Source: Lacunisphaera limnophila
Lineage (GTDB): Bacteria; Verrucomicrobiota; Verrucomicrobiia; Opitutales; Opitutaceae
Direction: 5' to 3'
Assembly (NCBI RefSeq): GCF_001746835.1
Contig: NZ_CP016094.1
Span: 1,116,001-1,180,000 of the forward strand
Length of the DNA: 64,000 bases
Positions 1-64,000 of this stretch are shown piece after piece (positions within the stretch are counted from its first letter, which is position 1; each line of letters opens with the position of its first letter). A program made the position numbers and the translations under genes. The notes beneath the pieces were generated by a model. It did not search any database and was not told the DNA's origin. It saw only the letters and a list, made by a program, of their open reading frames with translations.

Positions 1-3000
1 AGTCGGTGGGCCAGCGAGGCCACCTCAGCGGCGTGGCGGGCCTCGAGCTCGCTCCGCAACCGCCCCAGGCTGGGCGGCATCTCCTGGAGAAACTTGTCCG
101 CCAGCAGCTCCAGCAAGGTCTCGCCCGGCCGGGTCCCGGGCAGCGCCCGCAGCTCCGCCAGCTGGCCCGCATCCAGGATCGCCGGTGCCGCCACCGGTGG
201 CGCATTCTCCGGGGTGGCCAGCGTGACCGCCACGCCGTAGCGCTGGAGCACCACCTGCAGTGCCTCGAGCCGCAGGGGTTTGGACAGATAATCATCCATG
301 CCGGCATCCAGGCACTTCTGCCGGTCCCGGGCCTGCGCATGCGCCGTGAGCGCGATGATCGGCACGCGCTCGCGGGCCGACCCGGCGGCCCCGGCCCGGA
401 TCTGGCGCGTCGCCTCATAACCGTCCAGCCGGGGCATCTGGCAGTCCATCAACACCAGTGCATAATGCTCCCGGGCCAGTTGGCCGATGGCCGCCTGCCC
501 GTCACCCACAATGGTATGGGCCACCCCCATCTTGCCCAGCAGCAGGCGCATCACCAGCTGGTTGGCCTCGTTGTCCTCGGCCACCAGAATGCGCAGGGTC
601 GCCGGTAGGTCGGCCACCGGCGCGGCGGGGGCCGGCAGGGCCGGGCCCGGCGGCGGCATGGCCAGTTCCAACTCGACCCAGAACACCGAACCCCGGCCCG
701 GCTCGCTCTCGACACCGATGCGGCCCCCCATCAACTCGACCAGCTGCCGCGAGATGGCCAAGCCCAGCCCCGTGCCGCCGTAGCGCCGCGTGGTCGAGCC
801 GTCGGCCTGGGTGAAGGGCTGGAACAGCCGCGCCCGCTGCGCCGCCGTGATGCCGATGCCGGTGTCACGCACCTCGAGGCGGAATGCGTAGCGCCCCGGG
901 CCCGTGGGCGGACTCGGCCGCACGACCACCGTGACGGTGCCCCGCTCGGTGAACTTCATCGCATTGCCCACCAGGTTGACCAGCACCTGCTGCAACCGCC
1001 CGGCATCACCGTGCAATCGCGCCGGCAGCCCGGCCGGCAGGTCGCTCTCCAAGGCCAGCACACCGGCCACGGCCCGCGGGGCCATGAGCGCCAGCGTCTG
1101 ATCCACCTGCTCCGTCAGGTTAAACTCCCCTTCCGTCAGGCTCAGTTTGCCCGCCTCGATTTTCGCGAAATCCAGCAGGTCGTCGATGATCGTGAGCAAG
1201 TTCCGGGCGCTCGACTGGATCACGCGGCCCATCTGCTGCTGTTCCTCCGCCAGGGTCGTGTCCATGAGCAGGTCGGCCATGCCCAACACCCCGTTCATCG
1301 GGGTGCGGATCTCATGGCTCACGTTGGCGAGAAATTCCGACTTCAGCTTCGACGCCGCCAGCGCCTGGTCACGGGCGGCCGACAGACTTTGTTCCAGCTC
1401 CTTCCGGCGGGTGATATCGATGGCCACCCCCACCAGCCAGAAATCTCCGGAACTGAGAGGCGAAATGGAGACCGTTTCATTGATCCACGTGACGGCCCCC
1501 TCGTTCCGGAGCTGAAACTCCTGCGTGTATCCCCGCTTGCCGCCGAGCAGCGCATCCCGCGCCCGGCGGTCCATCTCGGCCATTTCGGGCACATTGCGGT
1601 TGTTCCAAAGCCCCCAGTGCTCTTCGGGCATACATTCCCCGGCGATCCGTTGGAGCAGGCCCGAAGGCTGATAGGTGAAGCGCCACTTCCACTCGGTCCC
1701 CACGATGGTGACCTTGGCTTCCCAAACCAGGCAGTCCGCCTGCCCCAGGACGCGTTGCAGCCGCTCCTCGCTTTCGCGCAGGGCCATTTCCTGCTGCCGT
1801 TTCTGAGTCACGTCCGAAAAGCTGGCCACCACGGCCTTCAGGTGACCCTTCTCATCCAGGATCCCCTCCGTGTTCACCGACAGCCAGCTGATGGCGCCGT
1901 CGGTCTTGCGGACCCCCATGATCACGCCGCGCAAGGATTTCCCGGTCATGCGGGTGAGAGTCGCCGGATGATGGTCCGGATGGCAGGGGGTGCCGTCCGC
2001 GTTCAAGGCCTGCCAGCGCGAGTCAAAGGACGTCAGGCCCATCATCTGGGCCCGGGACAGGCCGAGGATCGTTTCGGCGGCGTCGTTGCATTCGATGATC
2101 CGGCCACTGGCATCGTGCAACACCAGGCCCTCGGCCATGGAGCGGAATACATCCTTCAATCGTTGCTCGCTGGCCGCCTGCCGCACTTCGCTCTCGCGCA
2201 CCTCGGTGATATCCCGGTTCACCCCGACCATGCGCACCGGCCGGCCCTCCAGGTTGCAAACCACCATTTCGGCCGCCTGAATGACACGACTGGCCCCGTC
2301 GGAATACCGCCGGATGACGAACTCCCGCTGGGAGCGACCCCGTTGCTGGATGGTGTTCTGCAAAATCCCTTCCTGCCGGGCAACCTCGGCGGGCGACATA
2401 GCCCCCGTCCAAACCTGGTAATCCACGACGCCGCCGTCGTCCGGCCGTCCATAAATCACCTGCATCTGCCGATCCCAGTTGACTTGATGGTTGGCCAAGT
2501 CCCAGTCCCACACCCCCAGTCCGGCGACGGAGGCCGCCAGACGCAGCCGCTCTTCGCTCTCGGCGAGCGCCTCCACCGCCCGTTTGCTTTCGGTGACATC
2601 GGCAAAGCTGGCCACCACCGCGTGGAGCGTGCCGTTTTCATCCCGGATCACCTCCGTATTGACGGAGAGCCAACGGATCGGGCCGTCGGGCCTCCTGATC
2701 CCCAGAATCACGCCCCGCTGGGGTATCCCCGTCCGCAGCGTCACCATCGCGGGCAAATCCTCGCCTTGGTAGGGGCTGCCGTCCTCCTTCAACGCCTGCC
2801 ACCGGCGATCCGCGGTTTCCAAACCCAGCAACTGCAAGCGGGACAGGCCCAGGATGCTCTCGGCGGCGGCATTGCACTCGATGATCCGACCTTGCCCGTC
2901 CTGCAGCACCAGGCCCTCCGTCATGGAGCGGAAAATTTCACTCAGCTGCCGCTGGCTGGTCACCAGCGCCTGCTCCGCCTGCTGCCGGGCCGTGATGTCC

Positions 3001-5420
3001 TCAATCTGCGCGATGAAATGCAGCGGCGCGCCGGTCAGGTCGCGCACCAGCGTCACCGTGAGGCGGGCATGCACGATGCGGCCGTCCTGGTGGATGTAGC
3101 GTTTCTCTATCTGATAGTGCCGGTGGCGCCCCTGCAGCAGATCATCCACCTTTGTGAGGTCCGTTTGCAGGTCCTCCGGATGCGTCACTTCCTGAAAGGT
3201 CCGCGTGCTCAGCTGCTCCTCGGTGTAGCCCAGCATGTCACCCAGCACCCGGTTGACTTGCAGCCAGCGGCCGTCGAGCCCCACCAACGCCATGCCGATG
3301 CCGGCAAAATCGAAGGCGTTGCGGAAGCGTTCCTCGGTGGCACCCAGCGTTTGCTCGAGCTGCTTGCGATCCGTCACATCAATGACCACACCCACCAGCC
3401 AGAAATGTCCCGCCTCCTGCCGCCGGACCGCCACCGTCTCGCGCAGCCAGGTGACGCGGTTGTCCTGCACCAGCTGGAATTCCTGGACGTAGCCGTTCAG
3501 GCCCTGCTCCATCGCGTCGCGGCTCCGGCGGTTCATCTCCTCCTGTTCCGGGATTTTGAAATTATACCACAGGCCCGCGCGCGGCTCGGCGACCTGCCCC
3601 GCGGTCAGCCGTCGATAGAGGCCGGAAGGATACACGGACATCCGCCAGGCCCAATCGGTGGGCTGGAGGGTCACCTGGGCCTCCCAAACGAGGCACTCGG
3701 CGTGCCCGAGCACCTGCCCCAGCCGCTCTTCACTCCGCTTCACGGCCACCTCAGCCCGCTTGTATTCGGTCAGATCCTGGGCCACCCCCAGGAAACCGGA
3801 TATCTTGCCGTCGTGGTCCCGTAACGCGGTCACACTCAGCCGCACCGGAAAGCGCGAGCCATCCTTGCGCACATAGGTCCACTCCCTTTCGTCGGCCGAG
3901 CCTTCCCGGGCCCGGGCCACAAAGGCCTCGAAACCCGGTTCGATCCGCCGGTTGAGCTGGACCGAAAGCTCGGCGGCCCGGGCGGAAATTTCCTCGCTGA
4001 GATGGATCAATGCAGGTGTCTGCCGGCCAACCATCTCCTCGCGCCGGTAACCGAGCATCTGCGTCGCTCCCGCGTTGAATTCATGGATGAGGCCGTCCGG
4101 CCCGGTCGCGATGATCGCCAGCACCGTGCCATCCAGCACGGCGCGTTGCACGCGGTTCGCATCGGTCAGCTCCTGCTCCGCCCGCTGCCGCGCGCGCATC
4201 GAACGGATGGTGAGCACCGAGCTGCCAGCCATGACCCCCGCCACGAGGATGCCGCCGATGACCAGGATCACGCGGACATTCATCTCCATGGTCTGCTGCA
4301 GGCGCAGGCTGCGGCGGTGGAGCAGGTCCTCCTCCGCCAGCATCTCCTCCGCCACGACGACGAGCCGGCCCGTGCGCGCCACGGGCAGGCCCTGGAGAAA
4401 GCGCGCGGCCGCGGTCAGGCCGTGTTGCCGGTAATTTTCCGCGAGGGACTCGGCTTCCGCAATCTTGAAACCCGCCAGCCGCTGCACCTCGGCCAGCCGT
4501 TCCTCCTGCCGAGACTGGCCGCGCACGAGACCGGGCAGGGCCGCCAGTTGCACCTGCATCTCCGCGGCGTGCACCCGGACGCGGGCCCCAAAGCCTTCCT
4601 CGCCCGTGAGCACGAAGGCGCGCGCGGTGGATTCCATGCGGGCGACCCGTGAGACCAGGTTGTTGATCGCCGCGCGTGACTCCTGGGCCCGGGTGACCAT
4701 CCGGTTGGCCTCGATCAGCTGCGTGGCGCCCACGATCATGAAAATCGCTAGGGAGATCATCAGGGCGAGCGAGGCCCCCGCGAGGACCCGCGGGCCATTG
4801 TCCGCCAGCTTTCCCCCCAGTTGCAGGTATAGGCCCAGGCCGAGCACGAGCAGACCGAGCGCGGTCGGGATCGCCATGTTGCGCACATCCATGGTCCCCT
4901 CCAACAGGACGATGACGGCATAATGCAGCAGCGGCAGTAGGCTCATGCCGATCAGGAAGCCGGCATGGGTCCGCCACATCCGGCGGGTGGCCCAGCGCGT
5001 ACCCGTGAGCGCGAACGTCAGCCCGGCCAGCAGGAAGGCGAGCGTCGCATGCGGCGCGATGCGGCCGGGGATCCAGAGGAAAAGACTAGTCTGTTGCGGC
5101 CAGAACAGCTGGTTGATGCCGGCCGGCCAGCCGGTCAGGGTTTCCAGAAAAATCAGGCTGGTGATCCCGACCAAAAGCCACCCGACCACCCGCGCCACCG
5201 CGGTGACCCGCCACGACCAGCCCAGCAGGCCGCAACCGCAGAGAAGCAGGCAGACACCGGCGTTCATGTTCGCCTCCGCCCCGTGCGGCACAAAGCTGCG
5301 CGCGACGGGCCAGTCCAGCACATGGCCGGCGATGATCAACCCGGCCAAAGCCAGCACGAGGCTGCCGCAAATGCGCAGCCAGCGGGTCGGTGCCGTGGAC
5401 AGGGGAAAGGGAGCTGGCAA
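1..5420 (-). CDS. Multi-PAS hybrid sensor histidine kinase (C-terminus beyond window edge)
   Basis: Membrane sensor kinase that would autophosphorylate and pass phosphate to its own receiver. Read on the minus strand, the first roughly 250 residues are hydrophobic with several membrane segments. A CHASE3-like extracytoplasmic segment follows (about 260-370), then another membrane helix. Seven PAS-like units lie between about residues 425 and 1345, ending in a HisKA domain with motif [10 protein letters not shown] (His near 1368). An HATPase_c domain shows N-box NLVGNAMKF and G-boxes DTGIGI and [11 protein letters not shown] receiver follows with phospho-acceptor in LVLMDCQMP (near 1656), and then what looks like the beginning of an HPt domain, cut at base 1. 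The start is TTG at 5420, supported by AGGA seven bases upstream (forward 5428-5431); a TAG at 5432-5430 closes the frame just before it. No partner regulator is adjacent. The ligand cannot be told. Confidence 0.9.
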
Positions 5421-5427
5421 GGGTGTG

Positions 5428-5431
5428 TCCT
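5428..5431 (-). promoter_or_regulatory. Shine-Dalgarno motif deciding the TTG start of the hybrid kinase
   Basis: AGGA on the minus strand, separated by seven bases from the TTG at 5420-5418. It overlaps the in-frame TAG stop that bounds the frame, so translation must begin at or after 5420, and no ATG lies close. Confidence 0.55.
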
Positions 5432-5495
5432 AGAATCGACACATTGCGGCGCCTGTAAAGTCGTCTTGCGCCCCACCACCCACCGCCCGGCGCCC

Positions 5496-7760
5496 TCAGC
5501 CGGGGAGCAGCGCGGCCCGCAGCGCCACCGGATCCCCCACGGGTGCCTGACAGGCGAAACGCTCACAGACATAGGCGGTGACACGGCCGGCTTGCCGGTT
5601 CATCCCCGCCAGGTAGGGCCGGCGGGCGGCCAGCCAGGCCTGGCCGGCGGCCCCGTCGAGCGCCAGAATGGCCCGGCGCGGGCCGAGGGCCTCATGCAGC
5701 ACGGCGGTCATGGCCTGGAATTCCGGTGAGTGCGGATCGCCCGCCAGGACCACGGTGCGCGGATCCGCCAGCGCCAGCTCAATCGCGCCGAGCATCTGCG
5801 GCAACGCCTGGGGCAGACGGGACCACTGCGACCGCAGCGCCCCGATGGCTTTCAGCGCCCGGTCCCGATAACTGTCGCCGGCCCCGGGGTCAGCAACCCC
5901 GGCTGCCTCGCCGAGCATCCAATCCAATCGGAGCAGATTCATTGCCGCCACCGAGTTGGGCGCCGGCTCCGCCCCGTCGTAATCCTCCTTCAGCCGCACG
6001 ATCACCGTCGGGTCATCGGCCCGGGAATTAAAATACCCGCCCCGGGCGTCGTCCCAGAAGTGCTCGTTCATCTTGGCCTGCAACACCTCGGCCCACTGTA
6101 GCCAGCGGATCTGAAACCCCGCCTCATAGAGATCGAGCAGGCCTTGAATCAGATACGCGTAATCCTCGGCAAAGCCCGGAATGTCGCTCCGCCCCTCGCG
6201 CCAGCTGCGGTAAAGCAGGCCCGTCGCCGGGTCGTAAAGCTCGCGCGCGATGAATTCCGCCGCCCGCGTGGCCGCGCCCAGATAGCCGGGAGCCGCGGCG
6301 ACCCCGCCGCGGGATTCGGGCCCCGGGGCCGGGGCACCCCCAAGGATTTGTTGGCCCCGCGCCAGCGCCGAGATCATCAGCCCGTTCCACGCCGTGAGGA
6401 TCTTGTCATCGCGGTGCGGACGCGGGCGCTTGGCCCGCTCCAGGCGCAGTTTCTCCAGGCAACCCAGCAGCTTCTCCTCCGCCGCAGCCACGGGCAGCTT
6501 GAACAACTCCGCCGTGCGCGCCAGCGGACGCAGCTGCCGCAGCACGTTCTTGCCGCCAAATTCGCCATGCGGATCGGATGCGACATTGCCGTCCGGTTTC
6601 ACATCGTAGTGCCCACAGAAAAATTCCGCGTCCGTGCCCAACACGGTTTCAATCTCGGCCTTGGTCCAAACATAGAACGCACCCTCCGCGTGGGCTGCTT
6701 TCTTGTCACTTGATCCTTGATCCTTGTCACTTCGCGCCGTCTCGAGTGGCGCGCTGTCCGCGTCCTCCGCCGAATAGAATCCACCCTGCGGGCTGGTGAG
6801 GTCGCGCGCCACGTAGTCAAAGATGTCCCGCGCCGCCCAGCCGAACACCGGCAGCCCCGTCGCCTGCTGCGCCTCGAGGCAGTTCAGTGCGATGAGCGCC
6901 TGATCGTAGAGCATCTTCTCGAAGTGCGGCACGTGCCACTCCGCATCGACCGAGTACCGGTGAAAGCCGCCGCCCAGGTGATCATGCAGCCCGCCCTCGA
7001 TCATCCGCTGCAGGGTCGTGGCCGCCATGCCAATCGCGGTCTGCCCGAGGTCGGTGGCCGCGCCCTGCAGCGCCGCCGACCGGAAGAGAAAATCCAGGAT
7101 CGAGGCCCGCGGGAACTTCGGCGCGCCGCCGAAGCCGCCCCAGCGCGCATCGTGCGCCTCGTAGAAATACTGGAAGCATTTTTCGAAGGCCTCGCCCGCC
7201 GCCTCGTGCAGGGGCACCGGCTCGCCCGCGGGTTTCTCTTCGCGGCCCGCCCCGTCGACCGCATAGCGCCGCAGGGCCTGCACGACTTCCTCCGCGCCGG
7301 TCTCGATCTTCTCCCGCGACGTGCCCCAGTGGACGGCGATGGTGGTGAGCAGGGTGAGGAAACCCGGCCGGCCGTGCCGGTCCTCCTTCGGAAAATAGGT
7401 GCCGCCAAAAAACGGTTTGCCCTCCGGCGTCAGCCACACGCTCATCGGCCAGCCGCCGGAACCGGTCGTCTGCTGGACATAGGTCATGTACACGCGGTCG
7501 AGATCGGGCCGCTCCTCGCGGTCCAGCTTCACCGGCACAAAGTCGCGGTTGAGGACCGCGGCCACGGCCGGATCCTCAAATGACTCGTGCGCCATGACAT
7601 GGCACCAGTGGCAGGTTGAATAGCCGATGCTGAGGAAAACCGGTTTCCCCTCGTTCCGGGCCTGCGCCAGCGCGGCCTCACCCCAGGGCCGCCAGTCCAC
7701 GGGATTGTCGGCGTGTTGACGGAGGTAGGGGGATTTTTCGGCGGCCAGGAGATTGGGCAT
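5496..7760 (-). CDS. YyaL-type thioredoxin-domain protein (DUF255)
   Basis: 754-residue cytosolic protein of the YyaL/spermatogenesis-associated 20 family. The N-terminus carries the family hallmark [16 protein letters not shown] thioredoxin-like fold follows, with a CHWCH active-site motif near residue 50 in place of CxxC, and then [20 protein letters not shown]. The remaining roughly 550 residues resemble an alpha/alpha toroid of the N-acylglucosamine 2-epimerase type (motifs [33 protein letters not shown]). The start at 7760 gives [13 protein letters not shown], which matches the family; an in-frame ATG at 7829 would add 23 residues unlike it. The biochemical role of the family is not settled; redox function is usually suggested. 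It stands alone, divergent from the epimerase gene. Confidence 0.9.
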
Positions 7761-7875
7761 GCGGCAAAGTCGCGCAATTTCCCCCGGTGGCAAAGCGAAT
7801 GTTAGCCCGCGCCCGGCGGACAATGTCATTGCGGATCAGGTGACCCCGGACAGGTTGCCTTGCATCACCCCACCC

Positions 7876-8742
7876 ATGTCCTCCAAGCGCATCATCGTCA
7901 CCGGCGGCAGCGGCAAGGCCGGCCACTGGATCATCCGCCACTTCCTCGAGCAGGGCTACGACGTCACCAACGTGGACACCCGCCGCCCGGCGCAGCCGCT
8001 CTGCCGCACCCTCGTCGCCGACCTCACGCAGCTCGGACAGGTCGTGTCGGCCTTCTCGCCCCACAGCACGGGCAACCGCGCCCCCTTCGCCGGCGTCGTC
8101 CACATGGCCGCCATCCCGCGCGCCCACGAAAATCCGAACGACGAGATCTTCCGCGTCAACAGCCTCACCACCTACAACGTCCTCGAGGCCTGCGGCCTGC
8201 TCGGCATCAAGAAGGCCGTCGTTGCCTCCAGCGAGTCGTCCTACGGGATCTGCTTCGCCGATAAATTTTTCGCCCCGCAGTACCTGCCGGTCGATGAGGC
8301 GCACCCGCAGCTGCCTGAGGACACGTACGGCCTCACCAAGGTCGTGAACGAGGCCACCGCCGCCATGTTCCACCGTCGCGACGGCACGCAGATCATCTCG
8401 TTCCGCATCGGCAACGTCGTGTGCCCCGAGGACTATGCGGGCCTCCGGGCGCGTTTCGCCCACCCGGAGGACCGCCTCCGCATCCTCTGGTCCTACATCG
8501 ACTCGCGCGATCTCGCGGCCGGCTGCCGTCTCGCCATCGAAAAGGACGGCCTCGGCTGCGAGCCGGTCATCATCGCGGCCGATGACACCTCCTCGAACCT
8601 GCCCACCGCCGAACTCATCGCCCGCTTCCTGCCTGGCCAGCAGGCTTTCAAGTCCCCCCTCCCCGGCCGCACCGCCCTGATCTCCAACGCCCGGCTCAAG
8701 CAGCTCCTCGGCTGGAAACAGGAGCATTTCTTCCCGCTTTAA
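7876..8742 (+). CDS. NAD-dependent epimerase/dehydratase (extended SDR)
   Basis: 288-residue extended short-chain dehydrogenase. The nucleotide-binding loop near the N-terminus is VTGGSGKAGHW, the active-site serine lies in SSESSYG and the catalytic pair is YGLTK, so both cofactor and catalytic residues are present. An acidic residue in NVDT after the second beta strand favours NAD over NADP. The ATG at 7876 starts directly before the first beta strand; the frame is open upstream but that part is not conserved-looking. Substrate is probably a nucleotide sugar or similar carbohydrate; the sequence does not say which. No pathway neighbours are present. Confidence 0.85.
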   Translation: MSSKRIIVTGGSGKAGHWIIRHFLEQGYDVTNVDTRRPAQPLCRTLVADLTQLGQVVSAFSPHSTGNRAPFAGVVHMAAIPRAHENPNDEIFRVNSLTTYNVLEACGLLGIKKAVVASSESSYGICFADKFFAPQYLPVDEAHPQLPEDTYGLTKVVNEATAAMFHRRDGTQIISFRIGNVVCPEDYAGLRARFAHPEDRLRILWSYIDSRDLAAGCRLAIEKDGLGCEPVIIAADDTSSNLPTAELIARFLPGQQAFKSPLPGRTALISNARLKQLLGWKQEHFFPL

Positions 8743-8794
8743 CTTGGTGATGAGTCTCCTTCCGGCCGCGACCGGCTGTCGCTAATTCCTGTGG

Positions 8795-8814
8795 GGTCGT
8801 CGCTTGCGGCGACC
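8795..8814. repeat. Palindromic intergenic element, GGTCGTCGC/GCGGCGACC
   Basis: Nine-base arms with one G-T mismatch around TT, in the 168-base gap between the epimerase and the ABC-F gene. It resembles the palindrome at 53324-53344 (shared GGGG, CGCTTG-like centre). It may be a dispersed REP-like sequence or a hairpin in the ABC-F leader. Confidence 0.4.
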
Positions 8815-8910
8815 TCGGCCACGAGTTGGGGGCAAGCCCCGACCCTGCAAATTCGCCGCGAAAACCCGCCATTGACGGCGACCCAGCGGCCGGGCTCACT
8901 GACCGATTCC

Positions 8911-10767
8911 ATGCTGACCCTGGCCGACGTTTCCAAGTCCTACGGTACCCGCGAGCTCTTCTCCGAGGTATCGCTCTTCGTCGCGCGCACGGATCGCTTC
9001 GGTCTCGTCGGCCCCAACGGCGCGGGCAAGTCCACCCTCTTCAACCTCATCCTCGGCGAGGAACAGGCCGACGAGGGCACCATCGAGTGGGAGCGCGGCG
9101 CCGACTTCGGCTACCTCCCCCAGGAAAGCGCGCCCATCGGCGAGGAGACCGTCATCCAGATCGCCACCAGCGGCAAGAAACTCGTGCCCGAGACCGACGA
9201 CGATTACGACATCGACTGGACCCTCGAGCCCCGCGCCAAGAAGATCCTCGCCGGCCTCGGCTTCCGCGAGACCGACCACGACAAGCAGGCCAAGTCCTTC
9301 TCCGGCGGCTGGGTCATGCGCGCCCACCTCGCCCGCCTCCTCGTCAGCGAGCCCGCGTTGCTCATGCTCGACGAGCCGACCAACCACCTCGATCTCGAGG
9401 CCCTGCTCTGGTTCCAGGACTACCTCACCCGCTATCCCGGCGGCCTGGTCATCATCTCCCACGATCGCGAATTCCTGAACGTCCTCTGCACCGGCATCCT
9501 CGAGCTGCGCGGCGGCACGCTCAACAAGTACACCGGCAACTACGACGACTACCTGAACGAGAAGGACGCCCGCAAGGAGCAGCAGGCCGCCGTCTTCAAG
9601 AACCAGCAGCGCGAGATCGCCCACCTCCAGAAGTTCGTCGACCGCTTCGGCGCCAAGGCCTCCATGGCCTCCCGCGCCAAGTCCAAGGAGAAGCAGATCG
9701 AACGCCTCAAGGATGTCGCCGTCGAGGAACCCTGGGAGGACCTCCAGCGCATCAATTTCCGTTTCCCCCAGCCCCCGCGCTCCGGGCTCCGCGTGGTCAA
9801 CCTCAAGAACGTGCACCAGGCCTATGGCGACCATGTCGTCTACCAGGACCTGAACTTCGACGCCGAGCGCGGCCAGAAGATCGTGCTCGTCGGCCCCAAC
9901 GGCGCGGGCAAGTCCACGCTGCTCAAGATCCTCGCCGACGTGATCCCGATCCAGGGCGGATCCCGCGAGCTCGGCAGCAACGTCATCCCCGGCTACTTCG
10001 CGCAAAACCGCGCCGACAACCTCAAGCTCGACCTCACCGTGTTCGAGAACGTGATGGAGCTGCGGACCAACGAGAACCAGCTCACCGAACAGCAGGCCCG
10101 CGCCGTGCTCGGCGGCTTCCTCTTTCGCAAGGACGACGTCCACAAGAAGGTCAGCGTGCTCTCCGGCGGCGAAAAGTCCCGCCTCGCCCTCGCCCGCCTG
10201 CTCGTCAACCCGCCCAACCTGCTCCTGATGGACGAGCCGACGACCCACCTCGACATCCCGTCGATCGACGCGCTTGTGGGCGCGCTCAAGCAGTACGAGG
10301 GCACCTTCATCTTCATCAGCCACGACGTGTATTTCATCCGCGCCCTCGCGCAGACGGTGCTGCACGTCCACTCGGGTCGCCTCACGCCCTACGCCGGCAA
10401 CTACGACTACTACCTCGAGAAATCCAAGGCCTCGAACGCCCGCGCCGCCCTCACCGCCGGCTTCACCGACGCCCGCCCGAAGCAGGCCGCCGCGGCCGCC
10501 AAGGCCCCGAGCTCCGAGCCCAAAGCTGCGCCGGTGGATGTGAAGAAGCTCCGCATCGAGGTCGGCAAGCTCGAGCAGCGCGTGAGCGAGCTCGAGACCA
10601 AGCAGGGCGAGATCACCGCCGCGCTGGAGTCGCCCGACACCTACGCCGACAAGGGCAAGTTCCACCACCTGAACAAGGAACTCAGCGTGGTCGTCGACCA
10701 GCTCTCCACCGCCACCGCGGAGTGGGAGAAAGCCGCCACCCGTCTGGCGGCAGCCGAGAAAGCCTGA
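8911..10767 (+). CDS. ABC-F family ATPase (ribosome-associated type)
   Basis: 618-residue soluble protein with two ABC ATPase domains and no membrane segment, as in the ABC-F family that acts on ribosomes. Domain 1 has Walker A GPNGAGKST (about residue 35), signature FSGGW, Walker B LLMLDEPTNHLD and H-switch ISHDREF. Domain 2 has GPNGAGKST (near 330), signature LSGGEKS and LLLMDEPTTHLD. The linker between them (about 240-310) is charged and helical. An Ala/Pro-rich stretch followed by a coiled coil occupies residues about 525-618, as in Uup-like members. The start at 8911 gives MLTLADVSKSYG; earlier in-frame codons have no support. Family members can give antibiotic protection, but the general translation-factor role is the safer call. 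Confidence 0.92.
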   Translation: MLTLADVSKSYGTRELFSEVSLFVARTDRFGLVGPNGAGKSTLFNLILGEEQADEGTIEWERGADFGYLPQESAPIGEETVIQIATSGKKLVPETDDDYDIDWTLEPRAKKILAGLGFRETDHDKQAKSFSGGWVMRAHLARLLVSEPALLMLDEPTNHLDLEALLWFQDYLTRYPGGLVIISHDREFLNVLCTGILELRGGTLNKYTGNYDDYLNEKDARKEQQAAVFKNQQREIAHLQKFVDRFGAKASMASRAKSKEKQIERLKDVAVEEPWEDLQRINFRFPQPPRSGLRVVNLKNVHQAYGDHVVYQDLNFDAERGQKIVLVGPNGAGKSTLLKILADVIPIQGGSRELGSNVIPGYFAQNRADNLKLDLTVFENVMELRTNENQLTEQQARAVLGGFLFRKDDVHKKVSVLSGGEKSRLALARLLVNPPNLLLMDEPTTHLDIPSIDALVGALKQYEGTFIFISHDVYFIRALAQTVLHVHSGRLTPYAGNYDYYLEKSKASNARAALTAGFTDARPKQAAAAAKAPSSEPKAAPVDVKKLRIEVGKLEQRVSELETKQGEITAALESPDTYADKGKFHHLNKELSVVVDQLSTATAEWEKAATRLAAAEKA

Positions 10768-10798
10768 GCGGTCTCCGCCTTCCCCGGCCCGGCCTGAG

Positions 10799-11149
10799 TC
10801 AACGGCCGAGCTTAACCTTCGTTCCCTTTTCCCACGCCAGGCCCCAGTCGCGCATGGCGGCCAGGATGGGCTTCATGGCCTTGCCTTTTTCGGTCAGCCG
10901 GTACGCGGGGTGACGCGACCCATCGGCCGCGGCCGTGAGCTCCACGATGCCGCTCGCCTGCAACCGGCCGAGCCGGTCGGTGAGAATGTTGGTCGGTATC
11001 CCCTCCGGTGAGGCGGCAAAATCCTTGAACCGCTCCGACCCCAGCACGAGGTCCCGCACGACCAGCAGGGTCCAGCGATCGCCGAAGATGTCCAGGCCGC
11101 AGGCCACGGGACAGGGGGAACGTCGGTCGGGGGAGGTCGCGGCAGCCAT
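10799..11149 (-). CDS. HxlR-family winged-helix regulator
   Basis: 116-residue DNA-binding protein with the HxlR signature: an early cysteine in PVACGLDIFGDRWTLLVVRDL, recognition helix region GIPTNILTDRLGRLQASGIV, then the wing with YRLTEKGKAM. HxlR proteins are dimeric regulators, some of them redox or aldehyde responsive through the N-terminal cysteine. The gene is divergent from the DinB-like gene, and the 66 bases between them hold two matching palindromes, so it probably controls itself and the DinB/MFS pair. Confidence 0.9.
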   Translation of the reverse strand: MAAATSPDRRSPCPVACGLDIFGDRWTLLVVRDLVLGSERFKDFAASPEGIPTNILTDRLGRLQASGIVELTAAADGSRHPAYRLTEKGKAMKPILAAMRDWGLAWEKGTKVKLGR

Positions 11150-11176
11150 GCCCGAAATCTAGGACCCGAGAATTTA

Positions 11177-11214
11177 CTTGCAACTCGCAACTTATCTTAC
11201 TTGCGTTTTGCAAG
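11177..11214. promoter_or_regulatory. Two tandem palindromes between HxlR and DinB-like genes
   Basis: CTTGC-GTTTT-GCAAG (11200-11214) is a perfect five-base-arm palindrome with five-base spacer. A close copy, TTGC-AACTC-GCAA (11178-11190), lies 23 bases upstream, centre to centre. Both sit inside repeats of TTACTTGC (11174-11181 and 11197-11204). Spacing near two helical turns suits two HxlR dimers. The right-hand site ends one base before the DinB-like start, so binding would block that gene directly. Confidence 0.6.
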
Positions 11215-11215
11215 C

Positions 11216-11824
11216 ATGACTTCCCTGCCCCCTACCTCTCCCCGCCTCGCGCCGCCCGGCGCGGGCCTGCCCAAGCCCGAGCTGCTCGTGGCCAACCTGA
11301 TGTTCCACGGCGGCCGTATGTTCACCGGCCGCGGCCAGGCCGAGGCGATGATCCACGCCGAGTGCGACGCCCTCATCGCGCTCGCCGGCGACTGCGACCC
11401 GGCCGCGGGCGCGCGACCGGTGCTGATCCCGCGGCTGCCCGGCCTGGAGGACAGCAGCCGGCACTGGTCGGTCTTCATGACGCTCGAGCACCTGCGGATC
11501 GTGAACGCGGCGGTCACCGAGACCATCGGTCTCCTGGCCGCCGGCCAGATCCCGGCGCAACCGGCCAGCACCGCCGCGGTCAAGCCCGCCCCGGGGATCG
11601 ACGCGCGGGTGATCAAGGCCTTTGGCCGCGGCTGTAACGAACTCACCCTGGCGGCCGCCGCCGTGCCGGAGCTACGCACCGCCCACCGCTTCCCCCACCC
11701 GTGGTTCGGTCCGCTCGATGCGGCGGGCTGGTATTTCCTCGCGGCGTTCCACCTCCGCCTGCACCGGCGGCAGGTGGAGACTATCCTCCGCCATCTCGCC
11801 CTCAAACCGACGGCGGCCGCATGA
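11216..11824 (+). CDS. DinB-like four-helix metal-binding protein
   Basis: 202 residues. Histidines are spaced as in the DinB/YfiT-like fold: one in the VFMTLEHLRIVN helix and a pair in FHLRLHRRQ near the C-terminus, which together could form a three-His metal site. DinB-like proteins include thiol-dependent S-transferases and many of unknown function; nothing here fixes the reaction. The ATG at 11216 lies directly after the second palindrome; a TTG at 11201 is inside that palindrome and less likely. Its stop overlaps the MFS start (ATGA), so the two are co-translated and probably under HxlR control. Confidence 0.65.
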   Translation: MTSLPPTSPRLAPPGAGLPKPELLVANLMFHGGRMFTGRGQAEAMIHAECDALIALAGDCDPAAGARPVLIPRLPGLEDSSRHWSVFMTLEHLRIVNAAVTETIGLLAAGQIPAQPASTAAVKPAPGIDARVIKAFGRGCNELTLAAAAVPELRTAHRFPHPWFGPLDAAGWYFLAAFHLRLHRRQVETILRHLALKPTAAA

Positions 11825-13212
11825 ACCCGCCGGGCGCCGCCGGGCCTTCCCGCACCCTGGCCCTGGCGTGCGCGACGGTGTTTCTGGTCTCCTTCGACGC
11901 CACCGCCCTGGTCGCGGCGTTCACGGCGTTGCGGGCGCACTTCGCCGCCACCACGCCGGAGGCGCTGTCGTGGATCCTGAACGCCTACACCCTCGTCTAC
12001 GCCGCCCTGCTCGCACCCCTGGGTGGCTGGGCCGATCGCCGCGGCCGCAAATCCGCCGTCCTGCTCGGCCTCACCGTATTTACCGCAGCCTCGGTCCTGA
12101 GCGGCCTTGCCACCTCGCCGGCCACTTTGATCGCGGGTCGGGTACTGCAGGCGGTCGGCGCAGCCTGGCTCACCCCCGCCACCCTGGCCTTGGCCCTCGA
12201 CGCCGGTCCGCGGGAAAAACGCGCGCAGGCTGTCAGCCTCTGGGGCGCCTCCGGGGCGCTGGCCGCCGCCGTCGGCCCGGCCCTGGGTTCCTGGCTGGTC
12301 GACACCGTGTCTTGGCGGGCGATCTTCTGGGTTAACGTGCCACTCGGACTCCTGCTGCTCCATCTTGGCCGCCGGCAGCTGCCTGAATCCACCGTCGGCC
12401 GCTCACCGGTCCGGACGGACTGGCCCGGCGCGATCCTCCTCAGCGCGGCCGGCAGCCTGCTCGTGCTGGGCATCGTGCGGGCCAACGCGGTTGGCTGGCT
12501 GTCCGTCCCCACCGGGGCCAGCCTCGGCGCCGGCCTGCTGCTCACCCTGGCTTTCGTGGCTTGGGCCCGCGGCCGGCCGCACGCCGCCGTCGATCTGCGG
12601 CTGTTCGCGGATGGGAACTTCCGTCTGGCGAATCTCGGGACGCTGCTGTTCGGCGCCTGCTTCGGGATGATGTTCCTGGCGTTCTACCTCTTCATGACCG
12701 GGGTCTGGCACTATTCCCCCAGCCGCGCCGGGCTCGCCGCGGTGGTCGGACCGCTCGTGGTGGTGCCGTTTGCCCTGCTCGGGGGGAATATCGCGAGCCG
12801 TCGCGGCTATCGGCCGGTGTTGGTGGCGGGCGGATTGCTGTATGCCGCGGGACAGCTCTGGTATTTTTTGCGGGTGGGCGCGCACCCCGCCTACCTGGCG
12901 GCGTGGCTGCCGGGCCAGCTGGCCACGGGCGCGGCGATCGGCTTTGTGCTGCCCGGTTTGGCGGGTGTGGCCGTGGCAAATCTGCCCGCGTCTTTGCTCG
13001 CCTCGGGCAACGCCGTGAACCAAGCCATCCGCCAGCTCGGCATGGCCCTCGGGATCGCCGGTGCGGTGACGCTGGCCGGCCACAGCCGCGTCCAACTCGC
13101 CGACTTTCAGCCAATCTACTTGCTGCTCGCCGGCGGCGGCCTCGTCACCGCATTGCTGGCGCTTCCGCTCAAGGTCCTGCCGGGCGGTCCGGCCAGACGA
13201 TCGCTGCCCTGA
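11821..13212 (+). CDS. MFS drug-type exporter
   Basis: 463-residue membrane protein with about 12-14 hydrophobic helices. The MFS motif A appears in the loop after TM2 as GGWADRRGRKSAVL, and a GRVLQAVGAAWLTPA segment resembles motif C-like regions of DHA2 drug:H+ antiporters. It overlaps the DinB-like gene by four bases. Together with the HxlR regulator and the ABM monooxygenase downstream, it looks like a small detoxification unit for an aromatic or quinone-like compound; the compound is inference only. Confidence 0.85.
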   Translation: MNPPGAAGPSRTLALACATVFLVSFDATALVAAFTALRAHFAATTPEALSWILNAYTLVYAALLAPLGGWADRRGRKSAVLLGLTVFTAASVLSGLATSPATLIAGRVLQAVGAAWLTPATLALALDAGPREKRAQAVSLWGASGALAAAVGPALGSWLVDTVSWRAIFWVNVPLGLLLLHLGRRQLPESTVGRSPVRTDWPGAILLSAAGSLLVLGIVRANAVGWLSVPTGASLGAGLLLTLAFVAWARGRPHAAVDLRLFADGNFRLANLGTLLFGACFGMMFLAFYLFMTGVWHYSPSRAGLAAVVGPLVVVPFALLGGNIASRRGYRPVLVAGGLLYAAGQLWYFLRVGAHPAYLAAWLPGQLATGAAIGFVLPGLAGVAVANLPASLLASGNAVNQAIRQLGMALGIAGAVTLAGHSRVQLADFQPIYLLLAGGGLVTALLALPLKVLPGGPARRSLP

Positions 13213-13548
13213 TCAGGGTTTGCCATAGGCGCGTTCCACCTTGGCGATGCGCACCTGGTAGTCGTCATACCACGCCTGTTGTCCCGCCCGCTGCGCCTGC
13301 TGGTGGTCGGGGTCGCGTTTCCAGGCGCGGATCGACTCTTCGTCACGCCAGTAGGAGACGGTGATCCCGAGGCCGTCGGCGCCCCGCGCGCTCTCGACGC
13401 CGAGAAATCCCGGCTGCGTGGCGGCCAGCGCGACCATGCGCGCGGCCATGGCGTCGTAGCCCCGGTCGCCGTCCGTGCGGCGCGAGGTAAAGATGACGGC
13501 GTAATAAGGCGGCTCGGGGGTGGCGGACCCTTGGACAGGTTGGTTCAT
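13213..13548 (-). CDS. Antibiotic biosynthesis monooxygenase (ABM) domain protein
   Basis: 111-residue single-domain protein of the dimeric ferredoxin-like ABM fold: YYAVIFTSRRT for beta 1, GFLGVESARG for the following helix and strand, GITVSYWRDEESIRAWKRD for the typical third element, and a C-terminal WYDDYQVRIAKVE strand. Similar proteins oxygenate quinol-like substrates without cofactor or bind haem; the reaction is unknown here. It converges on the MFS gene with no gap between stops, so it is a separate transcription unit. Confidence 0.85.
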   Translation of the reverse strand: MNQPVQGSATPEPPYYAVIFTSRRTDGDRGYDAMAARMVALAATQPGFLGVESARGADGLGITVSYWRDEESIRAWKRDPDHQQAQRAGQQAWYDDYQVRIAKVERAYGKP

Positions 13549-13608
13549 CGGAAAGGCAGGAATGAAGTTAAACGCGGAGGACGCGCAGCCCTCGGAGCAT
13601 GACCCCAG

Positions 13609-13640
13609 TCCGTTTTTGTGCTTTTTGCGCTTTTTGTGGC
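13609..13640. repeat. T-rich tandem-like stretch (GTGCTTTTTGCGCTTTTTGTGG type)
   Basis: Three near-copies of a GYGCTTTTT-like unit in the non-coding gap between the ABM and methyltransferase genes. The base composition is unlike the surroundings. It could be a dispersed intergenic repeat; only one copy is in the window. Confidence 0.35.
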
Positions 13641-13646
13641 CATGCT

Positions 13647-14423
13647 TCAGGTGGTCTGCGGGTTGAGCACCAGCATGGAGCTGCTGCCGACGAAGAACTC
13701 GTAGTTCACCTTGCGCACCTCGGTGGTGATCCCGAGCGCACCGAGTTCCCCCCGCAGGCGGTCGAGCTCGGCGTAAGGCTTGCCGCCCGGGCCGACGAGC
13801 GGGTGGATGCGCACCTCGCCGTGGCTCACGCGCGCCAGCTCGGCGCAGGCGGTGACGTGCCAGGCGAAGTCGAAACGCGTGGCATAGATGAAGAGCAGGT
13901 GGGCGCAGAGCACCAGGTCGAAGGCCCCGTCGAGGAACGGCAGCAGCGGGAGCGACGCCCGCACGTAGCGGCCGTGCCGCCCGTTGCCCTCGTAGTCGGC
14001 AAGGAACCGCGCCGCGGCCGCCCGCCGGTCCGTCTCCGCCGCGTCGAAGGTCGGGAAGGTCTTGAACCGGAACAGCCGCCGTTTCTCGCGGATTTGCTCG
14101 AACATGCGCGCGTAGTCGTCGCGGACCCGCGCGGCGAGCTCGGCGTGCGGCCGGTCGTAGAGCGGGTCCACCGCCACGGCGTCCACGCCGCGACGCCGCG
14201 CCTCGGCGGTGAAGGACGACGGGCCGGCCGCAACATCGAGCACGGCCCGGCCGCGCAGGGCGCTCGGGTCGAGGGCGAAGAAGCGGCCGTATTCGTCGAG
14301 CGTGCGCCCGAAGAAGGAGACGGCGGGCAGGTCGAGGGTCGACGCGGCCGCGGCCGGCCGGACCCGCGGGGTGGGCCGGGGTGGGGTGGTCACTGGGGAT
14401 AGGGTGGGTGCGAGCGTGGGCAT
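13647..14423 (-). CDS. SAM-dependent methyltransferase (class I)
   Basis: 258 residues. After a Pro/Ala/Arg-rich N-terminal 30 residues, the Rossmann core shows motif I as VLDVAAGPSSFTAEA and an acidic loop VAVDPLYDRP, which bind SAM, then FDLVLCAHLLFIY as motif IV. The remainder is typical of proteobacterial and verrucomicrobial methyltransferases of unknown substrate. Upstream of its start, a strong terminator at 14463-14493 separates it from the coiled-coil gene. The 98 bases downstream contain a T-rich repeat-like stretch and no gene. Confidence 0.8.
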   Translation of the reverse strand: MPTLAPTLSPVTTPPRPTPRVRPAAAASTLDLPAVSFFGRTLDEYGRFFALDPSALRGRAVLDVAAGPSSFTAEARRRGVDAVAVDPLYDRPHAELAARVRDDYARMFEQIREKRRLFRFKTFPTFDAAETDRRAAAARFLADYEGNGRHGRYVRASLPLLPFLDGAFDLVLCAHLLFIYATRFDFAWHVTACAELARVSHGEVRIHPLVGPGGKPYAELDRLRGELGALGITTEVRKVNYEFFVGSSSMLVLNPQTT

Positions 14424-14462
14424 GGCATGATCAGGTCTGGTTGCGTTGGTGTTCGGGACGGG

Positions 14463-14493
14463 AAAATAAAAAACCCGACTCGGAAGAGTCGGG
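14463..14493 (-). terminator. Rho-independent terminator after the coiled-coil gene
   Basis: Perfect eight-base stem CCCGACTC/GAGTCGGG with four-base loop, followed on the minus strand by TTTTTTATTTT. It ends transcription entering from the 14789-15277 gene and isolates the methyltransferase. Confidence 0.85.
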
Positions 14494-14788
14494 CTCGGGT
14501 AGTGGGGGAGTTTTTGCTTTTTGCTTTGTTTACGCGGAGTGCGCGTGATCCCTGCTACGCCGAGCCTTGGTAATCCACCAGGCGCGTTTAGCCATGGCCA
14601 TGACGGCCACGGAAGACGAACGGCGAAGGTTGGAGCAGGAACTCACGGACGCGTTGATGGGGAGCCGGCGGGCCGCGGGCAAGCGGAAATTTTTATGGCC
14701 GCCCCGCATCGATGCAGCCCGTGACGAAGGATTCCTTCCGGCGTTCCTCGTTCCCTGGCGCATGCGCCGGTCAGAATTTGTCGGACCG
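14494..14788. other. Gap of about 295 bases without a gene I can support
   Basis: Between the terminator and the coiled-coil gene's stop. Both strands have short open frames. One on the plus strand from 14594 begins with a charged, helix-like stretch (EDERRRLEQELTDALMG), but it runs on into antisense of the coiled-coil gene with no conserved end, so I do not call it. Confidence 0.5.
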
Positions 14789-15277
14789 TCAGGCGGACTT
14801 GCCCCCGGACAGGAGGTTGCGCGCGGCGGCAAAAGGGCCGGTGGCGCGGGCCCGGGCCGGGACCGGCGCGGGCATGGCCTTGGCGGCCAGTTCCTGTTCG
14901 CGGACCTTCACCCAGGCCTCGCGCCGGGAAACCTCCTGCTCGCGGATCATCAGCTGGTCCTCGCGCTCCTTGAGCGCCATGCGATCGTCGCTCAGGCCCC
15001 GGCGGGCGGCCTCGAGCAACGCATGCGCCCGGTCATATTTCTCCCAGGCCGCATCGATATTGCCCCGGTCGGCGCTGTTGCTGAAGCGATAATGCTGGTT
15101 GGTGCTCTCCGGGGGACGGGTCTGTTGGCTATGCTCGATCAGCAGGCGGAGGCGCTGCTCGTATTCCTTGAGACTGGCTTCCTTCTCATGCATGGCCTCC
15201 ATGTCGGTGGAGAGTTGGGTGCGAAGTTTCTCGAGGTGGGAGACCTCGGTGCTGCCCTGGGTGTGTGTCGGGTTCAT
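14789..15277 (-). CDS. Coiled-coil protein of unknown function
   Basis: 162 residues, strongly charged and rich in Glu, Arg, Lys and Gln. Residues about 10-60 and 85-135 are predicted by eye to be long helices with heptad-like spacing, separated by a polar segment with RFSNSADRGNIDAAWEKYDRAH. No signal peptide or membrane segment. The C-terminal 30 residues are Ala/Pro-rich. No family recognised. It is monocistronic, ending at the terminator 14463-14493. Confidence 0.7.
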   Translation of the reverse strand: MNPTHTQGSTEVSHLEKLRTQLSTDMEAMHEKEASLKEYEQRLRLLIEHSQQTRPPESTNQHYRFSNSADRGNIDAAWEKYDRAHALLEAARRGLSDDRMALKEREDQLMIREQEVSRREAWVKVREQELAAKAMPAPVPARARATGPFAAARNLLSGGKSA

Positions 15278-15496
15278 GGCGGTGTGGGACGCGACCTTAG
15301 CAGGGATGTTGCCTGTCGCCTAGAGGCCGGGGGGGCATTTACCCGGCCTTTACCGCTGATGACCCGTGTTTTACGTAATTGTAAAGAAACGCCCGCCCCT
15401 GCGGCGCGGGGGCGAAACCGGCTTGGCGGCAAGATATCTCGCGTCGCCATCGCCGGAATCGCCGGCCAGCCCACGCCGCCCGCGGGAGCCACGACC

Positions 15497-15531
15497 AAAA
15501 AAGAAAGCCGCGCGGAGGCCGCGCGGCTTTC
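15497..15531 (-). terminator. Rho-independent terminator of the kinase/ABC exporter operon
   Basis: Twelve-base perfect stem GAAAGCCGCGCG/CGCGCGGCTTTC with a five-base loop, followed on the minus strand by six T. It lies 22 bases beyond the permease stop. Confidence 0.9.
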
Positions 15532-15552
15532 GACACACACTCACTAACAAGA

Positions 15553-16773
15553 TTAAGCCCGGAACATCACATCCTCGCGGTTGAACATCCAGACACACAA
15601 GGCCAGGGCCCCGGCAGCAAAAGCCGCGGTCGAACCAAAGATGAGTGCGAGGTAACCCCAGTGCCAGACGCCGGAGAGCATCTCCTTGCAGGCGAGACAG
15701 ACGTTGAGGATGGGGATCAGCGCCGTCTTCGCACTGAGCTCGATGCCGGGCAGCATGCCCATCATCGCGGGGAGCAACACGACGATGATCAGCGGCGAGA
15801 CGTAGCTCTGCGCCTCCTTGTAGCTCTTGGCGAAGAGCGAGATCGTGAGCAGGATCGCGGCAAAGAACGTGGCCACCGGCGCGATCATGGCGAAGACCCC
15901 CAAGATGCCCGCCGGATCGATGACCGGCACAAACCCGCCGCCCCCGGCTGCCGCCGCGCCGCCGCCCTTGCCGGCCAGCATGCTGCCGCCCAGGATGATG
16001 CTGGCCGCGGTCGAGACCAGGGTCAGCGCGATGGTGGCAATGGAGGCCGTCATCACCATGAGGAACTTCCCGAGCACGATGTTCACCCGGTGGACCGGGC
16101 TGCAGAGCAGCGTCTCCATGGTGCCGCGCTCCTTCTCACCGGCGGTCAGGTCGATCGCCGGGTACATTGCGCCGGTGAAGCACAGGATGATGATGATGTA
16201 GGGCACGAGACCGCCGATGATGTTGCCCCCGACCTTCGCCGGCGGGGCGACATTCTGCTGCTTGATCTCAAACGGATGCACCAGGTCCGCCGGAAGCCCG
16301 CGGGCCGTGAGCCGCGTCTCCACCGTCTTTTCCCGCAGGTTGCGGAAAAAGCGCTCCACCTCGCCCACGCCCATGGAGGATTTCATCTCCCCCTGATAAT
16401 GATAGAGCGTGACCGTGCGGGCCTCCCCGTTCTGCAGAGCGGCCTCGAAACCCTCCGGGATCTCCACCGCGAGGCGGATGTGCTTCTCCGAGATCATCTT
16501 TTTGAAATCCATGTACGGCTCGACGAGCTTGAACTTCGGGTCGGCCTTGAGGGCGGCCACCACGGCCGGCGAGTCCGCCCCGCCGAGAACCACCAGCGAA
16601 GTCGCCTCCGCCTTGGCCTGCCGCATGACCTTGGACATGACGTAACCCGCCCCGAACATGATGACGGGCATGAGGAGCGTCGGGACGACGATCATCGAGA
16701 TCAGCGTGCGCCGGTCGCGTAGCGAATCCTTCAGCTCCTTGAGGTAGATCGTGACGATGGTGTGCCAGTTCAT
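15553..16773 (-). CDS. ABC-2 type permease, NatB-like
   Basis: 406-residue membrane subunit. One N-terminal helix after a basic KELKDSLRDRRTL motif, then a roughly 140-residue extracytoplasmic domain, then five or six helices including the ABC-2 signature region GEKERGTMETLLCSPV. This layout matches NatB, the permease of a sodium/cation-related exporter, and related ABC-2 permeases. A Gly/Ala-rich loop lies near residue 280. It starts ten bases after the ATPase stop and is last in the operon. Substrate is uncertain: sodium, an ionophore or a peptide are all possible. Confidence 0.85.
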   Translation of the reverse strand: MNWHTIVTIYLKELKDSLRDRRTLISMIVVPTLLMPVIMFGAGYVMSKVMRQAKAEATSLVVLGGADSPAVVAALKADPKFKLVEPYMDFKKMISEKHIRLAVEIPEGFEAALQNGEARTVTLYHYQGEMKSSMGVGEVERFFRNLREKTVETRLTARGLPADLVHPFEIKQQNVAPPAKVGGNIIGGLVPYIIIILCFTGAMYPAIDLTAGEKERGTMETLLCSPVHRVNIVLGKFLMVMTASIATIALTLVSTAASIILGGSMLAGKGGGAAAAGGGGFVPVIDPAGILGVFAMIAPVATFFAAILLTISLFAKSYKEAQSYVSPLIIVVLLPAMMGMLPGIELSAKTALIPILNVCLACKEMLSGVWHWGYLALIFGSTAAFAAGALALCVWMFNREDVMFRA

Positions 16774-16783
16774 GGGGGATTGC

Positions 16784-17545
16784 TCAGGTTTTCAGGGCGG
16801 CGGCCAGCGCGGCCTCGCCGCCGACGGCCTTCACAAAGATCTCTTCCATGTCGCGCTCGCCGAACCGGGCCTGCAACTCCGGGAGCGTGCCTTCCGCCAC
16901 CAGCCGGCCGCCGTGGATGATGCCGATGGTGTCGCACAGCTTCTCGACCTCGCTCATCACGTGGGTCGAATAGATCACCGTCTTGCCGCGGTCGCGGCAG
17001 TCGCGGACAAACTTCACGATCGAGCGGGCCGTCATGACATCGAGACCAAGCGTCGGCTCGTCGAAAATCATCACCGCCGGATCATGGATGAGCGTGCGGG
17101 CAATCGAGGTCTTCTGCTTCATGCCGGTGGAAAACTTGTCGCAGCGCCGGTCGAGGAATTCATGCATGTCGAGCTCATCGGCCAGATGCTTGATCCGCGC
17201 GGCGATCGCCGCCTCGGTCATGCCGTTGAGACGGCCGAAATACGTGATCATCTCCCGGGCCGTAAGCCGCCCGTAGAGGGCCGTGCTGGCCGCCAGGAAC
17301 CCGACATTGGCGCGGACGAGCTCCGGGGCCGTGCCGGCGTCGTGCCCGGCGACTGTGCAGGATCCGCTGGTCGGTTTGAGCAGCGTGGCCAGCATCCGCA
17401 GGGTGGTGGTCTTGCCCGCGCCGTTGGCCCCGAGGAGACCGTAGATCCTGCCCGGCTGGCAGGTGAAGGACACCTCCGCCGCGGCCGTGATGAGGCCGCG
17501 CTTCTTGTCCTTGAAGGTCTTGGTGAGTTGACGGGCTTCGATCAT
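16784..17545 (-). CDS. ABC transporter ATPase, NatA-like
   Basis: 253 residues with Walker [11 protein letters not shown]-loop after the first strand, signature FSTGMKQK (the NatA-type variant of LSGGQ), Walker [13 protein letters not shown] and the switch [13 protein letters not shown]. It would power the NatB-like permease encoded ten bases downstream. Its ATG lies two bases after the stop of the 55-residue membrane protein, which indicates tight translational coupling. Confidence 0.92.
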
Positions 17546-17547
17546 GG

Positions 17548-17715
17548 TCAGCAGCCGAAACGGCGGTGGTTGAGGACCAGGCCAAACACGAGGGCGAGCG
17601 CCGCGCCGACCGCGATGCCGGTCGCCGGCCCGTTGGAAACGCTGAGCGCGACGCCCACGCCCACGCCGACGGCGACGCCGCGGAGGTTGAAGGGAGGTTT
17701 TTTCGTTTGGTTCAT
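17548..17715 (-). CDS. 55-residue glycine-zipper membrane protein in the exporter operon
   Basis: Short frame placed between the response regulator (seven bases) and the ABC ATPase (two bases), with ATG start and no overlap, so it is very probably translated. N-terminal MNQTKKPPFN is polar and basic, followed by one long hydrophobic segment with alternating Gly and Val (GVAVGVGVGVALSV), a break at SNGPATG, and a second hydrophobic half ending in NHRRFGC. This looks like a helical hairpin of two short membrane helices with basic ends. No family recognised. Its position suggests it modulates the exporter or the kinase. Confidence 0.75.
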   Translation of the reverse strand: MNQTKKPPFNLRGVAVGVGVGVALSVSNGPATGIAVGAALALVFGLVLNHRRFGC

Positions 17716-17722
17716 GGGAAAA

Positions 17723-18451
17723 TCACAGGCTCATGCGCTCGCGGAAGTCCTGCGCCTGGCGGCGGGAGAGCTCCACCTTCAGGCCGCCCTTCAGCTTCAC
17801 CAGCAGGCCGCCGCTGAACCAGGGCTCGATGCCCTCGACCCAGGTCAGGTTGATGACCTGCTTGCGGTTGGCCCGGAAGAAGTGCCGCGAATCCAGCCGC
17901 TCCTCCATCGCGGTGAGCGAGCGGAAGAGCTGCGGCTTCTGGTCATCAAAATAGAGGCGCGTGTAGTTCCCCTCGGACTCGAGCAACCGGATGCTCTTCA
18001 CCGGGACAAACCAGCAGCGGTCGCCCTCGCGCACGAACACCTTGTCCTCCAGCGCGAGCCGCGTGGTCGGGACGGGCGCGCCGCCGGGCGTGGTGGGCGT
18101 CTCGCGCGCCCGCAGCCGCTCCAGCGCCGCGATGAGCCGGTTGGGGTCCACCGGCTTCAGCAGGTAGTCGAGCGCGTTGAACTCAAAGGCTTTCACCGCA
18201 AACTCATCGTAGGCGGTGGTGAAGATCACGGCCGGCAGCGGCGGCTCGAGCCGCTCCAGCAGGCTGAAACCGTCGGCCCCGGGCATTTGCACGTCGAGGA
18301 AGAGCAGGCCGGGCTTGAGCGCGGCGACTTTCTCGAGCGCATCCTCCACATCCACGGCCTCGCCGACGATCTCGATGTCGGGATGCGCCGCCAGCAGGCG
18401 GCGGAGTTCGTTGCGCGCCAGGCGCTCGTCGTCGATCAGGAGGGCTTTCAT
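17723..18451 (-). CDS. LytTR-family response regulator
   Basis: 242 residues. Receiver domain at about 1-120 with acidic pocket LLIDDE, phospho-acceptor in LLFLDVQMPG, TTAYDEFAVKAFE and KPVD lysine. The C-terminal LytTR DNA-binding domain (about 140-242) has the typical VPVKSIRLLESEGNYTRLY and FFRANRKQVINLTWVEGIEP segments. The start at 18451 overlaps the kinase stop (ATGA). Similar AlgR/NatR-type regulators activate neighbouring transporter genes, which fits here. Confidence 0.93.
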   Translation of the reverse strand: MKALLIDDERLARNELRRLLAAHPDIEIVGEAVDVEDALEKVAALKPGLLFLDVQMPGADGFSLLERLEPPLPAVIFTTAYDEFAVKAFEFNALDYLLKPVDPNRLIAALERLRARETPTTPGGAPVPTTRLALEDKVFVREGDRCWFVPVKSIRLLESEGNYTRLYFDDQKPQLFRSLTAMEERLDSRHFFRANRKQVINLTWVEGIEPWFSGGLLVKLKGGLKVELSRRQAQDFRERMSL

Positions 18452-19572
18452 CGGTTGCCTTTGGCGGTCGCCGGCCGGCCGGGAATGAGCACGTGGGCGG
18501 TTACACAACCCGCCGGGCCGGCAGACAGGCTGAGCCGGGCGCGATCGCCGAAAAGAAGCTGCAGGCGCTCCGAGGCGTTGCGCAGGCCGACGCCGGTGGA
18601 GGAGCCGGCCATCGCCGCCGGAGCGCTCACCGGACCCGCCAGGTCGCCGGGATTGCTGACCCGGATGTGCAGGTCGTCACCCTCCAACGCCGCCGTGATC
18701 GTGATCTCGCCACCTTCCCGGCGCACCGAGATGCCGTACTTGACGGCATTCTCGACCAGGGTCTGCAGCAGCATCGGCGGCACCGGGAGATGGCGCACCG
18801 TCTCGGACACCGCCCAACGCACCCGGAGGCGGGCCTCATGGCGGATCATCTCGAGCGCCAGGTAATCCTCCACGATGCGGACCTCCTCCTCCAGCGGGAC
18901 CGTCTCCTGCTGGCCGGATTGAAGGGAGTAACGCAACATGTTGGCCAGGCGGGTCACCGATTCACGGGCCCGCGGGGCATCTTCGTCAATCAGGGCGCGC
19001 AGGCTGTTGAGGGAGTTGAACAGGAAGTGCGGGTTGACCTGCGACTTGAGGGCGCGGAGCTCCGCTTCCTTGGCGCTGGTGGCCAGCCGGAGTTGCTCCA
19101 GCTGCATGCGGCGCAAGCGCTCGAAGACGTGGTAGATGAAGTAGAGGCTGAACCAGCCGCAGAACAGCAATACGCCGTTGATCGTCGAAGCCACGAAGCC
19201 GAGCCGCAGCGTGATCTGGCTCGAGGTCCAGGGTTCGTCCAGCACGCCGTAGATGTAGCCGTAGCCGACCACCGACCAGGCCAGCGACATCAGCGCCGCC
19301 AGCCCCAGCAGCCGCGGCACGAGGGGCGCCCAGCCGAGTTGCAGCCAGCCCCAGCGCCGGATCAGGGCCCGCACATAATGCGTGAGCAGCAGACCCTGCA
19401 GGATGATCATCACGAGGATCGCCCGGTCGTGCAGCGGGGTGTCGGACTGCTTGTCCACCGCATCCTGGTAAAAAAGCTGCATGGCCAACAAACCACCCCA
19501 GCCCGCCGCCTGGCACAGGACATAGAGCCGGTGTTTGGCGCGCTCCAGCTTGGCTTCAGGGTCGGCGGTCAT
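18448..19572 (-). CDS. LytS-like membrane sensor histidine kinase
   Basis: 374-residue kinase with about four membrane helices in the first 170 residues. A linker coiled coil (RLRRMQLEQLRLATSAKEAEL) leads to a His_kinase domain with the phospho-accepting motif QVNPHFLFNSLNSL. The HATPase part has ENAVKYG and GVGLRNASERL. No extracytoplasmic sensor domain is visible, so the signal may be membrane-borne. The start chosen (19572, MTADPEAKLERA) sits just ahead of the first helix; an ATG at 19659 would add 29 residues. First gene of the five-gene operon; divergent from the PfkB gene. Confidence 0.88.
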   Translation of the reverse strand: MTADPEAKLERAKHRLYVLCQAAGWGGLLAMQLFYQDAVDKQSDTPLHDRAILVMIILQGLLLTHYVRALIRRWGWLQLGWAPLVPRLLGLAALMSLAWSVVGYGYIYGVLDEPWTSSQITLRLGFVASTINGVLLFCGWFSLYFIYHVFERLRRMQLEQLRLATSAKEAELRALKSQVNPHFLFNSLNSLRALIDEDAPRARESVTRLANMLRYSLQSGQQETVPLEEEVRIVEDYLALEMIRHEARLRVRWAVSETVRHLPVPPMLLQTLVENAVKYGISVRREGGEITITAALEGDDLHIRVSNPGDLAGPVSAPAAMAGSSTGVGLRNASERLQLLFGDRARLSLSAGPAGCVTAHVLIPGRPATAKGNR

Positions 19573-19837
19573 CGCCCGCGAGCGAACCACGGGAACCGGG
19601 CCGGCGGCAAGACCGACCGGCCGGGCATAGCGGGCGCTGATGGTGCGGGTGACGGACATCGCCGCAAGCTGGGGTCGGTGGCCCGCGCGGCCACGGTGGA
19701 TTGGACGAACGGTCACCCCCGGGCGATAAACGGCGGACCCAAGCCACGTGCCCGGGAAAAAACGCCGGGTCGGGAAAAACCCCTTTACCCGCCCCAGCCC
19801 GCCGCGCACGCTGCCGGCCGTCCCTCCCGCCCAGCCC

Positions 19838-20794
19838 ATGAAAGCCCGTGTCGTCATTGTCGGCAGCTACGTCCAGGACCTCGCGTTTTATGTGGAGGCT
19901 TTTCCGGGTCCCGGTGACTGCGTGCTTGCCGAACTGCGGCCCGGTGCCGGGGGCAAGGGCTTCAACCAGGCCGTGGCCGCGACCCGCGCCGGAGCCCCCA
20001 CCCTCTTCGTCGGCGCCATCGGTCAGGACAGCGCCGGCGCCCACGCCCGCGAGTTTGCCCGCCGAAACGGCGTCCAGACGGAATTCATCCTGAAAAAGAA
20101 GGAGCCCACCGGGGCCGCCTCCATCGCCGTCAACCACGCCGGGCAAAACCAGATCATGGTCGCGCTCGGCGCCAACCTCGCCCTGCACGTCCGCGACCTG
20201 CCGGTGCGCCCGCTCGCCGCCGCCGACGTCGTCCTCTGCCAGGCCGAGAGCGACATGAAGACCGCCGCCCACGTCCTGCGGGTGGCCCGGCGCCACGGGG
20301 CGGTGACGGTCTTCAACCCCGCGCCCATGCACCCCGGGGTCGACCTGGCCATCCTCCGCCACGTCGAGGTGCTGATCCCCAACGAGGCCGAGTTTGTCAG
20401 CCTGGTGAACCGCTCCCCCCGCAGTGGCGTGAAGAATTTCACCGTCGAGGCCCTGCACCGCCTCGCCCCCGACCGCCTGCACACCCTCTGCCGCTCGTTC
20501 AATGTGCCGATCGTCATCGTGACCCTGGGCGCCCGCGGCTGCTTTGTCTCCCAACCCGACGTGTATGCCCGCGTGCAGGCGCATGAGGTCGACCCCGTGG
20601 ATACCGCCGGCGCGGGTGACGCCTTCGTGGGCGGCTTTGCGGCGGGCCTGGTAAAATTCAACAAGAACATCATCGAGGCCGTCCACTTTGCCAACGCCGT
20701 GGCCGCCCTGGCCGTCACGCAGCACGGCACCGCCCCGGCCATGCCTACGGCCCGTGAAATCGCCCGCTTCCTGCGCCGCCGCGACCATGCATGA
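19838..20794 (+). CDS. PfkB-family sugar kinase (ribokinase-like)
   Basis: 318 residues. The N-terminal strand VVIVGSYVQDLAFYVEAFP and the GAGGKGFNQAVAATRAG motif are the ribokinase PfkB signature 1, and DPVDTAGAGDAFVGGFA is signature 2 with the catalytic Asp. Substrate is most likely ribose or a related sugar, because the glycine-rich motif GGKGFNQA is close to RbsK. A longer-than-usual segment near 200-225 (SPRSGVKNFTVEALHRLAPDRL) is unusual. No sugar transporter lies beside it. The ATG at 19838 is the first that begins the fold. Confidence 0.88.
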   Translation: MKARVVIVGSYVQDLAFYVEAFPGPGDCVLAELRPGAGGKGFNQAVAATRAGAPTLFVGAIGQDSAGAHAREFARRNGVQTEFILKKKEPTGAASIAVNHAGQNQIMVALGANLALHVRDLPVRPLAAADVVLCQAESDMKTAAHVLRVARRHGAVTVFNPAPMHPGVDLAILRHVEVLIPNEAEFVSLVNRSPRSGVKNFTVEALHRLAPDRLHTLCRSFNVPIVIVTLGARGCFVSQPDVYARVQAHEVDPVDTAGAGDAFVGGFAAGLVKFNKNIIEAVHFANAVAALAVTQHGTAPAMPTAREIARFLRRRDHA

Positions 20795-20819
20795 GTGCCC
20801 CGGCGGCGCCGGCGCCGCG

Positions 20820-21221
20820 TCAGCAACCCGGACCGTCACCCGGCTGGTAAAGGGCGGCAACCGCGCCGGCGGGATCGCGGATCACCGCCATCTTCGCGCC
20901 GCCCATTTCCTTCGCGTCGCGGATGATCTGGCCGCCTTTGGCCTGGCAGGCGGCCAGCGCCGCCGCGAGGTCGGGCACCGTGATGTAAACCAGCCACTGT
21001 GCGGGCAGGTCGGCGTTCGGTCCGCGCGCATGACAGATACCCGCCGCGGGCATTTCCGCCCCGGGCGGCATCATGCAGAAGTCCTCATAACCATCCATCG
21101 CCACGGGCATCACGCCCCAGCCCGCCACCGCCGCATAGAAGTCCTTGACGCCGACAGCGTCCGGAACCGTCAGATCCGCCCAGGAGATCGTGCCTGTCTT
21201 GGGTTTTTCCATGCCCGCCAT
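20820..21221 (-). CDS. VOC (glyoxalase-like) family protein
   Basis: 133 residues with two beta-alpha-beta-beta-beta modules typical of the vicinal oxygen chelate fold: ISWADLTVPDAVGVKDFYAAVAGW, then WLVYITVPDLAAALAACQAKGG and KMAVIRDPAGAVAALYQP. Close relatives are VOC proteins without assigned substrate. The ATG at 21221 is preceded by GGAGG eight bases upstream, which supports it over the ATG three codons later. Convergent with the PfkB gene. Confidence 0.85.
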   Translation of the reverse strand: MAGMEKPKTGTISWADLTVPDAVGVKDFYAAVAGWGVMPVAMDGYEDFCMMPPGAEMPAAGICHARGPNADLPAQWLVYITVPDLAAALAACQAKGGQIIRDAKEMGGAKMAVIRDPAGAVAALYQPGDGPGC

Positions 21222-21286
21222 GCTGGCCGCCTCCCCGCGGCGCGCAACGCTGCCAGCGTCTCGGCCTGCAGCTATAATCCCCGTTC

Positions 21287-21775
21287 ATGAGTCCTGCCCC
21301 TTTCCGCGCCAAACTCTACAAGGTCGCCCTGATCCACTGGGTCGACCTGCCGAAACGCGACATCGACGCGCTGGCCCTACCCCGCGCCGACATCAAGGGC
21401 GGGGGCCTGGGCCTGAACGCGCTGCTCCGCTTCAACGACGATCTCGACCGCGTCACCTTGCTCCCCTGCAAGCGCGGGCGCTACAAACTCGCGTTCAAGG
21501 CCGAGCTCCTGCGCGCGGCGGAGGTCCACGCCGGGGACACGATCGACTTCACCCTCGCCCCCGACACCGCCTCGCGTGAGCCCGATCTGCCCGGCGAGCT
21601 GGCCCGCGCCTTCCAAAACCGGCCTGAACTCCGGGTCCGCTGGCTGGCCCACAGCGTGGCGATCCGCCGCCAAGTGGTGCGCTACATCACGGATGCCCGG
21701 ACGGCGGAGACCCAGGCCAAGCGCTGCTGGATCTTCATCGAGCGCCTGGCCGAAACCGGCAAACTGTCGGGCTGA
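21287..21775 (+). CDS. YdeI/OmpD-associated-like protein
   Basis: 162 residues. The first 85 match a small beta-barrel like DUF1905 (LGLNALLRFNDDLDRVTLLPCKRGRYKLAFKAELLRA, HAGDTIDFTLAPD). The rest matches the YdeI helical tail (PELRVRWLAHSVAIRRQVVRYITDARTAETQAKRC, LAETGKLSG). The biochemical function of the family is not established. Not linked to an obvious pathway here. Confidence 0.75.
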   Translation: MSPAPFRAKLYKVALIHWVDLPKRDIDALALPRADIKGGGLGLNALLRFNDDLDRVTLLPCKRGRYKLAFKAELLRAAEVHAGDTIDFTLAPDTASREPDLPGELARAFQNRPELRVRWLAHSVAIRRQVVRYITDARTAETQAKRCWIFIERLAETGKLSG

Positions 21776-21787
21776 AAAAATTCTGTA

Positions 21788-21808
21788 ACCCCGGGTTTTT
21801 TGCGGGGT
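21788..21808. other. Weak hairpin between YdeI-like and cytochrome genes
   Basis: ACCCCG and CGGGGT arms around a T-rich nine-base loop. No T-tract follows, so it is not a classical terminator. It may be a leader hairpin for the cytochrome gene. Confidence 0.3.
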
Positions 21809-21825
21809 ATTACCGACTCTCACCC

Positions 21826-22245
21826 ATGAAATCCACGCCCTCCCCTCGTTCATTCCTCCTCCTGCTGGCCGCCGCGGCCCTGCCCCTGACCGGCGCCGAA
21901 ACGGCCGATGCGCTCATCGAGCGCGGCCGTTACCTGGTCCATGACGTCGCCGGTTGTGTCGACTGTCACTCGCCCCGCGACGAAAAAGGCCAGTTCCTCG
22001 CCGACCGGCACCTGACCGGCGCGGTCCTGGGCTTCGCGCCCACGGTGCCGATGCCCTGGGCCCCCGCCGCCCCGTCGATCGCGGGACTCGAAGGCTACAC
22101 CACCGAGCAGGCGGTGACGTTCCTCATGACCGGCACCCGGCCCAGCGGTGTACCGCCGCTGCCGCCCATGCCGGCCTACCGCCTCAATCAGGCGGACGCC
22201 CGGGCTGTCGTCGCCTACCTGCAGTCGCTGGCGAAAAAATCCTGA
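21826..22245 (+). CDS. Secreted c-type cytochrome
   Basis: 139 residues with a signal peptide (hydrophobic SFLLLLAAAALPLTGA, cleavage near ETADA). One haem-binding motif CVDCH follows GRYLVHDVAG, and the likely distal Met ligand lies in PPMPAYRL. Domain arrangement resembles the cytochrome c subunit of alcohol or aldehyde dehydrogenase complexes. It would carry electrons in the periplasm. No partner dehydrogenase subunit is adjacent. Confidence 0.88.
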   Translation: MKSTPSPRSFLLLLAAAALPLTGAETADALIERGRYLVHDVAGCVDCHSPRDEKGQFLADRHLTGAVLGFAPTVPMPWAPAAPSIAGLEGYTTEQAVTFLMTGTRPSGVPPLPPMPAYRLNQADARAVVAYLQSLAKKS

Positions 22246-22282
22246 GCCGTCACATCAGCGCGCCGGCGGCGTGGTGGCCCGG

Positions 22283-22678
22283 TCAATCCGGCCGCGCCGC
22301 CAGCTTGCCGGCGAACAACGGCATGAACTGCATCACCCCGAGGACGCCCAGGACAAACAGGTCGTCGCGGTAGGGTCCGCCGAGAAAAATACCCAGGAGA
22401 CCGCAGCCCTCGGCCAGGGCCAGGCCGACGATGTACACCGGCAGGGCGCGGTTCACCTCGGTGTAGCGCGGCAGCACGAGCCAGCGGAGGATGATGCTCA
22501 CGAACAGCGGGACCAGACCGACCAGGTTTTGCCACGCGACCGCGTCGGCCGCCGGTTGGACCGGACCGCGTCCGAGGAAAAAGTAGATCACGACCAGCCC
22601 GTTGAGGATCGCACCCCAGATGATCCACCACACGAGCAGCTGGGTCTTGTTGGCGGGGAGATGCGGCGTGTTTTGCAT
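22283..22678 (-). CDS. Four-helix membrane protein of unknown function
   Basis: 131 residues with four hydrophobic segments: LLVWWIIWGAILNGLVVIYFF, LVGLVPLFVSIILRWLVL, VYIVGLALAEGCGLLGIFL and LFVLGVLGVMQFMPLF. I do not recognise a family. It follows the truncated aldehyde dehydrogenase by one base, so it is the last gene of the deoC operon and is probably translated with it. Confidence 0.7.
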   Translation of the reverse strand: MQNTPHLPANKTQLLVWWIIWGAILNGLVVIYFFLGRGPVQPAADAVAWQNLVGLVPLFVSIILRWLVLPRYTEVNRALPVYIVGLALAEGCGLLGIFLGGPYRDDLFVLGVLGVMQFMPLFAGKLAARPD

Positions 22679-22679
22679 G

Positions 22680-23546
22680 TCAGGCGCCGATCGGATGCCA
22701 CGTGGTCTTGAACTCCAGCGTGTCGCGCAGTTCGTAGAGGCCCTGGGCCCGGTCGGCGTACCAGTCCACGGCGTCCTCGGCCTTGAGGAGCTTCACGCGT
22801 TTCACGCTGTCGGCGGCACCGAGCTTGAGGGTCTTGCGTTCGTCGGCGTTCGCCACCCCCGTGATGGCGCGCAGATGGGTGTGCGTCGCGAGGGTCGGCA
22901 CGATTTCCTTGCGGAAGCCCGTGAGGAGGTTGACCACGCCGCCGGGCAGGTCGCTGGTGGCGAGCATCTCGCCGAGCACGATGGCCGGATAGGGCTGGGT
23001 GGAGGAGGCCAGCGCGACGACCGTGTTGCCGCTGGTGATGGCGGGGGTCAGCAGCGAGACCAGCGCGAGCAGGGGAGCCTCGTCGGGGGCGAGGACGCCC
23101 ACGATGCCCATCGGCTCGGTGACGGTGAAGTTGAAGTGCGGCGACGCCACCGGGTTCACGCTGCCGAGCACCTGCTCGTACTTGTCGGCCCAGCCGGCGT
23201 AGTGGATGAGGCGGTCGATGGTGGCGGTGATTTCCTTCGTCGCGGCCGCCGGGCGGGCGCCGCCCACGGCCAGGGCATCCGCCATGTCGGCCTGGCGGGC
23301 CTCGAGCATCTCGGCGAGGCGGTAGAGGATCTGGCCCCGGTTGTAGGGCGTGCGCTTCGCCCAGCCGGGACCGGCCTTGGCGGCGGCCTCGACGGCGTTG
23401 CGCAGGTCCTTGCGCGTGCACTGGGGGATGTTGGCGAAGAATTTTCCCGTGGCATCCGCGAGCGGGAATGTGCGCGCGCTCTCGGAGCGGATAAAGGCGC
23501 CGCCGACGTAAACCTTTGGCGTTTTGGTGATGGGGAGGCGGGTCAT
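22680..23546 (-). CDS. Truncated aldehyde dehydrogenase-like protein lacking catalytic residues
   Basis: 288 residues aligned by eye with the N-terminal NAD-binding half of aldehyde dehydrogenases: KVYVGGAFIRSESARTF, NRGQILYRLAEMLEAR, HYAGWADKYEQV, TEPMGIVGVLAPDEAPLLALVS, LPGGVVNLLTG. Where the full enzyme has the catalytic Glu (ELGG) and Cys, this protein has KLGAADSVKRV and then ends. The usual length is about 480. The NPW of the full enzyme's VIPWNFP loop is replaced by LAPDEAP. It is therefore likely a non-catalytic partner of the full enzyme at 25197. It resembles the second, degenerate ALDH domain of ALDH16 proteins and the second aldehyde dehydrogenase-like gene often found near deoC in other bacteria. 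Confidence 0.82.
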   Translation of the reverse strand: MTRLPITKTPKVYVGGAFIRSESARTFPLADATGKFFANIPQCTRKDLRNAVEAAAKAGPGWAKRTPYNRGQILYRLAEMLEARQADMADALAVGGARPAAATKEITATIDRLIHYAGWADKYEQVLGSVNPVASPHFNFTVTEPMGIVGVLAPDEAPLLALVSLLTPAITSGNTVVALASSTQPYPAIVLGEMLATSDLPGGVVNLLTGFRKEIVPTLATHTHLRAITGVANADERKTLKLGAADSVKRVKLLKAEDAVDWYADRAQGLYELRDTLEFKTTWHPIGA

Positions 23547-23558
23547 GGGAGGATGGGG

Positions 23559-24923
23559 TCAGGTGGCGGCCGGCGCCTCGTCCTGCAGGTAGGTCTTGGG
23601 CGTGTAGAGGCGCGCGACAAACACGTAGACGACCGCGGTCAGCAGGCAGAGGCCGACAAAAAAGAGGTAGAACCAGGCGCCCGGCAGCTTGGAGGATCCG
23701 TCCGCATTGGCGATGAACTTGTGGACCAGCGCGGTGAAGAGGTTGCCGGCGGAGATCGCCCACATGTAGAGCACCATCACGATCGATTTCATGCGCTTCG
23801 GCGCCTGGGTGTAGGCGAACTCCAGCGCCGTCACCGACACCATGACCTCGCCCGTGGACAGCAGCAGGAAGGCCGGCACCTGCCAGATGATGTGGGGCCG
23901 CAACCCGGCCGTGATCTGCGATTCGATCCAGGCGGCGATGATAAACGACACCGCCGTCACCACCAGCCCGAGGCCGATCTTGCGCAGCTCGGTGAGCGGA
24001 AAGACGCGGCTGATGAGCGGAAAAAGCACGTAATTGCACACCACGATCATCGCGAGGATGAACACGCTGTTCAGCGTCTGGATCTGGGCGGAGAGGATCT
24101 CGAAATTGTAGCCCAGGACCGAGACCTGCCGGTCCATCTTCTCCGCCTGCAGCACCCATTCGCTCCCGCTCTGGTCCCACAAGGACCAGAAGATGGCGAC
24201 GAAGACATAGATCGCGGCAATCCGGCCGATGGCGGAAAAACCCTCGCGGTTGAAGTTCTCGCGGAAAAACGAGCGGCCGGCCGGCGGGATGTGCACGAAC
24301 TTGTAGCGCCCCGCCCAGAATATGACTGCCGCGATGCCCATCAGGATGCCCGGGACGCCAAAAGCCCAACCGGGGCCCGCATACTTGAGCAGCAGCGGCG
24401 TGAGCGGGATCGAGATCATGGAACCCGCGTTGATCGCAAAATAAAACCACCCAAAGGCCTTCGACAGGAGGTGCTGGTTGCGCGCGCCGAACTGGTCGCC
24501 GACGATCGCGGACACGCAGGGCTTGATGCCCCCCATGCCGATGGCGACCAGGATCAGACCGGAGGTCAGCCCCAGCCGGGTCTCATCCAGTGCCAGCGCC
24601 AGGTGTCCGCCGCAGTAGATCAACGAAAGCCAGAAGATCGTGCGGTACTTGCCGAAGAACACGTCGGCGAGGATGGCGCCGGCCACGGGCAGGAAATAAC
24701 CGAGCGACAGGAACAGGTGGTATTGCTGGTTGGCCTCGTTTTCCGACATCACCGCCAGCGCCCCGGTGGCGTCGCGGAGGTACTGCGTCATGAACACGAC
24801 CAGGATGGCGCGCATCCCGTAGAAGCTGAACCGCTCGGCCGCCTCCGTGGCGATGATGTAGGGGATGCCCGGGGGCATCTGGTCCGTCTTGAGCGGCGCC
24901 GTGATGAGTTTTTTGTCGTCCAT
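23559..24923 (-). CDS. POT-family peptide or nucleoside-linked transporter
   Basis: 454-residue membrane protein of the proton-dependent oligopeptide transporter family. TM1 carries the family motif EAAERFSFYG (ExxERFxYY-like). Later motifs include GGIKPCVSAIVGDQFG and a long helix-rich C-terminal half with FWSLWDQSGSEWVLQAEKM, where Trp and the acidic/Gln residues form the typical substrate site. Start at 24923 (MDDKKLITAP). Its place in the deoC operon suggests uptake of a deoxynucleoside-related compound or a peptide; the family usually carries di- and tripeptides. Confidence 0.85.
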   Translation of the reverse strand: MDDKKLITAPLKTDQMPPGIPYIIATEAAERFSFYGMRAILVVFMTQYLRDATGALAVMSENEANQQYHLFLSLGYFLPVAGAILADVFFGKYRTIFWLSLIYCGGHLALALDETRLGLTSGLILVAIGMGGIKPCVSAIVGDQFGARNQHLLSKAFGWFYFAINAGSMISIPLTPLLLKYAGPGWAFGVPGILMGIAAVIFWAGRYKFVHIPPAGRSFFRENFNREGFSAIGRIAAIYVFVAIFWSLWDQSGSEWVLQAEKMDRQVSVLGYNFEILSAQIQTLNSVFILAMIVVCNYVLFPLISRVFPLTELRKIGLGLVVTAVSFIIAAWIESQITAGLRPHIIWQVPAFLLLSTGEVMVSVTALEFAYTQAPKRMKSIVMVLYMWAISAGNLFTALVHKFIANADGSSKLPGAWFYLFFVGLCLLTAVVYVFVARLYTPKTYLQDEAPAAT

Positions 24924-24928
24924 GTAGA

Positions 24929-25192
24929 TCAGCGGAAAAGGAAGGTGATGATCAGCGCCCCGAGGGTGAGAAAAGCCACGACCGGCCAAAGCCAGCGCGG
25001 CGCGCGCCGCGGCGATGCGGGCGGCTCGTCGTCGAAGGCGGCGTCCGGCAGGTCGAGCCCGTCATAACGCGTGGCCTCCTCGTTCCACCCCGAGCGCTCG
25101 TCCGCCCCGCAACCCGGGCACGCGCGCGCGCCGCGCGGCACGGCTTCGCCGCAGACGGGGCATTCGGTGGGAGGAACGAAGGCATGGGGCAT
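24929..25192 (-). CDS. Zinc-ribbon membrane-anchored small protein
   Basis: 87 residues. The N-terminus has two CxxC pairs (CPVCGEAVPRGARACPGCG), a rubredoxin-like zinc ribbon. A linker rich in Asp, Glu and Pro leads to a single C-terminal helix (WLWPVVAFLTLGALIITFLF). It lies four bases after the dehydrogenase stop and five before the POT start, so it is a full operon member. Function unknown. Confidence 0.82.
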   Translation of the reverse strand: MPHAFVPPTECPVCGEAVPRGARACPGCGADERSGWNEEATRYDGLDLPDAAFDDEPPASPRRAPRWLWPVVAFLTLGALIITFLFR

Positions 25193-25196
25193 CGCG

Positions 25197-26696
25197 TCAG
25201 ATGAGCTGGCAATAATCGAGCAACCCCTGGCGGCCGCCCTCGCGGCCGAAGCCGCTTTCCTTGTAGCCGCCGAAGGGCGACGCGGGATCGAACTTGTTGT
25301 AGGTGTTGGCCCAGACGACGCCCGCCTTGAGCTCCGTGCTCAGCTTGAGGATGCGCGAACCCTTGTCGGTCCACACCCCGGCGCTCAGGCCGTAAGCGGT
25401 GTTGTTCGCCTTCTCGACCGCCTCCTCGGGCGTGCGGAAGGTCAGGATGCTGAGCACCGGCCCGAAGATCTCCTCCCGGGCGATGCGATGGCTCATGCTG
25501 ACGCCCGAAAACACCGTCGGGCGGAAGTAGTACCCCTTCGCGGGCAGCTGGCCGGGGGGCTGGTACATCGCGGCCCCCTCCTTCACGCCGGCGGCGACGA
25601 GCTTCGTGATGCGTGTGAGCTGCTCCTTCGAGTTGATGGCGCCGATGTCGGTGTTCTTGTCGAGCGGGTCGCCGACGCGCAGCGTGCGGATGCGGGTCTT
25701 CAGCTTGGCGAGCACGGCGGCGGCCACGGGTTCGTGGACCAGCAGGCGCGAACCGGCGCAGCAGACGTGACCTTGGTTGAAGAAGATGCCGTTGACGATG
25801 CCCTCCACGGCCTGGTCGAGCGGCGCGTCGTCGAACACGATGTTGGCCGCCTTGCCGCCGAGCTCCATGGTCATCTTCTTGTCCGTGCCGGCCAGCGAGC
25901 GCATGATGATCTTGCCCACCTCGGTCGAGCCGGTGAAGGCGACCTTCGCGGCTGTGGGGTGGTTCATCACCGCCGCGCCCGTGTCGCCGAATCCGGTGAC
26001 GATGTTGACCGTGCCGGGCGGGAGCCCGGCGTCCTGGATGATCTCGGCGAATTTCAGCGCGGTGACACTGGTGGTCTCGGCCGGCTTGATGACCACCGTG
26101 TTGCCCATGGCCAGTGCGGGGGCGATCTTCCACGCGAGCATCAACAGGGGGAAATTCCAGGGAATGACCTGACCGACCACGCCCAGCGGCGCCACCTTCC
26201 GGCCGGGCGCCACGTAGTCGAGCTTGTCGGCCCAGCCGGCGTGATAGAAGAAATGCGCGGCCGCCATCGGCACATCAAAGTCGCGCGATTCCTTGATGGG
26301 TTTGCCGCCGTCCATGGTCTCGGCCACGGCAAACTCCCGGGCGCGGTCCTGCAGCAGGCGGGCGAGGCGGAAGATGTACTTCGCACGCTCCTTGCCCGGC
26401 ATTTTTCCCCAGGTCGTGTCGAACGCTTTCTTGGCCGCCACGTAGGCGGCATCCACGTCGGCGGCATTGGCCTGGGCGATCTCGGCGAGCTTCGTCTCGT
26501 TGGCCGGGTTGATGGAGTCGAAATACTTGCCCGCCGTGGGCGCGACGAACCGGCCGCCGATGAACAGGTCATAGCGCGGCTTCAACCGCGGGTCGGCGGT
26601 CTCGGGCGCGGGATCAAATTCCCAGAGATCGCCGAAGATGAGCGCGGGCGCGGGCCGGGCGGCGGAACGTTTCTTGGGGGAAGTGAGTGTTGCCAT
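25197..26696 (-). CDS. Aldehyde dehydrogenase (full length, likely acetaldehyde)
   Basis: 499 residues with the complete ALDH catalytic set: VIPWNFPLLML (NAD loop and catalytic Asn), FTGSTEVGK (cofactor), MELGGKAAN (general-base Glu), GHVCCAGSR (two adjacent Cys, nucleophile the second or first), EEIFGPVLSI and FGGYKESGFGREGG. Start at 26696 (MATLTSPKKR) follows a polar region. About 40 N-terminal residues precede the usual start and are basic/Pro-rich. In the operon it follows deoC, so it plausibly oxidises the acetaldehyde that DeoC releases. NAD preference is inferred. Confidence 0.92.
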   Translation of the reverse strand: MATLTSPKKRSAARPAPALIFGDLWEFDPAPETADPRLKPRYDLFIGGRFVAPTAGKYFDSINPANETKLAEIAQANAADVDAAYVAAKKAFDTTWGKMPGKERAKYIFRLARLLQDRAREFAVAETMDGGKPIKESRDFDVPMAAAHFFYHAGWADKLDYVAPGRKVAPLGVVGQVIPWNFPLLMLAWKIAPALAMGNTVVIKPAETTSVTALKFAEIIQDAGLPPGTVNIVTGFGDTGAAVMNHPTAAKVAFTGSTEVGKIIMRSLAGTDKKMTMELGGKAANIVFDDAPLDQAVEGIVNGIFFNQGHVCCAGSRLLVHEPVAAAVLAKLKTRIRTLRVGDPLDKNTDIGAINSKEQLTRITKLVAAGVKEGAAMYQPPGQLPAKGYYFRPTVFSGVSMSHRIAREEIFGPVLSILTFRTPEEAVEKANNTAYGLSAGVWTDKGSRILKLSTELKAGVVWANTYNKFDPASPFGGYKESGFGREGGRQGLLDYCQLI

Positions 26697-26742
26697 TTTT
26701 TGAATCACCGAGGTCCAAAGCCCGCCAAGGTGTAACCTCGGG

Positions 26743-26774
26743 TTTCTCTGTGCCCTCTGTGTCTCCGTGGTTAA
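26743..26774. repeat. Dispersed intergenic motif (CTCTGTG/CTCTGTGTCTCCGTGG)
   Basis: Stretch of CTCTGTG copies with CTCCGTGGTTAA between deoC and the aldehyde dehydrogenase. I recall similar ACCACGGAGACACAGAGG-type sequences as widely dispersed non-coding repeats in bacterial genomes. It is the only large gap (88 bases) in the operon. Confidence 0.5.
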
Positions 26775-26784
26775 TTGAAAAGGA

Positions 26785-27723
26785 TTAGTAGGATTCGGCG
26801 GCTTCGCTGAAGTAATACGGGGCCTGGTAGGCGCCGGTGCGTTCCTTCTCCAGCTGGCGGACGAGGTCGTTGAGCAGCGCCGAGGCGCCAAAGCGGTAGT
26901 GGGTGTTATTGAGCCACGTGTCGCCCAGCGTCTCCTTGACGGCGACGAGAAAGGTAAGCGCCTGCTTGGCCGTGCGGATGCCGCCGGCGGGCTTCATCGC
27001 GATCGCGAGACCCGTCTCGAGGTAAAAGTCGCGGATGGCCTCGAGCATCACCTGGTTGTTGCCAAGGGTCGCGTTCAACGTGGTCTTGCCGGTGCTCGTC
27101 TTGATGAAATCGCCGGGTCGCAGGACGCGCATCGCCAGGAAGGACGCGCCCCGGATGTTGTCGTAGGTCTCAAGTTCGCTGACCTCGAGGATGACCTTGA
27201 GGGTCGCCGCGCCGCAGGCATCACGCACCGCGACAATCTCATCCTGGACGCGCGCGAATTCACCCGCGAGGAACGCCCCGCGGTTGATCACCATGTCGAT
27301 CTCGTCCGCCCCGTCGGCCACGGCCGCCTTCACCTCCGCCAGCCGCGTGCGCAGCGGCGCCTGGCCGGACGGAAAGGCGGTGGCGACCGACGCGATGCGC
27401 ACGGCGCTGTCGCCGCCCAGTGCGCGGCGCGCGTGTTTCACCATTGCGGGATAGACGCACACTGCGGCGACCGGAGGGATCGCGGGATCGTCGTGCGGGC
27501 GCCGCGCCTTCTGGCAGAGCGCGGCCACCTTGCCCGGCGTGTCTTTGCCCTCGAGGGTCGTCAGGTCGACCATCGTGACCGCGGTCTTCAGGCCCCAGAG
27601 CTTGGCGTGCTTCTTGATGCTGCGGGTGCCATATTTCGCGACCCGTTCCTCGATGCCCACCTGATCGACCGGGCCGATCTCGTTGAACAAACGCCGGAAC
27701 CCGGCCTGTGCTTGGACTGCCAT
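26785..27723 (-). CDS. deoC: Deoxyribose-phosphate aldolase
   Basis: 312 residues, the longer form of the family (about 260 in E. coli, about 318 in human). It cleaves 2-deoxyribose-5-phosphate to glyceraldehyde-3-phosphate and acetaldehyde. Visible motifs: VAAVCVYPAMVKHA, EIDMVINRGAFLAG, LKVILEVSEL, and the Schiff-base lysine in FIKTSTGKTT, plus the second lysine in AMKPAGGIRT. Start at 27723, after which the fold begins (MAVQAQAGF); the open frame upstream is not protein-like. It is first in the minus-strand operon that includes two aldehyde dehydrogenase-like genes. Confidence 0.95.
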   Translation of the reverse strand: MAVQAQAGFRRLFNEIGPVDQVGIEERVAKYGTRSIKKHAKLWGLKTAVTMVDLTTLEGKDTPGKVAALCQKARRPHDDPAIPPVAAVCVYPAMVKHARRALGGDSAVRIASVATAFPSGQAPLRTRLAEVKAAVADGADEIDMVINRGAFLAGEFARVQDEIVAVRDACGAATLKVILEVSELETYDNIRGASFLAMRVLRPGDFIKTSTGKTTLNATLGNNQVMLEAIRDFYLETGLAIAMKPAGGIRTAKQALTFLVAVKETLGDTWLNNTHYRFGASALLNDLVRQLEKERTGAYQAPYYFSEAAESY

Positions 27724-27829
27724 TGTGGGCGGGAATATCCGGTCATAAGCGCCCGAAAACAATGTCAAAGTCGGTCCGGCCCACCGCGCCCGCGATGGAC
27801 ATTGCGGCGACCCGCGCCAGACTCGCCCC

Positions 27830-28378
27830 ATGCCTGACCTGCTTGACCAGCTTGCCGGGGGTGACCCGCTCACCTTAGGACGGACCGCCGCGGTGGCCGC
27901 GTCCGTGCTGGCGCAGCCCGAACTGATCGACGCGTTGTTTGACGGAGTTGCCGATGACGATGAAGCCATCCGCAACCGATCCATGGACGCCCTCGAGCGG
28001 ATTTCCTCCCGGCGACCCGAGCTGCTGCGGCCCTACAAACGCGAGTTGCTCACCCGTGTGGTCCGGATCGGGCATTGGTCCGTGCGTTCCCACCTCTGCC
28101 AGGTTCTGGCGCGGCTGGACAACTACACCCCCGTCGAACGGCGTCGCGCGATCACCACCGTCGGCGGCTGGCTCCATGACCGGAGCAGCATCGTCAAGGC
28201 GGTCGCCCTCGACTGCGCCGTGCAGCTGAGCCTCGCCCCCGGATTCGCCCCGGAGCGGGCCGCGGCCACCAGGCTGGTGAACGAGTGCGTCCAGCACGGC
28301 GGGACCCCGGCCTTGCGCGCCCGGGCCCGCAAGCTGCAACGGCAGCTCGCCAAACTTGCGCCCCCGGCCCGGGCCTGA
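27830..28378 (+). CDS. HEAT-repeat protein
   Basis: 182 residues, all helical. Several helix pairs with repeat-like spacing: EAIRNRSMDALERISSRRP, LLTRVVRIGHWSVRSHLCQVLARL and SSIVKAVALDCAVQLSLAP, as in HEAT/armadillo-type proteins. No signal peptide. Would act as a protein-protein interaction scaffold; partner unknown. Divergent from deoC, 106 bases apart. Confidence 0.7.
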   Translation: MPDLLDQLAGGDPLTLGRTAAVAASVLAQPELIDALFDGVADDDEAIRNRSMDALERISSRRPELLRPYKRELLTRVVRIGHWSVRSHLCQVLARLDNYTPVERRRAITTVGGWLHDRSSIVKAVALDCAVQLSLAPGFAPERAAATRLVNECVQHGGTPALRARARKLQRQLAKLAPPARA

Positions 28379-28403
28379 TTGCCTGCGGTCCAGGATCCCC
28401 ACC

Positions 28404-28793
28404 ATGTCCGATGCCCCGACCTATCCCCCCCGCGGCGAACTTGTCATCCGTACGATCGCGATGCCGGCCAACACCAATTCCAACGGTGACATGTTCGGCG
28501 GCTGGCTGGTCTCCCAGATGGACCTCGGCGGCGCCATCCTGGCCCGTAACACCGCCCGGAGCCGCATCACGACCGTCGCGATCGATGCCATGTCGTTTCA
28601 CGATCCGGTCTACGTCGGGGATATCGTCAGCTGTCATGCCTTGCTCGGCAAAACCGGCCGTACCTCGATGCGCATCGAGGTCGAGGCCTGGGCCCAGCGC
28701 CACAAGGGCGGCGAACACGTGCGCGTGACCACCGGCATCTTCACCTACGTCGCGATCGACGACCACGGCCGGCCCCAACCGGTCCATCGCTAG
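28404..28793 (+). CDS. Acyl-CoA thioesterase, YciA-like
   Basis: 129-residue hotdog-fold protein. The YciA/BACH hallmark NSNGDMFGGWLVSQMDLGGA contains the catalytic Asp, and VAIDAMSFHDPVYVGDIVSCHA follows. It would hydrolyse acyl-CoAs to free acid and CoA. The ATG at 28404 begins a standard N-terminus (MSDAPTYPPRGELV). Twenty-five bases after the HEAT gene, so possibly cotranscribed. Confidence 0.9.
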   Translation: MSDAPTYPPRGELVIRTIAMPANTNSNGDMFGGWLVSQMDLGGAILARNTARSRITTVAIDAMSFHDPVYVGDIVSCHALLGKTGRTSMRIEVEAWAQRHKGGEHVRVTTGIFTYVAIDDHGRPQPVHR

Positions 28794-28809
28794 TTTCCCT
28801 CCGCGCCGC

Positions 28810-29274
28810 ATGCGCTCCATCACCCTCCCAAAACTCTTCCTGTTTGGCCTCGCGCTGGCCGCCGGACTGTTCGCCCGCGCCAGCGAGGCGGAGGTGCTGG
28901 CCGCTGTCCGCGCCGCCGATGACGCGCGCATCGCCGCCACGCTCGCCGTCGATGCGACCCGGCTCGACGCGATCCTGTCCGACGAGCTGCATTACGCCCA
29001 CTCCAGCGGGGTGATCGATTCCAAGGCTTCCCTCCTCGAGTCGCTCACCAGCCGCCGCGTGGTCTATGAGTCGGTGGAGCATGTCGCCCGCGACTTCGTG
29101 GCCGCCGGTCCCGGCCTCGTGCTCATGCGCGGTCGGATGCTCGTGCGGGTCGGCAGCGCCACCCAGCGAAACCTGATCGACCTGAACTACCTCGCCGTGT
29201 GGCGGGAGGAAGGCGGTCGCTGGCGTTTCCTCGCCTGGCAATCCAGTCGCAATCCGGCCCCGGCCAAGCCGTGA
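28810..29274 (+). CDS. Secreted SnoaL/DUF4440-like protein
   Basis: 154 residues, with a signal peptide (LFLFGLALAAGLFARA). The mature part has the NTF2-like cone fold pattern: EVLAAVRAADDARIAATLAVDATRLDAILSDELHYAHSSG, VVYESVEHVARDF and NYLAVWREEGGRWRFLAWQSS. Such proteins bind small ligands or are catalytic with a His/Asp pair; function unknown. Sixteen bases after the thioesterase. Confidence 0.8.
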   Translation: MRSITLPKLFLFGLALAAGLFARASEAEVLAAVRAADDARIAATLAVDATRLDAILSDELHYAHSSGVIDSKASLLESLTSRRVVYESVEHVARDFVAAGPGLVLMRGRMLVRVGSATQRNLIDLNYLAVWREEGGRWRFLAWQSSRNPAPAKP

Positions 29275-29352
29275 CGCTGTATCGGCCCGAATTCACGGGC
29301 GTTGGCGCGCACCTGATTTGACGCCGGCACCCCGGCCCCGCAAGGTGCCGGC

Positions 29353-30276
29353 TTGTCCACCCTCCCCCCTAATTCCGCACGATCCGGCAACGGCGTGGCT
29401 GCCGCCGCCGCCGGTTTCCTGCTGTGGGGCATCGTGCCGATCTATTGGAAGCAGATGCAGGGCGTGTCGGCGCCCGAGCTGATCGCCCACCGCATTGTCT
29501 GGTCGCTGCTTTTTCTCTGCGGCATCCTCGCGTGGCAGCGCAAGTTCGCCTCGCTGCGCCCCGCCTTCGCCGGGGTCCGCGCCGCCGGGCTGACCTTCGC
29601 CAGCGCCCTCCTCATCACCGTCAACTGGACCGTCTACGTGTGGGCGGTGAATGCCGGTCACATCCTGGAAACCAGCCTCGGTTATTTCCTCGTACCGCTC
29701 ATGAACGTCGCGATCGGGTCGTTCCTGCTCCATGAGAAGCTTCGCCCCTTGCAGTGGGGCGCGATCGGTCTGGCCGCGCTCGGTGTCGTCCTGTTGCTGC
29801 TGCGGGTCGGTCACTTCCCGTGGATCGCGCTGGTCATCGCCAGCACCTGGGCCGCCTACGGGCTCTTGAAAAAGCAGTCGGCCCAGGGCCCGATCGCCGG
29901 TCTCACGGCCGAAACCATCGTCCTCTTTCCCGTCGCCGCCGGCTTGCTCCTGTGGCTGGCGGCGCACGGCGGCGGCGCACTCGGGCATGCCCCCGCGCGC
30001 ACCCAGGCCTTTGTGCTCAGCGCCGGCGTGATCACCGCCGTGCCCCTGCTGCTCTTTGCCTACGGCGCCCAACGGATGCGGCTGACCTCGCTTGGCCTGC
30101 TCCAATACCTCGCCCCGTCCGTGCAGTTCCTGATCGGGCTCTTCGTCTACCGCGAACCGTTCGATGCGGCGCGCTTCCAGGCCTTCGGGCTCATCTGGGC
30201 GGGTTTGGTCGTCTACTCCGCCGACACCTTCTGGGCCCAGCGCCGCCAGCTCCTCCGCGCCGCCGGCATGACCTGA
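29353..30276 (+). CDS. rarD: RarD-type EamA membrane permease
   Basis: 307 residues with ten membrane helices in two EamA-like halves. RarD hallmarks are present: FLLWGIVPIYWKQM, APELIAHRIVWSLLFL, INWTVYVWAVNAGHILETSLGYF and FVYREPF. The start is TTG at 29353 with AAGGTG about six bases upstream; no ATG exists before the first helix. RarD proteins are linked to chloramphenicol sensitivity in E. coli and to transport of unidentified metabolites. Confidence 0.92.
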   Translation: MSTLPPNSARSGNGVAAAAAGFLLWGIVPIYWKQMQGVSAPELIAHRIVWSLLFLCGILAWQRKFASLRPAFAGVRAAGLTFASALLITVNWTVYVWAVNAGHILETSLGYFLVPLMNVAIGSFLLHEKLRPLQWGAIGLAALGVVLLLLRVGHFPWIALVIASTWAAYGLLKKQSAQGPIAGLTAETIVLFPVAAGLLLWLAAHGGGALGHAPARTQAFVLSAGVITAVPLLLFAYGAQRMRLTSLGLLQYLAPSVQFLIGLFVYREPFDAARFQAFGLIWAGLVVYSADTFWAQRRQLLRAAGMT

Positions 30277-30355
30277 GCCGGAACGCCAAGGCGCTGGCAT
30301 GGTGCCGCCCGGCGCTTGCGTGGGTGGCGACCCGGCGCTTCACTGACGTCACCCC

Positions 30356-31159
30356 ATGAAAAACCGCCTCCCCCTGCTCCCGCTGGCGCTGGCCGCGCTT
30401 TGCTCCCTCGCGCTCGCCCAACCCGCAACCCCGCCCGCCCCGGCTCCCGCTGCGCCGGTCGTCGCCGACGCACCCCCGCCCCTGCCGGATGCCTCCGCGC
30501 CGATCCCCAAGACCGGCAACGCCCGCTTCTTCGAAATGCACGAGTCTTTCCTCGCCCGGGGCAAGAGCGGCCCGATCGGCGTGCTGTTCCTCGGCGACTC
30601 CATTACCGAGGGTTGGCGCGGGGCCCCGCACATTTGGGAGCACTATTTCGGCCAATACCAGCCCGCCAACTTCGGCATCGGCGGCGACCAGACCCAGCAC
30701 GTGATCTGGCGCATCGAGAACGGCGAGCTCGACGGCATCAGCCCGAAGGTCGTCGTCCTCATGATCGGCACCAACAACTCCGCCCGGCACTCCGGCGAGC
30801 AGATCGCCGACGGGGTCAAAAAGATCGTCGAACTGACCCGCGCGAAGATCCCCGGCGTGAAGGTCCTGCTGCTCGCCATCCTGCCGCGCGACGCCCGCCG
30901 CAATGCCGACGGGTTGATCACCGAGGCCGCCATCGCGGACGCCACCAAGCGTGTGGCCGCCAATGACCGCGCCAACGCCCTCCTCGCCCCGCTCGACGAC
31001 GGCGTGAACGTGCGGTTCCTCAACACCAACGCCCTCTTCCTCGGACGCGATGGCCGGATTCCGTGGACCCTCATGCCCGACCAGTTGCATCTCACCGCCG
31101 CAGGCTACCAGCTCTGGGCCGAGGCGATTGCCAAGCCGCTCGCCGAGATGATGAAGTGA
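30356..31159 (+). CDS. Secreted GDSL/SGNH hydrolase
   Basis: 267 residues. A signal peptide (LLPLALAALCSLALA) is followed by an Ala/Pro-rich spacer, then the SGNH core: block I LFLGDSITEGW (nucleophilic Ser), block II FGIGGDQTQHV (Gly), block III MIGTNN (Asn), block V DQLHLTAAGY (Asp/His). It would be a periplasmic or exported esterase or acetylhydrolase on a glycan. Resembles platelet-activating-factor acetylhydrolase-like SGNH proteins of Verrucomicrobia. Confidence 0.9.
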   Translation: MKNRLPLLPLALAALCSLALAQPATPPAPAPAAPVVADAPPPLPDASAPIPKTGNARFFEMHESFLARGKSGPIGVLFLGDSITEGWRGAPHIWEHYFGQYQPANFGIGGDQTQHVIWRIENGELDGISPKVVVLMIGTNNSARHSGEQIADGVKKIVELTRAKIPGVKVLLLAILPRDARRNADGLITEAAIADATKRVAANDRANALLAPLDDGVNVRFLNTNALFLGRDGRIPWTLMPDQLHLTAAGYQLWAEAIAKPLAEMMK

Positions 31160-31171
31160 GAATTGAGGTGA

Positions 31172-31192
31172 CACCTGCGCTCCGCGCAGGTG
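31172..31192. other. Hairpin, CACCTGCGC/GCGCAGGTG
   Basis: Perfect nine-base stem with three-base loop twelve bases after the SGNH stop. No T-tract, so a REP-like palindrome or a weak terminator. Confidence 0.45.
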
Positions 31193-31267
31193 CTTATGGC
31201 TCCGCGTCCACCGAACCCCGACATGGTCGCCGCGGCTCCAGCCAGGCATTCATGCCCTTCGCCGGAC

Positions 31268-31735
31268 TTACTTCAGGTCCTTGCCGAAATCGAGCAGCTC
31301 CATCTCGAACACGAGCGTGGCGTAGCGCTTGATGCCGGGCGGCCGGCCCTTGGCCCCGTAGGCCAGCTCGGGCGGGACGATCAGGAGCCACTTCTCCCCC
31401 TTCGTCATCTTTTGCAGTGCCTCCTCCCAGCCCTCGATCAGGTCGCCCCGGTCGATGCGCACCTTGAGCGGATTCTCCGCGGTGTTCTGGTCGAAGATTT
31501 TTCCGTCGAGCAGCATGCCCTTGTAGACCACGCTGACCTTCATGCCCGTCTTCGGCATGCCGGCGGCGGGATCCCCGGCTTTCAACACGATGTAGCGCAG
31601 GCCGGTGAAGGTCTTCTTGGCCTCGGGCCAGCGCTGTTCGACGATCTCCAGGTCCTCGGGCGGCAGTTTTTCCCGCTGGGCCAGGAGCGGACTGGCGGCG
31701 AAGAGGGCGAGGCAGAGGCAGAGGAGCGGACGCAT
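31268..31735 (-). CDS. Secreted FKBP-type peptidyl-prolyl isomerase
   Basis: 155 residues. Signal peptide (RPLLCLCLALFAASPLLA) then the FKBP core with VSVVYKGMLLDGKIFDQN, DLIEGWEEALQKMTKGEKWLLIVPPELAYG and the final FEMELLDF. Active-site aromatic and hydrophobic residues (Y, F, D, W, I) are in place. The start at 31735 (MRPLLCL) is preferred to the upstream GTG. It acts on prolines in the periplasm. Twelve bases from the DD-carboxypeptidase stop and therefore cotranscribed. Confidence 0.9.
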   Translation of the reverse strand: MRPLLCLCLALFAASPLLAQREKLPPEDLEIVEQRWPEAKKTFTGLRYIVLKAGDPAAGMPKTGMKVSVVYKGMLLDGKIFDQNTAENPLKVRIDRGDLIEGWEEALQKMTKGEKWLLIVPPELAYGAKGRPPGIKRYATLVFEMELLDFGKDLK

Positions 31736-31746
31736 GGTGGGGGTAA

Positions 31747-32775
31747 TCACGGTTTCTTTTCGGGAGGAATGACGCGGAAAATGACCACCGGTTCCTTCGG
31801 CGTCGAGGCTTGTTCGGCCCGGGCGGCCGGCGCGGGATCGGCCGGCACGGTCTTGACCGTGGGCATGGGCGCGGCCTTGGCGGGCGGCGCCGCCGGCGCC
31901 GGGGCCGGCGCGGCAACCGACACCACGGGCATCGCCGGCGGCACTGTGGCGAAGCCGCGCTCGAGCAACTCGCGGGCCTTCACGTCGCGCACGACCCGCT
32001 GCTCGCTGCCGAGCACGACGGCGATGAGCCGACGGCCGTTGCGTTCGGCCGTGGCCGCGAGCGAGAAACCACCCGCGCTGAAATACCCGGTCTTGAGTCC
32101 GTCACATCCCGGGAAGGCGGTGAGTAGGCCGTTGTGGTTGCGCATGATGAAGGGTTCCGCCGCGACCTCCCGGAAGGCGCGCTCCTTGATCGAGCTGTAA
32201 CGCAGCACCTGGCCGTGCCGGATCAGTTCGCGCGAGAGCCGGGCGAGATCACGCGCGGTCGTGACATCCGGAGACTGGCCCTTGCTGGGCGGCAGACCGT
32301 GTGGGGAATGGAAGGTCGTGCTGGTCATGCCGAGCGCGCGGGCCTTCGCGTTCATGAGCTCGACAAACGCCTCGCGCGAACCGGCCGCATGGGTGGCCAG
32401 GGCCACGGCGGCATCATTGGCCGACTGGATCATCAGCGCGTGCAGCAGGTCATCCACCGTGAAGACCTCGCCCTGCTTGAGGTAGACCTGCGAGCCGCCG
32501 GTGCGCGCCGCCTCGGCCGACACCGTCACCGGGTCGGTCAGGGCGATCCGGCCGGATTCTACCTGGTCGATCACCACGAAGAAGGTCATCAGCTTGGTGA
32601 TGCTCGCCGGAAACCCGCGCGCATCGGCATTCTCCTCGATCAACACGGCCCCCGTCGCGGCATCGGTGACGATGGCACTGAGGTAGGGATTGCGGGAAAC
32701 CTTCTCGATGGCGAATGAGGCGACCGCCGTCCCGGCGACCAGTCCCACCACCACCACGCGCTGCAGGAAATTCAT
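31747..32775 (-). CDS. D-alanyl-D-alanine carboxypeptidase (S11 family)
   Basis: 342 residues with N-terminal signal or anchor helix (FLQRVVVVGLVAGTAVASFA). Serine peptidase motifs: FPASITKLMTF (SxxK nucleophile), IQSANDAAVAL (SxN) and DGLKTGYFS (KTG). It trims the last D-Ala from peptidoglycan stems. After about residue 280 the tail is Ala/Pro-rich and disordered, replacing the usual C-terminal amphipathic anchor. Start chosen at 32775 (MNFLQRVV). Confidence 0.92.
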   Translation of the reverse strand: MNFLQRVVVVGLVAGTAVASFAIEKVSRNPYLSAIVTDAATGAVLIEENADARGFPASITKLMTFFVVIDQVESGRIALTDPVTVSAEAARTGGSQVYLKQGEVFTVDDLLHALMIQSANDAAVALATHAAGSREAFVELMNAKARALGMTSTTFHSPHGLPPSKGQSPDVTTARDLARLSRELIRHGQVLRYSSIKERAFREVAAEPFIMRNHNGLLTAFPGCDGLKTGYFSAGGFSLAATAERNGRRLIAVVLGSEQRVVRDVKARELLERGFATVPPAMPVVSVAAPAPAPAAPPAKAAPMPTVKTVPADPAPAARAEQASTPKEPVVIFRVIPPEKKP

Positions 32776-32862
32776 CCGCGCAAGGCAGTGACCGGAAACC
32801 GGCAACGCAATATCAATTCAAGCCATCCTGCTCACGGCCATGCCTGGGGGCCCACCGGGCAT

Positions 32863-32893
32863 AAAAAAAGGCGGAGCCCGGAGGCTCCGCCTT
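32863..32893 (-). terminator. Terminator after the RRM gene
   Basis: Eleven-base stem AAGGCGGAGCC/GGCTCCGCCTT with CGGA loop, followed on the minus strand by seven T. Located 35 bases beyond the RRM stop. Confidence 0.9.
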
Positions 32894-32927
32894 GAAAGTG
32901 GATTTTCGCCGAAGGCGAAAGTCGGAA

Positions 32928-33320
32928 TTAGTAACGGTCGCGACCGCCGCCACCGCCGCCGCCGCCGAAACCGCCACGGCCGCCGCCGCCGAAGCCGCCA
33001 CGGCGCTCGCCGCCGAAGCCGCCACGACCGCCGCCGCCGCCGCCGTAGCCGCCGCCGGCCGGACGATCTTCCTTCGGACGGGCCTCATTGACCTGGAGAG
33101 CGCGGCCGCCGAAATCGACGCCGTTGGTCTTCTCAATGGCCATCTTGGCCTCTTCCGGGGTGCCCATGGTGACGAACGCGAAACCGCGGGGGCGGCCGGT
33201 CATCTTGTCCATGGCGACATAGGTGTCGGTCACGGTGCCGAACTGGCCGAAATGGGCGCGGAGTTCGTCATCGGTGGTCTTGAACGATAGGTTTCCAACG
33301 TAGAGTTTGGAATTGCTCAT
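32928..33320 (-). CDS. Glycine-rich RNA-binding protein (single RRM)
   Basis: 130 residues. RRM fold with RNP2 LYVGNL at residues 6-11 and RNP1 RGFAFVTM near 45-52, so RNA binding residues Tyr and Phe are present. The C-terminal 40 residues are Gly-rich with Arg and Tyr (GGYGGGG repeats), as in cold-induced bacterial Rbp proteins. It would chaperone mRNA, perhaps in the cold. The 230-base leader upstream (to 33550) is unusually long and has no gene; that fits a cold-regulated 5' UTR, an inference. Confidence 0.93.
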   Translation of the reverse strand: MSNSKLYVGNLSFKTTDDELRAHFGQFGTVTDTYVAMDKMTGRPRGFAFVTMGTPEEAKMAIEKTNGVDFGGRALQVNEARPKEDRPAGGGYGGGGGGRGGFGGERRGGFGGGGRGGFGGGGGGGGRDRY

Positions 33321-33550
33321 GTGATAAATCGTAGATCCTTCGCCATCTGCCAGTCTGTTCCCAACGTGGGTTTCGAAATCATCACTTAAGCCAAACGCTC
33401 AGCCAACGACTCACCAGTTCCTGTCATCAAACGCTATCTCTAACGAGGGGCGTAAGAACGCCGATGCAGGGCGCGCTTGCAAGGGAATTTTTTTAGCAGG
33501 GTCGTCAACCCACTGCCCGACAGGGAGTTGAATTTAGACGTGGCTCCCGA

Positions 33551-34012
33551 TTAAATCGAGTATTTCCGCCGGATCGCATCCGGGATCCGCACCGGGCGGG
33601 TCGTCTCCAGCGAGATCATCACGTAGTCAAACCAGCCGTCGCACACACGTTTGCCGTCGGGTCGACGTTCAATCTCGAACTGCAACCGCAGGCCAATGAG
33701 CGTGAATTTCTCGATCCAGCAGCGCACGGTCATCTTGTCACCCAGGGTGAGCGATCGCCGGAAATTCATCTGGGTCGCCGCGATAACCCAACCAAATCCG
33801 AGCTGCTGAAATTCCGCCATCGGCATGCCATAGCAGCGCTCCATCTGGTCAAACCGGGCGGCGAGCACGTAATCCATGTACCGGCTGCTATGCACATGCT
33901 GGTACATGTCGATGTCGTCCGGCCGCACCGCCAGTTCGCTCTCGAATTTGGCGTACACCAAGCCCGGCTCCACCGCCTCTGCCGCATCCATGCCTGATTT
34001 TGCTTCGTCCAC
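33551..34012 (-). CDS. Acyl-CoA thioesterase, YbgC/4HBT-like
   Basis: 153 residues. Hotdog fold of the 4-hydroxybenzoyl-CoA thioesterase type: VRPDDIDMYQHVHSSRYMDYVLAARFDQME contains the catalytic Asp and the conserved His/Tyr context. FTLIGLRLQFEIERRPDGKRVCDGWFDYVMISLETTRPVRIP follows. It hydrolyses acyl-CoA thioesters; chain length unknown. Divergent from a TetR regulator (105 bases apart) and so probably regulated by it. Confidence 0.85.
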   Translation of the reverse strand: MDEAKSGMDAAEAVEPGLVYAKFESELAVRPDDIDMYQHVHSSRYMDYVLAARFDQMERCYGMPMAEFQQLGFGWVIAATQMNFRRSLTLGDKMTVRCWIEKFTLIGLRLQFEIERRPDGKRVCDGWFDYVMISLETTRPVRIPDAIRRKYSI

Positions 34013-34085
34013 CTCCGCAAACTGCGATCCCGAAGCGGCCGCTCCAAGGCAAATCGGTGCGCCACCAAGGGAATCCTAGCTTGAA

Positions 34086-34105
34086 TGTATTATTTGTTTC
34101 ATACA
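34086..34105. promoter_or_regulatory. Possible TetR operator, TGTAT-N10-ATACA
   Basis: Inverted repeat TGTAT (34086-34090) and ATACA (34101-34105) with AT-rich spacer, in the 105-base gap between the thioesterase and the TetR gene. The AT-rich block is unusual in this G+C-rich window and would include promoter elements for both genes. Confidence 0.5.
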
Positions 34106-34117
34106 AGTGTTTGCCTC

Positions 34118-34738
34118 ATGGCCTCAAGCTCTTCCGCCACCCCTGCGAGGATATTAGCTGCTGCTGAAGCGCTATTTGCAGACAATGGATACGCCAACAT
34201 CACCTTGCGGCAGATCACGGCTCACGCCGGGGTAAACCTGGCCGCGGTCAACTACCACTTCTTCGATAAGGAAACGCTGTACCGGGAACTGCTCACGCAG
34301 CGCCTGCGGCAGATCAATCATCAACGCGCGGTCTTGCTGGAGGCCGCCGAGGCCCGGGCACCGGACGGTCTGGCGCCGCTGGATGAAATCATGGATGCCC
34401 TCGCCCGGCCCGCCTTTCTGCCCGAGGGGGCCTTCACCCCTGCCAGTGCCCGCCTCCTTGGCCGCGTTCTGCTTGAGCAGGCTACCTTGACCGAGGGTCT
34501 GTTGCAGCAGGAATTTCAACCCATGATGACCCGTATCGGCCAGGCCTTGCGTCGTCACCAACCCGGCCTGCCCCCGGCGGATTTCCTCTGGCGCTTCAGT
34601 TTCATCGTCGGCGCTCTGCACCACTCACTCGCCACCCTGCCCAATATGCATGCCCTGACCCAAGGGATCTGCCGGGACAACGATGCCAATGCCGCTCTCG
34701 GCAGTTTTACAAAATTCGCCATCGCGGCGATGCGCTAG
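34118..34738 (+). CDS. TetR-family transcriptional regulator
   Basis: 206 residues. The N-terminal helix-turn-helix region ARILAAAEALFADNGYANITLRQITAHAGVNLAAVNYHFFDKETLYRELL is textbook TetR. The C-terminal domain (from about 70) resembles the CecR/YbiH type in which the ligand pocket is large and hydrophobic. Start chosen at 34118 (MASSSSATP); a GTG or ATG earlier would lie in the operator. It probably controls the divergent thioesterase and itself, sensing a fatty acyl or aromatic ligand. Confidence 0.9.
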   Translation: MASSSSATPARILAAAEALFADNGYANITLRQITAHAGVNLAAVNYHFFDKETLYRELLTQRLRQINHQRAVLLEAAEARAPDGLAPLDEIMDALARPAFLPEGAFTPASARLLGRVLLEQATLTEGLLQQEFQPMMTRIGQALRRHQPGLPPADFLWRFSFIVGALHHSLATLPNMHALTQGICRDNDANAALGSFTKFAIAAMR

Positions 34739-34801
34739 CAGCCACCCGCAGAGGGTCGGGCTGTAAATCCGATCACCCGGACTGACGAAACGGGGCGGTA
34801 T

Positions 34802-34843
34802 GCAGATATTTCGTCTCCGTCCTTGTCACCGCGAAATATCTGC
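34802..34843. other. Perfect 12-base inverted repeat with 18-base spacer
   Basis: GCAGATATTTCG (34802-34813) and CGAAATATCTGC (34832-34843) are exact reverse complements. It lies 60 bases after the tetR stop, in an otherwise gene-free 240-base stretch. No T-tract follows. The arms are long for one operator. Possibilities are a binding site for two dimers, an element end, or a large RNA hairpin. Confidence 0.75.
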
Positions 34844-34978
34844 CTCACTTAGCCCCCAGCAGCGCTGACCACGCTGCGGCGGTTTCCCTGAAACTTCGCA
34901 CCCCTGACCCGGGTTAGAGGACGACAGGAACAAAGACCCGCCACCCGCGCTCTGAACCAGCGCGCCCGACACCAAGCC

Positions 34979-35143
34979 ATGCTCACCGCCATCATCATCC
35001 TTGCCTTGCTTTCCCTCCTCGTTGCCACCGAGGGGGATCCCGCGAACCCGACTGTCGAGACCAACGCGGAAAAGCCGGTGCGCCCGGCCGGTCAGAACGG
35101 GGCTGAGGGCAAGGCCGACAAGCGCTGCCGCCTCGCCGCTTAG
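34979..35143 (+). CDS. Candidate 54-residue small membrane protein
   Basis: Short frame: MLTAIIILALLSLLVATEGD is a hydrophobic segment that could be a signal or a single helix, then a polar Pro/Glu/Lys tail ending RLAA. The composition is consistent with a real small protein. There is no clear Shine-Dalgarno and no homologue I recognise, so confidence is low. The surrounding 34739-35248 stretch holds no other gene apart from the inverted repeat. Confidence 0.35.
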   Translation: MLTAIIILALLSLLVATEGDPANPTVETNAEKPVRPAGQNGAEGKADKRCRLAA

Positions 35144-35248
35144 GCTGTCGCCCCGCCGCCCAGCGGCTCCCATGGCGGTAAGATAACTTAGGGAAACCTG
35201 GCTTGCGCTTCCGGAAGGCTTTCATTCCCTACCGGCTCACAACCTTCC

Positions 35249-36385
35249 ATGCGCCGTTTCTTCGCCTCCCTTGTCCAGTGGATTGATTCCGACTACTCCG
35301 TCGAATCACCTGATGCCATCCGCGCCCAGCCCGATGGCGTGAATCTCGTCCGCTGCATTCCCTTCATCATCCTGCATCTCGGCTGCCTCGGGGTCATCTG
35401 GGTCGGCTGGAGCTGGTTCGCCGTCTGGACCGCGGTCGCCCTCTACTTCCTCCGGATGTTCGCGGTCACGGGTATCTTCCACCGCTATTTCTCGCACAAG
35501 ACCTACAGCACTTCCCGTTTCGGCCAGTTCCTGCTCGCCCTCTGGACCGGCACCACCGTCCAGCGCGGCCCGCTCTGGTGGGCCTACCACCACCGGCACC
35601 ACCACCAGCATTCGGACGAACCGGAAGACGCCCACTCGCCGCACGTGCACGGCTTCCTCTGGTCGCACATCGGCTGGATCACCAGCAAGCGCAACTTCCC
35701 GACCGACTACTCCAAGGTCAAGGATCTCGCCAAATTCCCCGAGCTCGTCTGGCTGAACCGGTTCGACATCGTGGTGCCCGTCCTCTTCGCCACCGGCCTC
35801 TTCGGCCTCGGCCGCTACCTGGAACACGCCGCCCCCGGCCTCGGCACCTCCGGCGCCCAGCTTCTCGTCTGGGGTTTCTTCATCAGCACCACCTTCCTGT
35901 TCCACGGCACGGCCTCGATCAACTCGTTCACCCACCTGTGGGGCAAGCGCCGCTTCAACACCACCGACGACTCCCGCAACAGCTTCATCCTTGCGCTCGT
36001 GTGCCTCGGTGAGGGTTGGCACAACAACCACCACCGCTACCAGTCCTCGACCCGCAACGGTTTCTACTGGTGGGAAATCGATCCCACCTACTACGGCCTG
36101 AAGCTGCTCTCCTGGACCGGTTTCATCTGGGGCCTCAAGCCCGTGCCCGCCTCCATCTACGAGGAAGCCGCGCAAATCGCCCACCACGACACCATCCGAC
36201 GCTTCAGCACCTCCTCCGTGCAGCACGAGATCAACACCCTGCGCAAGGTCGTGCCGACCGCCGCCGCCATCGCCATAGCCACGGTGAATTCCCCCGAGGT
36301 CGCCAGTCAGCTGAAGAAGGACGGCCCGGCGATCCACAAGGACGTCGCCGAGCAGACCGAACACCCCGGCACGGACCAGCAGTAA
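35249..36385 (+). CDS. Membrane acyl-CoA/acyl-lipid desaturase
   Basis: 378 residues. Three histidine boxes bind the di-iron centre: HRYFSH (after TM2), HRHHHQH, and HNNHHR near residue 260. Four membrane helices are arranged as in delta-9 desaturases (stearoyl-CoA desaturase-like). It introduces a cis double bond into an acyl chain. A Lys/Ala-rich tail beyond about 320 is variable. A terminator follows at 36414. It immediately precedes a lipid-modification operon that needs unsaturated chains as substrates. Confidence 0.93.
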   Translation: MRRFFASLVQWIDSDYSVESPDAIRAQPDGVNLVRCIPFIILHLGCLGVIWVGWSWFAVWTAVALYFLRMFAVTGIFHRYFSHKTYSTSRFGQFLLALWTGTTVQRGPLWWAYHHRHHHQHSDEPEDAHSPHVHGFLWSHIGWITSKRNFPTDYSKVKDLAKFPELVWLNRFDIVVPVLFATGLFGLGRYLEHAAPGLGTSGAQLLVWGFFISTTFLFHGTASINSFTHLWGKRRFNTTDDSRNSFILALVCLGEGWHNNHHRYQSSTRNGFYWWEIDPTYYGLKLLSWTGFIWGLKPVPASIYEEAAQIAHHDTIRRFSTSSVQHEINTLRKVVPTAAAIAIATVNSPEVASQLKKDGPAIHKDVAEQTEHPGTDQQ

Positions 36386-36413
36386 GGCCAATCCCAGGCT
36401 GGCCACCGCCCCC

Positions 36414-36447
36414 GCCCCGCGCGCCTCCCGCCGCGGGGCTTTTCTTT
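36414..36447 (+). terminator. Terminator after the desaturase
   Basis: Eight-base stem GCCCCGCG/CGCGGGGC with ten-base loop followed by TTTTCTTT. It separates the desaturase transcript from the next operon. Confidence 0.8.
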
Positions 36448-36535
36448 GAATCCGCCGCCCCGTGCCGGGCGTAGCTTGCCACGTGCGCCCGTCCGGAATT
36501 ACACCTCCTGCCATCAAAACCCGCCCCGCCCTGCG

Positions 36536-37822
36536 ATGACCAAACTCGCCATCATCGGCACCGGTATCTCCGGCCTGGGCTGCGCCCATTTCCTGCACCG
36601 CCACTTCGACGTCACCCTCTTTGAGCAGAACGGTTACGTCGGCGGCCACACCAACACCGTGACCGTGCCCGAGGCCGGCACCGGCCGTCCGCTGCCCATT
36701 GACACCGGCTTCATGGTGTTCAACTACGCGACTTACCCGCAGCTGACCCGCCTCTTCGCCGCGCTGAACGTCCCGGTGAAGAAGACCGACATGTCGTTCA
36801 GTGTGCGCCACGAGGACACCGGTCTCGAATTCTGCGGCTCCTCCCTCAACCACCTCTTCGCCCAGCGCCGCAACCTCCTCCGCCCGTCCTTCTACCGGAT
36901 GCTCTTCCAGATCGACCGCTTCAACCGCGATGCGATCGCCGCCCTGGACGACCCGGCCCTCGATACGCAAACCCTCGCCGACTACGTGCGTGCCCGCGGC
37001 TACGGCGCGGACTTCCTCGATCTCTACCTCGTGCCGATGAGCAGCGCGGTCTGGTCCACTCCGCCCGACAAGATGCTCCTCTTCCCCGCCCGGGCGCTGC
37101 TGCGTTTTTTCCACAACCACGGCTTCCTTGGGCTCAACACCCAGCACCAGTGGTGGACGGTCGACGGCGGCGCGCAGGAATACGTCAAGCGACTCACCGC
37201 GCCCTGGGCCGACCGCATCCGCCGCACGGCCCGCGTCACCCGCGTCACCCGCGGCCCGGTCGGCACCTTCGTCACCACCGCCGACGGCATCACCCAGCGC
37301 TTCGACAAGGTCATTCTCGCCGCCCACGGCCACGAATCCCTCGCCCTGCTCGCCGACCCCACCCCCGACGAGGCCCGCCTCCTCCGCGAATTTCAGTACC
37401 AGGCCAACACCGCCACGCTGCACACCGATGCCTCGGTCATGCCCCGGACCAAGCTCGCCTGGTCAGCTTGGAACTATTCGCTCGCCCGCGACGCCACCGG
37501 CCGCCTCGAGCCCATGACCATCTACTGGATGAACCGCCTGCAGGGAGTCTCCGAACGGGAAAACTACTTCGTCTCCATCAACCGGCCCGATCGCATCGCG
37601 CCCGATCGCATCCTCAAGACCATCTCCTACGAGCATCCGCTCTTCACCCTCGGGGCGGTCCGGGCCCAAACCGAGATCCCCGCCCTCAACGCGGCCGCCC
37701 GCGGCACCACGGAGACCTATTTTTGCGGCGCCTGGACCCGCTATGGCTTCCACGAGGACGGTTTCCTCTCGGCCGTGAACCTGTCCGGGCTCCTGTTGGC
37801 GCGGGATCCCTGGACCGGGTGA
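36536..37822 (+). CDS. FAD-dependent amine-oxidase-like oxidoreductase (lipid cluster)
   Basis: 428 residues with N-terminal Rossmann FAD-binding motif IIGTGISGLGCAHFL, and GHTNTVTV as the second loop. The C-terminal FAD-contact region is YFCGAWTRYGFHEDGFLSAV. Homologues are annotated as NAD/FAD-dependent oxidoreductase or protoporphyrinogen oxidase-like and occur constantly beside DUF1365 and Cfa genes. The role is probably oxidation or desaturation of a fatty acyl chain; one such enzyme acts in bacterial furan fatty acid synthesis. The start at 36536 begins the fold; first gene of the operon. Confidence 0.85.
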   Translation: MTKLAIIGTGISGLGCAHFLHRHFDVTLFEQNGYVGGHTNTVTVPEAGTGRPLPIDTGFMVFNYATYPQLTRLFAALNVPVKKTDMSFSVRHEDTGLEFCGSSLNHLFAQRRNLLRPSFYRMLFQIDRFNRDAIAALDDPALDTQTLADYVRARGYGADFLDLYLVPMSSAVWSTPPDKMLLFPARALLRFFHNHGFLGLNTQHQWWTVDGGAQEYVKRLTAPWADRIRRTARVTRVTRGPVGTFVTTADGITQRFDKVILAAHGHESLALLADPTPDEARLLREFQYQANTATLHTDASVMPRTKLAWSAWNYSLARDATGRLEPMTIYWMNRLQGVSERENYFVSINRPDRIAPDRILKTISYEHPLFTLGAVRAQTEIPALNAAARGTTETYFCGAWTRYGFHEDGFLSAVNLSGLLLARDPWTG

Positions 37823-37906
37823 GACGCTTGTCCCCGAGCCGGTTAAGTGTATCGTAGTCAGAATCTCCTGCATCTGTTTGCCGGAACCGCCCGTAATCCT
37901 TCCTCG

Positions 37907-38821
37907 GTGAATTCCTGTCTCTACGAGTGCCATGTCATGCACGCCCGTTTTGCGCCCAAGGCGCACCGGTTCGTGTATCGCATTTTCCTCTTCGCCTTCG
38001 ACCTCGACGAGCTCGACACCCTCCACCGCAAGCTGCGCCTGTTCTCCTGGAACCACCGCAACCTCTATTCCTTCCGCGACACCGATTTCCTCCCTACCGG
38101 TGAAAAACTGCATAACCCCGGTGGCGAACAACCCGCGGCCGCGATCAACCCGCCCACCCCCGCCGCCAGCGTGGCCCGCACCCTGAAGCAACGGGTGATC
38201 GCCCACCTCGCCACCCAAGGGGTCGATCTGACGGGTGGCCGCGTGCTGCTCGTCACCCTGCCTCGCGTGATGGGCTACCTCTTCAACCCCGTCTCGTTCT
38301 ATTTCTGCTACGACCGCGCCGGCAGCCCCGTCGCCGCCCTCGCCGAGGTCACCAACACGTTCAAGGAAATGAAGCCCTACGTCCTCGGTCCGGATACCCG
38401 CCGTGACGGCGCCTTCACCTTGCGCGTCCCCAAGCATTTCTACGTCTCCCCGTTCAGTGACGTCGATGTCGCCTTCGACTTCACGCTCCGCGCCCCCGGC
38501 GAGCGTCTCGCCGTCCAGATCGACGACTACGTCGGCGCCCAGCGCACGCTGACCAGCACGCTCGCGGGCCCGCGTCAGCCGCTCACCGACGGACGCCTCG
38601 CCTGGTTCACGCTCAAATACCCGCTCATCACCCTGCGCGTGATCAGCCTTATCCACTGGCATGCTTTCCGCCTCTGGCTGAAAAAACTGCCTTGGTTCGC
38701 CAAGGCCGCCCGTGCCGCCGACCAGCGCGATCTTTATCGACCGCATGCCTCGCTGGCGGTGCCGGTCCCGTCCGGCGCCATCCTTTCCTCCCCGTCCCTC
38801 GCCCCTTCGCCCAAAGCATGA
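37907..38821 (+). CDS. DUF1365 family protein
   Basis: 304 residues with family motifs CLYECHVMHARFAPKAHRF and FRDTDFLPTG near the N-terminus, then VLLVTLPRVMGYLFNPVSFYFCYD, EVTNTFKEMKPYVL and KHFYVSPF. The function of DUF1365 is not established; it is always linked to Cfa and the FAD oxidoreductase. The GTG at 37907 (VNSCLYECHVMHARF) matches family N-termini; a GTG at 37847 would add 20 residues without conservation. The stop overlaps the cfa start (ATGA). Confidence 0.85.
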   Translation: MNSCLYECHVMHARFAPKAHRFVYRIFLFAFDLDELDTLHRKLRLFSWNHRNLYSFRDTDFLPTGEKLHNPGGEQPAAAINPPTPAASVARTLKQRVIAHLATQGVDLTGGRVLLVTLPRVMGYLFNPVSFYFCYDRAGSPVAALAEVTNTFKEMKPYVLGPDTRRDGAFTLRVPKHFYVSPFSDVDVAFDFTLRAPGERLAVQIDDYVGAQRTLTSTLAGPRQPLTDGRLAWFTLKYPLITLRVISLIHWHAFRLWLKKLPWFAKAARAADQRDLYRPHASLAVPVPSGAILSSPSLAPSPKA

Positions 38822-40116
38822 GTTCCACCGCCTCCACCGCTTCCGCCTCCCTTTCCGCCCGCCCCGTCAGCTTCGCCGAGCGCGCCGTTCTCGCCTCTTT
38901 CGCCGCCCTGCCGCTCGGCCGCCTGCAGCTGGACCTCCCCGACGGCTCCGTCCGCATCTTCGGCGACCCCGCCCTGGCCACCGCCGACCTGGCCCCCCAC
39001 GTCACCAACCACGCCTCCCTCCGCGTGCGCCGACCGGCTTTCTTCAAAAAGTGCCTGCTCCACGGCGACATCGGTTTTGCCGAATCGTTTATCGACGGAG
39101 ACTGGGAAACCCCCGACCTCACCGCCGTGGTCGCGTGGTTCGTGCTGAACCACCGCCAGGCTCCTACCCTGTCCGGCTCCCATCACGCCCGCTCGCTCGT
39201 CCTGAATTTCCTGCGCTTCGCGGACCGCCTCGGCCACCTGCTCCGGCCCAACGACCGCGCCACCGCGCGCCGCAACATCGCCGAGCACTACGACCTCTCC
39301 AACGACTTCTTCGCCCTGTGGCTCGACGAATCCATGATGTACTCGGCCGCCCGCTGGGAACGCGCCGACGCCACCCTGCGCGAGGCCCAGGACGCCAAGA
39401 ATGACGCCCTCTGCCGCCACTTGCGCCTCCAGCCCACCGACCACGTCCTCGAGATCGGCACCGGCTGGGGCGGCTGGAGCATCCACGCCGCGTCCCGGTA
39501 CGGCTGCCGGGTCACCACCGTCACCATCTCCCGCCAGCAACACGACCTTGCGGTGAAACGCATCGCCGCCGCAGGTCTCGCCGACCGCATCGAGGTGCGG
39601 ATGCAGGACTACCGCGACATCACCGGCGCCTTCGACAAGATCGTCTCGATTGAGATGCTTGAGGCCGTCGGACACCAATATCTCCCGGACTACGCCGCCG
39701 CCTGCCACCGCCTGCTCAAGCCCGACGGCCTGCTCGCCCTCCAGTTCATCACCGTGCCCGACCACCGTTACGCGGCGCTGCGCTCGGGCGTGGACTTCAT
39801 CCAAAAGCACATCTTCCCCGGCTCGCTGCTGTTGTCGGTCAACCGGCTGAACTCGCTGCTCAGCGAAAAGGGCGGCTTCGTCCTGCACGCCTTCGACGAT
39901 TTTGGCAGCGACTACGCGCAAACCCTCCGGGCCTGGCGGGCCAGCTTCGCCGCCAAGCTCGACCAGGTCCGCGCCCTCGGCTTTGACGAGCGGTTCATCC
40001 GCAAGTGGCACTACTACCTGTGCTACTGCGAGGCCGCCTTCGCCCTGCGCCACATCTCCGTCGTCCACACCCTGCACTCGCGCGCCAACAACCTCGCGCT
40101 GTCCTCCCGCGCATGA
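38818..40116 (+). CDS. cfa: Cyclopropane fatty acid synthase-type methyltransferase 1
   Basis: 432 residues. N-terminal Cfa domain with RRPAFFKKCLLHGDIGFAESFIDGDWETPDL, then the core with YDLSNDFFALWLD and MMYSAARW. SAM motif I is LEIGTGWGGWSIHAA, and the characteristic IVSIEMLEAVGHQYL and FIQKHIFPGS follow. It adds a methylene or methyl group from SAM to double bonds of phospholipid acyl chains. Co-translated with flanking genes by ATGA overlaps on both sides. Confidence 0.93.
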   Translation: MSSTASTASASLSARPVSFAERAVLASFAALPLGRLQLDLPDGSVRIFGDPALATADLAPHVTNHASLRVRRPAFFKKCLLHGDIGFAESFIDGDWETPDLTAVVAWFVLNHRQAPTLSGSHHARSLVLNFLRFADRLGHLLRPNDRATARRNIAEHYDLSNDFFALWLDESMMYSAARWERADATLREAQDAKNDALCRHLRLQPTDHVLEIGTGWGGWSIHAASRYGCRVTTVTISRQQHDLAVKRIAAAGLADRIEVRMQDYRDITGAFDKIVSIEMLEAVGHQYLPDYAAACHRLLKPDGLLALQFITVPDHRYAALRSGVDFIQKHIFPGSLLLSVNRLNSLLSEKGGFVLHAFDDFGSDYAQTLRAWRASFAAKLDQVRALGFDERFIRKWHYYLCYCEAAFALRHISVVHTLHSRANNLALSSRA

Positions 40117-40511
40117 TCTGGTTCCTGCGCCTCCTCTTCGTCGTCGTCATCGGCTCGATGCTCTGGGTCACGAGCTGGGCCAGCCTGCACCAGCCCCTCG
40201 GGGACTTTGCCCGCAGCGCCACGTTCCGCGACCCCTGGGTGATCGCCACCCTCTTTGATGCCTACTGGGCCTTCATCACGTTCTACGTGTGGATCGCCTG
40301 GAAGGAACAGTCCCTCGCCGCCCGCGTCCTGTGGTTCGTCGCCGTCATCCTGCTCGGCAACTTGGCGATGGCCGCCTACATGCTCCGCGAACTTTGCCCC
40401 GGCCCGGCCGATGGCCGGCTCACGGACATCTTCACCCGCCGCAATCCCGGCACCCTCCTGCTGCCCGGCCTGTTGACCGCCGCCGCCGTGGGCGTCTACC
40501 TGCTGGCGTGA
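40113..40511 (+). CDS. DUF1475-like membrane protein
   Basis: 132 residues with four hydrophobic helices; N-terminal FLRLLFVVVIGSMLWVTSWAS, then DPWVIATLFDAYWAFITFYVWIAWKE, then two more. The pattern resembles DUF1475. Function unknown; its start overlaps the cfa stop (ATGA) and its stop overlaps the next GTG, so it belongs to the lipid operon. Probably a structural partner in the membrane. Confidence 0.75.
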   Translation: MIWFLRLLFVVVIGSMLWVTSWASLHQPLGDFARSATFRDPWVIATLFDAYWAFITFYVWIAWKEQSLAARVLWFVAVILLGNLAMAAYMLRELCPGPADGRLTDIFTRRNPGTLLLPGLLTAAAVGVYLLA

Positions 40512-41002
40512 CCACCGCCGCTCCCGCCCGCTCTTTCTGGCAACGCCGAGTGCGGGATCCCCTGCTGGCGCTGTTCACCCAGGGCATCACCCCCGACAAG
40601 GTCGCCGCCACCCTCGCCGTCGGCACCGCCTGCTCCTTGTTTCCCTTTCTCGGCTTCACCGCCGCCCTCAACCTCGCGGTCGGACTCCGGCTGCGCATGA
40701 ACCAACCCATCATGCAGGTGTTAAACCAGCTCCTCGGTCCCCTGCACCTGGTCATGATCGTCGTCTACGTCCGCCTCGGCGAATGGCTCTGGCACGCCCA
40801 GGACGAGCGCTTCACCCTCACCGAAATGCTCCGGGTCTTCCGGGAGGAAACCTTCGTCTCGTTCCTCCAGCGTTTCGGCTGGACCGGCGTCCATGCCTTC
40901 AGCGCCTGGGCCTTGACGGCCCCGCTGCTCGTGGCGGTACTCTACTACGCCCTCCGGCCCCCTCTGCGCCGGCTGGCGTCCAGCACCCGGGCCCAAGCGT
41001 AA
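40508..41002 (+). CDS. DUF2062-like membrane protein
   Basis: 164 residues. Family features are ITPDKVAATLAVGTACSLFPFLGFTAALNLAVGLRLRMNQP, and a C-terminal pair of helices (AFSAWALTAPLLVAVLYYALRPPL). The GTG start overlaps the previous stop (GTGA). DUF2062 proteins are small membrane proteins of unknown function often beside glycosyltransferases or lipid genes. Confidence 0.78.
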   Translation: MTTAAPARSFWQRRVRDPLLALFTQGITPDKVAATLAVGTACSLFPFLGFTAALNLAVGLRLRMNQPIMQVLNQLLGPLHLVMIVVYVRLGEWLWHAQDERFTLTEMLRVFREETFVSFLQRFGWTGVHAFSAWALTAPLLVAVLYYALRPPLRRLASSTRAQA

Positions 41003-41011
41003 CTTTCCCCG

Positions 41012-41815
41012 ATGGCCCCGCTCCCCCTCCTTTTCCTTGCCTTGGCCGGACTCTGCGCGCTCTTCGCGTTGCTCTGGTTGGTTTGCCGCCGCCTGGACAA
41101 CTACGGGTTTGTGGACGTGGCCTGGTCGTATGCGTTCGCGGTCTTGGCGGTCTTCTACGCCTGGTTCGGCCCCGGCTGGTACCTGCGCCGCTTCACCCTG
41201 GCCGCCATGGCCTTGCTCTGGAGCCTGCGGTTGGGCACCCACCTGCTGAAACGCGTGGCAGCCCACCATCCCGTCGAGGACGGCCGCTACCTGCAGTTGC
41301 GCAAGGATTGGGCCGGCAACTTCGGGCCGAAGATGTTTGGATTTTTCCAGCTCCAAGCCGCGTCCGTCGTGCTGCTCGGCGCGGCGTTTCTCCTGCCGGT
41401 GTTCAATCCCGCCCCGCGCTTCCACCTGCTGGAAATCATCGGCGTCTGCCTGTGGTTCGCCGCGCTCTACGGTGAAGCCATGGCCGACGCCCAGCTCGCG
41501 GGATTCAAGCGCAACGCGGCCAACAAGGGCCAGGTGTGCGCCGTCGGTCTCTGGCGCTTCAGCCGCCACCCGAACTATTTCTTCGAGTGGCTGATCTGGG
41601 TCGCGTTCTTCATCTTTGCCCTCGCTTCCCCCTGGGGCTGGCTGGCCGTGATCGGCCCGGCCAGCATCCTCTACCTCCTGCTGCGCGTGACCGGTATCCC
41701 GCTCACCGAGGAGCAGGCCGTCCGCTCCAAGGGCGACGCCTACCGCCGCTACCAGCAGACGACGAGCGCCTTCATCCCCTGGTTTCCCAAATCATCCACC
41801 GCGAAGGACGTGTAG
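41012..41815 (+). CDS. DUF1295 / steroid 5-alpha-reductase-like membrane protein
   Basis: 267 residues with seven membrane helices. The hallmark C-terminal motif of the family is LWRFSRHPNYFFEWLIW, plus DVAWSYAFAVLAVF near the N-terminus. Members resemble isoprenylcysteine methyltransferase and steroid reductases, which act on lipid substrates in the membrane, so a reduction or alkyl-transfer step on an acyl chain is plausible. Nine bases after the DUF2062 gene. Confidence 0.85.
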   Translation: MAPLPLLFLALAGLCALFALLWLVCRRLDNYGFVDVAWSYAFAVLAVFYAWFGPGWYLRRFTLAAMALLWSLRLGTHLLKRVAAHHPVEDGRYLQLRKDWAGNFGPKMFGFFQLQAASVVLLGAAFLLPVFNPAPRFHLLEIIGVCLWFAALYGEAMADAQLAGFKRNAANKGQVCAVGLWRFSRHPNYFFEWLIWVAFFIFALASPWGWLAVIGPASILYLLLRVTGIPLTEEQAVRSKGDAYRRYQQTTSAFIPWFPKSSTAKDV

Positions 41816-41871
41816 TTGCGCGCCAGCCCCGTCCCTCGCGGCGCGGCCCCACCCTCGCAGTCAAATTTCCC

Positions 41872-42891
41872 ATGATCGATCTGCTGCTCAAAAAAAACCT
41901 CCTGCCCGACTGGCTCATCCGCGTCGGCATCCGCCGGCTGTTGCGCCAGCGCCTGCAGGAAATCGACCACCCGTCGCCCGACCTGCAGGTGGCCCAATTT
42001 GCTGAATCGCTACGCTCCCTGCCGATCGCGATCAATACGGCCGAGTCCAAGGAACAGCATTACGAGGTCCCGACGCGATTCTACCAACTTTGCCTGGGCC
42101 CGCGCCTGAAGTACTCCTCCTGCTACTACGAGCGGGGCGACGAGACCCTCGCCATCGCCGAGGAACGCATGCTCGCCTTGACCTGCGAGCGCGCGCGGCT
42201 CGCCGACGGCCTCGACATCCTCGAACTCGGCTGCGGCTGGGGTTCGCTCACCCTCTGGATGGCGGAGCGTTATCCCCGCGCCCGCATCACCGGCGTCTCG
42301 CACTCCCGCACGCAGCGCGAGCACATCCTCGGCGAGGCCCGGCGCCGCGGCCTGGCCAACGTCCAGATCCTGACCTGTGACATGAACGACTTCGCCCCGG
42401 CCGCCGCCGCCTACGACCGCGTGGTTTCGGTCGAGATGTTCGAGCACATGAAGAACTGGCCGCGCCTGATGGCGACCGTCGCCCACGCGCTCCGCGCCGA
42501 GGGGTTGTTCTTCGCCCACGTCTTCACCCACGCCCGCTTCGCCTACCACTTCGAGGTGCGCGACGAGTCGGACTGGATGAGCCGCTACTTTTTCACCGGC
42601 GGCATGATGCCGGCCCACGGGCTCTTTCCCTGCTTTCAGGACGACCTCAAGCTCGTCTCCGACTGGAAGGTCAACGGCCAGCACTACGCCCAGACCGCCG
42701 AGCACTGGCTGCAGAACATGGACGCCCACCGCGCCGAGATCATGCCGCTCTTCGCCGAGACCTACGGCGCCGCGCACGCCCGCCAGTGGTGGGCCTACTG
42801 GCGCGTCTTCTACCTCGCCTGCGCCGAGCTCTGGTGGTTCCGCTCGGGCGACGAATGGCTCGTCAGCCACTACCTGTTCCGCAAACCGTGA
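41872..42891 (+). CDS. Cyclopropane fatty acid synthase-type methyltransferase 2
   Basis: 339 residues, shorter than the first copy and lacking its N-terminal Cfa extension. Core shows EQHYEVPTRFYQLCLGPRLKYSSCYYERGDET, SAM motif I LELGCGWGSLTLWMAERYP, VVSVEMFEHMKNWP and FAHVFTHARFAYHFEV. In this branch YYERGDE and HVFTH replace the typical Cfa residues, so it may methylate a different acyl position or lipid. Overlaps the TPR gene (GTGA). Confidence 0.9.
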   Translation: MIDLLLKKNLLPDWLIRVGIRRLLRQRLQEIDHPSPDLQVAQFAESLRSLPIAINTAESKEQHYEVPTRFYQLCLGPRLKYSSCYYERGDETLAIAEERMLALTCERARLADGLDILELGCGWGSLTLWMAERYPRARITGVSHSRTQREHILGEARRRGLANVQILTCDMNDFAPAAAAYDRVVSVEMFEHMKNWPRLMATVAHALRAEGLFFAHVFTHARFAYHFEVRDESDWMSRYFFTGGMMPAHGLFPCFQDDLKLVSDWKVNGQHYAQTAEHWLQNMDAHRAEIMPLFAETYGAAHARQWWAYWRVFYLACAELWWFRSGDEWLVSHYLFRKP

Positions 42892-43637
42892 ACCGGCTCA
42901 CCACCCTGCTCCTACTGTTGGCCCTCGGCGTGACCCTGGGCGCCGCCTCCGCCGGCACTCCGCTTGATGAGGCCTTGGCCGCCGAGGCGCGGCTGGATTC
43001 AGCGCGCGCCCTGACTCTGTTCCAGCAGGCCGCCGCCGGGCAGCCGGACGACGCCTTCCTCCTCTACAAGATCGCCAAGCAGTACTCGGACCAGGTGCCA
43101 GACCAGACGACGGACGAGGCAAAAATCGACTACGCCCGCCGCGCCCTCGGCTATGCGCAGCGCGCCTTTGCCTTGGAGCCGACCAACGCCGTCTACGCCC
43201 TCTCGCTCGCGATCTGTCACGGCCACCTCGCCGCCAGCAGCGACGTGCGCACGCGGGTGGAAATGTCGCGCCTGATCAAGGAGGATGCCGAGCGCGCCCT
43301 CCGCCTCGACCCGGACTACGCCTGGGCCCATCACGTGCTCGGCCGCTGGCACTACGAGATCGCCTCGCTCGGTCCGACCGCCCGGTTCTTCGCCCGGCTG
43401 TTCTACGGCGGCATCCCGACCGCCTCGGTGGACGAGGGCATCATCCATCTCCGTCGGGCCACCGCCCTCGAGCCCACCGAACTCAACCATTGGATCTACC
43501 TGGGCTTTGCCTACGCCGCCGCCGATCGGACGGCCGAGTCTCGGGCCGCCTGGGAACGCGGCCTCGCCCTGCCTGACCGCAGCAAGCACGACGGGGTCGC
43601 GAAGCGCCGCGCGCGCGAGGCCCTGGCCCGGGGCTAG
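42888..43637 (+). CDS. Secreted TPR protein (last gene of lipid operon)
   Basis: 249 residues; GTG start overlaps the methyltransferase stop. A signal peptide or N-terminal helix (LTTLLLLLALGVTLGAASA) is followed by TPR-like helix pairs: DSARALTLFQQAAAGQPDDAFLLYKIAKQY, YAQRAFALEPTNAVYALSLAICHGHLA, DYAWAHHVLGRWHYEIASLG and GIIHLRRATALEPTELNHWIYLGFAYAAADRTAESRAAWERG. Likely a periplasmic adaptor; partner unknown. Similar to regulator-of-microtubule-dynamics-like TPR proteins. Confidence 0.85.
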   Translation: MNRLTTLLLLLALGVTLGAASAGTPLDEALAAEARLDSARALTLFQQAAAGQPDDAFLLYKIAKQYSDQVPDQTTDEAKIDYARRALGYAQRAFALEPTNAVYALSLAICHGHLAASSDVRTRVEMSRLIKEDAERALRLDPDYAWAHHVLGRWHYEIASLGPTARFFARLFYGGIPTASVDEGIIHLRRATALEPTELNHWIYLGFAYAAADRTAESRAAWERGLALPDRSKHDGVAKRRAREALARG

Positions 43638-43660
43638 ACTCCCGGTCCGCCGGCGCCGGC

Positions 43661-44548
43661 TCACACCAACACGAGCACGATGGCCGCCAGCATCAGGCCA
43701 CCCCCGACCAGCCGGAGGCGCAACACCCGCGGGTCCAGGTGCTGCTCCTGGCTGTGAAACCAGTGACCGATGGCCCAGACGACGAGCACGCTGACCAGTC
43801 CGCGCGCGCTATAAACAATGTTCACGGCGGTGGCGCCGCCCCAAATGCCGATGGCCAGCACGATGCCGGCGTTGTTCAAGGCCATCAGGACTGAACCCAC
43901 CCCGACCCACCGCCACGACGAACCGTTCATCGCGCGCAAGGGCGCGCTGAAAAAGGGAATCAGAGCCAGCGAGTAGACACCTACCCAGCCAAACATCGCC
44001 GGGGCAAACGCGGCTGCCCCCCACGCGGGCGCCCACTTCTGGATGAACACGTCGCCCAGGCCGTAAAACGACGCGCTCAGCCAGGCGAGCAGCACCGTCC
44101 GTCCGATCATCCGCGGGACGACCGTCCCCTTGCCCAGATGCAGCAACAGCACGGCGGCCGTGCTCAGCCCGGCCCCGACCCACCAGCGCCAGGGCATGTC
44201 CCCGGCGTTGAACAGGACCGTGAAGAGCGCCACCATGAGCACCTTGGTCCCCATGACTGGCGTCGTGACCGTCACATCCCCATGCTTGAGGGCCAGAAAG
44301 ATGCTCGCCTGACCGAGCAGGAAAAACGCGGCCGCCAGCGCCGGCTGCCAATAGAGCTCCAGCGCGACCACCGGACGCCCGGCCGCCAGCCAAAAAGGCA
44401 GGAAAGCCAGGCCCGCCGTCCAGTTCGCCACGAAAGTCGTGCGCCAGACCCCCACACCGAGCTCGGCCGCCCGCTTGAAGGCGAGTGCCGCCAGCACGTA
44501 GGTGAAGGCGCACGCCAGCGGGATCAGCAGGTGCCAGGAGAAGGACAT
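43661..44548 (-). CDS. EamA/DMT-type transporter
   Basis: 295 residues with about ten membrane helices in two halves. The first half has an AFTYVLAALAFKRAAELG entry and ALKHGDVTVTTPVMGTKVLMVAL, and the second has YSARGLVSVLVVWAIGHWF. It resembles drug/metabolite transporters of the EamA superfamily; substrate not deducible. Convergent with the TPR gene. Confidence 0.8.
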   Translation of the reverse strand: MSFSWHLLIPLACAFTYVLAALAFKRAAELGVGVWRTTFVANWTAGLAFLPFWLAAGRPVVALELYWQPALAAAFFLLGQASIFLALKHGDVTVTTPVMGTKVLMVALFTVLFNAGDMPWRWWVGAGLSTAAVLLLHLGKGTVVPRMIGRTVLLAWLSASFYGLGDVFIQKWAPAWGAAAFAPAMFGWVGVYSLALIPFFSAPLRAMNGSSWRWVGVGSVLMALNNAGIVLAIGIWGGATAVNIVYSARGLVSVLVVWAIGHWFHSQEQHLDPRVLRLRLVGGGLMLAAIVLVLV

Positions 44549-44608
44549 CGCCCAGCAGGGAGCCGCACCTGGCCACGCGGCTCAAATCTAATCCGGCCGC
44601 CTCGGCGG

Positions 44609-45103
<495 letters not shown>

Positions 45104-45172
45104 GGGATCAAAATAGGAGGCACGAAGCGGACGTTTGTTCCCGCCTGGCGTGACCTGGTCGCCCGCGGGCGC

Positions 45173-46081
45173 TCAGGCCTTGGTGGCGGCCTCGGCGGCC
45201 GCGCCCTCGGTGGCGAGCATCTCGACGAACTTCCGCATCGCGGGCGTGAGCACGCGGCCCTTGCGGTGGAGGATCGCGAGCGGGCGGGTGAACTCCTTGC
45301 CCTTGAACGGCACGATCGCGAGCGTGCCCTGCCGCAGCTCCTGCTGCACCGTGGCCTGCGGGACGATGGCGATGCCGTGGTCGATCTCCACCGCGCGCTT
45401 CACCGTCTCAATGTTGTCGAATTCCATCACCGGGGTGATCTCCAGCTTGTTGTCCCGGAAAATCGTGTCCACCGCCTTGCGGGTCGGGATGTCGGGGTCG
45501 AAGCCGATGAATTTCTGGCCGGCGAGCGTCTTGAGGTCGACCTCCGTGCCCTTGGCGAGCGCGTGGTTGGGGTGCGTGATGAGCACGAGCCGGTCGTTGC
45601 GGAACGGCAGCATCTCGATCTGGCGGTGCTTCTGCGGGAAGGCGACCAGGCCGAAGTCCACCGCGTTGTGCAGGATGTCCTCGTACACCAGGTTGGAACG
45701 GCGGTACTCGATGCGCACGTTCACCGAGGGAAAAGCGTGCAGGAAGTTTTTCACGTAGGGCGGCAGCTCGTGCAGGCCGATCGAGTAGATGGTCGAGATC
45801 CGGATCGTGCCGCTGATGACCTTCTTCATCTCCTGCAGCTCGCTCTCGAGCTTCTCATACACGTGCAGGATTTCCTTCGCCGACTCGTAGATCCGCTGCC
45901 CCTCGCGCGTCAGGTTGAACTGCTTCTGACTGCGATCAATCATCAGCGTCTTGAAGTTGCGTTCCATGGCCCGCGCCTGCTGGCTGACGGCGGATTGCGT
46001 GATGCCATTGAGTTTGGCCGCCTTGGAAAAGCTTTTGGTTTCGACCAGGTCGGCGAAGATTTTGAAGTTCTCGATTTGCAT
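45173..46081 (-). CDS. LysR-family regulator
   Basis: 302 residues. The N-terminal HTH is FADLVETKSFSKAAKLNGITQSAVSQQARAMER, followed by the coiled linker and a periplasmic-binding-like effector domain (GTIRISTIYSIGLHELP, FGLVAFPQKHRQIEML, HGIAIVPQATVQQEL). Start at 46081 (MQIENFKIF); the first ATG upstream adds nine basic residues. Divergent from yggS; an ATAA-N7-TTAT site is in between. Ligand unknown. Confidence 0.92.
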   Translation of the reverse strand: MQIENFKIFADLVETKSFSKAAKLNGITQSAVSQQARAMERNFKTLMIDRSQKQFNLTREGQRIYESAKEILHVYEKLESELQEMKKVISGTIRISTIYSIGLHELPPYVKNFLHAFPSVNVRIEYRRSNLVYEDILHNAVDFGLVAFPQKHRQIEMLPFRNDRLVLITHPNHALAKGTEVDLKTLAGQKFIGFDPDIPTRKAVDTIFRDNKLEITPVMEFDNIETVKRAVEIDHGIAIVPQATVQQELRQGTLAIVPFKGKEFTRPLAILHRKGRVLTPAMRKFVEMLATEGAAAEAATKA

Positions 46082-46106
46082 GCCGCGTGTATTATTCCGA
46101 CGCAGC

Positions 46107-46121
46107 ATAAACCTTACTTAT
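46107..46121. promoter_or_regulatory. Possible LysR box, ATAA-N7-TTAT
   Basis: Palindromic T-N11-A type site in the 71-base gap between the LysR gene and the YggS gene, AT-rich in G+C-rich surroundings. Confidence 0.45.
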
Positions 46122-46152
46122 CGCCAATCCATCCTAAAAGCTCTGCTCATAG

Positions 46153-46845
46153 ATGTTTATCGAATACGATATCTTTTCCCAACGGGCTGATGCATTGCGC
46201 GCGCGAATAGCCTCCGCCTGCGCCACGGCCGGTCGCAACCCCGCGGAGGTCACGCTCTTACCCGTGACCAAGACCCACCCCGCCGCCGCGGCCGACTACG
46301 CTGCCCGCTACGGTTTTGCCGCCGTGGGCGAGAACCGCGTGCAGGAAGCGGCCGAAAAACGCCCCCTCGCCCCCGCCACTCTCCGCTGGGAGCTCATCGG
46401 CCACCTCCAGTCCAACAAGGCCCGGCTCGCCGTCACCCACTTCGCCCGCATCCAGAGCGTGGACAGCGAGAAACTCCTCCTCGTCCTCGACCGCGCCGCC
46501 GGCGAACTCGGCAAAAAACTGCCTGTGCTCCTCCAGATCAACGCCGGCAACGATCCCGCCAAATTCGGCGTCGACCCCGCCGACGCCCCCCGCCTGCTGG
46601 AATCCGCCCTCGCCCTCCCCCACCTGCAAGTGGACGGTCTGATGACCATCGCCCCGCTCTCCGACGACCCGACCGTAGCCCGGCGGACCTTTGCGAATTT
46701 ACGCACGATCCGCGACCAACTCGTCACCCACACCGGGGCCACCCTGCGGGAACTCTCCATGGGCATGACCGGCGACCTCGAGGCCGCGGTCCTGGAGGGC
46801 AGCACGCTCGTGCGCATCGGCACCGCCCTCTACGGGCCGCGGTAA
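46153..46845 (+). CDS. YggS-type PLP homeostasis protein
   Basis: 230 residues, alanine-racemase-like TIM barrel. The pyridoxal-phosphate lysine is in LLPVTKTHP, and GENRVQEAAEKR, ELIGHLQSNK and LSMGMTGDLEAAVLEGSTLVRIGTALYG are family signatures. It binds PLP and buffers the vitamin B6 pool rather than catalysing a known reaction. Possibly regulated by the divergent LysR protein. Confidence 0.94.
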   Translation: MFIEYDIFSQRADALRARIASACATAGRNPAEVTLLPVTKTHPAAAADYAARYGFAAVGENRVQEAAEKRPLAPATLRWELIGHLQSNKARLAVTHFARIQSVDSEKLLLVLDRAAGELGKKLPVLLQINAGNDPAKFGVDPADAPRLLESALALPHLQVDGLMTIAPLSDDPTVARRTFANLRTIRDQLVTHTGATLRELSMGMTGDLEAAVLEGSTLVRIGTALYGPR

Positions 46846-46938
46846 CGGGGGACGGCCCCGACCGACGCTAGAAAAATATTCATCCCGGCCCCCACTTTCC
46901 CCGTTGCCCCGCCGGGTGATCCGATTTCGCTCACATAC

Positions 46939-47808
46939 GTGGATGCGTCACCCTTCACGGCCGAGCAACGGGCGGCCCTCACCGGCCTGCTCGATGACCC
47001 GTCGCCGGTGGTGCGCCAGTCCCTGCTCGTGCATTTCGCCCGGCACGGCCGCGCCAGCGTCGATTTTCTCCGCCACGTCGCCAGCCAGCCCGACCCCGCC
47101 CTGGCCCTGCATGCCCAAAATTTCCTGCGGGAGCTCAACTTCGCCGATCCGGTCGCCGAGTTCCGCGGTTTCATCCGCTCGCTCAACTACGAGCTCGAGA
47201 CCGGCGCCCTCCTCCTCAGCCGCACGATCAACCCCGACCTCGACATTGGGGCGAACTGCACCCGCCTCGACACCCTGGCCGCCCGCTGCCGCGAACTCAT
47301 CGCCGAGCCCGCCACCGTCCGCGACAAGTGCCGCGTGATCAACCGCGTCCTCTTCCACGAGTACGCCCTCCGCGGCAACACCGAGCACTACGCCGACCCG
47401 CTCAACAGCTTCCTCGACCAGGTCCTGATCCGGCGCCAAGGCCTGCCGATCTCCCTGTCCATCGTTTATCTCCTGGTGGCCGAGCGCCTCGGCCTCACGC
47501 TCGAGCCCGTCGGCCTGCCCGGCCATTTCCTGGTCGGTTGCTACGCCGAGGACCTGCCGTTCTACATCGATGCCTTCAACGGCGGCCGCTTCCTCGCCGC
47601 CAGCGAGGCCGTCGCCCTCGTGCGCCAGCAGACCGACCACCCCACCCTCGCCGACCTGGCTCCCACACCCATCCGCGAGGTGCTCTGCCGCTGCTGCCGC
47701 AATCTCGTGCATCATTACTCCGCGGCCCAGGACCCCGACCGCGCCCGCCTCTTCGCCGAGTTCGTCGCCGAGTTCGAGTCCACCTACGAGCGCCACGCCC
47801 AGCCGTAG
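46939..47808 (+). CDS. SirB1/transglutaminase-like protein
   Basis: 289 residues. The core has LNSFLDQVLIRRQGLPISLSIVYLLVAERLGLTLEPVGLPGHFLVG, where the usual transglutaminase cysteine is absent but the His in GHF is kept. N-terminal part is helical with a HEAT-like start (VVRQSLLVHFARHGRASVDFLRHVASQPDPALALHAQ). GTG start at 46939. SirB1-like proteins have no established reaction; in other genomes they follow protein methyltransferase prmC. Confidence 0.85.
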   Translation: MDASPFTAEQRAALTGLLDDPSPVVRQSLLVHFARHGRASVDFLRHVASQPDPALALHAQNFLRELNFADPVAEFRGFIRSLNYELETGALLLSRTINPDLDIGANCTRLDTLAARCRELIAEPATVRDKCRVINRVLFHEYALRGNTEHYADPLNSFLDQVLIRRQGLPISLSIVYLLVAERLGLTLEPVGLPGHFLVGCYAEDLPFYIDAFNGGRFLAASEAVALVRQQTDHPTLADLAPTPIREVLCRCCRNLVHHYSAAQDPDRARLFAEFVAEFESTYERHAQP

Positions 47809-47813
47809 AGCGC

Positions 47814-47849
47814 CTGGCGGCGGGGTGCCCCCACCCCGCGGAACGCCAG
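47814..47849. repeat. Two-part palindrome between SirB1-like and aroE genes
   Basis: Outer arms CTGGCG/CGCCAG and inner arms GCGGGGTG/CACCCCGC with a CCCC loop and a four-base bulge. No T-tract. It may be a REP-like element. Confidence 0.45.
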
Positions 47850-47939
47850 TCACGCCACGCCTCACCGGGTGCAGACACCCCGCCGGCTAAAGATCAGGCT
47901 CGTTCTCCGTGGCGAAACGGATTTCCCTCCCGAGGCCGC

Positions 47940-48848
47940 ATGAGCGCCGCCGAGTCCACCCACACCCTCGACCATCTGTCCGCCTGGACGCATGCCGGTC
48001 CCTCCCTCGCCGTGCTCGGCCACCCGATCCGGCACTCGGTGAGCCCGGCCATGCACAACGCCGCCCTCGCCGCCCTCGCCGCCCGCGACCCTGCCTACGC
48101 CGCCTGGAAATATTTCCGCTTCGAGGTGCCCCCCGCCGAACTGGCCGCCGCCCTCCCCCGGTTCCATGCCGCCGGCTTCCACGGCCTCAACCTCACCGTG
48201 CCGCACAAGATCCTCGCCTTTGATCTGGTCGCGGAGATCGATCCGTCCGCCACCGCCATCGGTGCCGTCAACACCCTGCTCCGTACCGCCACCGGCTGGC
48301 GCGGCTACAACACCGACGGCCACGGCCTGGCCGCCGCCCTCCACGCCGATCTCGGCGTGGACCTCGCCGGCGCAGACGTCGTGCTCCTTGGCGCCGGCGG
48401 CGCGGCCCGCGGCGCCGCGGTCGAATGCCTGCGGAAAAAATGCGCCTCGCTCTGGATCGCCAATCGCACCCGCGCCAATCTCGATGCCCTCCTGGCGGCC
48501 CTGCGCCCGCTCGCCGGCACGATCCCGGTGTATGGTTTCGATCCGGTGCATCCCCCCGCCGCGCTCCCCGCCGGCGCCGTGGTGATCAACGCCACCTCCG
48601 CCGGCCTCAAGCCCGGCGAGCCCGCGCCAATCGCATTGCCCCGCCTCCCCGCCGGCCTCAGGGTCTACGACATGGTCTATAACCCGCCGCAAACCGCCCT
48701 GCTGCGCGACGCCGCGGCGCGCGGCCTGTCCCACGCGAACGGCCTCTCCATGCTCGTGCATCAGGGCGCGCGCTCCCTCGAAATCTGGACCGGCGTCACC
48801 GCGCCGGTGTCCGTGATGCACGCGGCCGCCACCGCCGCCCTCGCATGA
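47940..48848 (+). CDS. aroE: Shikimate dehydrogenase
   Basis: 302 residues. Reduces 3-dehydroshikimate with NADPH in the chorismate pathway. Motifs: GHPIRHSVSPAMHNAAL (shikimate binding Ser/His), LNLTVPHKILAFD (catalytic Lys), NTDGHG with the catalytic Asp, and the nucleotide loop VLLGAGGAARGAAV followed by NRTRAN, which favours NADP. Its stop overlaps the prepilin peptidase start (ATGA), an arrangement with no pathway logic. The DAHP synthase gene of the same pathway is 2.3 kb downstream. Confidence 0.95.
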   Translation: MSAAESTHTLDHLSAWTHAGPSLAVLGHPIRHSVSPAMHNAALAALAARDPAYAAWKYFRFEVPPAELAAALPRFHAAGFHGLNLTVPHKILAFDLVAEIDPSATAIGAVNTLLRTATGWRGYNTDGHGLAAALHADLGVDLAGADVVLLGAGGAARGAAVECLRKKCASLWIANRTRANLDALLAALRPLAGTIPVYGFDPVHPPAALPAGAVVINATSAGLKPGEPAPIALPRLPAGLRVYDMVYNPPQTALLRDAAARGLSHANGLSMLVHQGARSLEIWTGVTAPVSVMHAAATAALA

Positions 48849-49756
48849 TCGACCACCTGCAGGAAATCAACCTCATCGCCCCCTGGTTCTTCCCGCTCTG
48901 GGTCGGGCTGACCGGCGCGTGCATCGGCAGCTTTCTCAATGTCTGCATCTACCGCATCCCGCAGGGCCGGTCGGTGGTGACACCCCGCTCGCACTGTGGC
49001 TGTGGCACGATGATCGCCTGGTACGACAATATTCCGGTCCTCAGCTGGTTTCTGCTGCGCGGCCGGGCGCGCTGCTGTGGCCGGCCTTTCAGTTTCCGTT
49101 ACCCCGCCATCGAGCTGCTGACCGCGGCGCTCTTCGTCGCCTGCTGGCGACTCTTCCCACCCGGCCAGGCGTTCGCCGGGGCCGTACTCTGCTGCATCGT
49201 GATCTGCGCCCACTTCATCGATCACGATCACATGATCATCCCCGACGTGTTCACGCTCGGCGGGGCCGCGGTGGGTGTGCTCCTCTCCCTCCTCCTGCCC
49301 TCCCTCCACGGCCACACGCACGAAATCTGGCTGGTCGCCGGCCTGCGCTCCGGGGTCGATGCCGTCCTCGGCGTCTTCATCGGCTCCGCCCTCATTCTCT
49401 GGGTCGCCCTCTTCGCCGAGGTCCTCCTCAAGAAGGAAGCCATGGGCTTCGGCGACGTGAAATACCTCGGCGCCCTCGGCGCCTTTGTCGGCTGGCAGGG
49501 TGCGGTCTTTGGCCTGTTCGGCGGCGCCATCCTGGGCTGCATCTGGTTTATCGGGGCCTACGGCTGGCAGAAGCTCACCGGTCGGGCCTCCCCGGTCGCC
49601 CTGCCTGCCGAAACCCCGGAAGGCCAGCCCGCCGAACTCGGCTTCGGCGTCCACGTCCCCTTCGGCCCCATGCTCGGCCTGGCCGCGCTGATCTACTTCT
49701 TCTGGGCCCACCGGATGGTCGACGCCTACTTCGCGGAACTGGCGCTGCTACTGTGA
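48845..49756 (+). CDS. pilD: Type IV prepilin peptidase (A24A), variant zinc site
   Basis: 303 residues with about seven membrane helices. First cytoplasmic loop: SFLNVCIYRIP followed by the cysteine cluster. The two aspartyl active sites are IDHDHMIIPD and GFGDVKYLG. It cuts and N-methylates pilins and type II pseudopilins. The four zinc-binding cysteines are usually two CxxC pairs; here they are CxC (SHCGCG) and CC (RCCG). The tail beyond about 250 has an extra hydrophilic insertion before the last helix. Confidence 0.92.
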   Translation: MIDHLQEINLIAPWFFPLWVGLTGACIGSFLNVCIYRIPQGRSVVTPRSHCGCGTMIAWYDNIPVLSWFLLRGRARCCGRPFSFRYPAIELLTAALFVACWRLFPPGQAFAGAVLCCIVICAHFIDHDHMIIPDVFTLGGAAVGVLLSLLLPSLHGHTHEIWLVAGLRSGVDAVLGVFIGSALILWVALFAEVLLKKEAMGFGDVKYLGALGAFVGWQGAVFGLFGGAILGCIWFIGAYGWQKLTGRASPVALPAETPEGQPAELGFGVHVPFGPMLGLAALIYFFWAHRMVDAYFAELALLL

Positions 49757-49957
49757 CCCCGGCGCCGGCGGCACCTTGCCCTGGCGGCCGTCCACCAGGA
49801 TCTGGAGCAACTGGGCCAGCGCGGCCTCGCGGCTGATCCCCCGCTCCGCGGCCCGCTGGTCCGCGCGCTTCAACAGCTGACTCGCCATGGTCGCGGCCTG
49901 CTCCGGCGGGGCGCCGAGCCGGACACACAGGGTCGTGATTTTCTCGAGCTCAGACAC
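49748..49957 (-). CDS. 69-residue protein following ygfZ
   Basis: GTG start overlapping the ygfZ stop by eight bases. Helical sequence LEKITTLCVRLGAPPEQAATMASQLLKRADQRAAERGISREAALAQLLQILVDGRQGKVPPAPGSQ, with no membrane segment. I do not recognise a family. Its 3' end runs nine bases into the convergent prepilin peptidase gene. The tight overlap with ygfZ argues that it is real. It could be a small helical partner protein. Confidence 0.65.
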   Translation of the reverse strand: MSELEKITTLCVRLGAPPEQAATMASQLLKRADQRAAERGISREAALAQLLQILVDGRQGKVPPAPGSQ

Positions 49958-50822
49958 GGCGGAGAATCGTGAGACTACCCTCGCCCCCGGGCGCGAGGCC
50001 CAGCGGCGCGGCCGGATCAAGCTGCACGAGCGAGAGCATCGCCATCGCAAGAAAATTGCCCCCGTCCGCCGCGCCAGACCGCACCTCGCCGGCCTTGCGT
50101 TCGCCCTGGTACAAAACTGTGCCCGGCGCCGGCGGCGCACCCACGCCACCCACCACATGCAGCGCGCGGCGCACCTGGCCGAGATTCTTCAAACGCGCCA
50201 TTACTTCCTGTCCCAGGTAACAGCCCTTCGTGTAGGAAATCGCGACCTCGTCGAGGGCGCCCTCGGCCGGCAGATCGCGCGGACCGAGATCGGCGGGTAC
50301 ACTTGGCATCCCCGCGCGCAACCGCGCCAGTTCCGCGGCCGCGCGGTCACCCACGACGGCAAAGTGTCTGACCTGCGCGAGCAGCGCTTCCGCCTGCGCG
50401 GCCGGCACGAGGATTTCCCCGGCGCCCACCCCGGCGCGACGACTCGGAAACCCCACCGCACCCACCGGCAAAGGGAACACGGGTTTATTGTCGCCCCACA
50501 ACAGCACGCTGACCCACTCGCCCGTCTCGTCGTGCAGCTCCACTTCATCCGCGATCAAGTATGCTTCGAGGCGCGCTTGGAGCACCGCCGCTGGTGCAGT
50601 AAGGGAAATCACTAGGTATTCATTCTCGGCTATCTGTTGGATATGACTGTCGGCCAATACTTTGCCTTTTTGATCCAGCCAAAGCCCGTAGCACGGACCC
50701 ATTTTCGCCTGTTTCAGGTCCTGCGTGAACTGTCCCTGCAAATAGCTATTAGCATCAGGCCCTCGGACGCGGAGCACAGCTGATGTAAACTTTAAGTCGT
50801 TGTCTGTCAGTAGATAGTTCAC
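49950..50822 (-). CDS. ygfZ: YgfZ/GcvT-like folate-binding protein
   Basis: 290 residues with the GcvT aminomethyltransferase-like fold. The family signature is YTKGCYLGQEVMARLKNLG with the conserved cysteine (KGCYxGQE). The N-terminal part starts LRVRGPDANSYLQGQFTQDL. It acts with folate in iron-sulfur cluster maturation or repair of some Fe-S enzymes such as MiaB. Divergent from the DAHP synthase leader. Confidence 0.93.
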   Translation of the reverse strand: MNYLLTDNDLKFTSAVLRVRGPDANSYLQGQFTQDLKQAKMGPCYGLWLDQKGKVLADSHIQQIAENEYLVISLTAPAAVLQARLEAYLIADEVELHDETGEWVSVLLWGDNKPVFPLPVGAVGFPSRRAGVGAGEILVPAAQAEALLAQVRHFAVVGDRAAAELARLRAGMPSVPADLGPRDLPAEGALDEVAISYTKGCYLGQEVMARLKNLGQVRRALHVVGGVGAPPAPGTVLYQGERKAGEVRSGAADGGNFLAMAMLSLVQLDPAAPLGLAPGGEGSLTILRRV

Positions 50823-50895
50823 TGCATTTCTGGGCCTATAGTTGGCACGGGACCAGCTTTATCAAGTGTGTTCTCTGAAAAGTCCTGCGAACCAT

Positions 50896-50923
50896 TTGAC
50901 GGAAGGCAGGAACAAAGTATCAG
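50896..50923 (+). promoter_or_regulatory. Candidate sigma-70 promoter of the DAHP synthase leader
   Basis: TTGACG (50896-50901), 16-base spacer, TATCAG (50918-50923). It would start transcription near 50930, so a leader of about 170 bases precedes the start codon and contains both hairpins. Confidence 0.45.
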
Positions 50924-50947
50924 TCTCCATATCCAATTTAAACACTT

Positions 50948-50968
50948 CTCCCGCCTAGCGGGAGTTTT
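50948..50968 (+). other. Leader hairpin 1 (CTCCCGC/GCGGGAG)
   Basis: Seven-base perfect stem with CTA loop followed by TTTT. Terminator-like but with a short T-tract. It lies early in the leader before the DAHP synthase gene. Confidence 0.6.
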
Positions 50969-50988
50969 GGGGTAACTAAGAAAGCAAT

Positions 50989-51026
50989 GGCCGGTCGTGT
51001 AGGGGTACACGACCGGCCTTTTCTTT
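50989..51026 (+). terminator. Strong intrinsic terminator inside the DAHP synthase leader
   Basis: Thirteen-base perfect stem GGCCGGTCGTGTA/TACACGACCGGCC with a GGGG loop, followed by TTTTCTTT. No plus-strand gene ends upstream; ygfZ is divergent and starts at 50822. It therefore either attenuates the DAHP synthase transcript or ends a short non-coding RNA. Confidence 0.8.
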
Positions 51027-51101
51027 GCCCAAGTTCCAGAGTGCGTCACGAACCAAGCCGAGGCTTGCCCCGCCCGGGACCCTTTGCAGGGTTGGCCCCC
51101 T

Positions 51102-52157
51102 GTGCAGAAAACATCGGACATCAATGTCGTCGAAACCCGGGCCCTGCCTTCGCCGGCCGCCCTCCTGAGCGAGATCCCCAAGACCGAATCCCAGGCCGAG
51201 TTCATCGCCAAGGCCCGCAGCGAGATCCACCGGCTCATCTTCACCGACGACAAGCGCTTCCTGCTTATCATCGGCCCGTGCTCGATCCACGACCCCGAGG
51301 CCGGTCGCGACTATGCCCGCCGCCTCGCCGCCCTCTCCCGCGAGGTCTCCGACCGGATCATGATCGTCATGCGGGTCTACTTCGAGAAACCCCGCACGAC
51401 CGTCGGCTGGAAGGGCCTCGTCATGGACCCGCACCTCGACGGCTCCCACGACATCGCCGCCGGCCTGCGCCTCGGGCGGATGTTCCTGCGCGACGTGCTC
51501 GATCTCGGCCTCCCCACCGCCACCGAGTTTCTCGACCCGATCACACCGCAATATGTGGCCGACCTCGTCTGCTGGGGCGCCATCGGCGCCCGAACCACCG
51601 AGTCACAGACGCACCGCCAAATGGCCTCCGGCCTGTCCATGCCCCTCGGTTTCAAGAATGGCACCGACGGCTCGATCCAGACCGCCATCAACGCCATCAA
51701 GGCCGCCGGCCAGCCGCAGACTTTCCTCGGCATCAACCTCGACGGCGCCTCATCCGCCATTGTCACCCGCGGCAATCCCAACTGTCACATCGTCCTCCGC
51801 GGCGGCGCCGGTGGCCCCAACTATTCTCCTGAACACATCGTCCGCACCGAGGAGATCCTCGCCAAGGCCGGGCTGCCGAAATCCATCCTCGTCGACTGCT
51901 CGCACGACAACTCCGCCAAGAAGCCCGAGCTCCAGCCCGACGTGATGCGTGCCCTCCTCGCCCAGATCACCGCCGGCAACCACTCCATCATGGGCGCCAT
52001 GGTCGAGAGCAACCTCGGCGCCGGCAGCCAGCCTTTCCCGCAGCCCAAGGAAAAACTCCGCTATGGCGTGAGCATCACCGACGGCTGCATTGACTGGACC
52101 GCCACGGAGGTCATGGTCCGCGAGATCCACGCCACCCTCGCTCCGCTCTTTCGCTGA
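51102..52157 (+). CDS. aroF: 3-deoxy-7-phosphoheptulonate (DAHP) synthase, class I
   Basis: 351 residues. Condenses phosphoenolpyruvate and erythrose-4-phosphate, the first step of the aromatic pathway. Motifs: LLIIGPCSIHDPEAG, RVYFEKPRTTVGWKGL, TEFLDPITPQY, GFKNGTDGS and VDCSHDNSAK, which hold the metal site and substrate residues. Feedback type (Phe, Tyr or Trp) is not deducible. Start is uncertain: GTG at 51102 (MQKTSDINVVE) is chosen; a TTG at 51084 adds six residues. Transcript probably passes a leader terminator. Followed by mdh. Confidence 0.94.
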   Translation: MQKTSDINVVETRALPSPAALLSEIPKTESQAEFIAKARSEIHRLIFTDDKRFLLIIGPCSIHDPEAGRDYARRLAALSREVSDRIMIVMRVYFEKPRTTVGWKGLVMDPHLDGSHDIAAGLRLGRMFLRDVLDLGLPTATEFLDPITPQYVADLVCWGAIGARTTESQTHRQMASGLSMPLGFKNGTDGSIQTAINAIKAAGQPQTFLGINLDGASSAIVTRGNPNCHIVLRGGAGGPNYSPEHIVRTEEILAKAGLPKSILVDCSHDNSAKKPELQPDVMRALLAQITAGNHSIMGAMVESNLGAGSQPFPQPKEKLRYGVSITDGCIDWTATEVMVREIHATLAPLFR

Positions 52158-52262
52158 GCCGGGTACCGCGGTCGCCACGTTCCCTCCAAAACCGCCCAGC
52201 CTTCCGCAATTCGTGCGTTTCACCGCACCCGGTTTTCTGGTTAACTCTTTCCCCTCAACCCT

Positions 52263-53246
52263 ATGAAAGCACCCATTCGTGTCGCAGTCACCGGCGCCGC
52301 CGGCCAGATCGGTTACGCTCTCCTCTTCCGCATCGCCTCCGGCGCGATGTTCGGCCCTGACCAACCGGTCATCCTCCAGCTCATCGAGGCCCCGATCGAG
52401 AAGGCGCTCCTCGCCCTCAAGGGCGTCGCCATGGAGCTCGACGACTGCGCCTTCCCGCTGCTCAAGGGCATCGTCCAGACCTCCGACGCCAGCGTCGGCT
52501 TCAAGGACGCCAACTGGTGCCTGCTCATCGGCGCCAAACCCCGCGGCCCCGGCATGGAGCGCGCCGACCTCCTCAAGGATAACGGCAAGATCTTCATTGA
52601 GCAGGGCAAGATCATCGACGCCGTCGCCGCGGCCGATGCCCGCGTTGCCGTCGTCGGCAACCCCGCCAACACGAACTGCATGATCGCCGCCTCCCAGGCC
52701 AAGCGCCTCCCGGCCGACCGCTTCACCGCCATGGTGCGCCTCGACCAGAACCGCGCCCAGACCCAGCTCGCCCAGAAGGCCGGCGTCGACCTCACCGCCG
52801 TGAAGGACATCTTCATCTACGGCAACCACAGCCCCACCATGTTCCCGGCCTTCGCCCACGCGACGATCAACGGCCAGCCCGCCGCCTCGGTCATCAACGA
52901 CCAGGCCTGGCTCCAGGGACCGTTCTGCGAGACCGTCGGCAAACGCGGCGCCGCCATCATCGCCGCCCGCGGCCTGTCCTCGGCCGCCTCGGCCGCCAAT
53001 GCCCTCGTCGACCATGTCCGCTCCCTGGTGACCCCCGGCGCCATCCACTCGATCGCCGTGAAGTCCAACGGCCTCTACGGCTTCGACGCCAACGTCTGGG
53101 CCGGCATGCCCGTGAAGACCACCACCCCCGGCAGCTACGAGGTCATCACCGGCTACGCCATGGATGATTTCGCCAAGGCCAAGATCGCCACGACCAACAA
53201 GGAGCTCGTCGACGAGCGCGCCTTCGTGGCCGACATGATCAAGTGA
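52263..53246 (+). CDS. mdh: Malate dehydrogenase (type 2)
   Basis: 327 residues. NAD loop [19 protein letters not shown], substrate arginines in [15 protein letters not shown], catalytic Asp/Asn in VGNPANTNC and catalytic His in [11 protein letters not shown]. Length and the AAGQIGY loop match the LDH/MDH family seen in Actinobacteria and mitochondrial-like types. It interconverts malate and oxaloacetate in the TCA cycle. 105 bases after the DAHP synthase; followed by a terminator. Confidence 0.95.
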
Positions 53247-53255
53247 CGCGTAGCG

Positions 53256-53280
53256 TCATCCTGAGCCTGTCGAAGGATTC
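53256..53280. repeat. Dispersed motif CCTGAGCCTGTCGAAGG, copy 1
   Basis: TCATCCTGAGCCTGTCGAAGGATTC-like sequence directly after mdh. A second copy shares 15 bases at 62363. Such motifs recur in intergenic regions of many genomes. Confidence 0.6.
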
Positions 53281-53289
53281 ATCTCTCTC

Positions 53290-53319
53290 AAGGCGGCCCA
53301 CTTCGGGCCGCCTTTTTTT
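53290..53319 (+). terminator. Terminator after mdh
   Basis: Stem AAGGCGGCCC/GGGCCGCCTT with ACTTC loop followed by a run of T. Ends the DAHP synthase/mdh region. Confidence 0.88.
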
Positions 53320-53323
53320 GTAG

Positions 53324-53344
53324 GGGCGTGGCTTGACCACGCCC
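53324..53344. repeat. Palindrome GGGCGTGG/CCACGCCC
   Basis: Perfect eight-base arms around CTTGA. Related in form to 8795-8814; likely a REP-like intergenic element. It lies between the mdh terminator and the minus-strand gene. Confidence 0.5.
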
Positions 53345-53379
53345 TTCGCGGGCAGACGCAAGGTCCGTCCCAACAAAAA

Positions 53380-54084
53380 TTACAACAGCCCCGCCAGCAC
53401 CCGGTCCTTCGTCAGCGCAAACGCCGCCCGCACCGCCAGAAACGCCGTCACCATCTCGCGTGGCGAACCCGCCCGCGGAAATCGCATCTCCAGCGTCGCC
53501 CCGTCGCACACGACCTCCGCCGCCACGCCCTCGACCGCCAGCGTGCACTGCCGGCAATCCGACGGATAACTCACCGTCATCGCATCCCCCGCCGGCCGGG
53601 CCTCCACCGCGTCTATCACCGCCTCGACCTTCACGCCCTTCGCCAGCGCGAACACGATCGTCGAAAAGGTCCCGGCAAACAACCGGTCGAATTCCTCCAG
53701 CTCCACCAGCTCGCCGCTGCGCAGGCTGTGCAGCGTCCGCGACACCCGATAACCCGACGGATCCTCGCGCTCCAAGGCGTAGGCGATTTCCAGCGTGAAA
53801 TCCTTCGCCGTCAGCACCGCCGTCGGGCTCGTGATGTCCAGCGCCAGGTCCGCCCGCTTGTAGCCGAGCGCTTCCTTCGCCCGCTGGTAGAAATCCTCGC
53901 CCTCGCTCGCCAGTTCCGTGGCGCATAGCTTGCCCAGGAAAGCCGTCGTCACCGCGTTGACCGCATCCGGCACCGTGTGATGCGGCTTCCGGAATCCCGC
54001 CAGATTCCTGACCGCACCCGTGCCGTGCCCCAGCAGGCTGACCTGGGAGACGAACTTCTTTTCACGATCCGGCGTTTTGCCCAT
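53380..54084 (-). CDS. Uncharacterised 234-residue protein
   Basis: No family recognised. No signal peptide or membrane helix. Mixed alpha/beta composition; notable stretches are RKPHHTVPDAVNAVTTAFLGKL, YKRADLALDITSPTAVLTAKDFTLEIAYALEREDPSGYRVSRTLHSL and SPREMVTAFLAVRAAFALTK. A CRQC motif near residue 180 (DCRQCTL) could bind metal or be redox active. Monocistronic. Probably lineage-specific. Confidence 0.75.
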   Translation of the reverse strand: MGKTPDREKKFVSQVSLLGHGTGAVRNLAGFRKPHHTVPDAVNAVTTAFLGKLCATELASEGEDFYQRAKEALGYKRADLALDITSPTAVLTAKDFTLEIAYALEREDPSGYRVSRTLHSLRSGELVELEEFDRLFAGTFSTIVFALAKGVKVEAVIDAVEARPAGDAMTVSYPSDCRQCTLAVEGVAAEVVCDGATLEMRFPRAGSPREMVTAFLAVRAAFALTKDRVLAGLL

Positions 54085-54197
54085 GCCCCGCGAGTGAGGC
54101 AGGCGACCGGGAGCGCCGCCAGAAAATATGCCGTCCGCCCAGCCGCATCTCCTCCATCTCGTTCAGGGCCGGTCTCCGCCCGGCCTTTCCTCCACCC

Positions 54198-54233
54198 CAA
54201 AAACAAAAAACGGCGGCCCGAAGGCCGCCGTTT
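54198..54233 (-). terminator. Terminator after the 87-residue membrane protein
   Basis: Eleven-base stem AAACGGCGGCC/GGCCGCCGTTT with CGAA loop. A-rich flank on the left gives a minus-strand T-tract; a shorter TTTCTTCTT on the right could serve the plus strand. Confidence 0.85.
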
Positions 54234-54246
54234 CTTCTTCCACCGC

Positions 54247-54510
54247 TCAGGCCGTGACGACGTTCGGCTCCTTGCTGCGGAAAAGTTTAACCAACCCGAT
54301 CACGCACAGGACCGGAATCCAGATGGGCGACAAGGCGACGGTCAGCGCCAGCAGCACCGCCACCAGCAGGGCCACGAGCGAGAGCCCGATGGAACCCAGC
54401 ACCGCCGCCGCGATCAGGCCGACAATAGCCCCGATGAAAATCACCGGGCTGAGCTTGATCGCCACGATAAGCAGCGCCGCGATCAGCAGGACTTTGAGGA
54501 AAGTTTTCAT
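54247..54510 (-). CDS. Small membrane protein with three helices
   Basis: 87 residues, almost all hydrophobic: LKVLLIAALLIVAIKLSPVIFIGAIVGLIAAAVL, GLSLVALLVAVLLALTVALSPIWIPVLCVIGL, then a basic tail KLFRSKEP. No recognised family; resembles small phage-shock-like or envelope proteins. Closed by a terminator and therefore a single-gene unit. Confidence 0.8.
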   Translation of the reverse strand: MKTFLKVLLIAALLIVAIKLSPVIFIGAIVGLIAAAVLGSIGLSLVALLVAVLLALTVALSPIWIPVLCVIGLVKLFRSKEPNVVTA

Positions 54511-54560
54511 AAGTGATGGAATAACACTCCCCGCCCGCGAAAAGTTGCACCCGGCTGATA

Positions 54561-54995
54561 ATGCCTTGTCGCCCGGATTCTTCCGTGTGTGCTCAGCCCG
54601 TGGCCACCGCCCAACCCGTCCCCGTCGTCTGTGCCGTCATCGAGCAGGCGGGCCGCGTGCTCATCGCGCAACGGCCGCTCACCAAGCTCCTGCCTCTCAA
54701 ATGGGAGTTCCCCGGCGGCAAGGTTGAACCCGGCGAGGACCCCGCCGCCGCCATCATCCGCGAAATCCGCGAGGAACTCGGCTGCACGGTCGTCATCTCC
54801 CGGGCCCTCACGCCCTTCATCCACGACTACAAGACGGTGGTCATTCAGATGATCCCGTTTGTCTGCACCCTGGCGCCCGGTTCGCACCCGCCCCACCCCC
54901 ACGAACATGTCGCGATCGCCTGGCTGCCACCCGTGGAACTGCGGGCCTATGACCTCGCCGCCGCCGATTGGCCCGTGGTGGCCGCACTGACGTAA
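54561..54995 (+). CDS. NUDIX hydrolase, MutT-like
   Basis: 144 residues with a complete NUDIX box GGKVEPGEDPAAAIIREIREELG (Gx5Ex7REUxEExGU). LIAQRPLTKLLPLKWEFPGG is typical of MutT/8-oxo-dGTP pyrophosphatases, and AIAWLPPVEL the C-terminal strand. It would sanitise oxidised nucleotides. Start either ATG at 54561 or GTG at 54600. Divergent from the small membrane protein. Confidence 0.92.
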   Translation: MPCRPDSSVCAQPVATAQPVPVVCAVIEQAGRVLIAQRPLTKLLPLKWEFPGGKVEPGEDPAAAIIREIREELGCTVVISRALTPFIHDYKTVVIQMIPFVCTLAPGSHPPHPHEHVAIAWLPPVELRAYDLAAADWPVVAALT

Positions 54996-55114
54996 TTCCT
55001 GCCCCCGTCCGCCCAAGCGGCCGCTGCTCGATTGATAGTGCGCCGTATGCCGCAGGCCGGTGCTTGTCCTTTACCCGCTTCTGGTTATATCCTGCGCACC
55101 TTCTTTCCACCCCC

Positions 55115-55987
55115 ATGAACAACCACCTGTTCCGCACCAGCGTCGCCCTTCTCGGCGGCCTCTGTCTCGCCGCCGGCCTCTACGCCCAAGCCCCCAAGAT
55201 CAATTTCCCGGCCGCCAGCCCGGCCGCGACGGTCACCCAGCGCGTCGGCCTCACCGACATCCAGATCAACTACAACCGCCCCGGCGCCAAGGGCCGCAAG
55301 GTCTTCGGTGGCCTGGTGCCCTACGACCACATCTGGCGCACGGGTGCCAACACCGCCACCAAGATCTCCTTCAGCACCCCCGTGAAGCTCAACGGCACCG
55401 AGGTTCCCGCCGGCACCTACGAGCTCTTCACCATCCCCGGCGTCGATGAGTGGACCGTCATCATCCACCAGAACATGTCGCAGTGGGGCGCCTACGCCTA
55501 CGACGCGAAGAACGACGTCGCCCGCATCAAGGCCAAGCCCACCACCCTCCAGTCCCACCTCGAGACCCTCGCCATCGGCGTCAACGACCTGCGTGACGAG
55601 TCCGCCACCCTCATCATCGCCTGGGAAAAGGTCCGCGTCGACGTGACCATCACCGTGGACGTGAAGTCCACGCTCGTCCCCCAGATCGAGGCCGTCATGG
55701 CCGCCGGCGGCGACAAGCTCCCCTACGCCTCCGCTTCCATGTATTACCTCGAGAACGGTCTCGACCTCGCCAAGGCCGCCGCGTGGATGGACGCCGCCAT
55801 CGCCGCCCAGCCCGACGCCTTCTACCTCGTCTACCGCAAGGCCCTCATCCTCGAAAAAATGGGCGACAAGGCCGGCGCCATCGCCACCGCGCAGAAATCC
55901 ATCGAGGGCGCCAACCTCGCGCCCAGCCCCGCGCTCAAGGAAGAATACCTCGGCCTGAACCAAGCCCTCATGGCCCGCCTGCAGTGA
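55115..55987 (+). CDS. Secreted DUF2911 protein with C-terminal TPR-like part
   Basis: 290 residues. Signal peptide (TSVALLGGLCLAAGLYAQ) followed by the DUF2911 core: RVGLTDIQINYNRPGAKGRKVFGGLVPYDHIWRTGANTATKISFSTPVKLNG and PAGTYELFTIPGVDEWTVIIHQN. Residues about 210-290 form TPR-like helices. Such proteins are common in Bacteroidota and Verrucomicrobiota with unknown function. Stop overlaps the PIG-L start (TGATG), so it is translated together with it. Confidence 0.88.
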   Translation: MNNHLFRTSVALLGGLCLAAGLYAQAPKINFPAASPAATVTQRVGLTDIQINYNRPGAKGRKVFGGLVPYDHIWRTGANTATKISFSTPVKLNGTEVPAGTYELFTIPGVDEWTVIIHQNMSQWGAYAYDAKNDVARIKAKPTTLQSHLETLAIGVNDLRDESATLIIAWEKVRVDVTITVDVKSTLVPQIEAVMAAGGDKLPYASASMYYLENGLDLAKAAAWMDAAIAAQPDAFYLVYRKALILEKMGDKAGAIATAQKSIEGANLAPSPALKEEYLGLNQALMARLQ

Positions 55988-58506
55988 TGAGCGCCGGTGC
56001 CCCTACGCGGCCCGCCGCGCACCTGGCCGCTCTCACCGTTGGCCTCCTCGCCTTGGCCTCTCCGGCCCCCGCCGAAGAACCCGGCCGTACCCCGGCGATC
56101 GTGCAGCAGCTCCGTACTTTCGCCAGCACCGGCACCGTGCTGCACCTCGCCGCTCACCCGGACGACGAGAACACCCAGCTGATCACCGCCATGGCGCGCG
56201 GCCGCGGTTACCGTGCGGCCTACCTCTCCATCACCCGGGGCGATGGCGGCCAGAATGAGTCCGGCCCAGAGTTCGGCGAGAAACTCGGCCTGGCCCGCAC
56301 CCAAGAACTGCTCGCCGCCCGTCGCCACGACGGCGGCCGCCAGTTCTTCACGCGCGCGATCGATTACGGCTATTCCAAATCTCCCGAGGAGGCCCTGCGC
56401 ATCTGGGACCACGCCGCCGCCCTGGGCGACGTGGTGCGCGTCATCCGCCAATTTCGGCCCGACGTCATCATCACCCGCTTCCCCATCCCGCCGGGCAGCG
56501 GCGGCCATGGCCAGCATACCGCCTCCGCCATGCTGGCGGTCGAGGCCTTTAACCTCGCCGGCGATCCCACCGCCTATCCCGAGCAAATCGCCGAAGGCCT
56601 GCTCCCTTGGTCGCCCAAACGCCTCGGCTGGAACAGCTGGGCCGGCCGGAGTACCGGGGGCCTGACCGGGCCGACCATCGAATTTGATATCGGTGGCGCG
56701 GATCCGGTGACCGGCGAGCCCTTCGGCACCATCGCCAACCAGAGCCGCGGCATGCACAAGACCCAGGGACTCGGTATCTTCGCCGCGCGCACGGGCGGTC
56801 CCGGCCCCAATCTGCAGACGTTCCTGTTGCTCGCCGGCGATCCGCCGACCACGGACATCATGGACGGCGTTGACACCACCTGGGCCCGTTTTCCGAGCGG
56901 GGCCGCCCTCATCCCGGTCATCGACGAGATCATCGCCCAGTTTCGCCCGGCCGATCCCGCCGCCAGCGTGCCCTCCCTCCTCGCCCTGCGCAGCCGGCTC
57001 GACACCCTGCCCGCCGACCCCTTGGTGCGGGAAAAGCGCGGCGATCTCGACCGCATCATCCAGGCCTGCCTCGGTCTCACCGTCGAATCCTTCCTCCCCC
57101 GCGCCGAGGTCGTCCCCGGGGAAAAACTGGCGCTCCGCCATGAGGTCTTCATCACCGCAACCACACCCGTCCGCTGGATCGCGCTCCGCTACCCGCTCAA
57201 CCAGTCAGAGTCGAAGGTTCGCACCACGCTGACCCCGGGGTCCGTTACCGCCCACGCCAGCACCCAATTCCTGCCGGCCACCACCTTGCCCAGCCACCCC
57301 TACTGGCTGCGCGACGAAGGCACGGCCGGCATGTTCCAGGTCGCCACGCCCTCCCTGATCGGCGCGCCGGAAAATCCGCCGGTCTTTCCCGTCGAGTTCA
57401 TCTTCGAGATCGACGGCAAGGTCCTCGTCATCCCCGACCAACCCGTCCAGATCGTTGCCGGTGCACCCGAGGCGCAGCAACGCCGCCCCCTCGCGGCCAT
57501 CCCTCCGGTCTCTCTCGGCTTCGCCCATCCGATGGAGCTCTTTGCCACCGGGGCCACGAAGCAGGTCACCGTCGAGGTCACCGCCGCCCGCGCGCAGACC
57601 GCCGGATCCCTACAACTCGAGGCCGCCGGCTGGACTATCCGGCCATCCGCCCAGTCGTTCACCCTCGCCGCCAGCGGCGACAAGGTCGCGCTGACTTTCG
57701 AGGTCACCGCCCCCGCCCAACCCGGCACCGCCCAGCTTTCCGCCTCCGCGAAGATCGGGACCGTCACCTACGGCACCGAACGGTTCGTGCTCAGTTACCC
57801 CCATCTGCCCGTTCAACTGCTCCAGCGCCCGGCTCGCAGCCAGGTCGTCGCCTTGGAGGTGCAAACCCGCGGCCGGCGCGTCGGTTATCTCCCGGGGGCC
57901 GGCGACAGCACAGCCGAAAGCCTGGTCCAGCTCGGCTACGAAGTCGTCACCCTCAGCGGCCCCGACCTTTCGCCGGAGAAACTCGCCGGGTTCGATGCCG
58001 TGGTCATCGGCGTGCGCGCCTTCAACGACCGCGACGACCTCGCCGCCAATCTGCCGGGGCTCTTCGCCTGGGTCGAGGCCGGCGGAACCGTGATCGCCCA
58101 GTACAACCGCCCCAACAATCTCAAAGCCACCGCTCTGGGACCCTATCCGCTCTCGATCGAGGGACCGGCCCCGCAGCTCCGCGTGACCGATGAAGACGCC
58201 CCCGTCACCTTCCTCGCCCCCGATCACCCGGTGCTCAATACGCCGAACAAGATCACGGATGCCGATTTCACCGGCTGGGTCCAGGAACGCGGCGCCTATT
58301 TCCCCAGCAGCTGGGATGAGGCAAAATACACGGCGATCCTGGCGATGAACGATCCCGGCGAGGCCCCGCTGAAAAGCAGCCTGCTCGTCGCCCAACACGG
58401 CAAGGGTTGGTTCGTCTACACTGGCCTTTCCTTCTTCCGGCAGCTCCCCGCCGGCCACCCCGGCGCCCACCGCCTCTTCGCCAACCTCGTGTCCCTCGGC
58501 CGATGA
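55987..58506 (+). CDS. Secreted large PIG-L deacetylase
   Basis: 839 residues. Signal peptide (AALTVGLLALASPAPA), then the LmbE/PIG-L domain with zinc motif AAHPDDE (residues about 55-61), the second metal ligand in HGQHTAS, and VIITRFPIPPGSGGHGQH. C-terminal 500 residues include an Ig-like stretch and a ThuA/glutamine-amidotransferase-like domain (GFDAVVIGVRAFNDRDDL, FAWVEAGGTVIAQYN). It would deacetylate a GlcNAc-containing substrate in the periplasm. Overlaps a 44-residue membrane protein and the symporter; related large PIG-L plus symporter pairs occur beside bacillithiol genes in Bacteroidota. Confidence 0.85.
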   Translation: MSAGAPTRPAAHLAALTVGLLALASPAPAEEPGRTPAIVQQLRTFASTGTVLHLAAHPDDENTQLITAMARGRGYRAAYLSITRGDGGQNESGPEFGEKLGLARTQELLAARRHDGGRQFFTRAIDYGYSKSPEEALRIWDHAAALGDVVRVIRQFRPDVIITRFPIPPGSGGHGQHTASAMLAVEAFNLAGDPTAYPEQIAEGLLPWSPKRLGWNSWAGRSTGGLTGPTIEFDIGGADPVTGEPFGTIANQSRGMHKTQGLGIFAARTGGPGPNLQTFLLLAGDPPTTDIMDGVDTTWARFPSGAALIPVIDEIIAQFRPADPAASVPSLLALRSRLDTLPADPLVREKRGDLDRIIQACLGLTVESFLPRAEVVPGEKLALRHEVFITATTPVRWIALRYPLNQSESKVRTTLTPGSVTAHASTQFLPATTLPSHPYWLRDEGTAGMFQVATPSLIGAPENPPVFPVEFIFEIDGKVLVIPDQPVQIVAGAPEAQQRRPLAAIPPVSLGFAHPMELFATGATKQVTVEVTAARAQTAGSLQLEAAGWTIRPSAQSFTLAASGDKVALTFEVTAPAQPGTAQLSASAKIGTVTYGTERFVLSYPHLPVQLLQRPARSQVVALEVQTRGRRVGYLPGAGDSTAESLVQLGYEVVTLSGPDLSPEKLAGFDAVVIGVRAFNDRDDLAANLPGLFAWVEAGGTVIAQYNRPNNLKATALGPYPLSIEGPAPQLRVTDEDAPVTFLAPDHPVLNTPNKITDADFTGWVQERGAYFPSSWDEAKYTAILAMNDPGEAPLKSSLLVAQHGKGWFVYTGLSFFRQLPAGHPGAHRLFANLVSLGR

Positions 58507-58637
58507 CGCCCGAACCCCCCGATGACGCCCCCGGTGTCCCCGGCTTCCGCACGTGGCGGGGGGTCTACTGGTTCGTCCTCGGCTGCTTCGTCCTTGTCGT
58601 CCTCGCGCTGACGCTCTTCTCGCGCTTATTCGCATGA
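58503..58637 (+). CDS. 44-residue single-helix protein between PIG-L and symporter
   Basis: Overlaps the PIG-L stop (ATGA) and the symporter start (ATGA), so it is surely translated. Pro/Asp-rich N-terminus (MTPEPPDDAPGVPGFRTW) and one membrane helix (YWFVLGCFVLVVLALTLFSRLF). A plausible small subunit of the sodium symporter. Confidence 0.8.
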   Translation: MTPEPPDDAPGVPGFRTWRGVYWFVLGCFVLVVLALTLFSRLFA

Positions 58638-60340
58638 CGACCCTCGACTGGATCGTCCTCTTGGGAACCATGCTCGGCATCGCGGGCTACGGCGCCTGGC
58701 GCACGCGCCACACCGCGCAGCTCGACACCTACATGAAGGGCAGCCGCACCACCGGCTGGTTCACCATCGGCCTCTCCGTCGCCGCCACCCAGGCCAGCAC
58801 GATCACCTACCTCTCGCTGCCCGGCCAGGCCTACGAAAACGGCATCGCTTTCATCCAGAATTATTTTGGCCTGCCGCTCGCGCTCATCCTCGTCTGCGCC
58901 GTCTTCCTGCCGATCTACCGGAAGCTCGGCGTCTACACCGCCTACGAATACCTCGGCCAGCGCTTCGACCAGAAAACCCGCCTGCTCGGCGCCGGCGTGT
59001 TCCTCCTGCAGCGCGGCCTGCAGAGCGGCATCACGATCTACGCGCCGTCCATCATCCTCGCCACCGTGTTCGGCTGGCGCCTCGACTTCATCATCATTGG
59101 CATCGGCCTGGTCGCCATCATCTACACCGTCACCGGCGGCAGCGTGGCCGTCAGCCTCACCCAACAGTGGCAGATGGCCGTCATCTTCGGCGGCATGCTC
59201 ACGGCCTTCATCATCCTGCTCACCAAGCTCCCCGACCACGCCACCGCCATCGCCGGCGCCATGGGCAAACTGCAGGCCGTGGACTACTCGGTTGACCCGC
59301 AGGTGCGCTACACCCTCTGGAGCGGTCTGCTCGGCGGCTTTTTCCTTTCCCTTTCCTACTTCGGCACCGACCAGACCCAGGTCCAGCGCTACATCGGCGG
59401 ATCCGCCCTGCGCGAGGGCCGGCTCGGCCTGATGTTCAACGCCGTGCTCAAGATCCCGATGCAGTTCTTCATCGTGATGCTCGGCGCGCTGCTCTTCGTC
59501 TTCTACCAGTTCCAGCCCGACACCCCGCTCGTCTTCAACCGCGCCGCCTGGGAACAGCAGGTCAACGGCGCCCGCGGCGCGGAGTTCCGTGCCCTCGAGG
59601 CCCAGCACGCCACCCTGCACGCCGACAAGCTGGCCAAGATCCAGTCCTGGGTGGCCGCGCGCGATCGCGGCGACCCCGCTGCCGAGACCCAGGCGCGGGC
59701 CGCGGTGGCCCAAGCCCAGCAAGCCTCCGAATCCGTTCGCGTGCAGGCCCGCACCGCCCTCGCCGCCGCCGCGCCCGAGACGAAACGCACCCGCGACTCC
59801 GACTTCGTCTTCATCACCTTCATCACCACCCAGCTGCCCTCCGGCCTGGTCGGCCTGCTCATCGCCGTGATGTTCGCCTCCGCCCTCGGCTCCAAGGCCT
59901 CCGAACTCAACGCCCTCGGCACCACTACCACCATCGACCTCTGGCGCCACCTCCGCCCGCTCGCGGCACATGATGAGCAGCGCAACGTCCGCATCGCCAA
60001 AGCGTTCACCGCCTTGTGGGGACTGTTTGCCATCAGCTTCGCGCTCTTCGTCAGTTTCGCCGAAAGCCTCATCGAGGCGCTGAACATCGTGGCCTCCATC
60101 TTTTATCCCACCCTGCTCGGCATCTTCATCGTGGCCTTCTTCGTGAAGCGGGTCGGCGGCACCGCCGTCTTCTGGGCCGCGCTCACCGCCCAGGCCGTGG
60201 TCCTCGCCATCTTCTTCGCCGGCAAGGCCTGGCCCGCCCACGAAATCGGCTACCTCTGGCTCAATCCCATCGGCTGCGCCGCCTGCGTGCTCTTCAGCCT
60301 CCTCTTCCAAGCTGTACTCCCCAAGCGGCAGACCGGCTGA
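58634..60340 (+). CDS. Sodium:solute symporter (SSS family)
   Basis: 568 residues with about 13-14 membrane helices. SSS features: SVAATQASTITYLSLPGQAYENG, YLGQRFD, VFLPIYRKLGVYTAYEYLGQRF, and FGTDQTQVQRYI. A 90-residue hydrophilic insertion with a coiled-coil look (AEFRALEAQHATLHADKLAKIQSWVAARD) sits in the middle. It uses sodium to import a sugar, amino acid or similar solute. Its link to the PIG-L deacetylase and BshA suggests a GlcN- or GlcNAc-derived substrate; that is inference. Confidence 0.9.
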   Translation: MTTLDWIVLLGTMLGIAGYGAWRTRHTAQLDTYMKGSRTTGWFTIGLSVAATQASTITYLSLPGQAYENGIAFIQNYFGLPLALILVCAVFLPIYRKLGVYTAYEYLGQRFDQKTRLLGAGVFLLQRGLQSGITIYAPSIILATVFGWRLDFIIIGIGLVAIIYTVTGGSVAVSLTQQWQMAVIFGGMLTAFIILLTKLPDHATAIAGAMGKLQAVDYSVDPQVRYTLWSGLLGGFFLSLSYFGTDQTQVQRYIGGSALREGRLGLMFNAVLKIPMQFFIVMLGALLFVFYQFQPDTPLVFNRAAWEQQVNGARGAEFRALEAQHATLHADKLAKIQSWVAARDRGDPAAETQARAAVAQAQQASESVRVQARTALAAAAPETKRTRDSDFVFITFITTQLPSGLVGLLIAVMFASALGSKASELNALGTTTTIDLWRHLRPLAAHDEQRNVRIAKAFTALWGLFAISFALFVSFAESLIEALNIVASIFYPTLLGIFIVAFFVKRVGGTAVFWAALTAQAVVLAIFFAGKAWPAHEIGYLWLNPIGCAACVLFSLLFQAVLPKRQTG

Positions 60341-60378
60341 GCGCCTCACTTCTTCCTGCTTAATTCTTCCTTCTTCCT

Positions 60379-61155
60379 TTGCCCGCCTCCCCCATCATCT
60401 GCTTTGGCCAGCAACCCTGCGGTTTCTTTCCGCGGCGCTTCCTCTACGCCAAGTTCGTGACCGCCCGGCGCCTCCAGGCCGAGATCGGCGGCGAGATCGT
60501 TTTTTTCTACCACGACAGCGACCATGACCCGCGCGAGACCCAGACCACCCTGCGGCACCGCAAGACCGACGCCCCCACGACCCTGAACTTCACCTTCGCC
60601 AACAAGGTCCAGCGCAAGTGGTCCCCGCTCGCCGCCAAGCGCATCCCCGCCGACTGGCCCGCACACACCGCCCGGCAGCTCGGCGCCTACGTCAGCCCCG
60701 CCGCCGCCACCGTCTTCAAGGGCGTGCAGGCCGCCACCGTCGCGGATTTCTGCCTCGAGATGTATCGCGGCCTCGGCCTGCTCGACGGGATCCGCGTGGT
60801 CCGCTCCGCCGATCCCGCCGTGCGCCGCGCGGCCTGCGACATCACCGACTGCTTTGTCGACGTCCCGTACGAGGGTGAAACCGTCCGGGCCCGCCGGATG
60901 CCCGACGGCTCGCTCTGCCTGCACGAAGGCGGCGACTCCTACGTGCAGCTTCCCTCCAGCGCCTTCACCAAGGAACAAGTCAGCCCCACGCGGGACACAC
61001 GATTGCGCTGGATGCAATCCGTGCTTCACTGCACTCACTACATCGCCGGCGCCGGTGAGCAGGCCTACCTGAACCAGGCCGACGCCCCCGAGATCTCTTT
61101 CCTAACCCGCGACCCCATTGACCGCTTCGATGAAGCCTGGACCGATTACCCATGA
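60379..61155 (+). CDS. Short BshC-like protein (candidate bacillithiol cysteine ligase)
   Basis: 258 residues, TTG start. No annotation obvious, but several landmarks of BshC are present in order: an early GQQ followed by Tyr-x-Lys (ICFGQQPCGFFPRRFLYAKF, like the GQQxGLLTGPLYTIHK segment), EIVFFYHDSDHD (like FWVAGEDHD), and a late GAGEQAYLNQ (like GPGEINYW). BshC is usually about 530 residues with a coiled coil; here the coiled coil and connecting parts appear to be missing. It overlaps bshA (ATGA). It might be the minimal last-step enzyme, or a related enzyme for another thiol. Confidence 0.55.
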   Translation: MPASPIICFGQQPCGFFPRRFLYAKFVTARRLQAEIGGEIVFFYHDSDHDPRETQTTLRHRKTDAPTTLNFTFANKVQRKWSPLAAKRIPADWPAHTARQLGAYVSPAAATVFKGVQAATVADFCLEMYRGLGLLDGIRVVRSADPAVRRAACDITDCFVDVPYEGETVRARRMPDGSLCLHEGGDSYVQLPSSAFTKEQVSPTRDTRLRWMQSVLHCTHYIAGAGEQAYLNQADAPEISFLTRDPIDRFDEAWTDYP

Positions 61156-62294
61156 CTGACCGTGCCCTGCGCATCGGCATCACCTGCCACCCTTCCGTGG
61201 GCGGCAGCGGCATCCTCGCCTCCGAGCTCGGCGAGGAGCTGGCCCAGCGCGGCCACGAGGTCCACTTCATCAGCCACGCCCCGCCCTTCCGCATGCCGCG
61301 CAACCGCGAGCGGGTCCACTTCCACCCGGTCCGCGTCAACGATTACGATCTCTTCAAGTATCCCGACTACACCCTGCCGCTGTCCGTGAAGATGGCCGAG
61401 GTCGCCGCCGCGCACGCCCTCGACATCCTCCACGTCCACTACGCTGTGCCACACGCCACCGCCGCGATGCTGGCGATGTCGATGTTGCCGCCGGACCGAC
61501 GCCCGCGCGTGATTGTGACGCTGCACGGGACCGATGTCATGCTGCTCGGCAGCGACGCCGGCTACGGCCCGGCGATCAAGCATGCCCTGGAGGCCGCCGA
61601 CGGCGTCACCACCGTCTCGCAATTTCTGCAAGGGCAGGTCCGGACCCACCTCGGTTTCACCGGATCCGTCGAGGTCATCCCTAATTTCTTCGCCCCGCAG
61701 CCACCCACCCGCACCCGCGATGCCGTGCGGGCCGACCTCGGCCTTGAGCCCGGCGAGGCCATGCTCCTGCACGCCTCAAACCTCCGCCCGGTGAAACGCA
61801 TCGATCTCCTGCTGCAGACGATCGCGCAGATCCGCCCCCGCGAATCCTTCAAGCTCGTCGTGCTCGCGGGCGGGGACTTCACCCCCTTCGCAGCCGAGGC
61901 CGCCAAGCTCGGCCTCACCGACCGCATTGTGGTGCGCGAGAACGTCACCGCCATCGAGGACTACCTCAATGCCGCGGATGCGGCCCTCTTCACCTCCGAG
62001 CTCGAGAGCTTCTGCCTGAGCATCCTCGAGGCCATGACCTTCGATTGCCCCAGCGCCGCCTTCGCCGTCGGCGGCATTCCCGAAGTCGTCGAGTCCGGCC
62101 TGCACGGCCTGCTCGTCCCGTTCGGTGACACCGCCGCCCTCGCCCGCGCGATCGAGATTCTCATTGCGGATCCCGTCCGCCGCGCCGCCTTGGGCAAGGC
62201 CGGCCGCGAGCGCGCCATCGCCCTTTTCTCCGCCGACCGCATTGTCGGCCGCTACGAACAGTATTACCGCGGCCTCTGCGCCGCAAAGGGATAA
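61152..62294 (+). CDS. bshA: N-acetyl-alpha-D-glucosaminyl L-malate synthase
   Basis: 380-residue GT4 glycosyltransferase, first enzyme of bacillithiol synthesis (UDP-GlcNAc plus L-malate). Family motif near residue 15 is CHPSVGGSGILASELGEELAQRGHEVHFIS; DILHVHYAVPHATAA and TLHGTDVMLLGSD follow. The GT-B sugar-nucleotide motif is SELESFCLSILEAMTFDCP. It overlaps the BshC-like gene by four bases. This is the strongest pathway clue for the whole block 55115-62294. Confidence 0.93.
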   Translation: MTDRALRIGITCHPSVGGSGILASELGEELAQRGHEVHFISHAPPFRMPRNRERVHFHPVRVNDYDLFKYPDYTLPLSVKMAEVAAAHALDILHVHYAVPHATAAMLAMSMLPPDRRPRVIVTLHGTDVMLLGSDAGYGPAIKHALEAADGVTTVSQFLQGQVRTHLGFTGSVEVIPNFFAPQPPTRTRDAVRADLGLEPGEAMLLHASNLRPVKRIDLLLQTIAQIRPRESFKLVVLAGGDFTPFAAEAAKLGLTDRIVVRENVTAIEDYLNAADAALFTSELESFCLSILEAMTFDCPSAAFAVGGIPEVVESGLHGLLVPFGDTAALARAIEILIADPVRRAALGKAGRERAIALFSADRIVGRYEQYYRGLCAAKG

Positions 62295-62362
62295 GCCTCA
62301 TCGCGGGCGGGGAGCTTGCATTCGTGGTCGCCTGTGGCAAGTTGACCGATCCCACCGCTGGC

Positions 62363-62380
62363 CCTGAGCCTGTCGAATGG
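62363..62380. repeat. Dispersed motif CCTGAGCCTGTCGAA, copy 2
   Basis: Shares fifteen identical bases with the copy at 53260-53274. Located in the 161-base gap before ssrA. Confidence 0.6.
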
Positions 62381-62455
62381 GCTGTTCTTTGACGGTGCAC
62401 CACTGCATCGGTCGTCATGGTCCTTCTCACTTGGAACTTGTTACTTTCTTCCTTT

Positions 62456-62810
62456 GGGGGTGTTCCGGATTCGACCCTTGGTTAGAGTGCGCAGCTGCCT
62501 GTCGAGAGCCGAAGGCCTCTCGTAAATCCCCCTTCGAACAAAACAAACGGCAATAACGAAGAAATGCTAATGGCCGCCTAAGTGCGGTCACGTTTTCACT
62601 CCGACTCCTGCTAGGGGATGAAAACGTCGACAGCAGGAATAGCGGTTGAGGGCCGTCATGACCTCGCCGCCGTATCTTCAACCATGGCTGGCCAAAGGGG
62701 AAGCGCGCGTCCACGCGTCCCTCGAGGCGAGATCCAAACCGACGCTATATAGGTAGATGCTGCGTGCGAAGGCCTGGGGCACAGGGGTTCAACTCCCCTC
62801 ACCTCCACCA
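62456..62810 (+). ncRNA. ssrA: tmRNA
   Basis: One-piece 355-nt tmRNA. The 5' end GGGGGTG pairs with CACCTCC near the 3' end with one G-U; the start shows GTTCCGGATTCGAC typical of the family; the T-arm is GGGGTTCAACTCCCC and the end is encoded CCA. The tag reading frame ends at TAA 62579-62581 and reads NKTNGNNEEMLMAA (62537-62578), with the resume codon just before. Only hydrophobic MLMAA replaces the usual ALAA. It rescues stalled ribosomes and tags the peptide for proteolysis. Confidence 0.95.
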
Positions 62811-62850
62811 ATCAAAAACCCCGCGCCGCAAGCGCGGGGTTTTTGATTGG
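62808..62850 (+). terminator. Terminator of ssrA
   Basis: Nineteen-base complementary arms around a five-base loop: the core is CCCCGCGC/GCGCGGGG with flanking A5/T5 and ATC/GAT. The left arm begins inside the encoded CCA, so terminator folding and 3'-end processing overlap. Confidence 0.88.
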
Positions 62851-62978
62851 TGCCGCGCCGCTGCCCGGCGGAGGCGGGCCTGCGCCCGCGAAAACCATGC
62901 TGGGGCGGGAAGATTCCCCTCTCCTGCCCGTCGCAAAACATCTTGCGCCCGGCTGCGCGCTGCGGCCTGTATTTATCC

Positions 62979-64000
62979 ATGCCCCTTCCTGGTGTCAGCC
63001 CGTCCGTGCCGGGCGGCCCAACCGAACGGACCCCCGCGTGCCGCCGGCTGAGCCGGATCGTCCGCACCTGGTGCTGGGGCGGCCTGCTCGCGGCGTCCTC
63101 CCTGACCCGCCTGCACGCCCAAGCCGAGGCCGGCGGCGAACTCGGGCTGCCGTTCACCCGCTTCTATTCCTTCGAGGAAATCGGCCACGCCTCGCGCGGC
63201 ATGCGCCTGGGCTTCGACCCGCTCGGCCGGATCGCCATGACCCGCGGCGGCTCCTGCATCGTGCTCAACGACACGGACTGGATCGACATCGCCAACCGCA
63301 CCGGCAACGGCACCGTCATGCAGCGCCTCGTCTTTGCCCCCGATGGCGAGGCCTATTTCGGCGCCTTCGGCCTGTGGGGTGTCGCCCGCATGAACGGCGG
63401 CCGGCTCGAGCCGCTGGCGCTGGTCCCACCCACCGCACCCAAGTGGACGCGCATCACCAATTTCAATGAGGTGGTCGCCGCCCCGGGCAAGGTCTGGTTC
63501 GCCGGGCTCAACGGGGTCGTCCATTGGGACCGCACCACCGGGCGGCACGCGTACTTCGAGATCCCCGGCATCTCGCGCGTTTTCCTCCTCGGCGACCGCC
63601 TTTATTTCTCGTCCTACGCCGCCGGCATCGGCGCGCTGGATCCCGCGCAGGAAACCGTGGAAAAAATCCGCACCCCCCTGGCCGAGGGCGTCGAGATCGA
63701 CCAGGCCACGGCGTTCGACGAGACCCGGGTGCTCACCACCGACATCGACGGACGCCTCCGTTTCTTTGACGGACGGGATTTCACGCCCTTCCCCGGCCCC
63801 CTCGGCGAACGACCGCTGGGCCGGGCCACCGCCCTGACGCGCCTGCCCGACGGCAATGTCGCCCTCGCGATCAACGGCCTGGGCCTTTACCTGGTGTCGC
63901 CGACCGGGCAGATCCTCATCGCCCTGACGACACCGGACTACCACCGCGTGACCGACCTGGCCGCGCGCGAAAACGGTGTGCTCTGGGCGGTCAACGAAAC
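62979..64000 (+). CDS. Secreted beta-propeller-like protein (5' part)
   Basis: Open to the window end; 340 residues visible. N-terminus MPLPGVSPSVPGG is followed by basic residues and a hydrophobic stretch (WCWGGLLAASSLTRLHA), probably a signal peptide. Then blade-like repeats with SRGMRLGFDPLGRIAMTRGGSCIVLNDTDWIDIANRTGNG, RLVFAPDGEAYFGAFGLWGVARM, KVWFAGLNGVVHWD and GRLRFFDGRDFTPFPG. In Opitutaceae such propellers often form the sensor of large histidine kinases, but only the propeller is visible. Function open. Confidence 0.7.
   Translation, partial: MPLPGVSPSVPGGPTERTPACRRLSRIVRTWCWGGLLAASSLTRLHAQAEAGGELGLPFTRFYSFEEIGHASRGMRLGFDPLGRIAMTRGGSCIVLNDTDWIDIANRTGNGTVMQRLVFAPDGEAYFGAFGLWGVARMNGGRLEPLALVPPTAPKWTRITNFNEVVAAPGKVWFAGLNGVVHWDRTTGRHAYFEIPGISRVFLLGDRLYFSSYAAGIGALDPAQETVEKIRTPLAEGVEIDQATAFDETRVLTTDIDGRLRFFDGRDFTPFPGPLGERPLGRATALTRLPDGNVALAINGLGLYLVSPTGQILIALTTPDYHRVTDLAARENGVLWAVNE

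Follow-up and report, generated by a model that had tools for sequence, protein, structure and literature searches.

A Lacunisphaera limnophila operon predicted to encode the steps of methylated furan fatty acid synthesis

The window analysed here is a 64,000-nucleotide stretch of the Lacunisphaera limnophila genome (contig NZ_CP016094.1, positions 1,116,001 to 1,180,000 of the forward strand), and its positions 36536-43637 hold eight intact plus-strand ORFs with no internal stops. The Pfam assignments for the operon genes are all above the cut-offs. The genes and the features immediately upstream of them are:

35249-36385, + strand, fatty acid desaturase (PF00487; Pfam E 2.3e-17), a separate upstream gene, possibly with its own transcript
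36423-36439, + strand, weak terminator-like hairpin and T run, between desaturase and operon
36536-37822, + strand, flavoprotein, ufaD-like (Pfam Amino_oxidase/NAD_binding_8)
37847 (or 37907)-38821, + strand, DUF1365 protein, ufaO-like, GTG at either start (Pfam E 2.5e-76)
38818-40116, + strand, Cfa 1, ufaM-like (CMAS family match; clade and residue signature)
40113-40511, + strand, DUF1475 small protein (Pfam 26.3 bits, partial)
40508-41002, + strand, DUF2062 protein, GTG start (Pfam E 1e-12)
41012-41815, + strand, DUF1295 protein (Pfam DUF1295 4.4e-64, Steroid_dh 3.1e-7)
41872-42891, + strand, Cfa 2, fufM-like, ATG start (CMAS family match; FufM clade and residues)
42888-43637, + strand, TPR protein, GTG start, last gene of the operon (RMD1-3/TPR match)

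An earlier note on this DNA had described an overlapping operon of eight genes, and the ORF and Pfam analysis confirms it, with four-base overlaps at four of the seven junctions. At the remaining three junctions the genes are separated by 24 (or 84), 9 and 56 bases; the alternative value at the first arises from the two possible GTG starts of the DUF1365 gene. Comparison with three relatives indicates purifying selection on the desaturase, flavoprotein, DUF1365, Cfa 1, DUF1475, DUF1295 and Cfa 2 genes (pN/pS 0.22-0.43; 0.35-0.38 for DUF1475), whereas the DUF2062 gene evolves faster (0.45-0.72, three relatives), as does the TPR gene (0.55 against one relative; it was not detected in the other two). 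A scan of 35000-44000 revealed no sigma-70-like promoter, and the hairpin that follows the desaturase is weak evidence, since 9 kb held 11 sites of this kind and shuffled versions averaged 4.5. A TetR gene further upstream (34121-34738) was left out of the operon because, among the compared loci, it is matched in only one genome, of the same genus.

Furan fatty acids are unusual membrane lipids of plants, fish and microbes and are thought to mop up reactive oxygen. A furan pathway consisting of UfaM, UfaD, UfaO and FufM has been shown in Rhodobacter sphaeroides and Rhodopseudomonas palustris, the only two species for which the bacterial pathway is shown in that account (PMC7380195), and all four enzyme types are present in the operon. 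Our reference proteins were Rhodopseudomonas orthologues recognised by neighbourhood, which stand in for the tested proteins of R. palustris CGA009 and R. sphaeroides and to which identity is 39-48% overall. The order ufaD-ufaO-ufaM, found in all four Rhodopseudomonas ufa loci compared, is that of the flavoprotein, DUF1365 and Cfa 1 genes here, and the pair DUF1295-fufM, which forms a second locus in five of six Rhodopseudomonas genomes, recurs as DUF1295 and Cfa 2. The two arrangements differ in that a single operon here replaces two loci (R. palustris) or a ufaM gene apart from ufaD-ufaO (R. sphaeroides). Unlike the purple-bacterial pathway, moreover, the operon contains additional DUF1475, DUF2062 and TPR genes, and it belongs to another phylum.

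Related clusters lie on plasmids of Acinetobacter, Burkholderia, Rhizobium, Shinella and Cupriavidus (five inspected records of 272 that matched). As here, these plasmids carry genes for FAD, DUF1365, Cfa-family, DUF1295 and FufM-type proteins, and in the Acinetobacter plasmid the shared genes are ordered as in the operon, with an acyl-CoA desaturase first. Their neighbours differ and include lipocalin, chalcone-isomerase-family, DUF2878, DUF2177 or photolyase genes. Sigma factor and anti-sigma factor genes stand near the Burkholderia, Rhizobium and Shinella clusters, the anti-sigma factor being of the ChrR family in Rhizobium and Shinella. No DUF1475, DUF2062 or TPR gene is named within 8 kb in the five clusters, whose gene tables are incomplete. 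Matching enzyme types are also found in eukaryotes: Arabidopsis has UFAMD1, UFAO1 and FUFM1/LIME1, one protein there resembling both UfaM and UfaD (PMC10940516), and Chlamydomonas has a set of these gene kinds, CFA1, CFA2/CPLD27, DUF1365 and DUF1295, that is co-induced by singlet oxygen (PMC4067076, Tables 5 and 9).

Cfa 1 is 40.2% identical to Rhodopseudomonas UfaM and aligns with E. coli Cfa over residues 39 to 423, the N-terminal domain included. Both belong to the CMAS family, but Cfa 1 carries the changes G236E, H240A and H266Q. The resulting signature, E236/A240/Q266 in E. coli numbering, was derived in this analysis and is present in all 67 rows of the Cfa 1 clade (4/4 Rhodopseudomonas UfaM and 63/63 Cfa 1 of the phylum), whereas all seven of the compared cyclopropane synthases have G/H/H; it offers a test that separates UfaM from these synthases, which automatic annotation names alike. 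In a tree, 37 rows that include the four UfaM proteins are split from the seven synthases with support of 100/99.9, although there are long branches among the seven, one of them very long, and a second tree returned the identical split with an SH-aLRT of 93 and a long-branch warning. Mycobacterial MmaA1, which produces methyl-branched trans chains, has the motif EAFDA, with E239 replaced by D and H266 retained. In Cfa, the histidine at residue 266 is a ligand of the catalytic bicarbonate (PMC11387697); at the ligand positions E239/H266/Y317, Cfa 1 has E/Q/Y and its ligand set is incomplete. We set aside a cyclopropane synthase role for Cfa 1, which is predicted to be a SAM-dependent acyl methylase of the UfaM type. 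E. coli expressing a Halomonas ufaM contained cyclic fatty acids alongside the methyl-branched one (PMC12089945), so products may be mixed. Cfa 1 and Cfa 2 are the two strong CMAS genes in the genome; the only other matches score low, one with 29.8 bits across 130 positions and one with 25.6 bits, which misses the cut-off.

The flavoprotein shares 38.6% identity over 433 columns with the R. palustris XCP protein that adjoins UfaO. It is the sole match at E <= 0.001 in the host genome, as its counterpart is in each of two Rhodopseudomonas genomes, and this full-length FAD protein is predicted to be of the UfaD type and to desaturate the methylated acyl chain. The DUF1365 protein, 39.4% identical to R. 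palustris XCP UfaO, is encoded in single copy in the host genome and in six Rhodopseudomonas genomes, and an alignment of 12 sequences, one from Rhodopseudomonas, has 16 invariant columns. We predict that it is of the UfaO type and inserts the O2-derived oxygen of the furan. A search of PDB sequences with the DUF1365 protein gave no match up to E 1.

Cfa 2 is 46-48% identical to five Rhodopseudomonas FufM candidates, all of which lie within the Cfa 2 clade, and residues E236, E239, H240, H266, F268 and Y317 are common to 53/53 Cfa 2 rows of the phylum and 5/5 FufM rows. It keeps E/H/Y at 239/266/317 but sits on a branch apart from the cyclopropane synthases. Among solved structures, plant N-methyltransferases come closest to it in sequence (E 8.8e-76, versus 3.2e-27 for Cfa), a kinship that agrees with the presence of a FufM homologue in Arabidopsis (PMC10940516). 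Because two of these plant enzymes join the Cfa 2/FufM clade through a long branch, clade position by itself does not prove the Cfa 2 substrate. The residues tell these enzymes from Cfa 2: where Cfa 2 has Y137, H266 and Y317, the two solved plant coclaurine-type enzymes have G/F, E/E and F/P, a pattern that Cfa 2 does not match. Cfa 2 is predicted to be of the FufM type and to place a second methyl group on the furan ring, for which we infer a preference over other acceptors.

The plant relatives, which are alkaloid N-methyltransferases, suggest another reading, in which the operon stops at a mono-methylated furan or a methyl-branched diene precursor and Cfa 2 acts on another acceptor (amine, quinone or phospholipid headgroup, for example). 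It also draws on the finding that 11 of the 64 phylum genomes with DUF1365 have no intact Cfa 2, which indicates that the pathway can run without this enzyme. We consider this reading unlikely: Y137, H266, F268 and Y317 are common to Cfa 2 and Rhodopseudomonas FufM but not to the two plant enzymes, and Cfa 2 has the DUF1295 neighbour of that FufM. Moreover, in a survey of 288 phylum genomes the 53 with Cfa 2 are all nested within the 64 that have DUF1365, and none of the 224 that lack DUF1365 has Cfa 2, DUF1365 alone representing the furan core in this count.

Two further explanations start from the Cfa family itself and appear far less probable. Both Cfa 1 and Cfa 2 match the CMAS family, and in each of the five plasmid gene tables one or both homologues are labelled as cyclopropane synthase family proteins, as would be expected if the operon combined two enzymes of ordinary cyclopropane synthesis with unrelated neighbours. 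This is highly improbable given the glutamine of Cfa 1 in place of H266 and its well-supported position outside the seven synthases, and given that Cfa 2 is on yet another branch; we set it aside on the residues and tree position of Cfa 1. We know of no function for homologues of UfaD or UfaO in making cyclopropanes. The proximity of a Cfa-like methyltransferase and a flavoprotein resembles the TmsAB/BfaAB systems for 10-methyl branched fatty acids, which pair a methyltransferase with a flavin reductase. Such two-gene operons are described in PMC7791843, where the methyltransferases were picked for a retained Cfa bicarbonate site, the histidine of which Cfa 1 lacks; judged by that description, the system is a very unlikely fit. 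The flavoprotein is, moreover, an Amino_oxidase-type UfaD homologue, and the description of the two-gene operons gives DUF1365 no role.

Furan synthesis remains the reading we favour, and the operon very probably converts acyl chains of phospholipids already in the membrane into methylated (dimethyl) furan fatty acids. A cis-monounsaturated chain would be supplied by the upstream desaturase or by ordinary synthesis. Cfa 1, given the UfaM step because of its clade and residues, would methylate the double bond with loss of a neighbouring proton to yield a methyl branch and a shifted trans double bond, but no ring, the product shown for UfaM in Rhodobacter (PMC7380195). The flavoprotein, assigned the UfaD step because of homology and synteny, would then form a methylated conjugated diene, the DUF1365 protein would close the furan by inserting oxygen from O2, and Cfa 2 would add a methyl group at the unsubstituted ring carbon, yielding the dimethyl furan; diene formation, furan closure with O2-derived oxygen and ring methylation have been shown for UfaD, UfaO and FufM, respectively (PMC7380195). 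The DUF1295 protein may be a membrane reductase that gives electrons to UfaO or mends oxidised furan lipids. By analogy with proteobacteria, the product would scavenge reactive oxygen in the membrane, here without their ChrR control.

The earlier note had proposed methyl-branched or furan fatty acids made from unsaturated chains, and the gene-for-gene match to UfaM-UfaD-UfaO-FufM (PMC7380195) supports this. Its opposite outcome, only cyclopropanes or else pseudogenes, is contradicted at the sequence level by the missing ligand histidine of Cfa 1, the UfaM and FufM branches, the weakness of all further CMAS matches, the intact genes and the purifying selection. Its two Cfa-type methyltransferases hold up as a family assignment, but neither is predicted to make mainly cyclopropanes.

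Gene order varies across the phylum. In the other genomes with DUF1365, the flavoprotein gene adjoins DUF1365 in 57/63 and lies apart in 6/63, Cfa 1 lies apart from DUF1365 in 16/63, and 16 of the 52 other Cfa 2 genomes do not have DUF1295 immediately ahead of Cfa 2; in-frame DUF1365-Cfa 1 fusions occur in 12 genomes. Adjacency was counted on domain ends and co-occurrence on a separate stop-to-stop ORF count, and one genome that has DUF1295 and Cfa 1 without DUF1365 (G146) was excluded from the counts of 63. The desaturase, which probably supplies the monounsaturated acyl substrate, is directly upstream of the flavoprotein gene in 15/63 and of DUF1295 in 11/63. DUF1475 directly follows Cfa 1 in 16/63, DUF2062 directly precedes DUF1295 in 18/63 and the TPR gene follows Cfa 2 in 11/63; the DUF1475 match is weak and partial (26.3 bits against a cut-off of 22.3, over 56/236 positions). 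These three genes fall outside the known furan pathway and, like the departures from the gene order, count against the furan explanation.

Regulation also appears to differ. With a cut-off of 124.5 bits, the ChrR anti-sigma factor had no match in the host genome and was found in 2/2 Rhodopseudomonas genomes; 0/12 phylum genomes exceeded the cut-off and 3/12 had matches below it (G187, G060 and G155, at 43.6, 33.6 and 20.1 bits). Membership in an ECF11 sigma-E/ChrR regulon is not seen in the host genome. What is new is the assembly of the complete furan set into a single operon within this phylum, with added small genes and no ChrR found, together with the DUF1365-Cfa 1 fusions and DUF1295 as a constant partner; we found no description of this operon in the open literature. 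Being self-contained and from another phylum, the operon predicts further furan fatty acid producers and offers a compact cassette for dimethyl furan fatty acid production. It unites steps that purple bacteria, in which they were elucidated, encode at separate loci (PMC7380195).

DUF1295 is a constant partner of the pathway. It directly precedes FufM in 5/5 Rhodopseudomonas FufM loci, 58 of the 59 DUF1295 genomes among the 288 also carry DUF1365, and it is present in 7 of the 11 DUF1365 genomes without FufM. It was previously termed reductase-like and shows distant sequence kinship to the steroid 5-alpha-reductases (Steroid_dh 3.1e-7), but it is treated here as a pathway partner to which no reductase step is assigned. 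Its only PDB match is a weak one to isoprenylcysteine carboxyl methyltransferase (E 0.057), and the single-sequence structure models of DUF1295 and DUF1365 have mean pLDDT values of 53.0 and 43.8, too low for use. A furan oxidised by singlet oxygen would leave an ene-dione, and the 1,4-dione obtained by its reduction would close back to a furan. DUF1295 might conceivably be a membrane enone reductase that recycles oxidised furan in this way, a speculative role that the co-occurrence with DUF1365, the presence without FufM and the Chlamydomonas co-induction allow; a role as electron donor for UfaO fits the evidence equally well. Among the literature matches listed for furan regeneration, nothing was relevant. 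Were recycling correct, the furan lipid would be a rechargeable, NADPH-driven antioxidant from this phylum to the green algae. DUF1295 is in any case singled out as a partner common to the operon and the Chlamydomonas singlet-oxygen response (PMC4067076).

The desaturase gene (PF00487, 35249-36385) is followed by eight genes that form a real, intact and explainable unit, a predicted furan fatty acid operon that very likely includes the dimethyl step. The eight genes named in the earlier note were borne out at these positions by ORF listing, DNA and family searches:

36536-37822, + strand, flavoprotein
37847 (or 37907)-38821, + strand, DUF1365
38818-40116, + strand, Cfa 1
40113-40511, + strand, DUF1475, a partial match
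40508-41002, + strand, DUF2062
41012-41815, + strand, DUF1295
41872-42891, + strand, Cfa 2
42888-43637, + strand, TPR protein

All eight ORFs are free of internal stops, and the overlapping arrangement described earlier is present as a four-base overlap at four of the seven junctions. In comparison with three relatives, the desaturase and every operon gene except DUF2062 and the TPR gene show pN/pS values of 0.22-0.43, so these are not decaying copies; with the lack of internal stops, this range argues against inactive pseudogenes at Cfa 2 or the flavoprotein, a possibility the earlier note had raised against its own reading. Constraint is looser at DUF2062 (0.45-0.72) and the TPR gene (0.55, one relative). 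The 4.2 Mb host genome, a single contig, holds two strong CMAS genes, both inside the operon, and two weak matches (29.8 and 25.6 bits; cut-off 27), with one DUF1365, one DUF1295 and one match to the flavoprotein. Upstream of the desaturase lies a TetR regulator gene (34121-34738), weakly similar to the fatty acid regulator PsrA at a score below the model cut-off; among the fetched loci it has a counterpart in one same-genus genome only.

In the pathway described in PMC7380195, UfaM methylates cis-vaccenate within phospholipids, the NAD/FAD flavoprotein UfaD forms a methylated diene, UfaO (DUF1365) closes the furan with oxygen from O2, and a further methyl group comes from FufM (RPA0924); UfaO is reported there as both necessary and sufficient for closing the furan, its reductant as not known. 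In the operon, the desaturase would supply the substrate, Cfa 1 (UfaM type) would methylate the acyl chain and shift its double bond, the flavoprotein (UfaD type) would yield the methylated diene, DUF1365 (UfaO type) would close the furan with O2-derived oxygen and Cfa 2 (FufM type) would place the second methyl on the furan. These four enzymatic steps, demonstrated for homologues, are assigned to the window genes by clade, residues and neighbourhood. The initial guess at furan fatty acids is likewise supported by clades, residue signatures and the Rhodopseudomonas gene order. For DUF1295, an SRHPNYFFEW region conserved in an alignment of 12 sequences and a Steroid_dh match suggest a membrane reductase. 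The operon is a variant of the known pathway rather than a pathway of another kind.

Judged by tree and residues, Cfa 1 is of the UfaM type. A careful 44-row tree separates 37 UfaM-type rows (33 of the phylum and four of Rhodopseudomonas, chosen out of 67) with support 100/99.9 from seven synthases (E. coli, Aquifex, Lactobacillus and four stand-alone Rhodopseudomonas genes), three of which have long branches, L078 most of all. A quick tree of 129 rows with two synthases agrees (SH-aLRT 93, with a long-branch warning). In E. coli Cfa numbering, E236, A240 and Q266 occur in 4/4 Rhodopseudomonas UfaM and 63/63 phylum Cfa 1 rows, and G236, H240 and H266 in all seven synthases. His266, Glu239 and Tyr317 are described as holding bicarbonate, the proposed proton acceptor in cyclopropane closure (PMC11387697). 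The tree split and Q266 in place of the bicarbonate-ligand His speak strongly against a cyclopropane synthase for Cfa 1, and loss of this ligand would be compatible with an enzyme whose product carries a shifted double bond. Mycobacterial MmaA1 (PDB 8raq) has UfaM-like G-to-E and H-to-A motif changes, but D at E239 and a retained H266.

The closest solved sequences to Cfa 2 are plant coclaurine (E 8.8e-76) and pavine (3e-63) N-methyltransferases, with E. coli Cfa matching far less well (E 3.2e-27). This kinship fits FufM, because Arabidopsis LIME1, of the SAM-dependent methyltransferase superfamily, shares 37.87% identity with FufM (PMC10940516) and Chlamydomonas CFA2 is labelled a coclaurine N-methyltransferase in one table of PMC4067076. 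The Cfa 2 clade of the 129-row tree (60 rows, support 100) includes five Rhodopseudomonas FufM candidates, and at Y137, H266, F268 and Y317 Cfa 2 equals FufM in 53/53 phylum rows, unlike the two plant enzymes. On this sequence evidence Cfa 2 is of the FufM kind. The same clade also takes in the two plant alkaloid N-methyltransferases, on a long branch of unsure position, which hints that such enzymes may derive from a FufM-kind lipid methylase.

Rhodopseudomonas genomes were found through a cytochrome c2 search, and six were searched for CMAS and DUF1365. The flavoprotein-DUF1365-Cfa 1 order of the window is kept in all four ufa loci fetched, with identities to R. palustris XCP of 38.6, 39.4 and 40.2%, respectively. 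A Cfa 2-like CMAS gene (46-48% identity) with DUF1295 immediately 5' of it is found in five of the six genomes; the CMAS search found none in R. rhenobacensis. A second, weaker DUF1295 occurs in the two genomes searched for it. In PMC7380195, R. palustris ufaD, ufaO and ufaM are RPA2571-2569, fufM (RPA0924) lies at a separate place, adjoining RPA0923 as judged by locus number, and a strain lacking RPA0923 was constructed. By position and kind, we take the DUF1295/Cfa 2-like pair as putative orthologues of RPA0923/RPA0924. Since the ufa loci and the DUF1295-fufM pair are separate, Rhodopseudomonas carries at two places the genes that the window unites in a single operon.

Cfa 2, DUF1365 and DUF1295 were searched in 288 genomes of the phylum. 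Cfa 2 (E below 1e-90; next best match 1.5e-33) occurs in 53 and DUF1365 in 64, and all 53 lie within the 64 (Fisher p 2e-47, the counts not being independent owing to kinship among genomes); at that threshold Cfa 2 is absent from the 224 DUF1365-less genomes. FufM homologues are likewise described in a subset of organisms having UfaM, UfaD and UfaO (PMC7380195). DUF1295 (E below 1e-20) is present in 59 genomes, in two of which (G223, G286) it is distant and located elsewhere. It tracks the furan core rather than the second methylation alone, because 58 of the 59 also have DUF1365, including seven of the 11 DUF1365 genomes without Cfa 2.

Neighbourhood counts over the 63 other DUF1365 genomes are lower bounds, as some loci reach contig ends. 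The flavoprotein adjoins DUF1365 in at least 57, DUF1365 adjoins or is fused to Cfa 1 in at least 47, DUF1475 lies directly 3' of Cfa 1 in at least 16, the desaturase directly 5' of the flavoprotein in at least 15, DUF1295 5' of Cfa 1 in at least 12 and TPR 3' of Cfa 2 in at least 11; among the 52 further genomes with Cfa 2, at least 36 have DUF1295 5' of it. The complete eight-gene order recurs in at least eight of the 63 (G045, G060, G091, G181, G187, G190, G199, G271). Counter-examples are 16/63 genomes with Cfa 1 apart from DUF1365, and G018 (locus L107), whose flavoprotein gene is split into two frames with Cfa 1 elsewhere. G121 (L205), one of the 11 without intact Cfa 2, has Cfa 2 and DUF1295 split, and G086 (L148) has one stop in DUF1365; these three broken members reflect either real decay or assembly error. 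In 12 genomes (e.g. L154, L152, L168, L145) DUF1365 and Cfa 1 share a single open frame of 562-1179 residues stop to stop (the G242 copy is cut by a contig end), which ties the methylation step to furan closure. An Arabidopsis protein resembles UfaM plus UfaD, making the phylum's fusion a second kind. Of three other same-genus genomes searched with Cfa 2, DUF1365 and DUF1295, two (G075, G122) lack DUF1365 and DUF1295 and give no strong match to Cfa 2, which suggests gain or loss of the pathway within the genus.

Proteobacterial furan genes are described as part of the sigma-E/ChrR regulon (PMC6852236). ChrR exceeds the cut-off in two of two Rhodopseudomonas genomes, whereas the model has no match in the host genome and none over the cut-off in 12 phylum genomes tested (weak matches in G187, G060 and G155); control of the operon probably differs from the proteobacterial system. 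In Chlamydomonas, singlet oxygen induces CFA1, CFA2 (CPLD27, Table 9), DUF1365 and DUF1295 genes in a SAK1-dependent manner (log2 changes 5.92, 4.05, 3.50 and 3.04; PMC4067076, Tables 5 and 9), a set discussed there as cyclopropane synthesis; the authors of a 2021 review state that they are investigating whether a similar fatty acid modification occurs in this alga (PMC8491031).

A tblastn search with Cfa 2 returned 272 plasmid records, some not of FufM type, and five from the best 25 of the 272 were examined. The Acinetobacter piscicola plasmid carries desaturase, FAD protein, DUF1365, Cfa, DUF1295 and FufM type in the window's order of shared genes, and the Burkholderia, Rhizobium, Cupriavidus and Shinella plasmids have the same gene kinds differently ordered. 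At the expected place of UfaM, the Rhizobium record has just a short methyltransferase gene. On the Burkholderia, Rhizobium and Shinella plasmids, not on that of Cupriavidus, the genes adjoin those for a sigma factor of the sigma-70 family and an anti-sigma factor, the latter named ChrR family on the Rhizobium and Shinella plasmids.
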